Shown here one piece after another: positions 1 through 54,365 of a stretch of DNA of 54,365 nt. The first letter of the stretch is position 1, and each line of letters begins with the position of its first letter. Origin of the DNA: Vineibacter terrae (lineage in GTDB: Bacteria > Pseudomonadota > Alphaproteobacteria > Reyranellales > Reyranellaceae); the NCBI RefSeq assembly GCF_008039615.1, contig NZ_VDUZ01000057.1, forward strand, positions 1-54,365, given 5' to 3'. The position numbers were made by a program, and so were the translations under genes. The notes below the pieces were generated by a model. That model saw nothing but the letters and a program-made list of their open reading frames with translations, was not told the origin of the DNA and searched no databases.

Positions 1-159
1 CGACCCCGAGCCGCGATACGACTTCACCATGCAAGACAGGTCCAGCCGATCAATCACCTCGACCACGAACCGCGCCAGGTGACGCTCCGGAAGCCACTCG
101 TCCACCGACGGCGGCAGCAAAAAATCGATCTGACGATCAACTTGGCGGAAATTACTCAT
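1..159 (-). CDS. IS1182-family transposase, N-terminal part (cut by window edge)
   Basis: Reading leftwards from ATG at 159, 53 codons stay open to the window edge. The N-terminus (MSNFRQVDRQIDFLLPPSV, then DEWLPERHLARFVVEVIDRL) is the conserved start of IS1182-type DDE transposases, which act on the element's own ends. Only this N-terminal segment is in the window; the catalytic DDE core lies outside it, so intactness cannot be judged. The recognisable end of the element follows at about 223-243. Family assignment comes from recall of the family N-terminus, not a search. Confidence 0.8.
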   Translation of the reverse strand, partial: MSNFRQVDRQIDFLLPPSVDEWLPERHLARFVVEVIDRLDLSCMVKSYRGSGS

Positions 160-220
160 CACAACCACGCTGGCTCGAGCCAATATCAACCCTCGATAAT
201 GAATCTCATTCCAGCTCTCG

Positions 221-243
221 GCTCAAGTCCGACAGGCTGCTAG
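221..243. repeat. Probable terminal inverted repeat of the IS1182-type element
   Basis: The sequence CTCAAGTCCGACAGGCTGCT lies about 65 bp upstream of the transposase start, where the IS end is expected, and resembles the 'AGCAGCCTGTCGGACTT' ends I associate with IS1182-type elements. The partner end is outside the window, so the inverted repeat cannot be confirmed here. Confidence 0.5.
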
Positions 244-415
244 AGGAGGCACGATGTCGGTCCAGGCGCGACGAGCACGCTACGTTCCGGTCGAGCAGGG
301 CTTCAACATCGTGCGCCCCTCCATCGCGCCGCAAGCATTCGAGCCGCAAAAAGCCTGCGCATTCGCGACCGACGCCGCCACCGGGATCGTTCCGCTCGAT
401 CTTTCATCGCCTCTT

Positions 416-538
416 GTCGTCCTGAGCGAAGCGAAGGACCTTGCGGTGGGTCGTCAGAGAATTGTGTGCTGATGCGCACCGGCATCTGCAGTGCCTGGGG
501 CCAACACCGCAAGATCCTTCGCTTCGCTCAGGATGACA
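416..538. repeat. Palindromic intergenic repeat, full copy (family 1)
   Basis: Left arm 416-446 (GTCGTCCTGAGCGAAGCGAA, then GGACCTTGCGG) and right arm 507-538 (its near-perfect reverse complement) flank a 60-bp centre. The right half, 468-538, recurs almost unchanged at 6441-6510. Apart from this repeat I see no gene between the IS end and 645; the short frames across it are repeat-derived. Such dispersed palindromes are common in alphaproteobacterial intergenic DNA. Confidence 0.8.
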
Positions 539-644
539 GCTGTGAGAACCGCGCTTCTTCCTAAATGCGCTACGTCCAGGGAGAGCGTGCATGGACTGAT
601 GCTCATCGGCAGCCTTCTCGACCGGGTGCATCAGGCCGTCGGCG

Positions 645-1367
645 CTACTCCTCGCCGCTCCCCATCCGGCGCAGGGCCTCGGCTTCGTAGTTCGGGCCGA
701 TCGACATGGCGCAGATGCGTGACACGTGCAGGACCGGCAGCCCGCTCTCGGCGGCCCAGGCGTTGAACTGGTCCTGGATCTTGCGCCGGTCCTTCTTCGA
801 GGTCGGCTGCTCGGCGATATCGAGGCCTGAATCGCGCAGGCAGGCGATCACGTCGCGCGACAGCACGAAGCCGTCCTTGCCGATGAAGCGCAGGAGATAC
901 TGCCCGGTGTTGCCGCCCAGCCGCGCCCCGCGCTTGGCCAGCAGCTCCAGCAGGCCGATCTGGTCGGTCGCCGGCCAGGCGGCCAGGAACTTGCCGAAGC
1001 TGCCGTGCTCGGCCGCGATCTCGGTCACGAGCTTCGCGTTGTCGCGCACCGCCATGATCTTGGCGCCGTTGCGCACGATGCGCTGATCGCGCGTCAGCGC
1101 GTGCCAGAACTCCTCGGTCTCGAACAGCAGGCGCTGGGGCACGAAGCCGAGAAAGGCTTCCTCGAAGCCCGGCCACTTGTTCTCGATCACGCTCCACACG
1201 AAGCCGGCCGAGAAGATGCGCTTCGTCATCTCGGCCAGTGCCCGATCGTCCTTCAGCCGCGCCAGCGCCTTGGCATCGGGCGGCGGCGGCAGCAGGTCGG
1301 CCAGGGCGCGCTCGCCGCCCTTGCGCTTGGCGGCCCGGGCATGGATCGTCTTGAAGGAGGATGGCAT
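645..1367 (-). CDS. tag: DNA-3-methyladenine glycosylase I-like protein (Tag family)
   Basis: A 240-residue protein that should excise alkylated adenine (3-methyladenine) from DNA as the first step of base excision repair in the cytoplasm. Family features are the block FSAGFVWSVIENKWPGFEEA (about residues 52-71), followed by a NGAKIMAVRDNA block (about 100-111) corresponding to the 'N..K...V..NA' helix of Tag. Length is somewhat above E. coli Tag (187). The N- and C-terminal Cys/His zinc ligands of E. coli Tag are not visible: there is no RCxW start, and the tail ends AEALRRMGSGEE. It therefore belongs to the divergent, probably zinc-free branch. It is divergent from the acyl-CoA synthetase at 1537 and stands alone. 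Confidence 0.75.
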   Translation of the reverse strand: MPSSFKTIHARAAKRKGGERALADLLPPPPDAKALARLKDDRALAEMTKRIFSAGFVWSVIENKWPGFEEAFLGFVPQRLLFETEEFWHALTRDQRIVRNGAKIMAVRDNAKLVTEIAAEHGSFGKFLAAWPATDQIGLLELLAKRGARLGGNTGQYLLRFIGKDGFVLSRDVIACLRDSGLDIAEQPTSKKDRRKIQDQFNAWAAESGLPVLHVSRICAMSIGPNYEAEALRRMGSGEE

Positions 1368-1536
1368 GGTCGTCGTCCGGGAATCTGAAGCTGTGGAGTC
1401 TTACGCGAGCGCAGGCGGTTCGGAAAGGCGACGGCGCGGTGTTGCTTCATATGCGACAGCCCGGTCCGGATGCGATAAGCGGGAATGCTGCGGCCTTCGG
1501 CGCAGCACAATCGAAAACCGCGCGGGAGGCGGCGAC

Positions 1537-3126
1537 ATGACGGATGAGCTTGCGACCACGATCCAGCGCGCGCGGACCCAGGGCATCGGCGACATGCTGC
1601 GCCGCTCCGCCCGGCGGCTCGGCGACAAGATCGCCATCCAGTGCGGCGTCACGACCTGGACCTACGCGCAGATGAACACAATCTGCGACCGCCTCGGCCG
1701 CGGCCTGCGCCGGTTCGGCGTGACCAAGGGCGACCGGGTCGCGGTGCTGTCCCGCAACTCGCACAGCTTCGCCGCGCTGCGCTTCGCGCTGGCGCGCATC
1801 GGCGCCGTGATCGTGCCCATCAACTTCATGCTCAACCCGGACGAGATCCGCTTCATCCTGGCGAGCTCGGGCGCGACGGTGCTCGCCGCCGGCCCGGATC
1901 TCATCGACACGGCGCGGGCCGCATCGGCGACGGGCTGCGCGGTCAGGTCGCTGGTCTGGCTGCCCGGCGAGCAGCCGTCGGCACCGGCGGCCGGCATGAC
2001 CACCTTCGACGACCTGCTCGATGGCGATGCGACGCCGCTCGGCGCCGAGGTCGACAGCCGCGACCTGGCGCAGATCATCTACACCAGCGGCACCGAATCC
2101 CTGCCCAAGGGCGCCATGCTCAGCCACGAGGCGGTGATGTGGCAGTATGTCAGCTGCATCATCGAGGGCGGCATGGCCGAGGATGACGTGGTCCTGCACG
2201 CCCTGCCCCTCTACCACTGCGCCCAGCTCGACGTCTTCCTCGGGCCCGCGATCTACCTCGGCGCCACCAGCGTGATCATGGGCCAGCCCGCGCCCGACCT
2301 GATCCTGCCACGCATCGCCGCTCATCGCGTGACGTCGTTCTTCGCGCCGCCCACCGTATGGATCGGCATGCTGCGCTCGCCCGCTTTCGATGCGACCGAC
2401 CTCACCAGCCTGCGCAAGGGCTACTACGGTGCGTCGATCATGCCGGTGGAGGTGCTGCGCGAGCTGCAGCAGCGTCTGCCGGATGTGCGCTTCTGGAACT
2501 TCTACGGCCAGACCGAGATCGCACCGCTGGCCACCGTGCTGAAGCCCGAGGACCAGGTGCGCAAGGCCGGCTCCGCCGGCAAGCCGGCGATCAATGTCGA
2601 AACCCGGGTCGTCAACGAGGCCATGCAGGACGTCGCGGTCGGCGAGGTCGGCGAGATTGTGCACCGCTCGCCACATCTGCTGTCGGGCTACTACAACGAC
2701 CCGCAGAAGACGGCCGATGCCTTCGCCGACGGCTGGTTCCACAGCGGCGACCTCGCCACCGTCGATGCCGACGGCTACATCACCGTCGTGGACCGCATGA
2801 AGGACATGATCAAGACCGGCGGCGAGAACGTCGCCAGCCGCGAGGTCGAGGAAGTGATCTACCGCCTGCCGCAGGTGTCGGAAGTCGCCGTGGTCGGCCT
2901 GCCCCATCCCCGCTGGATCGAAGCGGTCACGGCGATCGTAGTCGTCAAGACCGGCCAGGCCTTGACCGAAGCCGCGGTCGTCGACCACTGCGCCAAGGCC
3001 ATGGCGCATTTCAAGACTCCCAAGCGGGTGGTCTTCGTCGACAGCCTGCCGAAGAACCCCAGCGGCAAGCTGCTGAAGCGCGAGCTGCGGCAGCGCTACC
3101 TGGACGCGCCACGGTCCGATCGATAG
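1537..3126 (+). CDS. Acyl-CoA synthetase (AMP-dependent ligase, FadD-like)
   Basis: A 529-residue ANL-superfamily enzyme activating a carboxylic acid with ATP and then CoA. The ATP-binding loop YTSGTESLPKG lies at 182-192; the usual 'GTTG' is 'GTES' here, a variant seen in a fatty-acyl-CoA synthetase subgroup. Motif YGQTEIAP is at 323-330. D404 (SGDLATVD) and R420 (VVDRMKDMIKTGGENV) form the hinge region, and K511 in NPSGKLLKREL is the adenylation lysine. ATG 1537 is chosen because GGAGG lies 8 nt upstream and the protein begins like its family there; the frame is open further upstream but overlaps the divergent tag gene. The substrate cannot be told from sequence, although medium- or long-chain acids are likely. 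Confidence 0.9.
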   Translation: MTDELATTIQRARTQGIGDMLRRSARRLGDKIAIQCGVTTWTYAQMNTICDRLGRGLRRFGVTKGDRVAVLSRNSHSFAALRFALARIGAVIVPINFMLNPDEIRFILASSGATVLAAGPDLIDTARAASATGCAVRSLVWLPGEQPSAPAAGMTTFDDLLDGDATPLGAEVDSRDLAQIIYTSGTESLPKGAMLSHEAVMWQYVSCIIEGGMAEDDVVLHALPLYHCAQLDVFLGPAIYLGATSVIMGQPAPDLILPRIAAHRVTSFFAPPTVWIGMLRSPAFDATDLTSLRKGYYGASIMPVEVLRELQQRLPDVRFWNFYGQTEIAPLATVLKPEDQVRKAGSAGKPAINVETRVVNEAMQDVAVGEVGEIVHRSPHLLSGYYNDPQKTADAFADGWFHSGDLATVDADGYITVVDRMKDMIKTGGENVASREVEEVIYRLPQVSEVAVVGLPHPRWIEAVTAIVVVKTGQALTEAAVVDHCAKAMAHFKTPKRVVFVDSLPKNPSGKLLKRELRQRYLDAPRSDR

Positions 3127-3160
3127 GGTATCGGCGCCGCCGCGTGTCCCGACACCGTCC

Positions 3161-4786
3161 TCACGCCGTCGCGACGTAGCCGTCGCGGCGCGGGTCGCAG
3201 GCGCCGGTCATGGCGCCGGTGGCGGCGTCGATGGCGATCGCCTGCATGCCGCCAACGCGCATGTGCCAGGCCGGCAGCGGCGAGACGGCATGGCCGCGCT
3301 GGCGCAGCGCCGCCTGGGTCTTCTCGTCGATGCGGCTCTCGGGGTGCACGGCGCGGCCGTCCATCAGGCGCGCCCGCGGCGCCTCGATCGCGTCCTGCAG
3401 CGGCAGGCCGAAATCGAGGTGCTGGACCAGCGCCTGCACCTGGGTCTGCAGGATGCCGTAGCTGCCGGGCGTGCCCAGGGCCAGCGCCGGCTTGCCGTCC
3501 TCGCGCAGGCCGATGGACGGCGCCATGCACACCGGCAGCACGCCGCCGGGCTTCGACCGGTTGGGGCTGTGCGGATTGACGTCGGCCCAGTACAGGAAGT
3601 TGTTGAGGCACATTCCGGTGCCGGGCACCACGACGCCCGATCCGAACGGGCTGCCCAGGCTCTGGGTGACGCACACCACATTGCCGTCGCGGTCGGCGAT
3701 CGAGAACGAGGTCGTGTGCTGTTCGGCCATCGCGGCCGCCGCTGGTGAAGCCGCCGGCGGCGCGCCGGGCGTCCATTGCTCCGTCGGCCCTTCCACCGGC
3801 TGGCCGTCATGCAGGCGCGCCCGCAGCTGGCCGACATGCGCGTCGCCCAGCAGCCATGCCAGCGTCTCCGACGAGGGGTGGTTGTGGGCGATGCGGGCGC
3901 CGGCAGCGAGGCGGATGGCGCGCCAGACGAGGTCGAGATGCTCGACGCCGTTGCGCTCCAGGCGCGCCAGGTCGGCATCCTCCAGCAGCCGCAGGGTCAG
4001 CAGGTACTGGAAGCCCTCGCAGGGCGGCGCCAGCGTGTGCAGGCGCAGGCCGCGATAGGTGACGCAGAGCGGCTCGCCCCAGACTGGCCGCGCGGCCTCG
4101 AGATCCTCGATCGTGAGGCAGCCGCCCGCCGCCTGCAGGTGCGCCACGACGGCGCGGCCCAGGGCGCCGCCATAGAGATGGCCGGGGCCCTCGGCGGCCA
4201 GCGCCTCCAGGGTGCCGGCCAGATCGGGCTGGCGCAGGATGAAGCCGGGCTCCACCCGGCCGGTGCCGTCGGTGTAGGTGCGGGCCCAGGTGTCGAACAG
4301 CGCCGTGTGGCGCCGCAGCTCGGGCGCGGTGCCGCGTGTCTCCTCGACGTTGAACTCGATCAGCGGATAGCCGTCGCGCGCCAGCGCGATGGCCGGCGCG
4401 AAGATCTCGGGCAGCGCCTTGCGGCCATGGACGCGCACCATCTCGCACCAGCCGGCCAGATTGCCGGGCGTCCCGACCGAGAGCGCGCCGCGCGCCAGCT
4501 CCTCGCGCTGCGTGAAGCGCTCGACGGGGAAGCGCCGCGGGATCGGGTTGACGAAGTTCAGCGTGCGCACCCGGCCTTCGGCCGCGACGTAGCACGCCGC
4601 GTAGCCCAGGCCGGCAAGCCCGGACATGTAGGGCTCCACCACGTTGAGCGCCGCCGCCGTGGCCGCGGCCGCATCGAAGGCATTGCCGCCATTGCCCAGG
4701 ATGCGGGCACCGGCCTGCGCCGCCAGCGGGTGGGCCGCGGCAACGACGCCATGGAGGGACGAGATCGTGGGACGTTTGCCGTGCAA
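3161..4786 (-). CDS. ggt: Gamma-glutamyltransferase family protein
   Basis: An Ntn-hydrolase of 541 residues that cleaves itself to expose a threonine nucleophile and transfers or hydrolyses gamma-glutamyl groups, or acts on related acyl compounds. The predicted autoprocessing site is T358 in HTTSFSIADRDGNVVCVT. The downstream small-subunit motifs GSGVVVPGTGMCLNN (383-397) and GSYGILQTQ are present. The N-terminal block AAAHPLAAQAGARILGNGGN is typical. I place the start at TTG 4786, with GGAGG 8 nt upstream and conserved sequence beginning at once; ATG 4876 would add 30 residues without similarity. No signal peptide is seen with either start, so the site of action is unclear. It converges on the acyl-CoA synthetase gene. 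Confidence 0.88.
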   Translation of the reverse strand: MHGKRPTISSLHGVVAAAHPLAAQAGARILGNGGNAFDAAAATAAALNVVEPYMSGLAGLGYAACYVAAEGRVRTLNFVNPIPRRFPVERFTQREELARGALSVGTPGNLAGWCEMVRVHGRKALPEIFAPAIALARDGYPLIEFNVEETRGTAPELRRHTALFDTWARTYTDGTGRVEPGFILRQPDLAGTLEALAAEGPGHLYGGALGRAVVAHLQAAGGCLTIEDLEAARPVWGEPLCVTYRGLRLHTLAPPCEGFQYLLTLRLLEDADLARLERNGVEHLDLVWRAIRLAAGARIAHNHPSSETLAWLLGDAHVGQLRARLHDGQPVEGPTEQWTPGAPPAASPAAAAMAEQHTTSFSIADRDGNVVCVTQSLGSPFGSGVVVPGTGMCLNNFLYWADVNPHSPNRSKPGGVLPVCMAPSIGLREDGKPALALGTPGSYGILQTQVQALVQHLDFGLPLQDAIEAPRARLMDGRAVHPESRIDEKTQAALRQRGHAVSPLPAWHMRVGGMQAIAIDAATGAMTGACDPRRDGYVATA

Positions 4787-4978
4787 GGTGGTGTCCTCCG
4801 CTGCGACCGCCAAATCCTGCACCGTCCCGCCGCCCGGTCGCCACCATCGATTCCGCCATGGCTGGCCCGCAACCATGAGGCGACGGGGACCGCTGCCGCG
4901 CCGCCGCCCGTGCTACGCTCCCCGCCAAGGCCGCGGCATCGATGGCGATGGCGACGGCCGCAAGCACAGGAGGAACCG

Positions 4979-6082
4979 ATGCCCACGCTGCGCCGGCGCG
5001 TCACGCGCCGCAACCTTGCGCCCCTGGCCGCCACCACGGCGGCCGCCGCCCTGGCCACGCCCGCCATCGCCCAGCCGGCGGGCGAGCTGGTGCGCTGGCG
5101 GCTGGTCTCCAGCTTCCCCAAGAGCCTGGACACGCTGTTCGGCGCCGCGCTCACCATCGCGCGCGTCGTGGGCGAGCTGACCGACGGCAAGTTCGTGCTG
5201 CAGCCGTTCGCGGCCGGCGAGATCGTGCCGGCGCTGCAGGTGCTGGACGCGGTCTCCAACGGCACCGTGGAATGCGGCCACAGCTATACCGGCTACTATA
5301 TCGGCAAGAACCCCAGCTTCATCTTCGACGGCTCGGTGCCGTTCGGCCTCACCCCGCGCCAGCACAACGCGTGGCTGATGTTCGGCGACGGCCGCAAGCT
5401 GATGGACGAGGTGTACGACAGCTTCAACGTCGTCGCCCTGCCGGCCGGCAACACCGGCGGCCAGATGTTCGGCTGGTTCCGCAAGGAGCTGAAGACGCCG
5501 GCCGATTTCCAGGGATTGAAGATGCGCACCGCCGGCTTCGGCGGCAAAGTGATGGCCAAGCTGGGCGCCGTGCCGCAGCAGATCGCCGGCGGCGAGATCT
5601 ATCCGGCGCTGGAGCGCGGCACCATCGATGCCTGCGAATGGGTCGGCCCGCACGACGACGAGCGGCTGGGCTTCCACAAGGTCGCAAAATACTACTACAC
5701 GCCCGGCGTGATGGAGATGGAGGCGATCAACCAGCTGTTCGTGCAGAAGGCGGCGTGGGATGCGCTGACGCCGCGCTACCAAGCGGTGCTGCGCTACGCC
5801 TGCAACTACGCCATGACCGAGATGCTGGCGTCCTACGATGCCAAGAACGCCACGGCGATCGCCCGCCTGGTCGCGGCCGGCACGCAGCTGTCGGTGCTGC
5901 CGACCGAGGTGGTGCGGGCGCTGCGCGGCGCGCTCGAAGCCGTGCTCGACGAGGAGGCGGCCGCCAACGCCCAGTTCAAGAAGGTGCTGGAGAACTGGCG
6001 GCACTTCCGCAGCGACCAGCACCGCTGGTTCTCCATCTCCGACACGAGGGCGGAGTTCGCGGCCTATAATTCGGTACGATGA
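4979..6082 (+). CDS. dctP: TRAP transporter substrate-binding protein (DctP/TakP type)
   Basis: A 367-residue periplasmic binding protein that delivers an organic acid to a DctQM membrane pair. The N-terminus has a twin-arginine-like signal (RRRVTRRNLAPL) and cleavage near AIAQPA, about residue 32. The block EWVGPHDDERLGFHKVAKYY and the preceding GGEIYPALERGTIDACE are hallmarks of the TakP-like group that binds alpha-keto acids. ATG 4979 has AGGAGGAACC just upstream. No dctQ or dctM is adjacent; the only membrane component in the window is the broken dctM at 53191. Partner genes may be elsewhere or missing. It is divergent from the gamma-glutamyltransferase gene. Confidence 0.9.
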   Translation: MPTLRRRVTRRNLAPLAATTAAAALATPAIAQPAGELVRWRLVSSFPKSLDTLFGAALTIARVVGELTDGKFVLQPFAAGEIVPALQVLDAVSNGTVECGHSYTGYYIGKNPSFIFDGSVPFGLTPRQHNAWLMFGDGRKLMDEVYDSFNVVALPAGNTGGQMFGWFRKELKTPADFQGLKMRTAGFGGKVMAKLGAVPQQIAGGEIYPALERGTIDACEWVGPHDDERLGFHKVAKYYYTPGVMEMEAINQLFVQKAAWDALTPRYQAVLRYACNYAMTEMLASYDAKNATAIARLVAAGTQLSVLPTEVVRALRGALEAVLDEEAAANAQFKKVLENWRHFRSDQHRWFSISDTRAEFAAYNSVR

Positions 6083-6170
6083 GGCGGCCGGCTGGACTCT
6101 GCTCCTGGCAGGTTTCACATACCGACCTCGGATGCCATTATCAACAGTATGTGGCATTCGAGGTGATCCG

Positions 6171-6416
6171 ATGGAAACGGCCAAGCTGTTCCGATGCGGA
6201 CGTTCCCAAGCGGTCCGGTTGCCGAAGGATGTTCGCTTTCCAGGCAGGAAAGTCCGCATCCGACGCCACGGCAGCGCCGTCATCCTCGAGCCCGTTGCCA
6301 GCGACTGGAGCTGGCTGGACGCGATCGTCGACAAGCTTGACGACGATTTTATTGAGTTGATGAAGGAAGAGCCGCAGCAGCAGGATCGCCCCGGGCTGGA
6401 TGATCTCTTCCGGTAA
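6171..6416 (+). CDS. vapB: VapB-type antitoxin (AbrB fold), without a toxin partner
   Basis: An 81-residue protein. The N-terminal half METAKLFRCGRSQAVRLPKD followed by FPGRKVRIRRHGSAVILEP is the swapped-hairpin AbrB/MazE-type DNA-binding domain of VapB antitoxins, and the acidic tail (LDDDFIELMKEEPQQQ) is the toxin-neutralising segment. In most VapBC operons a PIN-domain vapC overlaps or follows within a few bases. Here no PIN frame follows: 25 bases after the stop, a dispersed repeat (6441-6510) begins. The gene is therefore an orphan antitoxin, probably left behind after loss of vapC. No strong ribosome site precedes the ATG. Confidence 0.75.
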   Translation: METAKLFRCGRSQAVRLPKDVRFPGRKVRIRRHGSAVILEPVASDWSWLDAIVDKLDDDFIELMKEEPQQQDRPGLDDLFR

Positions 6417-6440
6417 TCCCTCGGCGAAAGCAATAGCGGT

Positions 6441-6510
6441 GCTGATGCCCATCAGCACCTGCAGTGCCTGGGATCAACACCGCAAGATCCTTCGCTTCGC
6501 TCAGGATGAC
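6441..6510. repeat. Partial copy of the family 1 palindromic repeat
   Basis: It matches 468-538 nearly base for base (GCTGATGC...CACCTGCAGTGCCTGGG, then CCGCAAGATCCTTCGCTTCG). Only the right half of the palindrome is present. The rest of the gap from 6417 to 6677 shows no gene that I can support. Confidence 0.8.
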
Positions 6511-6677
6511 AGCCGTGGGACGCGACGGCTTTCCTACGAGCGTGTGCCGAAGTTACGAATCAAGACCGACACACCTGCCGCATGGTTTTTGCATCGGCAT
6601 GGCTGTCATCGTGCCACGCCGCATGCAACTATGCCGTACATAATGCCCGTCATGCCGACGCGGCAGGAGACTGCGCG

Positions 6678-6899
6678 ATGACCACACCGCTGTCCGACGA
6701 CGACCTCAGGCTGGAGCTCGACATTGTCGCGAGGAAGGCCGGACTGACCATTCCGGCGGACCGCCATGATGCGGTCCTGACCAGCTACAAGGAGCTCAAG
6801 CGCATGACCGCGCTGATGCGCCAGCCGCGCGGCGCGGCGGCGGAGCCGTCGAACATCTACTCGCTCGTCGGCAGCCGCCGTGGAGGCCGCCATGGCTGA
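6678..6899 (+). CDS. Small GatC/AtzG-like protein paired with amidase
   Basis: A 73-residue acidic helical protein (MTTPLSDDDLRLELDIVARK start) with AGGAG about 9 nt before the ATG. Its stop overlaps the amidase start by 8 nt, so the two are translationally coupled. Small proteins of this size encoded directly upstream of amidases include AtzG, which supports the amidase AtzE, and GatC, which supports GatA. The C-terminal AEPSNIY stretch is a plausible extended segment that wraps a partner. The role as amidase subunit is inferred from position and size; similarity to AtzG itself is not demonstrated. Confidence 0.65.
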   Translation: MTTPLSDDDLRLELDIVARKAGLTIPADRHDAVLTSYKELKRMTALMRQPRGAAAEPSNIYSLVGSRRGGRHG

Positions 6900-8340
6900 G
6901 GCGCAGGCGCTGCACACGCTGTCGATCGCGGAGGCCGGTGGCCGGTTGCGGGCCGGCACGCTGACATCGACCGCGCTCACCCGCGCCGCGCTGGAGCGCA
7001 TCGCGACGTTCGACGGCGCCCTCGACAGCTTCATCACGCTGACCGCCGAGCGGGCGCTGGCCGACGCCGCGACGGCCGATGCCGACTTCAAGGCCGGCAT
7101 CGACAAGGGGCCGATGCAGGGCATCCCCTACGGCCTCAAGGACATCTACGACACCGCCGGCATCCGCACCACCTGCCACTCCAAGCTGCGGCTGGATGTC
7201 GTGCCCACCACCGACTCGGTCGTGGCGCAGCGGCTGAAGGACGGCGGCGGCGTGCTGCTGGGCAAATTGGCGACGCACGAGTTCGCCATCGGCGGCCCCA
7301 GCTTCGACCTGCCGTTCCCGCCGGCGCGCAATCCGTGGCAGCGCGACCACATCCCCGGCGGCTCGTCGTCCGGCTCGGGCGCGGCCGTGGCGGCCGGGTT
7401 CTGCCGCATGGCGATGGGATCCGACACCGGCGGCTCGATCCGCGGGCCGGCGGCGTTCTGCGGCATCGTCGGCCTCAAGCCAACATACGGCCTGGTGTCG
7501 CGCCGCGGCGTCTTCCCCCTGTCCTACACGCTCGACCATTGCGGCCCGCTGGCGCGCACGGTCGAGGACTGCGCGCTCACCATGCAGGTGATCGCAGGCT
7601 ACGATGCGCAGGACCCGGCCAGCGCCGACGTCGACATGCCCGATTTCAGCCGCGGCCTGGACTGGGGCGTGCACGGCCTGAAGATCGCCGTGCCGCGGCA
7701 TTTCTACGCCCGGGCCGACGGCGTCTCGCCGGAGACGATCGGCTTCATCGACTCGGCAGCCGAGGCGCTGGCCCGGCAGGGCGCCAAGGTCGAGGAGGTC
7801 ACCCTGCCCGACTACGACCTGTTCAACGCCTGCGGCCGCATCATCCTGAACGCCGAGGCCTATGCGATCCACGAGCAGGACTTCCAGACCCGGCCGCTCG
7901 ACTATGCGCGCATGACCTACAGCCGCATCATCACCGGCGCACTCATCTCGGCGGCCGACCTGACGCAGGCGCTGCGGCTGCGCCGCGAGCTGGCCACCGC
8001 GCTCAACGCCCAGGTGCTGCAACGCTACGATGCGCTGATCACCGCCTCGTCGCTCGGCCAGGCGCCGCGCTTCACCGACTACCGCGACGGCTACCCGACG
8101 GCGTGGCCGATGCAGTCCATGCCGTTCAATGTCACCGGCAACCCGGCGATGTCGGTGCCGACCGGGTTCTCGAGCGCGGGCCTGCCGCTGTCGCTGCAGA
8201 TCGTCGGACGGCCGTTCGACGAGCCCATGGTGCTGCGCATCGGCGCGGCGCTGGAACGCGCGCTCGGCCTCGTCGACCGCTGGCCAGCGCTGGCGGCAGG
8301 CGAGCCGGCCCGGGCAGCCGCGACGGTCGCGGCGTCATAG
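6892..8340 (+). CDS. Amidase (amidase-signature family)
   Basis: A 482-residue cytoplasmic amidase. The Ser-cisSer-Lys triad is visible: K83 in YGLKDIYDTAG, S158 in the Gly/Ser-rich PGGSSSGSG and nucleophile S182 in SDTGGSIRGPAAFCG; these have the same spacing as K79/S154/S178 of GatA. The start ATG 6892 has GGAGG 5 nt upstream and overlaps the upstream small gene. Genes of this type are often annotated as GatA, but there is no gatB here and the length and small partner fit an AtzE-like or general amide hydrolase better. The substrate is unknown. Confidence 0.9.
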   Translation: MAEAQALHTLSIAEAGGRLRAGTLTSTALTRAALERIATFDGALDSFITLTAERALADAATADADFKAGIDKGPMQGIPYGLKDIYDTAGIRTTCHSKLRLDVVPTTDSVVAQRLKDGGGVLLGKLATHEFAIGGPSFDLPFPPARNPWQRDHIPGGSSSGSGAAVAAGFCRMAMGSDTGGSIRGPAAFCGIVGLKPTYGLVSRRGVFPLSYTLDHCGPLARTVEDCALTMQVIAGYDAQDPASADVDMPDFSRGLDWGVHGLKIAVPRHFYARADGVSPETIGFIDSAAEALARQGAKVEEVTLPDYDLFNACGRIILNAEAYAIHEQDFQTRPLDYARMTYSRIITGALISAADLTQALRLRRELATALNAQVLQRYDALITASSLGQAPRFTDYRDGYPTAWPMQSMPFNVTGNPAMSVPTGFSSAGLPLSLQIVGRPFDEPMVLRIGAALERALGLVDRWPALAAGEPARAAATVAAS

Positions 8341-8460
8341 GGACGCCGCCGCCTATATCCGCCGCGGATGCCCGGGCCAAGGCAGGTCCGCGGCATCGCG
8401 CGGCGCCGACAGGGCAGCCTGCCGTGACCCGGCCGGACCGGCGATATCCGCTCCGGCGGC

Positions 8461-9189
8461 TCAAGCGCTGTGGCGGGATGGTGCGGACACGCAGCCGCGC
8501 TGCGCTGCGGCTTGGATATCGAAGACATCGTCCGTCTCATCGTCGGCGAGCTCGACCTCGAGCCGCAGCCCGGACGGCATCATGACCATGAAGTCGAAGC
8601 CGTCCTTGCCCAGGCGCTCGCGCAGCTGCCGCAGCCGATCGTTCGTCATCGCCAGCGTGTCCGCCGGACCCGGCACATAGGTGGGCCTGCCTGCCCTGCC
8701 GAAGGTGAAGACGTCAGCGCAGCTGTCAGGGTTCACGCCGCCGAAGATCTGCTGCGCGGCGGCCAGAAGCGGCGGCGGCGGGAAGCCGATCGAGCCGGCC
8801 CAGGCTATAAGGTCGCGCACCAGCTTGCACGCGTAGGCGGGCCTGACAGCCCTGAACGGCGCATCATCACTCATCGCCTCGATGACCTGGGCGGCTTCAT
8901 CGGGGATGACAGCCTGCGCGTCGACGTCCTTGACGCCCAGGCAGAACGCATCGAGCAGGAACGAGCACAACATCGTCTCGCCGGGCGCGCCGCGCACCAC
9001 GACCAGCCGTGCCACGCCGGATTCGAACAGGCCTTCCTGCAGCAGGCAGTGGCGGAAGGGACCCGCGGCGGCACGGCGAATCCGGGCCGGAAGCGACATG
9101 TCCAGCACGGCGATCCGGCGACGTTCCGCCAGCACCGCCTTGCGTCGCGCGGCCTTCTGGTATCGCCGATGCGCCATGTTCTTTGCCAT
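8461..9189 (-). CDS. Conserved hypothetical protein
   Basis: A 242-residue protein without signal peptide or membrane segments. It has a basic N-terminus (MAKNMAHRRYQKAARRK), then FRHCLLQEGLFESGVARLVV, FLLDAFCLGVKDVDA and a CADVFTFGRAGRPTYVPGP block. I recognise this as a widespread uncharacterised bacterial family (shared 'LLD.FCLGVK' and 'FG..G.P.YV.GP' motifs) but know no function. ATG 9189 is preferred over 9231 because the conserved 'MAKNxxHRRYQK' start falls there. The LysR at 51321 and other genes give no context. It converges on the amidase gene; 8341-8460 holds nothing that I recognise. Confidence 0.65.
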   Translation of the reverse strand: MAKNMAHRRYQKAARRKAVLAERRRIAVLDMSLPARIRRAAAGPFRHCLLQEGLFESGVARLVVVRGAPGETMLCSFLLDAFCLGVKDVDAQAVIPDEAAQVIEAMSDDAPFRAVRPAYACKLVRDLIAWAGSIGFPPPPLLAAAQQIFGGVNPDSCADVFTFGRAGRPTYVPGPADTLAMTNDRLRQLRERLGKDGFDFMVMMPSGLRLEVELADDETDDVFDIQAAAQRGCVSAPSRHSA

Positions 9190-9298
9190 GGGTTTGACCT
9201 TGATCAGAAGGGGCGAGGCCACCCTAGGCACGCGTCCACCACCCGTCCAGCAGCTGCCGCCGACGCGCTGAGGATAACCGGAGCGTCTGCGGCTTTGC

Positions 9299-10267
9299 TC
9301 AGGGTGCCTTCTGCTCTTCCAGGCGGTCGGTGGCCGGCGGCGGCGTGCGTGAGAAGGCGGCGATCTCGGCCCGCAGCTGCGGCGTCATGTCGACGGCGGC
9401 GGCGGCCAGCGAATCCCGCAGCTGCTCGACGTTGCGGGCGCCGATGATGGGCGCGGTGACGGCTGGATGCGCCCCGACCCATGCGACGGCGGCGCTGACC
9501 GGATGCAGGTCGCGCTGGCGGCAGAAGGCGACGTAGCGTTCGGCGGTCTCGAACGCCCAAGGCTCGCCGTAGCGCGCCTCGTACATCTTGTTGGTCTTCA
9601 GGCGTCCCGTCGCCTGGCCCAGATACTTGCCCGACAGCAGGCCGGCGGCGCCGGGGCTGTAGGGCATGACACCGATGCCGTTGGCCAGGGCCATCGGCAG
9701 GATCTCGACCTCGGCCTGGCGCTTGACCAGATTGTACATCGGCTGGATCGCCTGCAGCCGCGACCAGCCATGGCGCTCCTGGACGCCCACCGCCTGCTGC
9801 GCCTGCCACGCCGTCCAGTTGCTGACGGCGGGGTAGATCACCTTGCCCGCGCGCACCAGATCCTCGAGCGCCCGCATCGATTCATCGATCGGCGTCAGCC
9901 GGTCGAACTGATGCAGGAACAGCACGTCGATGCGATCGGTCCCGAGGCGCCGCAGGCTGGCCTCGACGGCGCGCGCCGCGTGGCGGCGGGAATTGCCGCG
10001 GGCATTGGCATCGGCGCCGGTGGCGCCGAAGCACTTGGTGGTGAGGACCAGCGCGTCGCGGTGGCCGGCGCACAGGCGGCCGAGGATCTCCTCGGAGCGG
10101 CCGCCGTTGTAGACGTCGGCGCAGTCGAAGACGTTGATGCCGGCATCGCGGCAGGCCTTGTACATCGCCGCCGACATCGCCTCGTCGGCATCGCCGCCGA
10201 ACGACATGGTGCCGAAGCAGAGCTCGGAGACGGAGATGCCGGTGCGGCCCAGGGGCTTGAGCTTCAT
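9299..10267 (-). CDS. Aldo/keto reductase
   Basis: A 322-residue NADPH-dependent oxidoreductase of the AKR superfamily. The tetrad is complete: D48 and Y53 (FDCADVYNGG), K78 (LTTKCFG) and H119 (FLHQFD). C-terminal cofactor motif PIIGARNVEQL is present. The start KLKPLGRTGISVSELCFGTM is typical. A YajO/YghZ-like or general aldehyde reductase role is likely, but the substrate cannot be read from sequence. It stands alone and is divergent from the secreted protein gene at 10485. Confidence 0.9.
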   Translation of the reverse strand: MKLKPLGRTGISVSELCFGTMSFGGDADEAMSAAMYKACRDAGINVFDCADVYNGGRSEEILGRLCAGHRDALVLTTKCFGATGADANARGNSRRHAARAVEASLRRLGTDRIDVLFLHQFDRLTPIDESMRALEDLVRAGKVIYPAVSNWTAWQAQQAVGVQERHGWSRLQAIQPMYNLVKRQAEVEILPMALANGIGVMPYSPGAAGLLSGKYLGQATGRLKTNKMYEARYGEPWAFETAERYVAFCRQRDLHPVSAAVAWVGAHPAVTAPIIGARNVEQLRDSLAAAAVDMTPQLRAEIAAFSRTPPPATDRLEEQKAP

Positions 10268-10484
10268 GCGCCGACTCTAGCGCCGATCCGGCCGCGGTCA
10301 AACCGGGGCGCGGATGGCGAAGCGATGGGCGGCCCGCCGCAGAGTGCCGCGACGCCCCAATTCCGCCTCAAATCGCCCCGGTCTTTTCACAAGAAATCCC
10401 TAGTGGCAACCACATCGGCCATCACGGTCGCTGCAACAAAGTTGGGGACAGCAGCTGTCTTATCGTGCAGGGGAGAGAAAGCTC

Positions 10485-10832
10485 ATGTCTCGCAAACTTC
10501 TTGCCGCTCTGATCATCGGCACTCTCGGCGCCGGCCTCAGCACGCAGGCCATGGCCGGCGACTGGAACAACAAGGCCGCCTGGTCCGCCAAGGGCGGCGG
10601 CGACCGCGACGGGCGCAGCGACTGGCGGCATCGCGGCTGGGAGCAGGGCAATCACAACGGCTGGCGCGACCGCAACCATGACGGCCGCGTCGACTGGCGC
10701 GACCGCCCCGGGGTGCGCGACTTCAACCACGATGGCCGCGTCGACTGGCGCGACCGGCGCATCCTCAGCCGCAACGACCGCAACCACGACGGCCGGCTCG
10801 ACTGGCGCGATCGCCGCTCCTGGTGGTGGTAA
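10485..10832 (+). CDS. Small secreted protein with three EF-hand/dockerin-like Ca-binding loops
   Basis: A 115-residue protein with a signal peptide (residues 1-24, cleavage AMA-GD) preceded by GGGGAGA. The mature part carries three near-identical loops, DRNHDGRVDWRD (62-73), DFNHDGRVDWRD (79-90) and DRNHDGRLDWRD (98-109). Each fits the DxNxDGxVxxxD pattern of calcium-binding EF-hand and dockerin loops. A fourth, degenerate one (DRDGRSDWRH) lies at 40-49. Flanking helices of classic EF-hands are absent; the loops are linked by short Arg-rich stretches, and the tail is RRSWWW. No known family is recognised; periplasmic or extracellular metal binding is inferred. Confidence 0.75.
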   Translation: MSRKLLAALIIGTLGAGLSTQAMAGDWNNKAAWSAKGGGDRDGRSDWRHRGWEQGNHNGWRDRNHDGRVDWRDRPGVRDFNHDGRVDWRDRRILSRNDRNHDGRLDWRDRRSWWW

Positions 10833-10980
10833 GGGAACGCGCGAGATCGAGACGGGACGCGAGCCCGCCGGCAAAGCGCGCGCCGTCGCATCATCTTCCG
10901 GCGGGCCGCATCATCGTGCGGCCCGGCTGCATGCGGCGGCCGGCCACGCCGACACCATCTGACGACGCGGCCCGAGAGGC

Positions 10981-11148
10981 CTACCAGGGATCACTGCGGA
11001 CCGGGCCTTGCCTCAGCCGCGCCATCTCCCGCTCGAGCGCCTCGACGCGCTCCCACAGATCAACGACGATCCTCGACAGGGCGGCCTCGTCAGCAGCGAT
11101 CTCCGCCGCGACCTCCTCTGCCGGCTTCCAATCGGCATGCAACGTCAT
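10981..11148 (-). CDS. Small coiled-coil-like protein, 55 residues
   Basis: A short gene with GGAGG 8 nt before ATG 11148. Its start overlaps the stop of the upstream small ORF as ATGA, the usual sign of translational coupling. The product (start MTLHADWKPAEEVAAEIAAD) has a heptad-like helix LSRIVVDLWERVEALEREMA ending RSDPW. No family is recognised. The overlap and ribosome site are the main evidence that it is real. Confidence 0.55.
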   Translation of the reverse strand: MTLHADWKPAEEVAAEIAADEAALSRIVVDLWERVEALEREMARLRQGPVRSDPW

Positions 11149-11327
11149 GGCAGCACCTCCTTGATGGTCGACACTTCGCAGGCAAGGCCCGTCAACGTCG
11201 CGCCCTGCGCCGCGGCGCGAAGGAAGGCGATCAGCGCTACATCCAATTCTAGCGGCGATTCCGGCCGGCGTCCTTGCGCTGCGTCAACCACGTCACGCAT
11301 GCCGCCCGTCAGGCCGACGGTAGACAT
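11145..11327 (-). CDS. Small hypothetical protein coupled to the next small gene
   Basis: A 60-residue product (MSTVGLTGGMRDVVDAAQGR start) with GGAG 9 nt upstream of ATG 11327; a GTG at 11342 is an alternative. It contains a hydrophobic helical segment ELDVALIAFLRAAAQGA and ends in a 4-nt overlap with the gene at 11148. No function is recognised. The pair looks like a tiny two-gene operon, but nothing in it matches a toxin-antitoxin family that I know. Confidence 0.45.
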   Translation of the reverse strand: MSTVGLTGGMRDVVDAAQGRRPESPLELDVALIAFLRAAAQGATLTGLACEVSTIKEVLP

Positions 11328-11521
11328 CAAGCTTGTCTCCACCTGCCGAGATGGTCATGAGCGATGCTCATGAGGCCCCGCGCGCTTTGAGGGCGGGCGC
11401 GACAAAAGCCACTTGCCGACGACCATCGGCTCGCATCATCAGGATGTCATCAGCACCCGGAGAGATAGTGCGCGATACTGCAAATTGTATCGGGGTCAGC
11501 GCCAACCGGGAGAGGCTGTGC

Positions 11522-11731
11522 ATGTTCAAGGTTGGAGAAATCTACAGGATCACGATGATCGAGGGCGATTTGTGGTCGGAATATCCATCGTGCGAGATCC
11601 TGGACGTCAACAACACGCTCATCAAGATCAGGGGCATGTCGTTCCCGAACGAAGGCCAGCCGATCATCATCAACACCGCGTCCAGCTCGTTCATTTCGGC
11701 AGAGAAGGTCGATACGGACACGATGGCCTAG
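11522..11731 (+). CDS. Small hypothetical protein, 69 residues
   Basis: A product starting MFKVGEIYRITMIEGDLWSE, with GGGAGAGG about 7 nt before ATG 11522. It has alternating hydrophobic residues (CEILDVNNTLIKIRGM) suggesting a small beta-barrel such as an SH3- or Hfq-like fold; this is a guess from pattern. Coding character and ribosome site are convincing, but no family is recognised. The gap 11328-11521 upstream shows nothing else. Confidence 0.6.
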   Translation: MFKVGEIYRITMIEGDLWSEYPSCEILDVNNTLIKIRGMSFPNEGQPIIINTASSSFISAEKVDTDTMA

Positions 11732-11838
11732 CTCGGCCGGCCTGTGGCCCGGCGCGGCAGCCGCGGGACGATCAACACGAGCGCCTTGCGGCCGGGCACG
11801 AATGGCTTCATGGCCCGCCTCGGGTCGAGGCGCCACGA

Positions 11839-12069
11839 TCATGCATCCGGTATCGACAACGGCCCAGGCCCGACCTTGTATTCCCGCTTGGTGTCGCTGC
11901 TGGAGCACGGCGCCGTCCGGCGGCGCGGCCTGGTCGTGCGGCTGACCCATACGTGATGGTGCGCCTGCCCACAGTACGGGCATCTGATCCGAACCTGCGG
12001 CGCGATGTCATTGGTCCCGGGGATCAGCTGCCCCAGGACGACGGGTATTTCATCTTTGTCATCGGCCAT
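11839..12069 (-). CDS. Small protein with zinc-ribbon-like motif
   Basis: A 76-residue product (MADDKDEIPVVLGQLIPGTN start). It contains RCPYCGQAHHHVW followed by an Arg-rich stretch and APC, giving a CxxC plus His/Cys set that could bind zinc. Similar short 'CPYC...H.H' proteins occur in phages and actinobacteria, with unknown function. No strong ribosome site is visible, so ATG 12087, 6 residues earlier, is an alternative. Confidence 0.45.
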   Translation of the reverse strand: MADDKDEIPVVLGQLIPGTNDIAPQVRIRCPYCGQAHHHVWVSRTTRPRRRTAPCSSSDTKREYKVGPGPLSIPDA

Positions 12070-12087
12070 GGGCGCCCCGGTCGGCAA

Positions 12088-12545
12088 TCAAGCTGCCCAC
12101 GAGCCCTCTCGACTCGCGGGAGCCGAGCGACCCGCTGAACTTGACTGCACGCTGCAGGGTTTTTCGCGCCCCTATGGAGCTGGACGGCCCGTCGGTCTCG
12201 GCGCGGACCTACCGTCCACCGAGCCGTAGCGCCGTCCTGCATACTGCTCATGGGCGGCGTTCATGATGTCCGGGTCTCAGGCGCTGAGGGTCGCGGAGAT
12301 CGAGGCCGGCATGGTCACGTAGTTCCTCGTATCGGCCTGTCCGACCCGGGCGCACGATCCGTCATGACGCCGGAGGCACGGTGGAGCGGCATCGCGAAGC
12401 TGGTGCCGCGATGCTGCTGATCGAGCGGCCCACGCTGGGCACATCCTCAGGGCACCGAGTGCCTGACAGAAGTCCCAGGGCCAAAGCAAGGCCTCGTGTT
12501 GTGCGGGGCGGCAAAACCTGATAGGTCAATGGCTTAGGCGCCTGG
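12088..12545. other. Gap without supported gene
   Basis: Short frames exist on both strands (for example 12277-12489 minus) but lack ribosome sites, family motifs or convincing composition. The last 25 bases before the tRNA contain TCAATGGCTTAGG, which partly matches TCAATGG boxes near both ends of the integrated element. Confidence 0.5.
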
Positions 12546-12622
<77 letters not shown>

Positions 12623-13067
12623 CCTGTCTCCTATCCTGAAATATCCCGCAAAATCAATGGCTTACGAAACTGACGATTTCGCATTAGGGGACAGCTTTAG
12701 GGGACAATCGAGCCACTCTCAGAACCCTTGGTTTGCAGTTTGCAGCCCATTGGACAGGCAAAAGTGCAAACAAGTCTCCTGTCACGCTCCGGGGGACCAG
12801 AGGGAGCTTCGCTCTCTCCTCTGGCCCTCCCTACGCTCTAGGCTCGCCTGCGGCTACGCCGCTCCTACTACTGGCATTGCCGCAAGCAAAGCCCCTCAGC
12901 GACCATAGGGAAACCGTACCTCACCGCTGCCCCAGCCTATGACTGGCAGGACGAAGACGAGGGCCGACTGCGCTGGCTGTCGGTGGACGAGGAGAAGGCC
13001 CTGGACGGCTGGCTGAGGTCCTTCGGTCGGGACGAGCCCTAGGGTCCCTAAGATTTCCCAGGGCCAT
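12623..13067. other. Left end of element: integrase arm-type sites and possible gene remnant
   Basis: GCAAAATCAATGG (12648-12660) and a pair of TTAGGGGACA boxes spaced 13 bp (12684-12693, 12697-12706) have exact counterparts at the right end of the element. From about 12848 to 13042 one plus-strand frame is open and ends with a protein-like tail (DWQDEDEGRLRWLSVDEEKA, then LDGWLRSFGRDEP and TAG). It has no credible start and may be the 3' remnant of a lost gene. Confidence 0.5.
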
Positions 13068-13184
13068 CCACTCCACGCTCCAGGGTCTAACAGCAACAAC
13101 AAGCGGGGCTTTACCCGGCTTTGCGAAGTGGGGTCAGCCCATAGGGCCAAAGGGGCTCGGAACCGGTCCCGTAGGAGTCCCAAG
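13068..13184. repeat. Left copy of a ~120-bp imperfect inverted repeat
   Basis: Its reverse complement matches 17642-17761. The first 30 bases (CTTGGGACTCCTACGGGACC, then GGTTCCGAGC) are identical and the last 35 (TTGTTGTTG.TGTTAGACCC, then TGGAGCGTG.AGTGG) nearly so, with a diverged middle. This copy lies just downstream of the ATPase gene, in the same orientation relative to transcription as the other copy is to the serine recombinase gene. Confidence 0.85.
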
Positions 13185-13218
13185 CCCGTCCGCCCCCGCA
13201 CCGCTCGCCCCCGCACCC

Positions 13219-14295
13219 CTAGAAGTCCGAAGCCCCCTTAAGCCTCTTCACTACTGTCTCCTCCTCGGTCCCATCCTTTGCAGCCTCCAGAAGAGTCTTA
13301 GCCTCGCCCCTCTTCAGCAGCCCTGAAGCCTCAGCCCTCTTGATGAGCCTCGTCACCTGATAGTCCTTAAGATCAAGCGCCAGACCAAGCTCCCTCTGTG
13401 TGCTGTGCTTCCCGCTCCTCAGCCCTTCAACAATCTCCGCAAGCTTCGCGTCCTCATCAACCGTGACGGCCCACTGCCCCGACTCCCCGAGGCTCCATCG
13501 GTTCTGCTGAACACTCGCGTCTCCCCTATTCCGGTTCTTCTCGAAGACCACGGAGAAATCAGCCTCATACACCTTCGCGTCCTTGGGCTTCTTCAGATGC
13601 ACGATGGCATCAAAGGTCGCTGCAATGGCTGAGCTACCGCGATAGGAGTTCCCGCCCTTGTTGCTGTGGTGGATGAGAATGGTGGTCACACCCTGAGCCT
13701 TGGCCCCCAATAGGTTCCCTATGGCTGCCTTGAACGCAGTCGCGTCGTTCTCATCCTTAAGAGAGTCAGTGAGGGTCGTGAAGTTGTCGAAGATCACGAC
13801 GTCCGGCCTAGCCTCTTCGATCATCTCAGCGATGAGCTTCTGTCCCGCATCGCTGGCAAGATCAACCCACACCGGGGCCTTGGTCCCCTTTGTGGTCTTC
13901 TGTGCCAGCCTAGGCACAAAGAGGATGTTGGCCGCCGCCACTGGTGGATAGATGGTGTCCCGGTATCCCTCAGCAATGACCTTGATGCGCTCTTCTAGGC
14001 TCCATGTTGGCATCTCGCCATCGACATACAGCACTCGCCTTGGCTTGTCGGTCCTCCATCCAGCTATCTCGCCTCCCCCGGCCAGAACCCAAGCCAGCGT
14101 GAGGGCAAACCATGTCTTCCCGACTCCCGTGTCCGCGTAGACCATGGCGTTCTGTCCCTCGCGAAGCCACGGCGAGAGTAGGTAGTCAGGTAACGGGCTG
14201 CTGCCCTTCAAAAGATCGGACGCCGTAAGCGCCACAAAAGGAATGTGCTTCTTCGCGGCCTCAAGCGAGCCGGTGGTTTTCGTCGTCGTGTTCAT
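13219..14295 (-). CDS. AAA-family ATPase, RepA/RecA-like (replicative helicase-type)
   Basis: A 358-residue P-loop ATPase of the RecA/DnaB-like class often called AAA_25 or RepA-like in plasmids, phages and islands. Walker A is YADTGVGKT with K60. Walker B is DVVIFDNF at about 161-168, followed by a sensor-like TTILIHHSNKGG with the His-x-x-x-Lys arrangement typical of these helicases. The C-terminal 60 residues (STQRELGLALDLKDYQVTRL) look like a winged helix. It probably acts in replication of the element when excised. It reads leftwards towards the repeat at 13068, and its composition and codon use are visibly less GC-biased than in chromosomal neighbours. Confidence 0.82.
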   Translation of the reverse strand: MNTTTKTTGSLEAAKKHIPFVALTASDLLKGSSPLPDYLLSPWLREGQNAMVYADTGVGKTWFALTLAWVLAGGGEIAGWRTDKPRRVLYVDGEMPTWSLEERIKVIAEGYRDTIYPPVAAANILFVPRLAQKTTKGTKAPVWVDLASDAGQKLIAEMIEEARPDVVIFDNFTTLTDSLKDENDATAFKAAIGNLLGAKAQGVTTILIHHSNKGGNSYRGSSAIAATFDAIVHLKKPKDAKVYEADFSVVFEKNRNRGDASVQQNRWSLGESGQWAVTVDEDAKLAEIVEGLRSGKHSTQRELGLALDLKDYQVTRLIKRAEASGLLKRGEAKTLLEAAKDGTEEETVVKRLKGASDF

Positions 14296-14569
14296 GCTCG
14301 TGTTGCTGTTGTGGTGGTCAGGCCCAAGGCGCTCAAGAGGCCCCCGGCCTATCGTCGTCGGTCTACAAATTCTCAGATAGAAAGACCAAACAAGGTACTA
14401 CCCTTCTCGCCTCCCTATTGCTGTCCGAAGACTGTTTTCAGGGACAGGTTACTGCTGTGGTCTTACCCCAATTGTGCTGACGGTTGACGCGAATACTCAC
14501 GGGACTCATGATCCCCTAAGCCCCTCGAAGGGGGCTTTCGGAAACCCTTTGCACTGAAGGTCTCGCGCC

Positions 14570-14845
14570 ATGCTGCTGTCCGCCGTCGTCAACGAAGCCG
14601 ACCACGACACCGTTGTCCGCTTCGATCGCTGTGCCTCACAGGGCCTAGCCCGCTTGAAGTTCAAGAGCGAGCCGGCCGGCCTCTACACAGTCGAAGCCTC
14701 CATTCGCCCCGAAGGCCGCTCCCGCTGGCAACGGGTCTTTGTGGCCCCCGAGACCCCTCTTGCTGATCTTGGCGGGTTCGCTCTGGGAGCGATGGGGGAA
14801 GCCCTTGAACGCCTTGGGCCACTGAGCGGCGCTGGCCGCGCCTAA
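14570..14845 (+). CDS. Hypothetical protein of the element, 91 residues
   Basis: A product starting MLLSAVVNEADHDTVVRFDR with no recognised family. It is divergent from the ATPase gene, across a 274-bp intergenic stretch, and convergent with the phage-type gene. The sequence is well-behaved (mixed alpha/beta, APETPLADLGGFALGAMG), but the ribosome site is weak. It could be a small regulatory or phage accessory protein; this is unproven. Confidence 0.5.
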   Translation: MLLSAVVNEADHDTVVRFDRCASQGLARLKFKSEPAGLYTVEASIRPEGRSRWQRVFVAPETPLADLGGFALGAMGEALERLGPLSGAGRA

Positions 14846-14936
14846 CCTCTCCGCAATGGAGGACGCAGGGCTCCAGCCCCTAATGAGGCATACGGAGCCC
14901 TGTATCCCTACGCTGTACTATAGGAGGAGGACGCCT

Positions 14937-15914
14937 CTACCTTCCTCTTCCCCAGAGCCCCGCAGCGGACCCAAGCGAGCCAATAGCGGAGGCAGTTCCC
15001 AAGATACCCGGGATGATGCCTAGAGACTGTGATGTCTTCGAGGACGAAGCCGTCCCCGGACCACCACCCCAACCGGAGAAGTTGAAATAGCGGTCAAGCA
15101 ACTCCCAGGGTCGTTGATCGCTCTCGGACCACTTCTGGGCCTGTTCATCCAACTGGCCTTGCGAGTCCTGCTGATAGGCATTCCCCGCCGTAGACTGCAT
15201 GTCGAAGCCAGCGCCGGCATTCGCCGCTGCACTACCGACCAGCGAAGACCCCAAAGACCCCGCGTTCCCGATGGCCGCATTGGCGCCCATCAGGTTATCG
15301 AAGCTCCTGTTGTACTGGTCCTGAGCCATCCCTAGGCCGCTCTGGAACGCTTGGCCTCGCATGGAGGCTCCAATATCCGCGACCCTATCCGCAGCACCAC
15401 GGCGCATGATCCCTTCAGCCACACCGGTACGGCTGCTGTAGGCGTTACCGCTGGCGCTGGCGCTGTCATTCAACTGCGGTAGGTCGTTCTCATTGAGATT
15501 GCGGACCACGTCTCGCGACGAGGCATCAACCATGCTGTCCATGTAGGGATTGGAAGCATATCGACCAGCGTTGTTGACGATGGCCTCAGTTGGGTCATTG
15601 CCAGCCATGCCATACAGCGCATTGGCATTGGCCCCAAAGCTCCCAGAGGCATTGAGGTTCGCAAGCCCCGGCGTAAGCCCCGCCATCCCCGCTGAAGTGA
15701 AGCTACCTCCCGCCCTGAACATATTGTCCAAGGTGGACTGCTGCATGGGGTTCAAGCTGGCGTAGGTCGAACCTTGGTAGCTCGGGGAACCCTTCTGGTC
15801 GTTGTACAGCCGCTGAGCCTCCGAGAACGTCTCGTTGATATAGGGCTTCTGTGGCCCGTAGACATCCGGATGACTCTCACTCTTCGACTTTGAAGAGCCG
15901 AATAAACTGCCCAT
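14937..15914 (-). CDS. Phage-type structural/ejection protein
   Basis: A 325-residue, Gly/Ala/Ser/Asn-rich protein. It opens MGSLFGSSKSKSESHP and has a 'LNPMQQSTLDNM' segment, 'YASNPYMDSMVDASSRDVVR', 'GNAYSSRTGVAEGIMRR' and long AQ-rich helices. This order ('P.QQ..', 'NPY...V', 'GA.GSSR.GVAEG') is that of a family of tailed-phage proteins annotated as structural or internal virion proteins. ATG 15914 is preferred over 15965 because AAAGG lies 10 nt upstream and the 'MG.LFGS' start is the family start. No other virion gene is present. The promoter-like repeat array lies directly upstream and points at this gene. Confidence 0.65.
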   Translation of the reverse strand: MGSLFGSSKSKSESHPDVYGPQKPYINETFSEAQRLYNDQKGSPSYQGSTYASLNPMQQSTLDNMFRAGGSFTSAGMAGLTPGLANLNASGSFGANANALYGMAGNDPTEAIVNNAGRYASNPYMDSMVDASSRDVVRNLNENDLPQLNDSASASGNAYSSRTGVAEGIMRRGAADRVADIGASMRGQAFQSGLGMAQDQYNRSFDNLMGANAAIGNAGSLGSSLVGSAAANAGAGFDMQSTAGNAYQQDSQGQLDEQAQKWSESDQRPWELLDRYFNFSGWGGGPGTASSSKTSQSLGIIPGILGTASAIGSLGSAAGLWGRGR

Positions 15915-16075
15915 TGGTTTTGGGCCTTTCTGTTGTTGTTGGGTTGACCCGGGCCGCACCCTCAACCTGAGTGCAGCCCGGGGATCGGAGAGAAGCCTAT
16001 CCGGTCTCTCCTGGGGTCAGAGGGCATCGCTTGAAGCTCTTAAGCCTCTGACTCCAGCAAAGGCCGGCATGGCCC

Positions 16076-16750
16076 CTCCTCTGGAATAGTGCGGATTAAA
16101 TCCCCACCCTCCCCTAGGCGAAGGGCCTCCTGGGATACGCCCGACCATAAGGCTTCCCCCTCCTCCGCTTCCTGGAATAGGGGGGAATAAATACCCCGCC
16201 CGACGCAAAGCCCCCCTGGCTTAGCCCTTGGGAGGGCTTGCCTGGAGAAGTGCTGATTAATTGAGGCCTCCCCTATAGGGGGATTAAATGGTCTCCGCCC
16301 TGGGCGCTTCCTGGGATAGTGCTGATTAATTGGGTCAGGCCCGGGCTTCCTCAGCCCCAGGCACCAATAGCCCTTCAGAGCCGTTTTCAGACTCATACAG
16401 AGGGTTTTGAGGCGTTTGGGTAGGTTGTGGCCCTCAGCCACTCCCTAGCGTCTGGCGAGTCCCTAAAGCCCTCCTGGGAGGGTCTAGTCCATTTGTCTTC
16501 TCCTCGAAGGGCCTGACCCTAAAAGATCGCATAATATATGCAAATTAATGACCCAAAGTCTCGCTCTGGAATATGAGGATTAAATCCCCTCAGCCTACCC
16601 CGGCTTTCATGCATAGTTAATGCATATACCTTGAAGGGGGCAATGCAGCCGTCTCGCCTGTAGACAGACGGCCCTCTGCGGGAGGCCGTCGCCTTCCTTT
16701 GCCTTCTCAACATGGCGCCGGACTCTGGAATAGCACGGATAAATACCTAA
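16076..16750 (-). promoter_or_regulatory. Array of 7-8 repeats resembling single-subunit (T7/SP6-type) RNA polymerase promoters
   Basis: On the minus strand, the pattern ATTTA-N5-CACTATT-CCAG recurs at 16081-16101, 16172-16192, 16242-16262, 16311-16331, 16566-16585 and 16725-16744. A variant ending CTATAGGGGAGG lies near 16269-16290 and a weaker copy at 16127-16146. Four copies have identical 21-nt length and two lack one base. Layout and spacing match SP6 (ATTTAGGTGACACTATAG) and T7 (TAATACGACTCACTATAG) promoters, except that most have CC where +1 G is expected. All face the phage-type gene and the ATPase. Alternatives are replication iterons or a transcription-factor array. The repeats are seen directly; their function is inferred. 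Confidence 0.55.
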
Positions 16751-16770
16751 CCGCGTGGCCTCCCCTGCCA

Positions 16771-16810
16771 TGTTACATTGACCTCATCGAACGTTGTTGT
16801 TAATGTAACA
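16771..16810. promoter_or_regulatory. Inverted repeat upstream of the serine recombinase (possible operator)
   Basis: TGTTACATT (16771-16779) and AATGTAACA (16802-16810) are perfect 9-bp inverted arms with 22 bp between them, ending 34 bp before the recombinase ATG. Position suggests an operator or a resolvase-binding subsite overlapping the promoter. Confidence 0.5.
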
Positions 16811-16844
16811 GTCACAACGACACCAATCCCAAGGGGACAGGGAC

Positions 16845-17522
16845 ATGGCTACCGGACGCTTCGTGGCCTACTACCGGGTCAGCACCGCGAGACAGGGACG
16901 CAGCGGCCTTGGCCTTGAGGCCCAAAGGGAAGCCGTGGGAGCATACCTCAACGGTGGCGACTGGAAGCTCATTGCGGAAGTCACTGAGATTGAGTCTGGC
17001 AAGCGGAGCGACCGCCCTGAGCTTGCCCGGGCTCTCGCCCTGTGCCGTGTCCGCAACGCCACTCTAGTCATTGCCAAGCTAGACCGCTTGTCTCGCAACC
17101 TCGCCTTCATCGCGAACTTGATGGAGAGCGGAGTTGAGTTCGTTGCGGTAGACCTTCCCGTCGTGAACAAGCTCACGCTCCATATCCTCGCAGCCGTCGC
17201 TGAGAGCGAGAGAGAGGCTATCTCTCAGAGGACCAAGGTGGCTCTAGCCCGCGCCAAGGCTCGTGGTGTGGTCCTGGGCGGGGACAGAGGCAATCTCCCC
17301 AAGGTCGCCAAGAAGGGCTCCAAGGCCAGCGCAGCAGCCCGCAGCGATGCCGCCGCGAAGCGAGCGAAGGACCTACAGGAAATCATCACTGATCTACGCC
17401 GCGAAGGCGCATCCTCCCTACGCCAGATAGCAGCCGGGTTGACGGAGCGGGAAATCTCCCCGCCGCGTGGTGGTGCGTGGTCAGCGACGCAGGTTGCAAG
17501 GGTGCTGAGGCAGGCAGCGTAA
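16845..17522 (+). CDS. Serine recombinase (resolvase/invertase family)
   Basis: A 225-residue small serine recombinase. The catalytic serine is S13 in AYYRVSTARQG; conserved SGLGLEAQ, KRSDRPELARAL and AKLDRLSRN motifs follow, then the long E-helix (LHILAAVAESEREAISQRTK). The C-terminal part (about 150-225) is Lys/Ala-rich and ends in a helix-turn-helix-like region (SLRQIAAGLTEREISPPRGG). It could resolve multimers, invert DNA in the element or act in excision. An AAGGGGACAGGG purine run precedes ATG 16845. It reads towards the right copy of the inverted repeat. The coexistence with a tyrosine integrase is notable. Confidence 0.9.
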   Translation: MATGRFVAYYRVSTARQGRSGLGLEAQREAVGAYLNGGDWKLIAEVTEIESGKRSDRPELARALALCRVRNATLVIAKLDRLSRNLAFIANLMESGVEFVAVDLPVVNKLTLHILAAVAESEREAISQRTKVALARAKARGVVLGGDRGNLPKVAKKGSKASAAARSDAAAKRAKDLQEIITDLRREGASSLRQIAAGLTEREISPPRGGAWSATQVARVLRQAA

Positions 17523-17641
17523 ATGTCGGAATGCCCGGGGCCAAATGCCTGCGGTCCTGCCTGCGTTGATCCGTAGACCGTTCGGTCCTCCCGGCCACGG
17601 TAGCCTTGGAGCGTCGGAGCGGTCGGGACTCTTGGGACCCC

Positions 17642-17761
17642 CTTGGGACTCCTACGGGACCGGTTCCGAGCACTTAGGCGCAGCGTTCGACCTACCCCAC
17701 TTCAAAAAAGCCGCTAAAGCCCGGCCTTGTTGTTGGTGTTAGACCCTGGAGCGTGTAGTGG
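17642..17761. repeat. Right copy of the ~120-bp imperfect inverted repeat
   Basis: The partner of 13068-13184, described there. Weaker similarity continues a further 20-25 bp (GCTGGAAATTCCGAGACC here against CCTGGGAAATCTTAGGGACC). It begins 120 bp after the serine recombinase stop. The rest of 17523-17882 shows no gene. Confidence 0.85.
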
Positions 17762-17882
17762 CGTGCTGGAAATTCCGAGACCAGTCGGACTACTTCGCTC
17801 GCTCGATGGTTCTTGCGCTGAAAAGCAGATTGAATCATCCTCTCCATTCAACCGCGTTGATTGCGGAAGGGGAGGGGTTGGT

Positions 17883-18164
17883 ATGCGGAGAGGCGTTCGC
17901 ATCGCTGGCGGGCTGTTGCTGGCCGCATCTATTCTAGGAGCCTGCGCTACAGAGGCCGATAGGGAGCGCAGAGCGGCTGAGCGGTATCAGCGCTACCAAG
18001 ACAAGGCTGCGGAGCGCTGCGCTTCTGCGGGGCTCCTAAGGGGCTCTGAGGCCCATTCGCAATGCACGGTCCGCGAGGCTTCCGCGATGGAGCGTGAGTA
18101 CAACGGTGGAGGCCGTGGAGTGGTCTGCATGCCGATGTACGGCGGCAACGTGATTTGTAAGTGA
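17883..18164 (+). CDS. Small lipoprotein A of the element
   Basis: A 93-residue precursor starting MRRGVRIAGGLLLAASILGA with GGAGG 7 nt upstream of ATG 17883. A lipobox ILGAC marks it as a probable lipoprotein anchored in the cell envelope. The mature part has a charged helix (EADRERRAAERYQRYQDKAA) and four cysteines, ending VVCMPMYGGNVICK. It is clearly related to the next gene (same start, 'G..RGS.AH..C' and '.GG.ICK/Q' end). Function unknown; an envelope role such as superinfection exclusion is possible but unsupported. Confidence 0.7.
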   Translation: MRRGVRIAGGLLLAASILGACATEADRERRAAERYQRYQDKAAERCASAGLLRGSEAHSQCTVREASAMEREYNGGGRGVVCMPMYGGNVICK

Positions 18165-18178
18165 TAGGGGGGATAGCC

Positions 18179-18511
18179 ATGCGCAGGGGAGTCGCGGCCA
18201 TTCTGGCGCTAGCCGCAGTCCTTGGGGCCTGTATGTCACCGGAAGAGGAGGAGGCAGAGCGGAAAGCTTACGAAGAGCACCAAACCCGCAGGCTCGAAGC
18301 CGCCGCTAAGATATGCGACACCACAGGATACGAACGAGGCTCCGATGCCCATGGGAATTGCGTCGCCACTGTTCTCAACGGCGCATCGCGGCCGGCTCCC
18401 TCTCCTGTGATCTATGCCCCTTGGCCTGCCGCCCCGCAACCCCCGCCGCCGGCTTCGGGGTTTGTCCATTGCTGGCCATCCGACCGTCGTGGCGGGATGA
18501 TCTGCCAATAG
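18179..18511 (+). CDS. Small lipoprotein B of the element, paralog of A
   Basis: A 110-residue precursor (MRRGVAAILALAAVLGACMS start, lipobox VLGAC) with GGGGGGA before ATG 18179. The layout follows lipoprotein A: charged helix (EEEEAERKAYEEHQTRRLEA), ICDTTGYERGSDAHGNC, a proline-rich linker (PWPAAPQPPPPA) and a cysteine-containing end CWPSDRRGGMICQ. It begins 14 bp after gene A, so the two form an operon. The linker is the main difference. No characterised homolog is known to me. Confidence 0.7.
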   Translation: MRRGVAAILALAAVLGACMSPEEEEAERKAYEEHQTRRLEAAAKICDTTGYERGSDAHGNCVATVLNGASRPAPSPVIYAPWPAAPQPPPPASGFVHCWPSDRRGGMICQ

Positions 18512-18538
18512 TGCGACTGCCGCCCCTCCCCAACACAC

Positions 18539-19837
18539 ATGCCCAAGACGCCGTACACCTTCAACTCCAGAGTGAACATCACTGAGCTAAAAGAGCTAGT
18601 GGTTCAGATGCTCGAAGTTATGGGGAGAGGGCCTGATGGCCGCGGCATTGCGCCGATACGAGCGGACTTCTTCTTTCAAGACCGCTTGGCATTCGTGAAC
18701 GACGGCATCGACATTCCGGGTTCCTTAACGTCAAAGGAGAAGCGCCATCTTATCTTCAAGGCATTCTGCGACGCTAAAGGGGAAGGAGCCAGTTCATACG
18801 AGGGGTTTAGCCGTACGCTGGGCTCTGTCATCCAAGCTCGACTGGGCCTCCCGCAAAGCCGCTTCTATCTGACCACATCAGTCTCTCTAGACCGGTCAAA
18901 GCTTCAAGCGAACCTTCGCTTTTCCCATGCAGGCGTTCGGATGCAAATCAGTCGAGCTTATCCGCGGCGCCTAAAGCCCTTCAACAGGCCATCACGAAGA
19001 GGCGACGAAGAACCCGCCAGTTCAATCCCACCGCTAGGGTACAGCCATTTGACAGCGACAGTTCAGGCCCAGACCTTGGCGTCCGCGGCTGACCATATAT
19101 TCCCCGCACTTGACCTATGGATGGGCATTCTTAACCACGCGTTTCCCGATGGACGCATCGCCTGGGTCTATCCCCCTCAGCCGGTCAACCGGCTTCGACT
19201 TGGGAAGTGGCACATCTTCTATGACGATGCGGGCAACCCTCGTGAAGATCATCCTTGGTATGACCCCGAATACCAGCGCGTCAACAACTTGCAAGAATTC
19301 CCGGCGGCCGAAAGCCCGTTTTGGAAGCGCTATAGGCGGGCCGTTGGGTTCATCAGACGTAGGAGCGACCTTGGGACGCTAATGATTTCCTACTTCCGCA
19401 ACATGTACGACGCCGGCAGTTTGCGGGACCCGCACCTACGCCTGTTGCGGCACTGGGGAGTCCTCGAAACGCTGCTTGCGCTGCCTGACAAAAACACGAC
19501 GACGGATAAAATAGTCGAGCGGGCGTCATTCACGTCGGCCCAGCCACAGTATCGTAAAAAGCGCCTCAAGATCATCGGTGAAGTAAGAAACCGTTTTGTT
19601 CATCGAGCCATAAGGGACGATGACCCCTTAAACTTCGATGAAGACCTCCGCGACTACCTTCGTGGTCTGGCAGGCTATTTCATATCCGGGAAGCACGGCT
19701 GTCGGACGCACGCAGAACTGTTGAAGCTGCTCGACATGAGTTGGGACCGGAAGGCTCTGCGGGAGCATGCGCGTCACACCAAGATTGCTATGCTGATGCG
19801 GGCAGGCGGCGACCCAAAACCTAAGAAGGGAGAGTAG
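18539..19837 (+). CDS. Large protein with HEPN-type R-x4-H motif; candidate defence cargo
   Basis: A 432-residue soluble protein. Its C-terminal part has HWGVLETLLALPD (305-317), a Lys/Arg-rich helix, and RNRFVH (R350-H355) inside IIGEVRNRFVHRAI. R-x4-6-H in such a helix, preceded by a 'W..LE.LL' helix, is the layout of ApeA-like HEPN domains, which are RNA-cleaving or nucleotidylated modules common in anti-phage systems. The N-terminal 280 residues match nothing that I recognise. The gene starts 28 bp after lipoprotein B and its end overlaps the convergent integrase by 17 bp, the usual cargo position next to an integrase. HEPN assignment is moderate; the defence role is inference. Confidence 0.6.
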   Translation: MPKTPYTFNSRVNITELKELVVQMLEVMGRGPDGRGIAPIRADFFFQDRLAFVNDGIDIPGSLTSKEKRHLIFKAFCDAKGEGASSYEGFSRTLGSVIQARLGLPQSRFYLTTSVSLDRSKLQANLRFSHAGVRMQISRAYPRRLKPFNRPSRRGDEEPASSIPPLGYSHLTATVQAQTLASAADHIFPALDLWMGILNHAFPDGRIAWVYPPQPVNRLRLGKWHIFYDDAGNPREDHPWYDPEYQRVNNLQEFPAAESPFWKRYRRAVGFIRRRSDLGTLMISYFRNMYDAGSLRDPHLRLLRHWGVLETLLALPDKNTTTDKIVERASFTSAQPQYRKKRLKIIGEVRNRFVHRAIRDDDPLNFDEDLRDYLRGLAGYFISGKHGCRTHAELLKLLDMSWDRKALREHARHTKIAMLMRAGGDPKPKKGE

Positions 19838-21245
19838 CCCTTCGCGCTCCCTTTGTAAGGGCGGCGCTGCATTGGCCTTTCAAAGCGGGATACTTGATCT
19901 TCTCAACGGCCTCCCTTCGCTGCCTCAAGGACGTCCCACCACTGTAGGTCCCATAGGTGATCCTTGGCTTCTCGTGGCCCACGATATCGGCCGTCACGTT
20001 CTCCGATATGCCGGCCCTCTCTAGCTGCGTCGTCACGGTCTTGCGGATGGAATGGAACACCTGTCGGCTGTTGAAGCCCATTGCCCTCTTCAGCCTACCG
20101 AACCGTTTGCCTATGCCCGCAGAACGGTCACCGTATTTGTTAGGCTTCAGGCCGCTAAGCAGGAACCCATCGTCGCTGGCCTGGATGAGCCGTTTCACCA
20201 CGGGCTTAAGGGCGGAGTGAATGGGAACGTCCCTTACGCCCGCCGTGGTCTTGGCCTCAGTGATCTTGAGGACGACACCGCGAGCCTCAGCGATCCCAAG
20301 GCTGCAAAGCTCCTCAATCCTCGCTCCGGTGTAGGCCCCTAGGAGGATCAAGTCGGCAAGACTATCATCGTCCTTCTCCTTTGCCGCCTTCCAGAGGCTC
20401 ACGACTTCCTTGGGCTCAAAGGGAACGTACTTGTCCCCGCCGCTCTTGCCCTTCTGCTTTGCCCGCCGTGAAACATCGTGCTTGGCGAACGGCTCCATCT
20501 CCTCAGAGACCACTTCACGGTCCTGTAGCCACTTCCAGAAGCTACGCAGAGGGGTCAGGCTCCGGTTGACGGTTGTCCCGGCGCCCCCCGCCTCAAGGCG
20601 CTTCTCGATCCATTCGGCAACGGCCTTGCGAGTGATATCGTCCGCATGGGGATGCGTCTCAAGGAAAGCGAGAACGTCGCTCTTCCCCATGCTCGCGGTC
20701 TTGTCCTGTACATCTCTGCTGTAGGCCCTGTGCCAATCGTCAACGTGCGGGAGGAGCGGCGCTGTCTCACCAGTCGCCACCTTGAACCATCGTTTCGCGG
20801 GCGGCCCACCTAGAGCCTCGATAACAGCACGCCGATTGCTGTCCAATTCCCGGCTCTCGCGCTCCCGCATTTCATGTTCAATTTCCTGCCAAGGAACACC
20901 CTTGAGAAACCGCTTCTCAGCGGCGTCTTCTATATCATCTCGGACCGCATCCAACAGGCTGTCATCGCCGCTGGAGGCCAGCAGCGCCTTCGCGCCCCTC
21001 CACTGCTTCAGCCACTCCAGGGCGCCGCCATAGTCACTGCCCGGTAGCCCACCATTGCGGGCTGCCACCACCCGGCGTTGGAAATCGCCGCTCTCCGCCA
21101 ATGCCCGCAAAGTCGCGTCACGCTTGAGCTTTGTCCCTAGGTGCTTCCAAAGCTCCCTCTTGCCGTCGAAGGCTTCGCGAACGTCCGGCGGAACCTGGAA
21201 CCTCGCGTACCACGCACCGTTCTTGAACCTGAGGTAGGTAGCCAT
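19821..21245 (-). CDS. int: Tyrosine integrase of the element
   Basis: A 474-residue site-specific recombinase that should integrate the element into tRNA-Arg. Catalytic residues are R309 (GAYTGARIEELCSL), H398 and R401 (VFHSIRKTVTTQLE), H424 (DIVGHEKPRITYG) and Y434 (YGTYSGG). The N-terminal MATYLRFKNGAWYARFQVPP is the arm-binding start common to alphaproteobacterial prophage integrases, and residues 160-245 form the SAM-like core-binding domain. It lies 98 bp inside the right attachment core and reads into the element. Paired TTAGGGGACA boxes lie just upstream of its ATG, so integrase binding may also repress its own promoter. Confidence 0.93.
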   Translation of the reverse strand: MATYLRFKNGAWYARFQVPPDVREAFDGKRELWKHLGTKLKRDATLRALAESGDFQRRVVAARNGGLPGSDYGGALEWLKQWRGAKALLASSGDDSLLDAVRDDIEDAAEKRFLKGVPWQEIEHEMRERESRELDSNRRAVIEALGGPPAKRWFKVATGETAPLLPHVDDWHRAYSRDVQDKTASMGKSDVLAFLETHPHADDITRKAVAEWIEKRLEAGGAGTTVNRSLTPLRSFWKWLQDREVVSEEMEPFAKHDVSRRAKQKGKSGGDKYVPFEPKEVVSLWKAAKEKDDDSLADLILLGAYTGARIEELCSLGIAEARGVVLKITEAKTTAGVRDVPIHSALKPVVKRLIQASDDGFLLSGLKPNKYGDRSAGIGKRFGRLKRAMGFNSRQVFHSIRKTVTTQLERAGISENVTADIVGHEKPRITYGTYSGGTSLRQRREAVEKIKYPALKGQCSAALTKGARRATLPS

Positions 21246-21256
21246 GGAGAAGCCAG

Positions 21257-21311
21257 TTAGGGGACATGTTTAGGGGACATTCCTATGGCTGAATTGCAGC
21301 AAAATCAATGG
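21257..21311. repeat. Right-end arm-type boxes of the integrase
   Basis: TTAGGGGACA at 21257-21266 and 21270-21279 (13-bp period) and GCAAAATCAATGG at 21299-21311 match 12684-12706 and 12648-12660 exactly, in the same orientation. They are the probable P and P' arm sites. Confidence 0.7.
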
Positions 21312-21343
21312 TTCTGGGCATCAGACACCCCTTGGTCCGCGTC

Positions 21344-21360
21344 TCCTCTCGGGGACGCCA
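21344..21360 (+). repeat. attR core
   Basis: TCCTCTCGGGGACGCCA, identical to the tRNA 3' end at 12606-12622. It marks the right boundary of the element; chromosomal DNA resumes at 21361. Confidence 0.9.
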
Positions 21361-21620
21361 TCTTCCGAACAATAGAGAGAACCTCGGGCAACGAATCAGA
21401 CGTGCCGGTTCATGTCCGTTGCTCGACAATGGCTTTGGCGCCTTCAACGATCTCGCCAGAGAAAGAGCCACCGGCTACCGTCTTCGGTCGGTCGAGGCTG
21501 CGCGGTGCCAAGTCGATCGTGATCGCATGCGCCTCTGCCCTCAATCCTCGTGCAGGATGATCCGGTTGAGGCCCGGAAAGCACCGTGACAGCTTGGTGCG
21601 AGCTCACCACGGAGGTGACC

Positions 21621-21953
21621 ATGGACGACGGGACGCGTGAAGCGATCCGCGACGAGGTGCGCACACAGCTGCAGGCGGAACTCCAGCGTATGTCTGCCCG
21701 CATGGCGTCGCACGAGATGTTCATGCTGCATCTGGTCTCGGTGATCGACCGTCACAGCACGCTTTCGCGTCGCGAGCTTTCCGCGACGCTGAAACGGTGG
21801 GTCGACCGCGAGACGGTGCGGCTCGAGCCGCTGACGCGGCAACGCCTGCTGGGCTTCATCGAGATGCTCAAGCTCACGACACTTGACCCGACGCCGCAGG
21901 AGATGCGCGCGCGCCTGCGCGTGCTGCCGGCCACGGTCGTGCCCAAGGATTGA
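21621..21953 (+). CDS. Hypothetical protein, 110 residues
   Basis: A helical cytoplasmic protein (MDDGTREAIRDEVRTQLQAE start). GGAGG lies 5 nt before ATG 21621; the frame is open from 21585 but that start lacks a ribosome site. It has long amphipathic helices and ends in MRARLRVLPATVVPKD. No family is recognised. It is the first chromosomal gene after the element and converges with the secreted-protein gene. Confidence 0.55.
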   Translation: MDDGTREAIRDEVRTQLQAELQRMSARMASHEMFMLHLVSVIDRHSTLSRRELSATLKRWVDRETVRLEPLTRQRLLGFIEMLKLTTLDPTPQEMRARLRVLPATVVPKD

Positions 21954-21972
21954 TCGATCGGGTCGTCCGTTC

Positions 21973-22509
21973 TCAGGGAAGCTTGTACTTCAGGTCCCGC
22001 CAGAAGACGATGCCTTCAGCCTCGACACCTTGGGTTGCCGCGGTGCCGGCACCGAGCTTGCCGATGCTCGTGCGCACGGTCATCGGCCCTTCCCCCGACA
22101 TGCCGGCAAGGCGTCCCGACCCGCCCGTGATGACGAACCTGCCGCTGCAGCCGACAAGGAAGTAGCCGCTGCACGTATACCGGCCATAGATCTCGCCGCC
22201 GTCCTCGGCCGTGATGAGGCAATGGCCGCTTCCCTGATGCGCGCGATCCTCGGTCCGGATCTCCAGCGCTGCCGAGCAGGCGATCGTGCCGGCGCGCATG
22301 GGGCCTTCCGAACCGTCGATGTACAACGGTCCCTCCAGTGTTCCGACGAACGTTCCCAGCTTCTCCCCGATTCTCAGCGTCGCACCCTTTGCGCGCACCA
22401 CGGAAAAGGCGTTGATCCCCGCTTCCTCCGACTGTGCCAGCGATGGTGCCAGAAAGCTCATGGCCACGAGCGCCGACAGGACGGACCGTGTGACAAACCT
22501 TGAGATCAT
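21973..22509 (-). CDS. Secreted beta-rich hypothetical protein
   Basis: A 178-residue precursor with a signal peptide (cleavage near SLAQSEE, about residue 26). The mature part is beta-rich with four cysteines (IACSAALEIR, GHCLITAEDGG, YTCSGYFLVGCSGRF) and 'FVITGGSGRLAGMSGEGPM'. That last block resembles the 'G.GRF.ITGG.GR..G..G' strand pair of allene-oxide-cyclase/dirigent-like barrels, which suggests a small periplasmic barrel. No function is known. It is followed upstream by another secreted gene on the same strand, 17 bp away. Confidence 0.65.
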   Translation of the reverse strand: MISRFVTRSVLSALVAMSFLAPSLAQSEEAGINAFSVVRAKGATLRIGEKLGTFVGTLEGPLYIDGSEGPMRAGTIACSAALEIRTEDRAHQGSGHCLITAEDGGEIYGRYTCSGYFLVGCSGRFVITGGSGRLAGMSGEGPMTVRTSIGKLGAGTAATQGVEAEGIVFWRDLKYKLP

Positions 22510-22526
22510 CGTCGCCTCCCACCACG

Positions 22527-22973
22527 CTACTTCATCTGGACGACGATGCCGTCGCCGCCGATCGTCAGGGCCAATCCCTCCCGCCTGGCGCGAAGGTGCA
22601 TCTTCACGCCGTTGCTGTTTTCCAGCCAGAGCTGGCCGCGACCGGTTTCGCCGACAGCGATGCCAGTGCGCGCGCCGCCATATAGTCCGGGGAACTGTTC
22701 GATGCGGCTCAATCCCTGGACCGTGCCGACGGCCTCCAGCCTGTTGATGCCGAAGCCGCCGACACCCAGCCCGCCGATCGAGAATTCATAGGTGCGGCCC
22801 TGGAAATGGAGGCGGCCGCTGCCGAGATTGCCGCTCAGCAGGAACGCAATCTGCACCTGGTTTATCTCAACCGTGCCCGAGGGCGCCTGGGCCGGCGCCG
22901 ATATCGACCCACCGGCCGCGCCGATGAGCGAGGCGACCACCGCGCCTGCGACCATCCTCGACCAACTCGCCAT
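22527..22973 (-). CDS. Secreted hypothetical protein, Gly-rich beta type
   Basis: A 148-residue precursor with a signal peptide (MASWSRMVAGAVVASLIGAA, cleavage near APAQAPS). The mature protein has repeated 'G.GR..F.G..Y.F.IGGLG' and 'GRGQLWLENSNGVKMHLR' strands, an all-beta pattern ending TIGGDGIVVQMK. I recall similar alphaproteobacterial exported proteins with no assigned role. It probably forms a two-gene unit with 21973-22509. Confidence 0.6.
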   Translation of the reverse strand: MASWSRMVAGAVVASLIGAAGGSISAPAQAPSGTVEINQVQIAFLLSGNLGSGRLHFQGRTYEFSIGGLGVGGFGINRLEAVGTVQGLSRIEQFPGLYGGARTGIAVGETGRGQLWLENSNGVKMHLRARREGLALTIGGDGIVVQMK

Positions 22974-23023
22974 CTCTTCCTCCGCAGAACTGAAATGCTA
23001 CCCCTCTGGCGCGGCAGGACCGG

Positions 23024-23968
23024 TCAGTCCTGAACCAGCTCCCATGTCTTGTCGGGGTTGTACTCGGTGATCTGCCGCACCACGGTCTCCGTGTTCGGCC
23101 CCAGATTCTTCTGGTAGATACGGCCCTGGCGGTTGACGACGAACGTCATCACGCCGCTCTCCCCCCACCTGGCCGGGTATGCGATGAGCGCGTGCCCGGC
23201 GATCATGTTGCCATTGATGATGTAACTGTGCGCGCCACCCGGTGCTGTCGGCCCCTGCCGGGTCAGGATGCGGAAGTAGTAACCGTAGTAAGGCTCGGGC
23301 TGACCGGGCGCAGCGCCCGCCACGACCGGATCGACACCGGCGGCGGCCACCTCTTCGATGATCGGGCTGCGATCGGCCTGATCTGGCGACAACCAGTACA
23401 GGCCGTCCCGCTTGCCGGGCGTGCTGACGAAGCGCTGGGCGTACTCGGGAACGTCATCACCGTCGCGGTCAACGCCGGCATACGCCTGCTGGGCGCGCAG
23501 GTACGCAACGCAGGTCTCGAGCGCTTCCATTTCGTTCTCGCCGACGATGCGGTCGATGATCTCCTCACGGCCGGCGATGACGTCGAACTGCCAGGTCCCG
23601 CCGTGGCGCACGATGGGAATCGCCATGGGCCACGCGGTCTGGCCGACGCGCACCACGCGCGTGCGTTCGTCCTTGGCTTCGAGCTTGAGCGCATCGTCGG
23701 CCAGCCGCAGGAACTCAGCCGCCTTCTGGGCAACCACATTGCGGTCCGTCAGACCGGTCAGCTTCTGCAGCTCGGCGCCAAACAGTGCCTTGAGCCGGTC
23801 GACATCCTTGGCCCGCGCCGCCTCGACCAGAGCGGCGGCAGCTGCTTGCGGCGTGGCGAATTTCTGTTGAGCGTCGGCGGAGCCGGCGGTCAACGACACC
23901 GCCAACGCGGCGATCACGATCGTCGGGCGATAGCATGCCGCCCTGCAGAATGAAGCGACCCGTTGCAT
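23024..23968 (-). CDS. DUF2950 family exported protein
   Basis: A 314-residue precursor. GGAGG lies 6 nt before ATG 23968, which gives a better signal peptide than ATG 24013 (cleavage near SADAQQKF). Family marks are KFATPQAAAAALVEAARAKD near the mature N-terminus, YYGYYFRILTRQGPTAPGG, and the C-terminal FVVNRQGRIYQKNLGPNT. The function of DUF2950 is not established. Genes of this family typically sit directly downstream of a DUF3300 gene, as here, which suggests that the two exported proteins act together. Confidence 0.88.
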   Translation of the reverse strand: MQRVASFCRAACYRPTIVIAALAVSLTAGSADAQQKFATPQAAAAALVEAARAKDVDRLKALFGAELQKLTGLTDRNVVAQKAAEFLRLADDALKLEAKDERTRVVRVGQTAWPMAIPIVRHGGTWQFDVIAGREEIIDRIVGENEMEALETCVAYLRAQQAYAGVDRDGDDVPEYAQRFVSTPGKRDGLYWLSPDQADRSPIIEEVAAAGVDPVVAGAAPGQPEPYYGYYFRILTRQGPTAPGGAHSYIINGNMIAGHALIAYPARWGESGVMTFVVNRQGRIYQKNLGPNTETVVRQITEYNPDKTWELVQD

Positions 23969-24009
23969 GACCGGCCTCCCGGAAAGGGCTCTGTCCACGA
24001 AGCGGGCCA

Positions 24010-25215
24010 TCAACGATTGCCGCCGGGCGGCCGGCGTCCGCCGCGTTCACCGAGCCCGGCTGCGCTGCGACTGGAGGCGCCGCGATGCCTGAACGCCTCG
24101 GTCCTGCCTGTATCGCCGGCATGATCGAACACCGTGCGCTGCGCGCCGGTCCGTTGGCGGGCCGCCGGCTGACTTGCATGCGGCCGTTGCGCCGGCTTCG
24201 GCGCGACACTGGCGGGGCGCGCGGCCGGGAGGGTCGCGGGTCGCGGGCTCATGGCCGGCGGCATGTGCGCGACCTGCGTCCGTGGTGCAGCTGCGGGCCG
24301 GTAACGGTCCGGGTCCGGCCGCCAGGGTTGTCCGGGACCGTAACCCGGCGGATTGTAGCCCGGCGGGTTCAGGCCCGGACGATATCCGGGAGGATTGTAG
24401 CCTGGCGGATTGTATCCCGGCGGCCGCGGATAGTAACTCGGCGGGAACGCCGTGGGCGGAATCCACACCGGCGGGTAGACGTATCCACGATGCCAATCCC
24501 ACGGATGGCTGTTGCTGGCGATGACGGCGCCGAGCAGGACGCCGGCGCCGAAAGTCACGACCGGAGCGACCGCGCTCGTCGCGTACACGGTCGTCGGATT
24601 GTACTGCGGCACGTAGAGAGTGTCCGGCTTGGCGGGCTGGATCACGATGGTGTCGCCCTGCTCGACGACGCGCTGCTCCGGCGTCGGCTTCAGCGAACCT
24701 GCCTGCCTGGCTTGCCGGCGCAGGCGCTGGATCGAATCCGACAGATCCTTGGGCTGCGCCACGAAGGCCTGGCCGATATCGGTCGTCCATTCGAGATCGT
24801 CGTTCATCTTCTTGACGAGATCCGGAAAGCGCACCATGGATTTGACGCTGACGTCCCAGTCCTGTTTGTCGGCGGCGCTGAAATCGCGCTTCTCGAGGGC
24901 CGCCTTGTTGCTGTCGATCCAGCGTTGAGCACGGACGATGTCAAGCGGATAGGCCGCCGCCGGCAGCATCTGGGCGAGCAGAGCGTCGGGATAGAGCGCG
25001 ACTGGCGCGGTGAGCTCATCAAGCTCGGTAGCGGTGAGACGCCCCGGCTGCGATTCCGGCGATTGCGGCGGCGGATTCTGCGTCGGCGGTGCTTGCGCGA
25101 CCGAGGTACAGACATCTGTGCCGAAGACAACCGAACCGGTGAGCAACGCGATTGCCACACGGCGCGCCACCGTCGCTCGTATCGAGCCCGGCCTGCCCCT
25201 GCGGAGCACCATCAT
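24010..25215 (-). CDS. DUF3300 family exported protein with proline-rich repeats
   Basis: A 401-residue precursor with an N-terminal signal (cleavage near SVAQAPPT). The DUF3300 domain is marked by LTAPVALYPDALLAQMLPAA, IVRAQRWIDSNKAA and VYATSAVAPVVTFGAGVLLG. It is followed by tandem PPGYNPPGY repeats (about residues 266-293; seen as repeated CCGGCGGATTGTAGC on the plus strand near 24350-24420) and a low-complexity Pro/Ala/Arg tail. Function unknown; envelope location expected. It precedes the DUF2950 gene with 41 bp between stop and start. Confidence 0.88.
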   Translation of the reverse strand: MMVLRRGRPGSIRATVARRVAIALLTGSVVFGTDVCTSVAQAPPTQNPPPQSPESQPGRLTATELDELTAPVALYPDALLAQMLPAAAYPLDIVRAQRWIDSNKAALEKRDFSAADKQDWDVSVKSMVRFPDLVKKMNDDLEWTTDIGQAFVAQPKDLSDSIQRLRRQARQAGSLKPTPEQRVVEQGDTIVIQPAKPDTLYVPQYNPTTVYATSAVAPVVTFGAGVLLGAVIASNSHPWDWHRGYVYPPVWIPPTAFPPSYYPRPPGYNPPGYNPPGYRPGLNPPGYNPPGYGPGQPWRPDPDRYRPAAAPRTQVAHMPPAMSPRPATLPAARPASVAPKPAQRPHASQPAARQRTGAQRTVFDHAGDTGRTEAFRHRGASSRSAAGLGERGGRRPPGGNR

Positions 25216-25296
25216 GTCCCTTCCCCGCTCTCCCTACGGCGCGCTGTTCAGCGGCCAGGCAACAAACGCGCAATACCCTGCTTCCACCACGGCATG

Positions 25297-25326
25297 AAGC
25301 GGCCGGGAAAAGCATCCCGGCCGCTT
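25297..25326. terminator. Strong hairpin downstream of the OmpA-family gene
   Basis: A perfect 12-bp stem AAGCGGCCGGGA / TCCCGGCCGCTT with loop AAAGCA, 26 bp after the OmpA stop. There is no U-run on either strand, so it may be a Rho-dependent or processing hairpin rather than a classic intrinsic terminator. Confidence 0.65.
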
Positions 25327-25352
25327 GCGATGAGCTTGGCTTTCGACCGAAC

Positions 25353-26261
25353 CTACTGCAGCACGATCTCTACGCGGCGGTTCTGCGGCTCGCGCACGCC
25401 ATCGGCCGTCGGAACCAGCGGCTGGCTCTCGCCACGGCCCACCACGGCGATGCCCGCGGCCGGGATGCCTTCACGCACCAGCTGGTCCTTCACTGCGTTC
25501 GCGCGACGCAGCGACAGCGCCATGTTGTAGCCATCGCTGCCCGAGCGATCGGTGTGGCCGGTGACGCCGACACGGGTGCGATTGCCCGACTTGGCCGACG
25601 CAGCAGCCTGCTTGATCGTGGCCATCGCCTGGGCCGTAAGGTTCGCACGATCGAAGTCGAAGAACACGATGAAGCTCGGGCTGGTCGCTGGCGGCGGGGA
25701 CGGCGGCGCCACGGCAGGCTGCGGCGGGCCGAACTTGTAGCCGATCGAGATCGTGCCGCCGAAGTTGTGGAGATCCTTGCCCGACAGGAACGCGTTCTGG
25801 AACTTCAGGTCCGTCCTGATGAACATGCCGTTGTCGAAGCGATAACGCCCGCCGACCAGGCCCTGCATCGCGAACTTCATGTCGAGATCGGCGGCGGATC
25901 CACCCTTGGAGATGCTGCCGTCGGCAAAACCTAGGCCAATGCCGACGTGGAATGCAAAGTTGTTCTCCGGGGCAAATTGATAGAGCAGATTCGCCATTCC
26001 GGACCACTGATCGAGATGGACATTGCGCAGCTTGTTGTAGCGGTAGGCGCCCTCGATCTCGACCATGGGGCCGACGAAATCATAGCCGACGTATCCCGTG
26101 ATGTTGAAGCCGAGCTTCTCGCCGCCGGTATTCGGAACGTCCACTCTATTGAGGCCGCCACCGGCCCCGATGTAGAAGCCAGGCGTGGCCACTTGCGCGT
26201 TCGCCGCCAACGGGGCAGCGAGCAGGGCCGCAGCGACTGCTGCGCCCAGTTTCATTCGCAT
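25353..26261 (-). CDS. Outer-membrane beta-barrel/OmpA-family protein
   Basis: A 302-residue precursor. The signal peptide is 1-22 (cleavage ANAQV). Residues 27-180 form an 8-strand OmpA-like barrel (FYIGAGGGLNRVDVP start, GYVGYDFVGPMVEIEGAYRY, final strand GGTISIGYKF). A proline linker PPQPAVAPPSPPPA follows. The C-terminal OmpA domain (FIVFFDFDRANLTAQAM, GVTGHTDRSGSDGYNMALSL and RRANAVKDQLVREG) binds peptidoglycan through the conserved TD..G.....L..RRA residues. It ties the outer membrane to the cell wall. Single-gene unit. Confidence 0.93.
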   Translation of the reverse strand: MRMKLGAAVAAALLAAPLAANAQVATPGFYIGAGGGLNRVDVPNTGGEKLGFNITGYVGYDFVGPMVEIEGAYRYNKLRNVHLDQWSGMANLLYQFAPENNFAFHVGIGLGFADGSISKGGSAADLDMKFAMQGLVGGRYRFDNGMFIRTDLKFQNAFLSGKDLHNFGGTISIGYKFGPPQPAVAPPSPPPATSPSFIVFFDFDRANLTAQAMATIKQAAASAKSGNRTRVGVTGHTDRSGSDGYNMALSLRRANAVKDQLVREGIPAAGIAVVGRGESQPLVPTADGVREPQNRRVEIVLQ

Positions 26262-27012
26262 TATCGTATCTCCCGATTTTGACTATTCCGCCGGGCAGGC
26301 GGCGGAGCAGACCTCAAGACAACTTCCTCATATCCCGGCCCGCCTGGTCACAACGCTCCAACGGAATACATCGGAAGCGCTGCGCCCGACCGGACCATGG
26401 GGTTCCCCATGCCAGCATCCTGCCGACCGCTTCGCTGCGCCCGGCAAGACGCCCGAAAGCACAACGATCCGTGCTGCTGCCTCAAGCTGCCATATGCGCT
26501 CGAGCAGAAACTATCCTGATTCCGCAAGAAACACTGGCGCTCAATACTTGCCGCTATGCGTATGACTCGTGACGCGCGGCGCTGTTTTTGCTCGACAGCC
26601 ACAAGCGCAGACGACGCCTCGATCGACCACCACGCTCATTGGAGGGCGGCTCTGGCGAGCTGTCTAAGCGCAGGCACCATGAGCACGCGGTTGGTGCGGC
26701 CAAAGAGGTTTCATAGCCCGGATCTCGCCTCCGGTGTTCTTCGTGCTGCCCTGCGGTCTGGTTGCGCGAGCATGCCGGATCTGCAACGGCCTGTTGGAAA
26801 ATCGTAGCCACGGTCACTGAACGCGTGCTGCGCCCGGTAGACGACGCCCAGGATGCTGCCCCTGCAAGCGCGGCTCTTCGTGGAGAAGGGCTGTGCGAGC
26901 GGGTGATCAGGTGTGCGTCGGCCGTCATTGATCTTTTCCGTGCAAACTGTATGCTAACGCGGTGTATTTAAATCACAATTTGCAATCTGAAATCGGTCAT
27001 GGGGGAGTTGGG
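26262..27012. other. 750-bp gap without supported gene
   Basis: Several short overlapping frames exist on both strands, none with a ribosome site, motif or good composition. The right part must hold the AraC-regulator promoter, and the left part the ompA-type promoter, but I cannot point to specific boxes. Confidence 0.5.
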
Positions 27013-27987
27013 GTGGATGCTCAGCCAGGAACCTCCGATGGGGCGCTCAGCCAGTTATGGTTCAATGACAGTGACGAGTTTGCCGCTCTGCTCGGCTACG
27101 CGGACGCCCGACTGACGCGGCTGAGCAAGGGGTCCAGCAAGACTCGGCTTGTTCTAGGGAAGATATGTGATCTGGAGTTCCGGACGACCAAAACGACAGG
27201 ATTCCATCATCTCGAAGGGAGCCTGGACGCCGGAATCGTGCACATGCATATGGACCTGGGGTCGGGCGGATCGAGGCGGCTTGGCGGCCGGGCTGTCGAA
27301 ATCAGCGATCTGGTTGTCGGAGCGGGCGGCGCGCAGTTCGATTTCCTTACCGCGGAGCAGTACGACGGCGTGGACTTCAGGCTTCCGGAAACGCTCGTCG
27401 CAGCGGCGCTGGACCTTCGAGAACCCATATCGGCGGAGCTGTTCCGGGGGACCACCTTGCACGTTGTCACGAACTGCGATCGCTGGATCACAAGAGTCCG
27501 CGGATTGACGGAGGCGCTGATCGCGTCGTGCACGCAACCGGCCGGATCGCGTGCCCACGAGCACGCTCATGCGGGCATCAGCGATGCTCTCGTCGCGATG
27601 CTCCTGCTGCCGTGGAAGCGGTCGGACACCGTGGCTTTCCGTTCGCTGTACTATCAGCGCCTCCCCATCGTGCGCAGGGTGACGGAGTTCATGCATGCGA
27701 ATCTGGGCGAGCCGCTGATGACGCATGACCTGTGCCGCGCGGGCCGTGCCAGCGAGCGGGCCGTGGAGTATGCCTTCCGCGATGTCTGCGGCATCGGGCC
27801 CAAGCAGTACCTGAAGATGCTTCGCCTCAATCGCGTGCGCCGCGACCTCAAGGCGCTGCCCGCCGACGTCGCGAGCGTGACCCAGATAGCGCACCAGTAT
27901 GGCTTCTGGCACATGGGCCATTTCTCCAAGGACTATCGCCAGCTCTTCGGCGAAACACCCCGCCAGACACGCAACCGGCGGACCTGA
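27013..27987 (+). CDS. AraC-family transcriptional regulator
   Basis: A 324-residue regulator. The N-terminal part (about 1-190) is a cupin-like sensory domain of the AraC-binding-like type (ITRVRGLTEALI helix near its end). The C-terminal 100 residues form the two-HTH AraC domain: EFMHANLGEPLMTHDLCRAG, FRDVCGIGPKQYLKMLRLNR and IAHQYGFWHMGHFSKDYRQL, then FGETPRQT. GTG 27013 is chosen because GGGGGAG stands 5 nt upstream; GTG 26962 is the longer alternative. It converges on the cytochrome cluster. A degraded copy of the same C-terminal domain lies at 39835-40000. Confidence 0.9.
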   Translation: MDAQPGTSDGALSQLWFNDSDEFAALLGYADARLTRLSKGSSKTRLVLGKICDLEFRTTKTTGFHHLEGSLDAGIVHMHMDLGSGGSRRLGGRAVEISDLVVGAGGAQFDFLTAEQYDGVDFRLPETLVAAALDLREPISAELFRGTTLHVVTNCDRWITRVRGLTEALIASCTQPAGSRAHEHAHAGISDALVAMLLLPWKRSDTVAFRSLYYQRLPIVRRVTEFMHANLGEPLMTHDLCRAGRASERAVEYAFRDVCGIGPKQYLKMLRLNRVRRDLKALPADVASVTQIAHQYGFWHMGHFSKDYRQLFGETPRQTRNRRT

Positions 27988-28067
27988 AGGGAGGACACAG
28001 GGGACCTGGTGGCGTCGAGCTTACTGCACGGCAATGTTGGGCTCCGCACCGGTCCGGGTCCTCATCC

Positions 28068-30500
28068 TCATCGCTCGAGCTCACGCACAAGTCGGCTCAC
28101 GCCGGGATCATCAGGCAAGACCTCCAGGAGGAGCCGGGCATAGCGAAGGGCGTCGCCGACCGCGCCCTGTTCCCGGGCAAGCGAGACAAGCGCGCCGAGG
28201 ATATCCGGATCATAAGGATGGCGGGCGTCCGCGTCCGTCAGGATGGCCATGGCCTCCTGGCGCCGCCCCGCCGAATGCAGCGCGATGGCGTAGACATAGG
28301 CGTGGCGCGGGTTGTCGGGGGCGGACGCTGCCGCCTCGCCAAGCTCACGCAGGGCACCGGGAAGGTCATTGGCACGCACGAGCCGCAACCCCAGCGCATG
28401 ATGCAGCTCGGCCGACTGCGGCAGCAGCTCGAGGCCGCGGCGCAGCACCTTCTCCCCTTCGATGTCGGTCCCTTCCTGGCGGTGCAGATCGGCGAGATTG
28501 ACGTACGCGCCGACAAATTTCGAATCCAGCGCCAGCGCCTGCCTGTAGGCCTGGAACGCTTCAAAGAGCCTGCCTTGCCGCACAAGCAGATTGCCGAGCG
28601 TGACGTTGGCCGCAGGCCAGTCCAGATTCTCCTTCAGGGACGCGATATAGGCGTTCGTGACGGTATCGCGGATCGCGCGCTGTGCCGGCGGAAGCTGCCC
28701 GTCCGGAATATCGGCAAGCAGACGCGCCGCCTCGAAGCGCACCCCCTGCACGCCATCGCCCAGCAGCGCGGTCGCCGCCTCGAGCCGGATGGCGGCAGGA
28801 AACGGCTCGACAAGGCCGAGCGCCGCGATCCGCACGAGCGGGTCGGGATCGCGCAGCAGGGCCCGCGCCAGCGGCAGCAGGGCAGGCCGCATATGCGGCT
28901 GCGCGATCGTCGCGGCAGTGGCGCGCACGACCGGCGCGTAGGCGGGGTCGCGCGCCAGCTCGAGCAGTGATGGCAGGGCACGCGCGCCCTGCGTCAGGCC
29001 TGCGTGCACCGCAAGCCCGTGCTGGGGCCGCTTGCGCCACCCGGAGCCGTACCAGCCGTCCATCGCAGAAGCCGCCCATCCCGCATCGCGGGTGGTGTGG
29101 CATGTGGTGCAGGCATTCGGCGCGTCGATGGCGCCTGACACGTCCGGCCGCGGGATGCGAAAGCCGTGGTCGCGACGGGCGTCGATGATCATGTATGTCT
29201 GCGCCGGCATGTGGCAATCGACGCAAGCGGTGCCCTTGCCCGAGGCCGAATGGAAGTGGTGGCGCGGCGTATCGAACGCCGCCGGATCATGACACCGGCC
29301 GCAGACCGCGTTGCCTTCGGCGCGGAGCTTCAGGGCGTGCGGCTCGTGGCAGTCCATGCAGGTGACGCCCTGCCGGAACATGCGGCTCTGCAGGAACGAG
29401 CCCCACGTATATACTTCATCCCTCTGCTGACCGTCGGCATGGTAGCCGGGCGGAACCAACATGGCCAGGCGATGCGTCTCTTCCAGCGGCGCACCAGCCG
29501 GCACACCATCCGCCAATGTCGAGCGGCGCGCATGGCAGGCGGCACAGACATTCATCAGCGCCGCGTCCGGCGGCGCGTCCCGCCGGGCGATCGGGCCGCC
29601 CTGTTCGGCAAACCGCCAGGCTACGTCCCAGCGGCTCTGCAGGTGCACGGCGAGCCCCTTGTCAGCCGGCTCCTGGCCCCGGCGTGACGACTGCGCGGCC
29701 CATGTGACATGTCGCGAGCCGGGGCCGTGGCAGGCCTCGCAGGCGACGTTGATCTCGCTGAACGTGGTCCGATAGATCCGCGCCTCGGCGTCGTAGCCCT
29801 TCCGCAGGTTGGTGCTGTGGCACTCGGCGCATTGCAGGTTCCAGTTCTGGTAGAGACCCGTCCAATGCAGCGGGTCGTCATGTGCGATCTCTTCGTCGGG
29901 GATAAGGTGGAACCAGCGCTGCCCGCCTTCAACCTTCGGGCGGCTGTCCCAGGCTATGCTGAGGGCCTGCAAGCGGCCGCCGGGAAAGGCGATGAGGTAC
30001 TGCTGCAGGGGATACACCCCGAAAGTGTACGCTATCTCGAAATCGGTCAGCGCACCGTCGGCTCCCTCCGTGTGGACAAAGTACCTTCCGTTACGGCTGT
30101 AGAATGTTGACTCGATTCCGTAGTGAACAAACCTGGCGTTGTTGAAGTCGCCCACAACGGTGCGGCCATCGGCCTTCTGCATAGCCCTGTCGTGATGCGA
30201 GCCGGTCCACGCCTTGAGCTGATCCTGGTGGCACTGACCGCATGCGGCGGCTCCGACATATGTCGGCGGCCTGCTCGCCACAGCGCTGGAGGGCGTCTCG
30301 GATGGCGACCGGGGAGCAAGGAGGTAGTAACCGGCGAGCACGATCGCTGCCACGGCCAGCATTGCCGTGAAAAGCCCGACTGCTGCCGGTCTTCGCAGCA
30401 GCCCCGCCCGTACAGCCGGCCTGTCGGGCGACGCCGTCACGGATGCCTCGTGCCGATGTCTTCCCCTTCTACCGGTCACTCTCCGGCGGCGACGGCTCAT
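28068..30500 (-). CDS. Eight-heme c-type cytochrome with C-terminal TPR repeats
   Basis: An 810-residue membrane-anchored exported protein. The N-terminal transmembrane helix (about 41-62) is followed by eight CxxCH heme motifs: CGQCH (87-91), CAECH, CEACH, CAACH, CMDCH, CGRCH, CVDCH and CTTCH. The middle is HEAT-like (PLVRIAALGLVEPFPAAIRL). The C-terminal 200 residues are TPRs (FEAFQAYRQALALDSKFVGA, NLADLHRQEGTDIEG and so on). Such multiheme/TPR proteins resemble nitrite- or hydroxylamine-type electron carriers, but no catalytic heme motif (CxxCK) is present, so an electron-transfer or assembly role is likelier. It is last in a four-gene cluster, 60 bp after the sulfatase gene. Confidence 0.88.
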   Translation of the reverse strand: MSRRRRRVTGRRGRHRHEASVTASPDRPAVRAGLLRRPAAVGLFTAMLAVAAIVLAGYYLLAPRSPSETPSSAVASRPPTYVGAAACGQCHQDQLKAWTGSHHDRAMQKADGRTVVGDFNNARFVHYGIESTFYSRNGRYFVHTEGADGALTDFEIAYTFGVYPLQQYLIAFPGGRLQALSIAWDSRPKVEGGQRWFHLIPDEEIAHDDPLHWTGLYQNWNLQCAECHSTNLRKGYDAEARIYRTTFSEINVACEACHGPGSRHVTWAAQSSRRGQEPADKGLAVHLQSRWDVAWRFAEQGGPIARRDAPPDAALMNVCAACHARRSTLADGVPAGAPLEETHRLAMLVPPGYHADGQQRDEVYTWGSFLQSRMFRQGVTCMDCHEPHALKLRAEGNAVCGRCHDPAAFDTPRHHFHSASGKGTACVDCHMPAQTYMIIDARRDHGFRIPRPDVSGAIDAPNACTTCHTTRDAGWAASAMDGWYGSGWRKRPQHGLAVHAGLTQGARALPSLLELARDPAYAPVVRATAATIAQPHMRPALLPLARALLRDPDPLVRIAALGLVEPFPAAIRLEAATALLGDGVQGVRFEAARLLADIPDGQLPPAQRAIRDTVTNAYIASLKENLDWPAANVTLGNLLVRQGRLFEAFQAYRQALALDSKFVGAYVNLADLHRQEGTDIEGEKVLRRGLELLPQSAELHHALGLRLVRANDLPGALRELGEAAASAPDNPRHAYVYAIALHSAGRRQEAMAILTDADARHPYDPDILGALVSLAREQGAVGDALRYARLLLEVLPDDPGVSRLVRELER

Positions 30501-30560
30501 CCCCGGTCACTCGACGCGATGCAGGCGCGGCCACGGCCGCGCCTGCCAACTGCAGCAAGC

Positions 30561-32915
30561 CTAGTGAAGGTACTTGATGTGCACCCTGTCAATTCGGCCA
30601 TTGAACTTGAATGGTGCGCGGTCGAAGTAGGCAAGCGATACCGGCGAATAGCTGTCGATGCCGACATCGAAAGCATCGTTGGCGGTGAAGGCCAACGCTG
30701 CGGTTCTCGGCACACGTCCCTTCGCCATCTCGATGCCATTGACACGGACCGCAATGTCGGCGGCGCCGCGCGGCGCGGCAATTCGCGTTTCGACCTCGAT
30801 CTTCACCTTGCCGAGCGGCAGAGGGGCGGCGCTTTCGAGGCGCGTACGCTCGATCTCGAACAGGTTGTACTCGAAGCTCAGCTTGCCCTTGTCCACCCAC
30901 AGGGACAAGCCGCCGGAGAACGCGCCCAACGCGTAGAGGACCCCCGCCGAGTCGGGTTTCAGCTCGGCCTCGATGACGACCAGGTTGCTGCGCGCGCCGA
31001 CTTTCGGGCCGGCGAACTCGGGAATGCCGACCACGTCCTGCGTGTACTCGAACTCGGTTGCCGGGTTTTGCGGGGCCGATTGCGGACTCCAGACGACCGA
31101 CCATAGACCGCCGCCGACGGGGTAGACGAGATTGGCTTCCGCCTCCTTGTCGAACAGCGCCTTCATTCTGGCCAGCCTTTCGGCATTCCTGCCGGAAAGA
31201 TCGACAGCCTGCGAGAAGTCAGATCCGAGGTCGTACAGCAGCCATGTGTCCTTGTCGGGCGACCACGTGGCAATGCCGGGAGGCACCCCGGGAACCCAGG
31301 GGATGCGCGGCCCCCAGACCGCCGCGAACCACCCCTCGGCGTAGATGCCGCGATCGCCCATCACCTCGAAGTATTGGGCCCCCTTCCGACCCGGGACCCT
31401 CGCGTCGGCAAAGGTGTATTTCATGCTGACGCCGTCCATCGGCTGCTGCGTGACCCCGTCGACCTTGCCGGGTGCCTTGATGCCGATGACATCGTACAGC
31501 GTCGGTACGATGTCGTTGACGTGATGGAACTGGGTACGCGGCGTCTTGTCGGCCTTGATCGACCGTGGCCATGAGATCGCAAGCGGTGTGCGGGTGCCGC
31601 CGAAATGCGAGGCATTGAGCTTGGTGCCCTGGAAAGGCGTGGAGCCCGCCCAGGCCCAGCCCGCGTGATACATGTTGTCGGTCTTGTTGCTGCCCAGCAC
31701 ATCCAGGCCCCCGAGCTCGTTGAGGGCCCGTATGTGGTCCTTGATCTCGGAGGGAATCCCGTTCTGCGCGAGCAGCTCGCTGATGGTGCCGTGCTGACCT
31801 TCGGCGCTCGAGCCGTTGTCGCCCCAGATGTAGATGATCAGCGTGTTGTCCCGCAGGCCAAGGCGTTCGAGCTCGTCGACGAGCATGCCGGCCTGCGTGT
31901 CGGCGTGCTCGGTGAAGCCGGCAAACACCTCCATCAACCGACGGTGAAACGGCTTCTCATCCTCGGGAATGCTGTTCCAGGCAGCCAGGGTGGCGGGACG
32001 CGGTGTCAGCCTGGTGTCCCCAGGGATCCACCCGAGCTGCTTCTGGTGGGCGAAGATCTTCTCGCGCTCGACGTCCCAGCCGGCGTCGAACTTGCCTTTG
32101 TACTTGTCGGCCCATTCCTTGAAGATATGGTGCGGCCCGTGGGAGGCGCCCGGCGCCCAGTACATCAGGAACGGCTTGTCCGGGTAGACCGCCTTGTGCC
32201 GCCGCAGCCAGCTCACCGCCTTGTCCGTCATGTCGTTGGTGAAATGATAGCCCTCGCGGTGCGGCGCCGGCAGGCGAATCGTGTTCTCCACCACGGCCGG
32301 CTCCCATTGCGAGGACTCACCTGCCAGAAAGCCATAGAAGTAGTCGAAGCCGACCAGGCGGCCGGTCGGCCAGCGATCGAACGGTCCCTGGCTGGTGGTC
32401 TGCTCGGCCGGCGTGTTGTGCCACTTGCCGAAAGCGGCGGTCTCGTAGCCATAGTACCCGAGCACCTTGGCGAGTGACGCCGTGGTCGCTGGCCAATGAC
32501 CGGTATAGCCGTCCCAGTCGTTCGCGAGCTCCGCGATCTGGCCGAAGCCGACGCGATGATGGTTGCGTCCGGTCAACAGGGCGGCGCGGGTCGGGGAGCA
32601 CATCGCCGCATTGTGGAAGCTGTTGTAGGAGATGCCGCTGTTCGCGATGCGCGAAAGAGTGGGCGTGTGAATGGGCCCGCCGTAGGTCTCGGGCAGCGCC
32701 GGGCCAACGTCGTCAAGCATGATGATCAGCACGTTCGGTGCGTCGGCCGGCAGCCGGTCAACCGGCTTCGCGGGCGCATAGACCGACTGTGCGATCGTCG
32801 GCCCGGCCTTGCTGCCTGACGGCACGGGTGGAAACGGAAGACTGTCCTGGGCCGATGTGACGGCCGGCAGCAGCAGGCAGGTCAGGGCGCAAATGGCTGA
32901 TCTGATTGGCTTCAT
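30561..32915 (-). CDS. Exported sulfatase (formylglycine type, arylsulfatase family)
   Basis: A 784-residue precursor with a signal peptide (MKPIRSAICALTCLLLPAVT, cleavage after SAQ). It hydrolyses sulfate esters. The metal-binding DD is in IIMLDDVGPALPE (68-69). The modification site is C106 in MCSPTRAALLTGR, which FGE-type enzymes would convert to formylglycine; no FGE or anSME gene is in the window. Other family blocks are TAAFGKWHNTP, LMYWAPGASHGPHH, YIWGDNGSSAEGQHG and HVNDIVPTLYDVIG. The C-terminal 160 residues form a beta-sandwich (LWVDKGKLSFEYNLFE). ATG 32915 fits the signal peptide better than 32969. Confidence 0.92.
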   Translation of the reverse strand: MKPIRSAICALTCLLLPAVTSAQDSLPFPPVPSGSKAGPTIAQSVYAPAKPVDRLPADAPNVLIIMLDDVGPALPETYGGPIHTPTLSRIANSGISYNSFHNAAMCSPTRAALLTGRNHHRVGFGQIAELANDWDGYTGHWPATTASLAKVLGYYGYETAAFGKWHNTPAEQTTSQGPFDRWPTGRLVGFDYFYGFLAGESSQWEPAVVENTIRLPAPHREGYHFTNDMTDKAVSWLRRHKAVYPDKPFLMYWAPGASHGPHHIFKEWADKYKGKFDAGWDVEREKIFAHQKQLGWIPGDTRLTPRPATLAAWNSIPEDEKPFHRRLMEVFAGFTEHADTQAGMLVDELERLGLRDNTLIIYIWGDNGSSAEGQHGTISELLAQNGIPSEIKDHIRALNELGGLDVLGSNKTDNMYHAGWAWAGSTPFQGTKLNASHFGGTRTPLAISWPRSIKADKTPRTQFHHVNDIVPTLYDVIGIKAPGKVDGVTQQPMDGVSMKYTFADARVPGRKGAQYFEVMGDRGIYAEGWFAAVWGPRIPWVPGVPPGIATWSPDKDTWLLYDLGSDFSQAVDLSGRNAERLARMKALFDKEAEANLVYPVGGGLWSVVWSPQSAPQNPATEFEYTQDVVGIPEFAGPKVGARSNLVVIEAELKPDSAGVLYALGAFSGGLSLWVDKGKLSFEYNLFEIERTRLESAAPLPLGKVKIEVETRIAAPRGAADIAVRVNGIEMAKGRVPRTAALAFTANDAFDVGIDSYSPVSLAYFDRAPFKFNGRIDRVHIKYLH

Positions 32916-32995
32916 TGGTCCCACCACTGTTGGCTCTGTCCGGTCGATTGCGTTCAAGGGCAAGGGCAAGGCCTCGCCCTTGCAACCTCATGGCA

Positions 32996-33772
32996 TCAGA
33001 AGCGGAACGTGGCGCCGACCATCGGCCCCGTTATGCCGACCTTGATGTCGTCGCGCTTGACCTCGATGTGTCGCCAACCCGCGCGCAGCTCGATCCAGTC
33101 CGCGGCGCGATAGTTCACGGTCCCCAGCAGCTGCCAGGTGAGCTCGGAGCTGCTGATGTCGAACGCTCCCATGTCGAAATAGCCGGTTACGCTCCAGCGT
33201 TCGGAGAGAGACAGATTGGCTCGGACAGCCACGATCGGGTCGGCGAATGTCTTGTCGAACTTTGTCGAGGTCGCGGGCAGCAGGCCCGCATTCAGCCTGG
33301 CTTTCGATGACACCGACCACAGGCGGAATCCGGCCCCGACATCGACCTTGATATCCGAACCGTCGGCCACGCGATAGAACCCGGCGACCTCCACCATCAG
33401 GGTCGACATCTCGGATTTGCCGTCGTTGAAAAGCAGGTTCCGGGTGTCGATCCGGGCCGCCACCGGCAGATACAACAGATCGCCGATCAGACCGAAGCGC
33501 CCGTTCCTGACTTCGCCGCCGATGACGACCGGGACGCCGTCGAGGTTCTCGATGATATCGCTGAACTTCACATCCACGTCATGCGAACTGGCAGCGCGCG
33601 ACGGCGACACCTTGGCGTTGATCCCCGTCGCCCAGAGATAGGGCGTGACTGAGAACTCCCACGGTGCTTCCTGCGCTGCCAACGGCGACGGCAAGGCCGC
33701 ACCCGCCCACGCGAATCCGACCAATCCGACGATCGCATTGGCCACGATCCGCTGCCTGCCGATGATTGTCAC
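32996..33772 (-). CDS. Outer-membrane beta-barrel protein
   Basis: A 258-residue precursor. GTG 33772 is chosen for its GGGGGAACAG upstream and a clean signal peptide (TIIGRQRIVANAIVGLVGFA, cleavage near PLAAQEA); ATG 33832 would prepend 20 residues with no signal character. The mature protein has alternating strands (WEFSVTPYLWATGINAKVSP, FGLIGDLLYLPVAARI, ELRAGWRHIEVKRDDIKV) and ends GPMVGATFRF, with the terminal Phe used by the BAM machinery. The family is an uncharacterised OmpW/OmpA-like barrel. It precedes the sulfatase by 80 bp and may form the outer-membrane path for its substrate. Confidence 0.75.
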   Translation of the reverse strand: MTIIGRQRIVANAIVGLVGFAWAGAALPSPLAAQEAPWEFSVTPYLWATGINAKVSPSRAASSHDVDVKFSDIIENLDGVPVVIGGEVRNGRFGLIGDLLYLPVAARIDTRNLLFNDGKSEMSTLMVEVAGFYRVADGSDIKVDVGAGFRLWSVSSKARLNAGLLPATSTKFDKTFADPIVAVRANLSLSERWSVTGYFDMGAFDISSSELTWQLLGTVNYRAADWIELRAGWRHIEVKRDDIKVGITGPMVGATFRF

Positions 33773-33855
33773 CTGTTCCCCCAACGTTATCTGGCGTGCA
33801 GAGAGCAAACCAAAGGACGCTTTCAGCTTCATGTCACATCAAGCCCGAATGCGGC

Positions 33856-34248
33856 CTAGCAGGCATCCCTCCTCGCCAATGTGAGATCCCACTTCCTGCC
33901 CAGCCGATGGTTGGAGAATGTGCCGTGCAGTTCCCCGCCCCTCAGCGCCAAGTCGAGACTCACGGTCCAGTCGACGACAATCTTGAGAGTCCCCGCGGTG
34001 ATGTTTCCTTGAATGGAGACCCCGACCGGGTCCGGTCCCCTCCAGGCATAGGTTCCGAACGCAACACCGTCGTTTACCGTAGCAATTGCCAGCTCGATCG
34101 ATCCCGAGTCGAGGTGGTGAAGTGTTCCGCTGCACCAGAGCCCAACAAAGCGGGATGCGTCGGCAGGCTGAGCGGACGCGCCGCCAATACAGCCCGCCGC
34201 GATCGAAAGGCCCACGACGATTCCCTTGATTGTACACCCCATCGACAT
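33856..34248 (-). CDS. Small exported hypothetical protein
   Basis: A 130-residue precursor (start MSMGCTIKGIVVGLSIAAGC; cleavage near GGASAQPAD). The mature part is beta-rich (FVGLWCSGTLHHLDSGSIEL, VAFGTYAWRGPDPVGVSIQG) and ends KWDLTLARRDAC, with a possible disulfide between the two cysteines. ATG 34248 and 34242 are both possible; the frame continues upstream to 34359 without signal character. It is the first gene of the minus-strand cluster with barrel, sulfatase and cytochrome. No family is recognised. Confidence 0.6.
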   Translation of the reverse strand: MSMGCTIKGIVVGLSIAAGCIGGASAQPADASRFVGLWCSGTLHHLDSGSIELAIATVNDGVAFGTYAWRGPDPVGVSIQGNITAGTLKIVVDWTVSLDLALRGGELHGTFSNHRLGRKWDLTLARRDAC

Positions 34249-34666
34249 CCGGGTTCGCAAATGCGGCGCGTCGACGTCGCTCACCACGGCCTGCGGTTGA
34301 ACGGCTTCGCCCCCTCGACGAACTCCGCCGGCTGCCCGATCTCGGTTGACGACAAGCATGAACGCGCCTCATCGCCTGCCCTCAGTGCGACTGAGTCGGC
34401 CCCATCGTAGCTGTGCCCTCTTGATGAGTCGGCGTTCGCAGCCTCCAAACGTGCGAGGGCCACGGTTTGTAGCGTCCTGCGCGCGGGATCATCTATCCCG
34501 TTTCCGCAAGTTCTGAACTCGAACGACCTCGCGCCCGCTCTGAGCGGGCCCAAGGATTGCCTGCGATGCATGCTCTGCGCCCTCAAGATGTACAGCAGCA
34601 ATGACAAGCATATCCTCCAATTGACTACGATGATGCTCGTCGGCAATAAGAGTTTAAGGGGGTGAC
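34249..34666. other. Intergenic stretch between divergent clusters
   Basis: It holds the divergent promoters of the sulfatase cluster and the patatin genes. I see no gene and no clear operator. The 30 bases before the patatin start are A/T-richer (GGCAATAAGAGTTTAAGG). Confidence 0.45.
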
Positions 34667-35875
34667 ATGAGCACGATCAGGAAGATGTTGGCGGCTGGGG
34701 GAATGCTGGCCGCCAGCGTGGCCCTTGGCGCCTGCGGCCAATTGGAACGGATCGACGCGGTGCCCGCCACCACGCTCGACCAGGTCAAGGTCGCCGGCAT
34801 CACCAACGCCCGGTTCTATGTCGACACGGACGGCCCGGCGATGGAGGCCGAAGGCATCGCCGCGTTCCAGCGCGAGCTCGCGTGGCGCAAGAGCCAGGGC
34901 CTGACGGGGCCCCTGCCGCCAGCCCAATTCCTTGCGATTTCCGGCGGCGGCGATGACGGTGCGTTCGGTGCCGGCTTGCTGACGGGCTGGACCAAGCAGG
35001 GTAGCCGACCCGAGTTCAAGCTCGTGACCGGCATCAGCACGGGTGCCCTGTCGGCGCCCTTCGCGTTCCTCGGACCGGAATACGACGAGGCGCTGGCGGC
35101 TGTCTACACCAGGACCAAGCCGGACGACATCTTCATCAAGCGTTCGTTTCTGGCCGCGCTCACCAGCGATGCGCTGAGCGACAACGCGCCACTCTACAAG
35201 ACCATGTCCAAGTACCTCACGATGGACATGATGCGGAAGATCGCGGCAGAGTACGACAAGGGCCGGCTGCTGCTGATCGCTACCACCCATTTCGACGCGG
35301 CCAGGCCGGTGATCTGGAACATCGGCGCCATCGCCAAGACCGACACGGCCGAGGCGCTCGAGCTGATCCGGCGAATCCTGCTGGCGTCGGCCGCGGTGCC
35401 GGCTGCGTTTCCGCCCGTCCTTCTGGACGTCGAGGTCAACGGCAAGAAATACCAAGAGATGCATGTGGACGGCGGCGCCATTTCCCAGGTCTTCCTCTAT
35501 CCGCCGACGCTGCACCTCGCTGAGACGAGTCAGAGACAACACGTTCAGCGCAAGCGCATCGCCTACGTCATCCGGAACTCGAAGCTGAACTCGCCGTGGG
35601 AGGACGTGCCGCGCAAGACGCTGACGATTGCCGGGCGCGCGATCTCCATGCTGATCGCCAGCAACGGCGTCGGCGACATGTATCGGATCTACACCACGAC
35701 CCGACGCGATGGCGTGGACTTCAACCTCGCGTATATCGACCGCGACTTCACGGCCGAGTATGTCGGGCCGTTCGACCCGCGCTACATGGTGCCGCTCTTC
35801 CAGTACGGTCATGAGCTGGGACAGCGCGGCTATCCCTGGAAGAAGACGCCGCCCGGACTCGGCTCGGCATCGTGA
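34667..35875 (+). CDS. Patatin-like phospholipase, lipoprotein (copy 1)
   Basis: A 402-residue lipoprotein (lipobox VALGAC, C23) with AAGGGGGTGAC before ATG. The patatin Ser-Asp dyad is visible: S124 in TGISTGALS and D268 in EMHVDGGAI, with the oxyanion loop SGGGDDGAFGAG at 92-103. It should hydrolyse acyl esters of lipids at the envelope. It is very close to copy 3 (shared APFAFLGPEYD, SDNAPLYKT.SKYLTMDMM, NGKKYQEMHVDGGA). The next patatin gene overlaps its stop by 4 nt (GTGA), so the two form an operon. Confidence 0.92.
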   Translation: MSTIRKMLAAGGMLAASVALGACGQLERIDAVPATTLDQVKVAGITNARFYVDTDGPAMEAEGIAAFQRELAWRKSQGLTGPLPPAQFLAISGGGDDGAFGAGLLTGWTKQGSRPEFKLVTGISTGALSAPFAFLGPEYDEALAAVYTRTKPDDIFIKRSFLAALTSDALSDNAPLYKTMSKYLTMDMMRKIAAEYDKGRLLLIATTHFDAARPVIWNIGAIAKTDTAEALELIRRILLASAAVPAAFPPVLLDVEVNGKKYQEMHVDGGAISQVFLYPPTLHLAETSQRQHVQRKRIAYVIRNSKLNSPWEDVPRKTLTIAGRAISMLIASNGVGDMYRIYTTTRRDGVDFNLAYIDRDFTAEYVGPFDPRYMVPLFQYGHELGQRGYPWKKTPPGLGSAS

Positions 35876-37143
35876 GACAAAAGAGCGGCTGGGGAGGAAT
35901 GTCCGGCTGGTCGGGCGCCGTACGGACTCTCGTCCTCTCGGCTCTGATTGCCGGCGCCTTGTCATCCTGCGCCGCCCTGCCTGATCGCGTGACCTACACG
36001 CCCAGTGAATCAGATCAGGCACGGCTCGCGGGCTTTCCTGACGATATCCGGTTCTGGGCTGACGCGCAGAGCAAGGTCGTGATCCGCGAGGCCACGGAGC
36101 GCTTCGCGGCAGAGCAGAAGGCGGGCCTCTACAAGGCAGGGAAGGCGCCGCCGGCCCGTATTCTTGCCCTGTCGGGCGGCGGCGAGGATGGCGCATTCGG
36201 CGCAGGACTCCTCGCCGGCTGGTCCGAACAGGGCGGCAGGCCCACCTTCGACATCGTCACCGGCGTCAGCACCGGCTCGTTGATCGCGCCGCTGGCGTTC
36301 GTCGGCTCCACGAAGGATGCGGAACTCAAGGCTGCGTATACGACCATCGACAAGAAAGCCATTCTTGCGGTTCGAAGCATCTTCGCCATTCTCGTCGGCG
36401 ACTCACTGGCCACGACCGCGCCATTGCGCGACATGATCAGCCGCTACGTCACGCCCGACCTGATCAGCGCGATCGCGCAGGAGCATGCCAAGGGACGGCG
36501 ACTGTACGTCATCACCACCAATCTCGATGCCCAGCGGCCGGTGCTATGGGACATGGGCCGGATCGCCAGCAGCGGCCACCCCGGGACCGTGGCCTTGTTC
36601 CGGGAGGTCCTGGTCGCCTCGGCGGCGGTTCCGGGTGTCTTTCCGCCGGTCTACTTCGACGCGGAAGCGGAGGGACGCAGGTTCCAGGAGATGCATGTCG
36701 ACGGCGGCGTGACGGCACAGGTGTTTTCGGTCCCGGTCGCCGCGGCGCTGGCGGCCACGACCGCCCCGGCCATCGCCGGTCGGAAGCGCACGCTCTATGT
36801 CATCGTCAACAACCGCATGGAGCCGCAGTTCGGGCAGGCGAAGCGCGGCCTGCTGCCAATCGCCGGCCGGTCGATCTCAACCCTGATCAAGGTGCATGGC
36901 GCCGGCGGCGTGCGCGACCTGTATCACCTCGCCCGCAGCGTCGGCGCTGATTTCAGGCTTGCCTATGTCGATCGCGGGTTCACGGACATCGCGCCGACCC
37001 CTTTCGACAAAGCCTACATGAACAAGCTGTTCCAGCACGGCTACGAACTCGGCCGCCGGGGATATCCCTGGAAGGACGTGCCCCCGGGGCTTGATGAGGA
37101 CAAGCCGCTGCATCCTTCCGCGCCGGCTGCCGGTAGCGGGTGA
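35872..37143 (+). CDS. Patatin-like phospholipase, lipoprotein (copy 2, divergent)
   Basis: A 423-residue lipoprotein (lipobox ALSSC, C33) with dyad S133 (TGVSTGSLI) and D277 (EMHVDGGVT) and loop SGGGEDGAFGAG. It shares the C-terminal 'F..GYELG.RGYPWK..PPGL' with copies 1 and 3 but is otherwise much more diverged, including an EDGAF instead of DDGAF. GTG 35872 overlaps the previous stop, while ATG 35899 has GGGGAGGA too close for a good ribosome site, so I keep GTG. Different substrate or location within the envelope is possible. Confidence 0.9.
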   Translation: MRQKSGWGGMSGWSGAVRTLVLSALIAGALSSCAALPDRVTYTPSESDQARLAGFPDDIRFWADAQSKVVIREATERFAAEQKAGLYKAGKAPPARILALSGGGEDGAFGAGLLAGWSEQGGRPTFDIVTGVSTGSLIAPLAFVGSTKDAELKAAYTTIDKKAILAVRSIFAILVGDSLATTAPLRDMISRYVTPDLISAIAQEHAKGRRLYVITTNLDAQRPVLWDMGRIASSGHPGTVALFREVLVASAAVPGVFPPVYFDAEAEGRRFQEMHVDGGVTAQVFSVPVAAALAATTAPAIAGRKRTLYVIVNNRMEPQFGQAKRGLLPIAGRSISTLIKVHGAGGVRDLYHLARSVGADFRLAYVDRGFTDIAPTPFDKAYMNKLFQHGYELGRRGYPWKDVPPGLDEDKPLHPSAPAAGSG

Positions 37144-37176
37144 GTCGCGACGGTCATCCCGAGCAGCGATTCCCAT

Positions 37177-37476
37177 TCACCGCTTGCGGAGCAAGTTCCG
37201 GACTTCCTCGAAGTAGTCGGCGAATGTCATGTGCTGCGGCATGACCTTGTGGAAGCGCAGGATGAGGTCATTGGTGACGTTGAGGTCGCGCTGCAGCATG
37301 GCGAGGCCGTCCGATATCTGGCCGACCATGGCGATCGTCGCCCGGCAGAGGGCATGCACGTCCTCGATGCTCGGCTGCATAGTGTTGGAGTTGAGATAGT
37401 GCGTGATGGCGTTGCTGCTGGTCATCTCGAAGCGCTTCTCAGCCCGGCTCGGCGGCACATACAGCTCATTGGGCAT
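37177..37476 (-). CDS. Hypothetical protein, 99 residues
   Basis: A cytoplasmic helical protein (MPNELYVPPSRAEKRFEMTS start) with AGGAGG 7 nt before ATG 37476. Helices include HALCRATIAMVGQISDGLAM and LNVTNDLILRFHKVMPQ, ending FEEVRNLLRKR. No family is recognised. It lies between two patatin genes on the opposite strand, so it breaks up the patatin run. Confidence 0.65.
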   Translation of the reverse strand: MPNELYVPPSRAEKRFEMTSSNAITHYLNSNTMQPSIEDVHALCRATIAMVGQISDGLAMLQRDLNVTNDLILRFHKVMPQHMTFADYFEEVRNLLRKR

Positions 37477-37970
37477 GATGGAACCTCCTGGAAGCAGGGG
37501 ACGGGATGCCGACGGACCACACGGCATCGGTCTCGGCACCTTAGGTGCGCGATCCAGCGGCGTCGCATAAGCAATCCTGATTGGACCGATAAGAAGTGCT
37601 TTGCGCGGCGCCAGGTAGCGATGCCGATCCAGACAATCGCAATCGTCGTCGCGAGCCTGGTCGTGAGCGCATGCAAAGGGCCGCCGGAACCGTAATCGTG
37701 CGGGAATTGGATAGTCTGGCTCTGCACGGCGGAGTAGACATGGGCACCGAAGTCGGTTGTTCTCGCCCGGCAGTAGTATGTGCTCAGCTGGTCCTTTGGC
37801 ATATCTCCAGGATGGCTGAACGTATCGTCAACTCCCCTGAGCTTGGCGAGATGTTGCCGTCCATAGTTTCAGAGACCATGGCGCTCCTGGTCCACTCGAA
37901 CCCTTAACATTTTGCGGCATCATACGTCACTTCGCCACGCGTGGGTTTATCGGACTTGAGGAAGACCAGC
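37477..37970. other. Intergenic stretch with one possible tiny lipoprotein gene
   Basis: At 37621-37695 (plus) a 24-codon frame encodes MPIQTIAIVVASLVVSACKG followed by PPEP and a stop: a perfect short lipoprotein signal with lipobox VVSAC, like entericidin-type peptides. The ribosome site (CAGGTAGCG) is weak, so it may be chance. Longer frames on either strand here have poor composition and no motif. Confidence 0.35.
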
Positions 37971-39164
37971 ATGAACAGAGCTAGGGGGCTGCTGGTATGC
38001 GGGATTCTCGGCCTGTGGGCCTGTGGGCCACTCGAGCGTCAACACGCCGTGCCCGCCCAGGACGTCGACCGCGTCACGGTTGTCGGAATCCCCAACGGGC
38101 GATTCTACCCGAACCTCGATGCGGGGGCGCTGGCTGCCGAGGTCAAGGCAGCCCACGAACGAGAGGTCGCGTGGTATCGCAGCGAGGGTCACAAGGGACC
38201 GCTACCACCGGCATACCTCCTGGCGATTTCCGGCGGCGGTGATGACGGCGCGTTCGGGGCCGGCCTGCTGACGGGCTGGACCAAGCGCGGTGATCGACCC
38301 AAATTCAAGCTCGTCACCGGCGTCAGCACCGGTGCCCTGACCGCGCCATTCGCCTTTCTCGGCCCCGAGTACGACGATGCGTTGACCGAGGTGTATACCA
38401 GGATATCGCCCGACAGCATCTTCACCAAGCGATCCTTCTTCGCCGCATTCACGAGCGATGGGCTGAGCGATAATGCGCCGCTCTACAGGACAGTGTCCAA
38501 GTACCTGACCATGGATATGATGGGCAGGATCGCCGTGGAGTACGACAGAGGCCGGCTCCTGCTGATTGCGTCAACGCAATTCGATGCCGCGAGAACGGTG
38601 ATATGGAACGTCGGGGCCATCGCCAAGACCGGCACGCCCGAAGCACTGGAATTGATCCGGCGCCTGCTGGTCGCCTCGGCGGCCGTGCCAGGCGCCTTCC
38701 CTCCGACCATGATCGATGTCGAAGTCAACGGCAAGAAGTACCAGGAGATGCATGTCGACGGCGGCGCCATGGCGCAGGTCTTCCTTTATCCGCCGACCGT
38801 TTCGCTCAAGGCTATCGACAACGCCGAACACTTTCAGCGCAAGCGGGTCGCCTACGTGATCCGCAATTCCAAGCTCAGCGCACCATGGGAGGATGTGCCA
38901 CGCCACACGCTCACCATCGTCGGCCGCGCCGTCTCCATGCTGCTGGCGAGCGATGGCGCGGGTGACATGTACCGGATCTATGCCGAGAGCAAGCGGGACG
39001 GCGTCGATCTCAACATCGCCTACATCGACACCGATTTCACGGCGGCCTACGTCGGCCCGTTCGATCCGGCATACATGGTTCCCCTGTACCAGTACGGTCA
39101 CGATCTCGGACAGCGCGGCTATACGTGGAAGAAGGTGCCGCCCGGATTCGCGTCTCCGCCATAG
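37971..39164 (+). CDS. Patatin-like phospholipase, lipoprotein (copy 3)
   Basis: A 397-residue lipoprotein (lipobox GLWAC, C18) with GAGGAAG before ATG 37971; an in-frame upstream ATG at 37941 lacks the signal. Dyad S119 (TGVSTGALT) and D263 (EMHVDGGAM) and loop SGGGDDGAFGAG are intact. It is the near twin of copy 1 in every conserved block, including the C-terminal YMVPLYQYGHDLGQRGY. The copy 1/3 pair with copy 2 and an unrelated gene in between points to an old duplication followed by local insertion or rearrangement. Confidence 0.92.
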   Translation: MNRARGLLVCGILGLWACGPLERQHAVPAQDVDRVTVVGIPNGRFYPNLDAGALAAEVKAAHEREVAWYRSEGHKGPLPPAYLLAISGGGDDGAFGAGLLTGWTKRGDRPKFKLVTGVSTGALTAPFAFLGPEYDDALTEVYTRISPDSIFTKRSFFAAFTSDGLSDNAPLYRTVSKYLTMDMMGRIAVEYDRGRLLLIASTQFDAARTVIWNVGAIAKTGTPEALELIRRLLVASAAVPGAFPPTMIDVEVNGKKYQEMHVDGGAMAQVFLYPPTVSLKAIDNAEHFQRKRVAYVIRNSKLSAPWEDVPRHTLTIVGRAVSMLLASDGAGDMYRIYAESKRDGVDLNIAYIDTDFTAAYVGPFDPAYMVPLYQYGHDLGQRGYTWKKVPPGFASPP

Positions 39165-39365
39165 TCGCACGGCAGCATGACGCCCCTTTCCGACCGGGGA
39201 GCGCGCAAACGATGGGCCGTCACTCTGACGAAAGAGGGCCGCGTGCCAGTGGCGGCAAATGAACGCGTTGAAATGTCGGCGTGGCGTTTTGGCGGCTTCG
39301 ACATCAGCTCCAAGCCCAATGGTAATCGGCGCAAGCGCCTGCCAGGCGCGGCGTTTCGTGTCGTA

Positions 39366-39530
39366 TCAATCACGGGCCAGCAGCTTGCGTCGTGCCTCGT
39401 TCATCATCGGCGTATCCATCTTGAACCGGTCGATGCTGGCCAGGATCGCCGCCCTGAGCTGGTCGGCGTCATCCGGTGCCCAGGCAATCCAGGGGTACAT
39501 CGCACAGCAGGCGGTGCGGCTCCCGATCAT
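39366..39530 (-). CDS. Possible small protein, 54 residues
   Basis: A product starting MIGSRTACCAMYPWIAWAPD and ending PMMNEARRKLLARD, with AGAGGA 8 nt before ATG 39530. The helix DADQLRAAILASIDRFK is protein-like. No family is recognised, and the larger open frame (to 39680) has no start with a ribosome site. It may be real or a remnant of a longer gene. Confidence 0.35.
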   Translation of the reverse strand: MIGSRTACCAMYPWIAWAPDDADQLRAAILASIDRFKMDTPMMNEARRKLLARD

Positions 39531-39834
39531 GTCTGTGTCCTCTGCGAGGATCTTTACCGCCCTGGCAACAGAAGTCTGCCGCCGGATACTGCCCGAGGAA
39601 GTGGCCGGGCAAGCTACCCGGTGCAGCGGGTATACGGGTTTCCGCGTACGCGCCCGATGTCTCGGGCAGGCACAGCGCAAAACGTGAAGAGCGAAACCTT
39701 CCCCAAGATTTCCCGAGCTTCATCCTGCTACGCGGCCGCCCGGCGCTTCTATCCAGTTCCCGCACGATTCGGACTGTCGGTCGGATTTCCTGTTGCGGGT
39801 GCTGTCCCGCCGCCGATGAAGCTTCGGCTCACGC

Positions 39835-40000
39835 GCGCGAAAGAAGTCGCTGCCCACCGTCTGGCTGGGCGTTTCGCCGAAGAGACGAATGGTATGCCGC
39901 GGAGAAATGGCCCATGTGCCTGAAGCCGTAGCGGTGGGCGATGCTCCTCACACTCTCGACGTCCGGCGGCAACAGTCTCAGCGCCGTCGCGCTGCGCTCA
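39835..40000 (-). pseudogene. AraC-family regulator, C-terminal remnant
   Basis: On the minus strand from about 40000 one frame reads ERSATALRLLPPDVESVRSI then AHRYGFRHMGHFSAAYH. After a one-base frameshift it continues as LFGETPSQT. This aligns with ALPADVASVTQIAHQYGFWH and FGETPRQT of the AraC regulator at 27013. No N-terminal part is present upstream, so the gene is both 5'-truncated and frameshifted. It was probably once a regulator of a neighbouring gene. Confidence 0.7.
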
Positions 40001-40160
40001 GCTGGGCGTCATGCGAAAGCGCTGGCGGTGCTGACGATCCCTGACAAGCGTCACCCGTCGCTCGCCATGGGGCTTCCTGGCTATCTGACAAGTTCTGATC
40101 TTCGACCACCGCGGCACGCCAGGCTCGTTTCTGCTCCTGTCGAAGGCGCGCAACGGACGT

Positions 40161-40182
40161 TGCCCGAGTCTCGACTCGGGCA
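40161..40182. terminator. Hairpin downstream of the enoyl-CoA hydratase operon
   Basis: TGCCCGAGTC-TC-GACTCGGGCA, 10-bp perfect arms with a 2-nt loop core (effectively a cruciform), 22 bp after the hydratase stop. No U-run. The position fits transcript termination or 3' protection. Confidence 0.5.
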
Positions 40183-40203
40183 GCGTCGCAGACGGCTCGC
40201 GAT

Positions 40204-40971
40204 TTACCCCTTGCGGAATTCGGTGCGTGCCGATCGTGCCGCGCCGAAGGCGGCGGTCAGCTGGCTCTGATCGGCATCGGCGAAGGCGCTGGCGGCGTGC
40301 AGCGCGCCGGCAGTAGCGTTCACCGCCTCCTTTACCATGCGCACCGTCGGCGCCGGCATGGCGCGCACCACGTCGGCCATCGCCAGCGCTTTCTCGACCG
40401 TCGCGCCGTCGTCGGCCAGCTCGTCGACCAGGCCCCAGTCGAGCGCCTGCGCCGCCGGCATCTTCTCGCACATCAGGCAGATCCGCTTGGCGCGCGCCGG
40501 GCCGACCAGGGTCACCAGCCGCGGCAGGGCGCCCCATTGCAGGTTCAGGCCGATCTTCACCTCCGGCACGTAGAGATAGGCGCCCTTGCCCAGCACGCGC
40601 CAGTCGCAGGCCAGCGCGATGGCGACGCCAGCCCCGACCGCCAGCCGCTCCATGGCGGCAATGGTGATCTGCGGCATCGCCTCCCACGCCTTGCAGAGGC
40701 GCACGCCGCCATAGGCGCGGTGCCGCCGCTTGAGGTCGTCGGTTTCGGTGGTCCAGCTGCCGGTGGCCTTCAGGTCGAAGCCGGCCGAGAAGCCGTTGGC
40801 GGCGCCGGCCAGGACCACGACATGCGTGTCGAGGTCGTCATGGAAGCTGCGTGCCGCCGCGGTCAGCTCGACCACCAGCTTCTCATTGAAGGCGTTGAGG
40901 TTCTCGCGGCGGTCGAAGCGCACCACGGCGACGCCGTCGCGCTTCTCGATGGTCACATAGTTCAGCTTCAT
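40204..40971 (-). CDS. Enoyl-CoA hydratase/isomerase family protein
   Basis: A 255-residue crotonase-fold enzyme acting on acyl-CoA. Oxyanion-hole segments are GFSAGFDLKA and LAVGAGVAIALACDWRV. The start ATG 40971 has AAGGACA upstream and a proper N-terminus (MKLNYVTIEKRDGVAVVRFD); the longer frame overlaps the ankyrin gene. At the two catalytic Glu positions of classical hydratases I see no obvious Glu pair (AVGAGVAIAL replaces 'A.GGG.ELA'), so isomerase or another CoA reaction is possible. It is third in an operon with the CMD-family and ankyrin genes. Confidence 0.85.
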   Translation of the reverse strand: MKLNYVTIEKRDGVAVVRFDRRENLNAFNEKLVVELTAAARSFHDDLDTHVVVLAGAANGFSAGFDLKATGSWTTETDDLKRRHRAYGGVRLCKAWEAMPQITIAAMERLAVGAGVAIALACDWRVLGKGAYLYVPEVKIGLNLQWGALPRLVTLVGPARAKRICLMCEKMPAAQALDWGLVDELADDGATVEKALAMADVVRAMPAPTVRMVKEAVNATAGALHAASAFADADQSQLTAAFGAARSARTEFRKG

Positions 40972-40993
40972 CACATGTCCTTTGCGGCAGGCA

Positions 40994-41668
40994 TCATCGG
41001 GCGTTCTTTGCTTCCAGGAGCGCGACCATGTCGCGATAGCCGCGCCGCCTTGCATGCGCAAGCGGCGTGACGCCGTCGCGGTCGGCGATGTTGGGATCGG
41101 CCCCGGCATCGAGCAGCATCTTCAGGATCGCGACATGCACCTTGCCGCCGTCGGACAGGATGATGGCCTCGAGCAGCGCCGTCCATCCCAGGCGATTGAC
41201 ATGATCGATGTCGATCGCGGTGCGCAGCAGCTCGCGCACGATGTCGGGATGGCCGTGATGCGCCGCCGGGATCAGGCCGGTGCCGCCGTATCGGTTGGTG
41301 CTCCTGAGGTCGGCGCCGGCGGCCAGGGTCAGGCGCAGGATCTCCAACCGGCCTTCGGCCGCGGCGTAGAGATAGGGCGAGTCCTGCTGGCTGTCCTTGG
41401 CGTTCACGTCGGCGCCGGCCGCGATCAGCACACGCGCCGCCTCGACGGCATCGGCGTGCGTGGCCAGCAGCAGCGCGGTGCGGCCGCCGGCATCGCGCAC
41501 GTCGATCGCCGCGCCCTGGCGCAGCAGCGCCGTGACCTTGGCCGCGTCATCGGCCGCGGCCGCCTGGTGCAGCGCCGTCTCGCTGGCCATCGCCACGCTA
41601 CCGACCATCGAAGCCGCCAGCAGCAGCAACAGGACGAGACAGGGACGCGCCCTGGACCGCCATCGCAT
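40994..41668 (-). CDS. Exported ankyrin-repeat protein
   Basis: A 224-residue precursor with a signal peptide (residues 1-28, LLLLLAASMVGSVAMASE). The rest is about five to six ankyrin repeats, each with TALLLATHADAVEAARVLIA- or TPLAHARRRGYRDMVALLEA-type helices and 'GADVNAKD' loops. Periplasmic ankyrin proteins mediate protein binding; AnkB-like ones accompany catalase or other envelope enzymes. Its ATG directly abuts the CMD-family stop (TGA-ATG) and it ends 22 bp before the hydratase gene, so it is the middle of a three-gene operon. Confidence 0.88.
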   Translation of the reverse strand: MRWRSRARPCLVLLLLLAASMVGSVAMASETALHQAAAADDAAKVTALLRQGAAIDVRDAGGRTALLLATHADAVEAARVLIAAGADVNAKDSQQDSPYLYAAAEGRLEILRLTLAAGADLRSTNRYGGTGLIPAAHHGHPDIVRELLRTAIDIDHVNRLGWTALLEAIILSDGGKVHVAILKMLLDAGADPNIADRDGVTPLAHARRRGYRDMVALLEAKNAR

Positions 41669-42070
41669 TCACGCGCCCTCGCCTTCCTTGCGCATCTCGG
41701 CGAACACCTCCTTGGCCGTCAGCATCGCCTCGCGCACCGACGGCAGGCCGATATAGCCCGCCAGGTGCAGCAGCCCCTCGCCCAGCTCTTCCTCGGTCCA
41801 GCCCTGGCGCCGCGCCATGCGCAGATGGATGGCGAGCTCGGGCCAGGCGCGGGTGGCGGCGTCCGAAATGACGCAGATCAGGGCCCGCGTCTTGAGGTCC
41901 AGGCCCGGCCGCGACCACAGCATGCCGAACACCGCCTCGCGCGCGTAGTCGCCGAACTTCTTCATCATCGGATCGTCATAGACGCTGGCGGCCATCTTCT
42001 GGACCTGCGAGTCGCCCATCAGCTGGCGGCGGATCTCGCTGCCCTTCCGGTACATGTCGCTCTCGGTCAT
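41669..42070 (-). CDS. Carboxymuconolactone decarboxylase (CMD)-family protein
   Basis: A 133-residue all-helical protein with GGGAGG 7 nt before ATG 42070. RALICVISDAATRAWPELAI followed by HLRMARRQGWTEEELGEGLL and HLAGYIGLPSVREAM is the CMD (AhpD-like) fold as in 4-carboxymuconolactone decarboxylases (PcaC). The peroxidase CxxC of AhpD is absent, so a decarboxylase-like role in aromatic degradation is more likely than redox activity. It starts the operon with the ankyrin and hydratase genes and is divergent from the aminotransferase gene. Confidence 0.85.
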   Translation of the reverse strand: MTESDMYRKGSEIRRQLMGDSQVQKMAASVYDDPMMKKFGDYAREAVFGMLWSRPGLDLKTRALICVISDAATRAWPELAIHLRMARRQGWTEEELGEGLLHLAGYIGLPSVREAMLTAKEVFAEMRKEGEGA

Positions 42071-42193
42071 CTGCGATCCTCCCAGGTGGAAGGCGCAGCC
42101 TAGCGCATGGCGAAGACCCCGCAAGCGCTGCAAGCGCTGGGCCACGCAGGGGTGGCTTGCTATGGTCGGCACCCGTGATCCGGAGGAGCCCGC

Positions 42194-43345
42194 ATGCTGG
42201 CCTCGCAACGCGCGCTGTTCGATATCCCGCGCGATGTCTGCTACCTCAACGCCGCCTCGTACAGCCCGTTGCCGCTGGCGGTGCAGGAAGCCGGCCGCAT
42301 CGGCGTCGGCCGCAAGGGCCAGCCCTGGACACTCGACCCGGGCTTCGCGTCGCAGGTCCATGAGCGCACGCGGCGGGCGGCGGCGGCGCTGATCAACGCC
42401 GAGCCCGAGGACATCGCGCTCGTCCCGTCGGTCGCCTACGGCGTGGCCACGGCCGGCAAGCAGATCCGCATCCCGCCCGGCCAGCGCGTGCTGGTGCTGC
42501 AGGACGACCATTCCTCACCGGTGCTGGAATGGATGACACGCGCCGCCGACGGCGGCTTCACGCTGGACATCGTGCGCCAGCCCGGCGACGGCGACTGGAC
42601 GCAGGCGGTGCTGGACGCCATCGCGCGGCCGGGTGCGCCGCCCGTGGCGCTGGCCTCGGTGTCCTCGATCCACTGGTCCGACGGCGGCGCGCTCGACCTG
42701 GCGCGCATCGCGCCGCCGTTGCGCGCGCAGGCCGCGGCGCTGCTGGTCGATGCCACGCATGGTGTCGGCGTGATGCCGATCGACGTGCGCACGCTCGATC
42801 CGGATTTCCTGCTGTTCCCGACCTACAAATGGGTGCTGGGACCCTATGGCCGCGCGTTCCTCTACGTCGCCAAGCGCCGCCAGGACGGCGTGCCGCTGGA
42901 GCAGACGAGCCATGGCCGCCGCGCCATCGCGGCCGAAGGCACGCCCTACATGAAGGATACGGCCTACGCCGCCGGCGCGCGGCGCTTCGACATGGGCGAG
43001 CGCGATCATTTCATCTCCATGGAGATGGCCGCTTTGGGCATGGAGATGATGGCCGGCTGGGGCCAGGCCGCGATCGCCGGACGGCTGGGCATGCTGACCG
43101 CGCGCCTGGCCGCGGGGCTGGGCGCGGTCGGCAACACACGCCTGCCCGACCCGCTTCTGCGCGCGCCGCACATCCTCAGCGTCGTCTTCCCCGCCGGCAT
43201 GCCGCCGGGGCTGATCGAGCGGCTGGCGGCGGCCAACGTGCACGTGGCGCCGCGGCTGGGCCGCGTGCGCATCAGCCCGCATGTCTACAACGACGAGGAC
43301 GATATCGAGCGCTGCGTCAGCGCGTTGCGGCGGCTGGTGGGGTGA
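42194..43345 (+). CDS. Aminotransferase class V / cysteine desulfurase-like protein
   Basis: A 383-residue PLP-dependent fold-type I enzyme. Start MLASQRALFDIPRDVCYLNA is typical of the isopenicillin-epimerase/kynureninase-like subgroup ('YLNAA..SPLP'). D186 in LVDATHGVGVMP binds the PLP nitrogen, and K212 in LFPTYKWVLGPYGRAF should carry the Schiff base. GGAGGAGCC precedes the ATG. No catalytic Cys loop of NifS/SufS desulfurases is seen. Substrate unknown. A palindromic repeat copy follows 12 bp after the stop. Confidence 0.87.
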   Translation: MLASQRALFDIPRDVCYLNAASYSPLPLAVQEAGRIGVGRKGQPWTLDPGFASQVHERTRRAAAALINAEPEDIALVPSVAYGVATAGKQIRIPPGQRVLVLQDDHSSPVLEWMTRAADGGFTLDIVRQPGDGDWTQAVLDAIARPGAPPVALASVSSIHWSDGGALDLARIAPPLRAQAAALLVDATHGVGVMPIDVRTLDPDFLLFPTYKWVLGPYGRAFLYVAKRRQDGVPLEQTSHGRRAIAAEGTPYMKDTAYAAGARRFDMGERDHFISMEMAALGMEMMAGWGQAAIAGRLGMLTARLAAGLGAVGNTRLPDPLLRAPHILSVVFPAGMPPGLIERLAAANVHVAPRLGRVRISPHVYNDEDDIERCVSALRRLVG

Positions 43346-43357
43346 TCCGACAGTCTC

Positions 43358-43447
43358 CTGTCATCCCGAGCATAGCGAGGGATCTCCTGCGGCAAGGCGC
43401 ACGGTGCGCTATTCGCAGGAGATCCCTCGCTGCGCTCGGGATGACAG
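43358..43447. repeat. 90-bp palindromic repeat, copy 1 (family 2)
   Basis: Arms CTGTCATCCCGAGCATAGCG and its partner CGCTGCGCTCGGGATGACAG enclose GATCTCCTGCGG, GCGCACGGTGCGC and GCAGGAGATCC, so the whole unit folds on itself. Near-identical copies are at 51214-51301 and 54030-54115. Confidence 0.85.
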
Positions 43448-43451
43448 AGGG

Positions 43452-44294
43452 TCACGTATCGGCCGCGCCCAGCTTGCGGTTGAGGACGGCGAAGCGCTCC
43501 TTGGGGCTCCTCTCGCGCGCGGCGTTGCCGTAGGTGCCATGCTCGATGCGCGTGGGAATGGTCAGCATGTAGTTCTTGAAAGCGTTCTCGAGCGCGGCGC
43601 GCTGGCCCTGGGCATCGAGCGTCTCGTTCACCGAGCGCTTGGCCATGCGCAGCGCGTAGGCGTCGTTGACGGCGATGCGCTGCGCCAGCTCCAGGGTCTG
43701 AGCCTCCAGCGCCGCGCGCGGCACGACGCGGTTCACCAGCCCCATCGCCTCGGCCTGCGCCGCCGTGAAGAACTCGCCGGTGAACAGGTACTCCTTGGCC
43801 TTGCGCGGCCCCAGATCCCACGGCATCGAGAAATACTGCACATGCGCGCCGCCCCAGCGCACGGCGCGATCGGCGAACAGCGCGTCGTCGGCCGCGATGA
43901 TGAGGTCGCAGCACGACGCCAGCATCAGGCCGCCCATGATGCAGTAGCCCTGGACCTGCGCGATCGTGGGCTTGGGCACGTCGCGCCAGCGCAGGCAGGT
44001 CTCGAGATAGAGCGCCGACAGGCGCCGGTACTCGCCCTCGAAGCCGGGCGCCACGGGATGGCGCTTCTGGTCCTCCATCTCCTGCGGGCTGCCCAGGTCG
44101 TGGCCGGCGGAGAAATGCTTGCCGGCGCCAGCGATGATCACGACCTTGACGTCCGTCTCGTCGACGGCACGCTGCAGCGCCGCGTCGAGCTCCGTCAGCA
44201 GCACCCGGCTTTGCGCGTTGAGCACCTCGGGCCGGTTGGCGGTGATGCGCAGCACGGCGCCGAAGCGCTCCCACAGCAGGGTGGTGTAGGTCAT
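43452..44294 (-). CDS. Enoyl-CoA hydratase/isomerase family protein
   Basis: A 280-residue crotonase-fold enzyme. Segments AGKHFSAGHDLG (57-68) and VQGYCIMGGLMLASCCDLII (114-133) form the CoA oxyanion hole. C-terminal TYGNAARERSPKERFAVLNR is an extension seen in a subgroup of alphaproteobacterial hydratases (often 'enoyl-CoA hydratase PaaG/ECH-like'). The usual catalytic Glu pair is not evident. It is 11 bp downstream of the cupin gene, so the two are cotranscribed. Confidence 0.87.
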   Translation of the reverse strand: MTYTTLLWERFGAVLRITANRPEVLNAQSRVLLTELDAALQRAVDETDVKVVIIAGAGKHFSAGHDLGSPQEMEDQKRHPVAPGFEGEYRRLSALYLETCLRWRDVPKPTIAQVQGYCIMGGLMLASCCDLIIAADDALFADRAVRWGGAHVQYFSMPWDLGPRKAKEYLFTGEFFTAAQAEAMGLVNRVVPRAALEAQTLELAQRIAVNDAYALRMAKRSVNETLDAQGQRAALENAFKNYMLTIPTRIEHGTYGNAARERSPKERFAVLNRKLGAADT

Positions 44295-44305
44295 GGGTCC
44301 GCGGC

Positions 44306-44848
44306 CTATCCTGCCGTGGCGCTTTCGATCACCGTCGCCTTGCGCGCGGCGGTGTCGAACTTCAGGCGCTGCACGTAGTCGAGGTCGCGGCCGGTGACGC
44401 GCACGAAGCGCGAGCCCTCGGGATAGTCGATCGAGTGGATGGCGCCGACGTCGTAGACGCCGGCATGGCCGGGCTCCAGGCGGTAGCTGCGCACGGCCTC
44501 CAGGTCGGCGGCGCCGGCCGCGGTGCCGCCGTCGGTGCGGCGCCACTCGGTCATGTCGGTATGCTTGACCGCCTGGCCGTAGACCGCCCAGGAGCTGCCA
44601 TGGTCATGCGGCGGCGAGCGATGGGCGCGCGGGTTGCAGTGCGCCAGCACGACGAAGCCCAGGTCGGCATCCTCGTGCAGCTTGCGCGTGCCGATCGGCG
44701 CCGCCGGCCCGACCGCCGAGTCGACGAACACCGGGTTGGCCAGCAGCTGCTCCAGCAGCGCGCGCACCTTCTCGCGCCCGGCCGGCCCGGCATTGTCCTT
44801 CAGCGCCACGCGGCAATCGTCGATGAAGCTTTCGAGCGTATAGGCCAT
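44306..44848 (-). CDS. Cupin-fold metalloenzyme, cysteine-dioxygenase-like
   Basis: A 180-residue cupin with GGAGG 7 nt before ATG 44848. Metal ligands are H81 and H83 (SPPHDHGSSWAVYGQ) and H138 (GAIHSIDYPEG), the three-His arrangement of cysteine dioxygenase and related thiol dioxygenases; the 'predicted metal-dependent enzyme of the double-stranded beta-helix superfamily' is the usual label. The RDLDYVQRLKFD tail is shared. The substrate is unknown. It precedes the enoyl-CoA hydratase gene in a two-gene operon, suggesting oxidation of a thiol or acid that is then handled as a CoA ester. Confidence 0.8.
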   Translation of the reverse strand: MAYTLESFIDDCRVALKDNAGPAGREKVRALLEQLLANPVFVDSAVGPAAPIGTRKLHEDADLGFVVLAHCNPRAHRSPPHDHGSSWAVYGQAVKHTDMTEWRRTDGGTAAGAADLEAVRSYRLEPGHAGVYDVGAIHSIDYPEGSRFVRVTGRDLDYVQRLKFDTAARKATVIESATAG

Positions 44849-45012
44849 TGCCTTCCCTCCGCATCGCCTGTCGCTCAAGCCTAGCAGAGAGTCGCAGCCC
44901 GTCCATAGGCCCGCGTCAGCGACGGACGCAGACGCGCCTTGCATCGGCAGGGCCGCCAGCCGAGAGTGCCGGCGTCCGCGCCATGGCGATGGACAACCAC
45001 GGGAGGGGAGAC

Positions 45013-45402
45013 ATGGGCACGGAGCTATCCTTGCTGGTGTGGTCGGTGGCGTTGACGGTCGGCCAGATGGTGGTCGCCGCGATGGGCGCGAACATGCAGG
45101 TCGGCCTCACAAAATTGGCTGGCAACCGCGAGGATATGCCGGCCATCACCGGCTGGGCCGGCCGCGCCAAGCGGGCGCATCTCAACATGCTGGAGAGCCT
45201 GGTGCTGTTCGCCGCCCTGGTGCTGGTGGCGCATGCCGCCGGCAAGACCAATGCCATGACGGTGCTAGGGGCGCAGCTCTTCTTCTGGGCCCGGCTGGCC
45301 TATGCCGTGATCTATGTCGCCGGCATCCCGTGGCTGCGCACGCTGGTCTGGGCGGTGTCGCTGGTCGGGATGATCCTGATCTTCCTGCAGCTCGTCGGCT
45401 GA
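45013..45402 (+). CDS. MAPEG-family membrane protein
   Basis: A 129-residue integral membrane protein with four hydrophobic helices (about 5-25, 57-75, 83-104, 109-127). GRAKRAHLNMLESLVLFAAL between helices 1 and 2 is the conserved 'R..RA..N..E' glutathione-binding stretch of MAPEG proteins, which include microsomal GST and the bacterial YecN/MGST-like forms. GGGAGGGGAGAC precedes ATG 45013. Function in membrane detoxification of electrophiles is likely. It is 9 bp upstream of arfB. Confidence 0.88.
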   Translation: MGTELSLLVWSVALTVGQMVVAAMGANMQVGLTKLAGNREDMPAITGWAGRAKRAHLNMLESLVLFAALVLVAHAAGKTNAMTVLGAQLFFWARLAYAVIYVAGIPWLRTLVWAVSLVGMILIFLQLVG

Positions 45403-45411
45403 GCCGGCGCC

Positions 45412-45834
45412 GTGATCCGCATCACCAGCCGCATCGCGCTCGACGAGGCCGAGATCGAGGAGAGCTTCGTGCGCGCCGGCGGGCCGGGCGGCCAGAACGT
45501 CAACAAGGTGTCGACGGCGGTGCAGCTGCGGTTCGACGTGCGCGGCTCGCCGTCGCTGCCCGACGCGGTGCGGGCGCGGCTCGAGCGGCTGGCCGGCAAG
45601 CGCCTGACCCGCGACGGCGTGCTTGTGATCGTGGCGCAGCGGCACCGTACCCAGCAGCGCAACCGTGAGGACGCGCTGGCGCGGCTGGTCGACCTGATAC
45701 GCGCCGCCGCCACGCCACCCGTGCCGCGCCGCCCGACCCGGCCGACAGCGGCCTCGCGCCGGCGACGGCTGGAGTCGAAGGAGCGGCGGTCGAAGACCAA
45801 GACCCTGCGCCGCGGCCCACGCGAGGGAGAGTAG
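45412..45834 (+). CDS. arfB: Alternative ribosome-rescue factor ArfB (peptidyl-tRNA hydrolase YaeJ)
   Basis: A 140-residue protein that rescues stalled ribosomes by hydrolysing peptidyl-tRNA. The catalytic GGQ motif is G26-Q28 in RAGGPGGQNVNKVST. The C-terminal basic tail (RRRRLESKERRSKTKTLRRG) inserts into the empty mRNA channel. The start is GTG 45412, immediately after the MAPEG stop, giving a natural N-terminus (MIRITSRIALDEAEIEESFV). Length matches E. coli ArfB (140). Confidence 0.93.
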   Translation: MIRITSRIALDEAEIEESFVRAGGPGGQNVNKVSTAVQLRFDVRGSPSLPDAVRARLERLAGKRLTRDGVLVIVAQRHRTQQRNREDALARLVDLIRAAATPPVPRRPTRPTAASRRRRLESKERRSKTKTLRRGPREGE

Positions 45835-45901
45835 CGCGGTCGTTCTGAGCTCGGGACTTTTCAGTATTTCGACACCATGGGAGGGCTATCGCACGACGAA
45901 G

Positions 45902-46195
45902 ATTCACCACAGAGGCACAGCGCAGCCGTTGGCCGCAACCAAATGCGGGGAAAGCGCTTCATGGTGAGCTTGTCGAACCATGAAGCGGCGCACCACTGCC
46001 CGTGCGACGCCTTCATGGTTCGACAAGCTCACCATGAAGGCTACAAAAATCACCGCGGCTCGCGAAGTTTCTTGAAGTCAGTAATACAGAGGACACAGAG
46101 GATCACAGAGAAGATGACTTTGCGCACCGGCGGCGCGCGCGGATTTCTCTCGGTGATCTCTGTGTCCTCTGTGCCTCTGCGGTGAATGGTGAATC
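45902..46195. repeat. Nested composite of two intergenic palindromes (families 3 and 4)
   Basis: Inner pair: CTTCATGGTGAGCTTGTCGA (from 45957) against its reverse complement TCGACAAGCTCACCATGAAG (to 46039). Outer pair: ATTCACCACAGAGGCACAG (45902-45920) against the end 46168-46195, with a second 'CACAGAGGACACAGAG'-type hairpin at 46086-46173. Each is a repeat type seen widely in proteobacterial genomes; here one has landed in another. No gene lies in 45835-46198. Confidence 0.8.
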
Positions 46196-46198
46196 TTG

Positions 46199-46807
46199 CT
46201 ACTCCCGCATGGTGCGGGCGGCGCGGGCGGCGGGGCGGTCCCAGCAGCGATGCAGCCAGTCGCGCGCGTGCGGCTTGTCGTCGAGGTCCATCCACAGCGC
46301 GCGATACATCACCGACGCGGCATTGAGGTCGGCGACGGTGAAGCGGTCCTCGACCAGCCACGGGACGCGGGCCAGGGTCTGGTCGAGCGTGTGCAGCGGC
46401 CGCTCCATCTCCAGGCGCGCCGTGCGCGCGCGCTTGGGATCGCGCTCTGCTTCCGGCAGCACCGAGCTGTGCAGGGCCCAGTCGATGATCGTCTTGTCGA
46501 TCTCGGTGACGGCCCAGAAGCTCCATTGCCAGGCCCGCGCCTCGCCCTGCGGCGTCGCGGGATAAAGAGCGCCGCCGTAGGTCTTGGCGAGATAGAGGTT
46601 GATGGCCATCGACTCCGAGAGCACGAAGCCGCCGTCATCGATCGCCGGCACGCGGCCGGTGGGATTGAGGGCGACGAAGTCGGGCTTCAGGTTGGCGCCG
46701 TCCTGGGTCGTGATCGGTACATGCTCGTAGGGCATGCCCAGCTCGCCCATCATCCAGAGCGTGCGCACTGTGCGCGTTCGCGCCGCACCATAGACCTTGA
46801 GCGCCAT
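46199..46807 (-). CDS. Glutathione S-transferase family protein
   Basis: A 202-residue cytosolic GST. The thioredoxin-like N-terminal domain (MALKVYGAARTRTVRTLWMM start) has the GSH-binding NPTGRVPAIDDGG and LSESMAINLYLA (E-S turn); the helical domain holds WLVEDRFTVADLNAASVM with the N-capping Asp motif. It is the last gene of the minus-strand run that starts at 51044, 54 bp after the CoA-transferase. A role in detoxifying or isomerising intermediates of that pathway (as in maleylacetoacetate isomerases) is possible. Confidence 0.9.
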   Translation of the reverse strand: MALKVYGAARTRTVRTLWMMGELGMPYEHVPITTQDGANLKPDFVALNPTGRVPAIDDGGFVLSESMAINLYLAKTYGGALYPATPQGEARAWQWSFWAVTEIDKTIIDWALHSSVLPEAERDPKRARTARLEMERPLHTLDQTLARVPWLVEDRFTVADLNAASVMYRALWMDLDDKPHARDWLHRCWDRPAARAARTMRE

Positions 46808-46861
46808 CCGCCGAATCCCTCCTCTGTTGGAGGTTCCAGTAGAGCACAGCCGGGCCGCTTC

Positions 46862-48058
46862 TCAACCCGCGATCACGCCTTCGCCGGACAGCCGCGCAAT
46901 GTCGGCCGCGCCATATGCCAGCCAGGAGGCCAGAACCTCCGCCGTGTGCTGGCCGACATCCGGCATGGCGCTGCGGATCGTGAGCGGGGTGTCGGACAGG
47001 CCGATGGTGACGCCAGCGGTCGGGACCGGACCGATGGCGTCGTGCGCGACGGACGTGATCTGCCGCCGATGATGGAGCTGCGGGTTGGCCACGACCTCGT
47101 CCAGGGTCGCGACCAGGGCGCAGGGAATATCGATCGCATTGAGGGCCGACACCGCGTCGGCGGCCGACAGGGACGCGATCCAGCCGGCGACCTCGCTGTC
47201 GATGCCGTCGACATTCTCGAGCCGGGCCGCCGCGGTCGCAAAGCGCGCATCGTGGGCCAGCGCCGGCCGTCCCATGGCCGCCGCCAGGCGCGCGAACGCC
47301 GGGTCCGAGGCCGTCACGAGATGGACCCAGCGCCCATCTGCCGTGCGGTAGCTGTTGGTGGGCGCCGAGTAGCGGTCGCGATTGCCGCGCCGCGTCGCCG
47401 GGCGCCCGAACAGGATCTGCTCCGGAATCGCCGTCATGAGCATCGAGGTCGCAACATCGAGCAGCGCGACATCGACCACCTGCCCGCGGCCGCTGACGTG
47501 GCGTGCCTGCAGCGCCGCCAGGATGCCGATCACGGCATTCATCGCCGTGGTGTAGTCGCACACCACGGTTCCCGCCATCTGCGGCGGCCCGTCGGCCGGG
47601 CCCGTCATCTCCATCAGGCCGCTCATCGCCTGCGCGACCACGTCGAAGCAGGGATGCTGCGCCAGCGGGCCGTCCTGGCCGAAGCCTGAGATGCGCGCGA
47701 CCACCAGCCGCGGGTTGTCCGCGTGCAGGACGTCGGGGGCGCAGCCGAGCCGCTCCAGCACCCCGGGACGGAAATTCTCGACCAGCACATCGGCCCGGCC
47801 GGCCAGGGCGCGCAGCAGATGCTGCCCGCCGGGCTGGGCCAGGTCGATCGCCACACTGCGCTTGTTGCGGTTCTGCATCATGGCGTAGAGGCCGCGGCCC
47901 TCGACCGCCGGGCCGAAGCGGCGCAGGGGATCACCGACGCCCGGCCGTTCGACCTTGACGACATCGGCGCCCATGTCGCCCAGCATCATCGCGCAGTAGG
48001 GACCGGCGACGTAGTGCGACAGGTCGAGCACCTTCAGCCCGGTCAGTGGTCCCGTCAT
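46862..48058 (-). CDS. Class III CoA-transferase (CaiB/BaiF family)
   Basis: A 398-residue enzyme moving CoA between acids through an Asp-bound thioester. The start MTGPLTGLKVLDLSHYVAGP and GADVVKVERPGVGDPLR are family standard. The catalytic Asp is probably D168 in VVCDYTTAMNAVIGIL. ATG 48058 starts exactly at the family N-terminus; the longer frame runs into the amidohydrolase. It lies between the amidohydrolase (29 bp) and the GST (54 bp). Such genes often serve breakdown of small dicarboxylic or amino-acid-derived acids. Confidence 0.92.
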   Translation of the reverse strand: MTGPLTGLKVLDLSHYVAGPYCAMMLGDMGADVVKVERPGVGDPLRRFGPAVEGRGLYAMMQNRNKRSVAIDLAQPGGQHLLRALAGRADVLVENFRPGVLERLGCAPDVLHADNPRLVVARISGFGQDGPLAQHPCFDVVAQAMSGLMEMTGPADGPPQMAGTVVCDYTTAMNAVIGILAALQARHVSGRGQVVDVALLDVATSMLMTAIPEQILFGRPATRRGNRDRYSAPTNSYRTADGRWVHLVTASDPAFARLAAAMGRPALAHDARFATAAARLENVDGIDSEVAGWIASLSAADAVSALNAIDIPCALVATLDEVVANPQLHHRRQITSVAHDAIGPVPTAGVTIGLSDTPLTIRSAMPDVGQHTAEVLASWLAYGAADIARLSGEGVIAG

Positions 48059-48087
48059 GCATTCATCCGGATGCGGGGCCGAGCGAA

Positions 48088-49800
48088 CTAGGCCGCGCGG
48101 CGTCCGGCACGGATGAGGCGACCCGGCAGCGCGCCGGTAGCCTCGCCGTGCCGCCATGTCACGACGCCGGCGGCGATGGTCGCATCGTAGCCTGTCGCGT
48201 GCTGCAGCAGGCGACGCCCCTGGGCGGGCAGGTCGTGCGCCCAGCGCGGCGGCTGCAGCCGCAGCCGGTCGAAGTCGATCACGTTGACGTCGGCCCGCAG
48301 GCCCGGCGCGAGCCGTCCGCGGTCCGTGAGCCCGTAGGCTGCCGCGCCGCGGCTGGACTGCAGGGCGACGGCCTCCTCCAGCCCCAGGAGCGGGCCGCGC
48401 CGGCGGTCGCGCGCCCAGTGGCTGAGCAGGAAGCTCGGCGCGCTGGCATCGCAGATCAGGCCGCAATGCGCGCCACCATCGGCAAGGCTGAGCAGCGTGT
48501 TCGGGTGGCGCATCATGTCGTAGAGCGGCTGCAGGCTGCGGTCGGCGTAGTTGATGAAGGGGAAGTACAGCCAGTCGTGGCCGCCATGCCCGGCCAGGAT
48601 GTCGAGGACGATCTCCTGCGGCCGGCGTCCGCTGGCGCGCGCCATCGCCTCGACGGAACGCTCCGGCGGCGGCTCGTAGTCCGGCGGATCACCGAGCTGG
48701 AACATGTTGTGGAAATGCGCCATGCGGCTGCGCCAGAACCGGTTCGTGCTGGTCGTCTCCTCGGCCAGCAAACGCGCCCGCAGCTCGGGCTGCTGCAGCG
48801 CCTGGATGCGCGCTTCCAGCGGCAGGTGGGCGATGGCGAGATAGGAGGGATGCTCCGAGAACGGATGATACCGGCTTTCCAGGTTGATCAGCATGCCGAC
48901 CGGCCGGCAGCCGACCAGCGCCGTGATGTCGGCGCCGCCTTGCGCCGCCCGGCGCGTCATCGCCAGCAGCTGGCGCCACTTGTCCGGCTGCTCCTCGAAC
49001 TGCACCAGGATGTAGTGCACGGGCACGCCGTGCTGCCGGGCGAGCTGCTCCATCCAGGCGAACTCGGCCTCGGGATCGACCAGGTCGGAGACCATCTGGA
49101 AGACGCCGTGACCGGCCCGCGCCATGGCCTGGCCGATCGCCAGCAGCTCCGTCGAGTCGGCGAAGCTGCCGGCCACCGCGCTGCCGTCGGCGGCCAGATG
49201 CAGCTTGGTGCGCGAGGTCGAGAAGCCGATGGCGCCGGCGCGCAGCGCCTGCTCGACGATCGCCGCCATCGCCTCGACGTGGTCGGCAGTGGCGACCGCG
49301 CGGGTCGCGCCGCGATCGCCCATGACGTAGTCGCGGACCGCGCTGTGCGGCACCTGGGCGGCGATATCCATCACCCGCGGCATGGCCTCGAGGACATCGA
49401 GATACTGGGGAAAGCTCTCCCAGCCCCAGCTGATGCCCTCGTGCAGCGCCGTGCCGGGGATGTCCTCCACCCCTTCCATGACATTGATGAGATGGTCGTG
49501 GCTGTCGGGGCGGGCCGGCGCGAAGCCGACGCCGCAATTGCCCATCACCGTGGTCGTCACGCCATGGAAGCCGGACGGGCTGACGTAGGGATCCCACGTC
49601 ACCTGGCCATCGTAGTGCGAATGGATGTCGACCCAGCCCGGCGTCACGATGCGGTCGCGGGCGTCGATCTCCTCGCGCCCGGCGCCGACGGATCCGCCGA
49701 CGGCGACGAGCTTGCCGTTCTCGATCGCAACATCGCCCTCGACGGCCGGCGCGCCGGTGCCATCGACGATAAGACCGCCACGTATCACGATGTCATGCAT
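48088..49800 (-). CDS. D-aminoacylase-type amidohydrolase
   Basis: A 570-residue metal-dependent hydrolase of the N-acyl-D-amino-acid deacylase family. Start [20 protein letters not shown]. Metal-binding HSH is in [20 protein letters not shown]; the [17 protein letters not shown] block and the C-terminal [17 protein letters not shown] are diagnostic. GGAGAGGGCC precedes ATG 49800. It would release a D-amino acid or a similar amine from an acyl or carbamoyl compound in the cytoplasm. It is between the binding protein (38 bp) and CoA-transferase in one operon, suggesting uptake, hydrolysis, then CoA activation. Confidence 0.9.
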
Positions 49801-49838
49801 GGCCCTCTCCGCTCCGTTCGATGCGACTTCACGTTGCG

Positions 49839-51044
49839 CTACTGCGCCGAGATGATCGAGCCGAAAAGGTTCCAGCTCGTGCCGTCGAAGCGCGCCAGCT
49901 GCAGCTTGCGGAACGGGTTGAAGTCCTTCGGCGTGGTGGTGACCGTCACGCCCGGCAGCAGCATCGGCATCTGCATGCCGCTGAGGTTCGTGGCCTGCTT
50001 CATGAGGTTCTCGCGCGTCAGCTCGCTGCCGCACCGGCGCAGCAGCTCCAGCAGCAGCTGGTTGGCGGAATAGCCGAAGATGTTGCTGGTATCGGCCGGC
50101 TGCCCGTCGGGATAGTACGCCTTCATGAAGTCGAGATAGGCCTTCATGCCGGCGTCGTTGTCCCAGGTCGGATCGCCCGGTGTCTTATAGGACATGGCGG
50201 TGATCAGGCCGACGGCCTTTTCCGGCCCGACCGGCTGCAGGACGGCGCCGATCGAGCTCGACACGCTGGCCAGGAGGTGAACCGGCTTCCAGCCGAGATC
50301 GTAGGTCTTGCGGATCGCCTGGGCCGCGAATTTCGGCGTCGCGATGTTGAAGAACACGGTGGCGCCCGATGCCTTGAGGCTGATGACCTGCGAGTCGACC
50401 GTGGGATCGGTCACCTCGTAGCTCGCCTCGGCGACGATCATCGCCTTCGCCTTGTCGCCCAGACCGGCCTTGAAGCCGTGGACATAGTCTTTCCCCATGT
50501 CGTCGTTCTGATACAGGATCGCGACCTTGGCGTCGGGCTGGTTCTGCAGCAGGTATCGCGCATAGACCTGCGCCTCCATCTCGTAGGACGGGTAGAACGA
50601 CGTGGTCCACGGGAAGTTGACCGGGTCGTTCCATTTCGAGGCGCCGGTCGAGATCAGCAGCTGCGGCACCTTCTTGAGGTTCATGTACTTGTGCACGGCC
50701 GTGTTGGTCGGGGTGCCCACCGAGTTCACCACCGCCAGGACATGATCGTTCTCGACCAGCCGCCGCGTCTGCTCGACCGTCTTGGGTGGGCTGTAGGCAT
50801 CGTCGAGCACGATCATCGCCACCTTGCGGCCGTTGACCCCGCCCTTCTCGTTGGCCATCTTCCAGAACGCCGTGGCGATGCGTCCCTGGGTGCCGTAGGC
50901 CGAGGCCGGCCCGCTGAGCGGCTGCGTCTGGCCGACCCGGATCTCGCTGTCGCTGACGCCAGGACCATATTTCGGCTGCGCCGCCGCCGGCGCCAAGAGT
51001 GCTGCGGCCAGCAGACAGGCTGCCGCGCCGACCAGGCTTCGCAT
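49839..51044 (-). CDS. ABC transporter substrate-binding protein, branched-chain amino acid type (LivK-like)
   Basis: A 401-residue periplasmic binding protein. Signal peptide 1-22 (MRSLVGAAACLLAAALLAPA, cleavage AAAQPKY); GGGAGG 7 nt before ATG 51044. Family blocks: IRVGQTQPLSGPASAYGTQG, FWKMANEKGGVNGRKVAMIV, ILYQNDDMGKDYVHGFKAGL and the C-terminal RENLMKQATNLSGMQMP. No permease or ATPase gene is next to it, so it must use membrane parts encoded elsewhere. First gene of the four-gene minus-strand run; divergent from the LysR regulator, with a palindromic repeat between them. Confidence 0.92.
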   Translation of the reverse strand: MRSLVGAAACLLAAALLAPAAAQPKYGPGVSDSEIRVGQTQPLSGPASAYGTQGRIATAFWKMANEKGGVNGRKVAMIVLDDAYSPPKTVEQTRRLVENDHVLAVVNSVGTPTNTAVHKYMNLKKVPQLLISTGASKWNDPVNFPWTTSFYPSYEMEAQVYARYLLQNQPDAKVAILYQNDDMGKDYVHGFKAGLGDKAKAMIVAEASYEVTDPTVDSQVISLKASGATVFFNIATPKFAAQAIRKTYDLGWKPVHLLASVSSSIGAVLQPVGPEKAVGLITAMSYKTPGDPTWDNDAGMKAYLDFMKAYYPDGQPADTSNIFGYSANQLLLELLRRCGSELTRENLMKQATNLSGMQMPMLLPGVTVTTTPKDFNPFRKLQLARFDGTSWNLFGSIISAQ

Positions 51045-51213
51045 GACTTTCCCTCCCACAACCACGCTTGGGGCCTTGCGCCGGCATGCAGCCGCCGGCA
51101 GCCCTTGGTCGAAGCGTAGGGTCGACGTGAGGAGCGATATACGCGATTAGGAGAAAAATACTTTGGCCAGTTTGAGAAAAATAATAACCTGCTGGCTGGT
51201 GTCGTTCGCGACC

Positions 51214-51301
51214 GTCATCCCGAGCGCAGCGAGGGATCTCCCGCGAATGGCGCACCGTGCGCCTTACCGCGGGAGATCCCTCGCTGCGCTTGGGATGACA
51301 G
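51214..51301. repeat. 88-bp palindromic repeat, copy 2 (family 2)
   Basis: GTCATCCCGAGCGCAGCGAG and its inverted partner CTCGCTGCGCTTGGGATGAC enclose GGATCTCCCGCG and a central GGCGCACCGTGCGCC palindrome. It sits in the LysR/binding-protein intergenic region, 20 bp before the LysR start. Confidence 0.85.
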
Positions 51302-51320
51302 AACGGCCTCGAGGACAATC

Positions 51321-52328
51321 ATGGATCAGTTCAGGGCGATCCTGGCCTATGTGAAGCTGGTGGAGCGCGGCAGCTTCACGGCCGCGGCGGAGCATCTGGA
51401 CGTCTCGATATCGTCGGTGACCAAAAGCATCGCCCAACTCGAGAAGTCGCTTCACATCCGCCTCGTCAACCGCACCACGCGCCGCATCGCGCTGACGGAC
51501 GAGGGCCGCGAGTACTACGAGCGGTGCCGGCGCATCCTGGAGGACATGGAAAGCGCTGACCTGGCGATGCGCCAGGTCAGCACGACACCGCGCGGTCGGC
51601 TGCACGTCCTGATGCCCGTGGCCATCGGCCGGCTCCACATCATTCCGGCATTGCCGCGCTTCACGGCGATGTACCCCGACATCAGCCTGCACCTGACCCT
51701 GAGCGACCAGCACATGGACCTGATCGCGCATGGCATCGACGTCGCGATCTGGGTCGGCGAGATTCCCGAGTCCAGCATGATCGCCAAGCTGCTGCTGCGC
51801 ACCTACCGGCTGACCTGCGCCACGCCGGACTATCTGCGGATCCACGGACGGCCTGCCACGCCGGACGACCTCGTCCGGCATACTTGCCTCGCCACCACGA
51901 GCTGGCGGCGCGGGCGCGACTGGCTGTTCCGGACCCCGGAAGGCGACCGCACCGTCCCCATCCGCGGCAACCTGATGCTCGACAACGGCGACGCCTACCG
52001 GGAAGCGGCGCTCGCCGGGCTGGGCATCGCGCAGGCGGCTTCCTATCTGTTCGGCGAGGATGTCGCGGCGGGACGGCTGGAGCCGGTGCTCGGCGAGTAC
52101 AGCGCACCCGGCCAGGATTTCTGGGCCGTGTATCCCAGCAGCCGGCACGCCGCCCCCAAGGTCACGGCCTTCCTCAGGTTCGTCAGCGGCACATTCAAGG
52201 CCCTGCCCGCCATCATCACGTCGCCGACCCTGGCACGGCACCAGGTCCGGGCCGTCGGCGGCCGCCGCCATCCCGCGGCGACGGCGGCGAAGCCGGCGCG
52301 GGTCAGGCGTCGCAGCGGGCGAGGTTGA
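51321..52328 (+). CDS. LysR-family transcriptional regulator
   Basis: A 335-residue regulator with an N-terminal winged helix (MDQFRAILAYVKLVERGSFT, then AAAEHLDVSISSVTKSIAQL, residues 1-60) and a LysR effector domain (GRLHVLMPVAIGRLHIIPAL onward, with GIDVAIWVGEIPESS). It belongs to the CrgA-like group. GAGGACAATC precedes ATG 51321. It is divergent from the binding-protein operon and is the obvious candidate to control it. The Arg-rich tail (about 310-335) is not conserved, and the last 26 bases overlap a convergent gene. Confidence 0.9.
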   Translation: MDQFRAILAYVKLVERGSFTAAAEHLDVSISSVTKSIAQLEKSLHIRLVNRTTRRIALTDEGREYYERCRRILEDMESADLAMRQVSTTPRGRLHVLMPVAIGRLHIIPALPRFTAMYPDISLHLTLSDQHMDLIAHGIDVAIWVGEIPESSMIAKLLLRTYRLTCATPDYLRIHGRPATPDDLVRHTCLATTSWRRGRDWLFRTPEGDRTVPIRGNLMLDNGDAYREAALAGLGIAQAASYLFGEDVAAGRLEPVLGEYSAPGQDFWAVYPSSRHAAPKVTAFLRFVSGTFKALPAIITSPTLARHQVRAVGGRRHPAATAAKPARVRRRSGRG

Positions 52329-52560
52329 TGGCGCCGCTTTCGGGCGGCTGCACGCCGTGGTCGACCAGCGCCGCGACGCGCCGCAACAGGCGCGCCGCCT
52401 GCGAGGTCCCGACCTCGTCGACCAGGGTCTCGACCGCGACATTGAGCAGGGCGTTGCCGGCCAGGTCGCGATGCGCCTCGGGCAGCGCCGCGACGGCATC
52501 GGCGATGCGGTGCATCGCCTGCCTCAGCGCCGGCAGGCGGTCGGGTTCAGCAGCAGCCAT
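52303..52560 (-). CDS. Small helical hypothetical protein
   Basis: An 85-residue product (MAAAEPDRLPALRQAMHRIA start) with AGGA about 8 nt before ATG 52560. Helices AVAALPEAHRDLAGNALLNV and TSQAARLLRRVAALVDHGV; ends INLARCDA. No family is recognised. It follows the gene at 53110 by 10 bp and belongs to that unit. Its end overlaps the LysR gene by 26 bp. Confidence 0.55.
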   Translation of the reverse strand: MAAAEPDRLPALRQAMHRIADAVAALPEAHRDLAGNALLNVAVETLVDEVGTSQAARLLRRVAALVDHGVQPPESGAINLARCDA

Positions 52561-52570
52561 CAAGACATCC

Positions 52571-53110
52571 TCATTGCACGAGACGCAGGCCGCGATTGGC
52601 GGCACGCACGGCAGCGGCACGGGCCGCGCCGGGAACAGCGGTGAGCGGCAGCAGCAGGCCGGCGGCGGTCATGGCGCTGCCCAGCGCCAGCGCCGATGAC
52701 GCCGCCACCCCGGAAGCGGCCGGCGCCAGGAACTCGTCGAACGCCAGCGCCATCAGGTCGTCGCGGTCGCGCTGGCCGGCCGCCACGGCGTTGAGGAACA
52801 TGCTTTCGTCGTCGCTCACGAAGCGGCAGCGCAGGCAGCGCACATCGAGCGGCCGCTGCGTGCCGGCGACCACGGCCCGCATCATGCCGTCGAACGGCGC
52901 CAGGCCGTCGGGCAGATAGGCCGCCTCGAAACCGTCATGCAGCACGCGCCCGTCGGGCAGCCCGGCCCGCCAGCCCTCGACCCACTGGCGCAGGCACCAG
53001 ACGAGGAAGCGCTCGGCGACGGCGAGCGTCTCGACACCGCGCGCCTGCGGCGGGCAGCCGTGCTCCGCCGTCATATCGGTTGTCTGTGCGGTCGGCCCCT
53101 GGTCCGGCAT
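52571..53110 (-). CDS. Hypothetical protein with C-terminal Ala-rich hydrophobic segment
   Basis: A 179-residue product with GAGGGAGGGACC before ATG 53110. A Trp-rich N-terminal half (AERFLVWCLRQWVEGWRAGL) and DVRCLRCRFVSDDESMFLNA (CxxC) are conserved-looking; the last 50 residues are hydrophobic (SALALGSAMTAAGLLLPLTA). I recall comparable uncharacterised alphaproteobacterial proteins, often next to nitrogen or redox genes, but cannot name a function. Confidence 0.6.
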   Translation of the reverse strand: MPDQGPTAQTTDMTAEHGCPPQARGVETLAVAERFLVWCLRQWVEGWRAGLPDGRVLHDGFEAAYLPDGLAPFDGMMRAVVAGTQRPLDVRCLRCRFVSDDESMFLNAVAAGQRDRDDLMALAFDEFLAPAASGVAASSALALGSAMTAAGLLLPLTAVPGAARAAAVRAANRGLRLVQ

Positions 53111-53190
53111 GGTCCCTCCCTCGGTGCGCGAGACGAAGGATCATGGCCTATATTGCGAGTGACTCGCAATCGCAAAATTATGCAGCCCGA

Positions 53191-54012
53191 TCACCCTTTC
53201 ATGAGGCTGGGCAGCCATAGCGACAGCCCGGGCACATAGGTCACCAGCACCAGCACGACGAACATCACGAGGTAGAACGGCCAGATGTGGCGCGTGATCT
53301 GCTCCATGGTGACCCGGCCGATGGCGCAGCCCATCACCATGGTGGGGCCGACCGGCGGCGTCACCAGGCCGATGCCCAGGTTCAGCAGCATGACCATGCC
53401 GAAATGGACCGGGTCGATGCCGAACTTCAGGATCACCGGCATCAGGATGGGCGTGCAGATCAGCAGCATCGGCGCCAGGTCCATGAAGGTGCCGAGCACC
53501 AGCAGCAGGATGTTGATCAGCAGCAGGAAGACGTACTTGTTGTCGGAGATGGAGAGGAAGAACTCGGTCGCCTTGGCCGGCAGCTGGATCAGCGCCATGG
53601 CGTAGGCGAAGGCCACCGAGAAGCCGATCATGATCATGACCATGCCGACGGTGCGCGTCACCCGCGCCACCAGCTTGGGCAGGTCGCGCCACTTGCATTC
53701 GCGGTAGACGAACATGGTGATGAAGAACGCATAGAGGCAGGCCACCGAGCCGGCCTCGGTCGCGGTGAAGATGCCGGACAGGATGCCGCCGATGATGATG
53801 ACGACGGTGAACAGGCCCCACAGCGAATCGAGCGCGATGAACAGCGCCTGGCGCAAGCTCACCGGCTCGCCCTTGGGGTAGCCGTTGCGGTGCGACAGCA
53901 GCAGGCACAGCGCCATGATCGCCACGCCCAGCAGCACGCCGGGAAAGATGCCGGCCAGGAACAGGTGCGCGATCGAGATCGAGCCGCCGGCGGCGGAAGC
54001 GTGAGCCCGGCT
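53191..54012 (-). pseudogene. dctM: TRAP transporter large permease (DctM), 5'-truncated
   Basis: From about 54012 leftwards one frame reads ASAAGGSISIAHLFLAGIFP, which joins the middle of the DctM family ('LFLAGI.PG'), and it then continues normally through LIQLPAKATEFFLSISDNKY, LVLGTFMDLAPMLLICTPIL and LGIGLVTPPVGPTMVMGCAI to SLWLPSLMKG. Roughly the first 180 residues of a normal 430-residue permease are absent, and the frame is closed by a stop inside the palindromic repeat at 54030. A GTG at 53937 could start a 248-residue fragment, but half the transport domain would be missing. No dctQ is nearby. Confidence 0.8.
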
Positions 54013-54029
54013 CCCGTGCTGAACCCGAT

Positions 54030-54115
54030 GTCATCCCGAGCGCAGCGAGGGATCTCCCGCGGCCGGACGCACGGTGCGTCATTCGCAGGAGGTCCCTCGC
54101 TGCGCTTGGGATGAC
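54030..54115. repeat. 86-bp palindromic repeat, copy 3 (family 2)
   Basis: It has the same arms and central GACGCACGGTGCGTC palindrome as copies 1 and 2. It begins about 18 bp from the point at which recognisable dctM sequence stops. Confidence 0.85.
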
Positions 54116-54241
54116 ATCGGGCCTGCCACGACGGTAGCAAGCCCTGCACATCCGCGCGGCCGGCATGCCGCACATGGCGTTCCATCCGGTGCCGGATGTG
54201 GGCTAGCATTGCGCCGTTCGCCGTCGTCACGAGGATTACCG

Positions 54242-54365
54242 ATGAAAACCCGCGCCGCCCTTGCCGTTGCCGCCAAGCGACCGCTGGAAGTCGAGATGGT
54301 CGATCTCGAGGGGCCCCGGCAAGGCGAGGTGCTGGTCGAGATCAAGGCCACCGGCATCTGCCACA
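54242..54365 (+). CDS. frmA: Zinc alcohol dehydrogenase, class III (S-(hydroxymethyl)glutathione dehydrogenase), start only
   Basis: The window ends after 41 codons. MKTRAALAVAAKRPLEVEMV and DLEGPRQGEVLVEIKATGIC-H are the N-terminus of class III alcohol dehydrogenases (glutathione-dependent formaldehyde dehydrogenase), with the first catalytic zinc ligand Cys in TGICH. The upstream TTACCG lacks a strong ribosome site. Full identity needs the rest of the gene. Confidence 0.75.
   Translation, partial: MKTRAALAVAAKRPLEVEMVDLEGPRQGEVLVEIKATGICH

Follow-up and report, generated by a model that had tools for sequence, protein, structure and literature searches.

A one-directional array of 22-bp repeats beside a phage DNA-ejection gene in a small integrated element of Vineibacter terrae

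At the origins of T7-type phages a promoter together with an AT-rich stretch primes replication, and for repressor sites that act in one direction the one-way stoperators of mycobacteriophage L5 offer the comparison. Iterons of 17–22 bp, bound by winged-helix Rep proteins and lying next to an AT-rich region, are well known, as described in PMC4980987. How virulent helper phages switch on phage satellites is an open question, asked outright in the PICMI paper (PMC10803314).

Here we analyse a repeat array in a stretch of 54,365 nucleotides from Vineibacter terrae (contig NZ_VDUZ01000057.1), referred to as the window. A preliminary description had reported a one-strand array of promoter-like motifs inside an integrated element, pointing towards a phage-type gene and an ATPase gene. 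The array is real, one-directional and unusual: its six minus-strand copies lie within an element bounded by an att repeat and point as described.

The element and its genes

The integrated element measures 8755 bp (~8.75 kb), is sited in a tRNA-Arg(CCT) gene and is bounded by a 17-bp direct repeat (Table 1). Like phage satellites, it has an integrase and att sites. The ejection protein matches the profile phrog_4287 over nearly its full length (residues 21–339), and its frame reaches 15965 if extended to GTG or TTG starts. The ATPase, a relative of the RSF1010 RepA helicase, has a weak winged-helix match at residues 295–331, under the Pfam cut-off. The element also holds two small ORFs and a 432-aa protein (18539–19837) that had no match in Pfam, PHROG, NCBIfam or PADLOC; its one relative, 22% identical, lies on a Shewanella plasmid.

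Scans of ten proteins of the window with Pfam and PHROG turned up no AlpA-like regulator or primase, and the element has no recognised gene for a capsid, portal or terminase. The whole element had no match to plasmids by DNA similarity, and the ejection protein was present in none of the 74 other genomes of the host's family. We regard this small, tRNA-integrated element as probably satellite-like.

Table 1. Positions of the repeat copies, att sites and genes in the window.
Feature	Position	Strand	Basis
Left att copy, 17 bp, 3' end of tRNA-Arg(CCT) gene (12546–12622)	12606–12622	+	tRNA prediction and direct repeat
RepA-like AAA_25 ATPase, 358 aa	13219–14295	-	Pfam; RSF1010 RepA 1g8y, E 0.0016
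Phage DNA-ejection protein, 327-aa frame	14937–15920	-	phrog_4287, E 6.6e-33, and relatives
Repeat copy 1, GATTTAATCCGCACTATTCCAG	16081–16102	-	matrix scan
Repeat copy 2, TATTTATTCCCCCCTATTCCAG	16172–16193	-	matrix scan
Repeat copy 3, CAATTAATCAGCACTTCTCCAG	16242–16263	-	matrix scan
Doubtful copy, CATTTAATCCCCCTATAGGGG, near background	16270–16290	-	matrix scan
Repeat copy 4, CAATTAATCAGCACTATCCCAG	16311–16332	-	matrix scan
Repeat copy 5, GATTTAATCCTCATATTCCAG, spacer 1 nt shorter	16566–16586	-	matrix scan
Repeat copy 6, GTATTTATCCGTGCTATTCCAG	16725–16746	-	matrix scan
Serine recombinase, 225 aa	16845–17522	+	Pfam Resolvase, E 1.5e-27
Tyrosine integrase, 474 aa	19821–21245	-	Pfam Phage_integrase, E 2.7e-13
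Right att copy, identical 17 bp	21344–21360	+	direct repeat

The repeat array and its occurrence elsewhere

Six good copies of about 22 bp, all on the minus strand and directed at the ejection gene and the RepA-like ATPase gene, are spread over 665 bp (16081–16746) of the 879-bp intergenic region between the ejection and recombinase genes. Scored with a two-block matrix that was built from the array copies themselves, they reach 26.8–32.0, and no place in the window beyond the array exceeds 12.5. When the five equal-length copies were left out in turn, they still scored 18.2–30.0, compared to 12.0–14.2 at the best place outside the array. The intergenic region contains six members of one 21-mer (up to six mismatches), whereas 300 dinucleotide shuffles gave four at most.

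While these six copies were already recognised in the preliminary description, the two weaker ones listed with them did not hold up. The candidate at 16270–16290 scores 13.0, scarcely over the highest chance score elsewhere in the window, and that near 16128 is visible only as a shared 13-mer, scoring below 9 in the matrix scan. The consensus proposed then, ATTTA-N5-CACTATT-CCAG, is exact in only one of the six copies, although its CCAG is invariant. The better-conserved blocks are TTNATC and CCAG; CCAG is the only fully conserved one, and conservation is lowest in the CACTA block (0.96 bits). Spacings between copies are irregular (91, 70, 69, 255 and 159 bp) and without helical phase (p = 0.74). 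Among all 45-mers of the element, those with the lowest GC content (0.33) fall in an AT-rich patch (16513–16576) that adjoins copy 5 on its transcription-downstream side.

A coding repeat was rejected: in the translation of the long minus-strand ORF at 16040–16441, the copies do not share a reading frame. No sigma-70 promoters were found, and the only hits to known RNA families were the tRNA and, at 15987–16082, a miRNA match that stayed below threshold. GC-rich inverted repeats lie directly before the ejection gene (15948–16078), and five terminator-like sites, compared to 1.1 expected, were counted in 15900–16900. The 840-nt leader folds better as RNA than its shuffles (z = -3.55, 20 shuffles).

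The array is specific to this place. A pattern taken from it, TTWATCNGCACTATYCCAG, which does not catch the copies at 16172 and 16566, had four matches with up to two mismatches in the host's own genome (8.76 Mb), all in the array, compared to none for the reversed-pattern control. In 75 other genomes of the order there were three pattern matches and five control matches. Across the 385 class genomes, 81 scattered matches outside the own genome compare with 44 for the control (a manual table count); matches occurred in 68 genomes including the own genome, and none of the 67 others had two within 1 kb. Three motif patterns gave 20, 10 and 42 stretches in the viral contigs, single matches each, with further strong copies in none, and the array DNA gave one chance-level fragment each against phages and against plasmids. 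The motif as a set was found in no other viral contig, phage record, plasmid or genome searched. A literature search found nothing on an array of this kind. The string GATTTAATCAGCACTATCGGGG, common to five viral contigs, was rejected as a relative of the motif, being the loop of one identical hairpin. In these contigs, L069, L080, L085, L097 and L102, it is a GC hairpin, the loop of which contains ATTTAATCAGCACTAT.

A sister element was found beside tRNA-Glu in a genome of the same genus (G072; L128 4546–14833). Its recombinase, integrase and truncated ATPase are 81%, 53% and 59% identical to those of the window element, the ejection gene was not detected in it, and its cargo includes genes resembling type I restriction-modification. 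It keeps one repeat copy on the minus strand (L128 9053–9079), at the corresponding place upstream of the ATPase remnant. None of 500 shuffles scored as high, and among 109 loci (1.15 Mb) that had not been chosen by motif this copy scored highest (17.8, compared to 16.9 for the next unrelated locus). As a single copy is kept and the ATPase is truncated, both array and ATPase are decayed in the sister. The sister copy links the putative site with the element's ATPase/recombinase core. Since it keeps CCAGGAAGC rather than CACTAT, it also suggests that CCAG matters more than CACTA.

In a third relative, from the same family (G067; L171 7798–17790, near tRNA-Arg(CCT); integrase 39% and recombinase 72% identical), no array was seen; its best motif match was rejected because it is not at the corresponding place. 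This locus encodes a 1165-aa protein that, named by eye, resembles a restriction-modification or BREX-type methylase.

The position of the array just upstream of the recombinase gene would fit a res-like recombination site for that enzyme. However, the copies are asymmetric, and the upstream regions of other recombinase relatives, including one sister, have no array: in 36 such regions (three cut short) the same test found at most three loose copies, compared to five here. We consider a res-like site very improbable. Among relatives of the ATPase, one of 17 tested has a clear nearby array, a perfect 12-bp direct repeat of 9.2 copies that lies upstream of the best full-length relative outside the genus (class genome G362; L129 2916–3025). 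Four further flanks of 31 hold three loose copies each, which no shuffle of 20 equalled; we take these as chance.

Possible promoters for a helper-phage polymerase

The main rival to the reading we favour (below) takes the copies for promoters, or decoys, recognised by a single-subunit RNA polymerase that a T7-like helper phage would supply. At infection this enzyme would switch on the ejection and ATPase genes and perhaps prime replication. We consider this unlikely, but a live minority reading.

The T7/SP6-like character claimed in the preliminary description survives as a modest resemblance to T3 and SP6 promoters. A matrix of five copies fitted T3 best of four consensuses (10.8 of 18; column-permutation p = 0.009), and the SP6 and prophage G386 consensuses were also best in the same register as T3; those of T3 and T7 came from record annotation, while those of SP6 and the prophage were picked by similarity. 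The AT-rich patch just downstream of copy 5, in the direction of transcription, is also as expected, and the annotated T3 origin begins 17 bp after a T3 promoter, with a GC content of 0.23.

In contrast, the core of the motif does not behave as in these phages. CACTA is exact in two of six copies, compared to 30 of 31 annotated T3 and T7 promoters (14/14 in T3, 16/17 in T7); the SP6 set had been selected for CACTA and was therefore left out of this comparison. That the +1 G is missing in most copies, as first noted, proved true of all six: positions +1 and +2 are CC throughout, a pair that never occurs in the T3, T7 or SP6 sets, and +1 in T3 and T7 promoters is G or A. The shorter spacer of copy 5 and the block kept by the sister copy in place of CACTAT also count against promoters.

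No such polymerase was found, in line with the earlier statement that the element carries none: PF00940 had no match in the own genome, where the controls of that search were also silent, while the same model found polymerases in three of the 385 genomes of the class, of which one has only a partial gene. That partial single-subunit RNA polymerase gene lies close to the end of a contig, in a member of the host's family (L036 2063–3274; G067 C2). In class genome G386, the region L038 12812–18841 and beyond encodes a T7-like RNA polymerase, and a promoter-like motif, [AC]ATTAGGTTCCCCTWTAG, occurs there at least five times.

A link to T7-like phages, also proposed earlier, is borne out for the ejection protein and not for the motif. 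A profile search of the viral contigs gave 16 loci with relatives of this protein; with two phage records added, 18 records were tested for the polymerase. It was present in three, exactly those with the best ejection relatives (33–37% identity). The other 15, many of which are fragments, show no polymerase, which weighs against the promoter reading. Only two of 385 class genomes have ejection-protein relatives, the own genome and G289, and in the latter polymerase and ejection relative lie ~17 kb apart in a prophage region. In a tree of the ejection protein, where the deciding branches are weak, the nearest rows by path are L176, L004 and L177, the first and last of them polymerase-bearing. 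Together, the three best relatives, G289 and this tree placement make it probable that the ejection gene was acquired from polymerase-bearing phages or is common to them and the element. However, among the phages searched none has the motif as a set, nor have the related polymerase-bearing contigs and prophages, which hold other repeated motifs instead. In related elements the repeat was found once, in the sister element. Its presence at origins of unrelated elements, which the preliminary description would have held against promoters, was not encountered.

In its fullest form, to which we give little credence, the promoter reading makes the array a sensor. An integrated satellite without a polymerase of its own would offer six divergent sites to the single-subunit enzyme of a T7-like helper that is as yet uncharacterised. 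On infection this enzyme would turn on the satellite's ejection and ATPase genes, and replication would be primed at the AT-rich patch; at the same time the array would titrate the polymerase of the helper. A polymerase that starts at CC would be an unusual one. If the array does answer to a helper's polymerase, it would directly answer how virulent helpers switch on satellites.

A possible origin or control region of the element

We favour, over promoters for a helper polymerase, the reading of the array as directional sites for predicted protein binding in the element's origin/control region; we hold it tentatively, at rather less than an even chance, and no reading is close to proven. An element-encoded protein, either the RepA-like ATPase or an unrecognised initiator, would bind the repeat sites. 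It would then open the AT-rich patch and act on the adjacent minus-strand genes, which could couple the element's replication after excision to the expression of its ATPase and ejection genes.

Several results argue for this. The array is confined to this place, its sites are non-coding, and it includes the lowest-GC 45-mers. The adjacent ATPase is a relative of the RSF1010 RepA helicase with a sub-threshold winged-helix match. CCAG, and not the phage-promoter core, is fully conserved, and one site is kept in the sister element. The ATPase relative of G362 also has a direct repeat upstream.

Against it we count the irregular, unphased spacing over 665 bp, the lack of a recognised initiator, the single clear array among the 17 ATPase relatives, and the recombinase-relative upstream regions without an array. 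No DnaA box was found in the window, nor one with a single mismatch in the element. Of the features of an iteron origin, several direct repeats of 17–22 bp in one orientation and an adjacent AT-rich region are present, but regular helically phased spacing is not, which argues against a textbook iteron origin. The origin/control reading also leaves the resemblance to T3 and SP6 promoters unexplained.

Asymmetric same-strand copies with irregular, non-helical spacing, upstream of co-oriented genes, suit dispersed operators no less well than iterons. A repressor bound to them could keep the ejection and ATPase genes silent while the element is integrated. However, no repressor gene was recognised among the ten window proteins scanned, and no copy elsewhere in the element scores near the array; we judge repressor sites less probable still than promoters. 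The folding of the leader is predicted by neither the origin nor the promoter reading.

Compared with known systems, the array shares with T3 and SP6 single-subunit polymerase promoters an AT-rich left block and a CACTAT-like block, which in some copies stand at the same spacing as in those promoters. It differs in that its core is not invariant, its start is CC instead of G or A, one spacer is altered and no cognate polymerase is known. With iteron origins, as described for plasmids and for satellites such as PLE (PMC4980987, PMC7145576), it shares non-coding direct repeats of ~22 bp in one orientation, with an AT-rich patch and the gene of a replication ATPase nearby; unlike them, it is unphased and irregular, with no identified initiator or DnaA box.

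The element itself, like the phage satellites P4, PICI, PLE and PICMI, is a small integrase-bearing element in a tRNA gene that has a replication ATPase and no recognised capsid, portal or terminase gene. It has no recognised AlpA or primase, and it differs from these satellites in carrying a DNA-ejection protein. Even if the array is an origin/control region, the element is odd: a small integrative element whose one DNA-ejection protein belongs to a lineage that occurs in phages with the polymerase.
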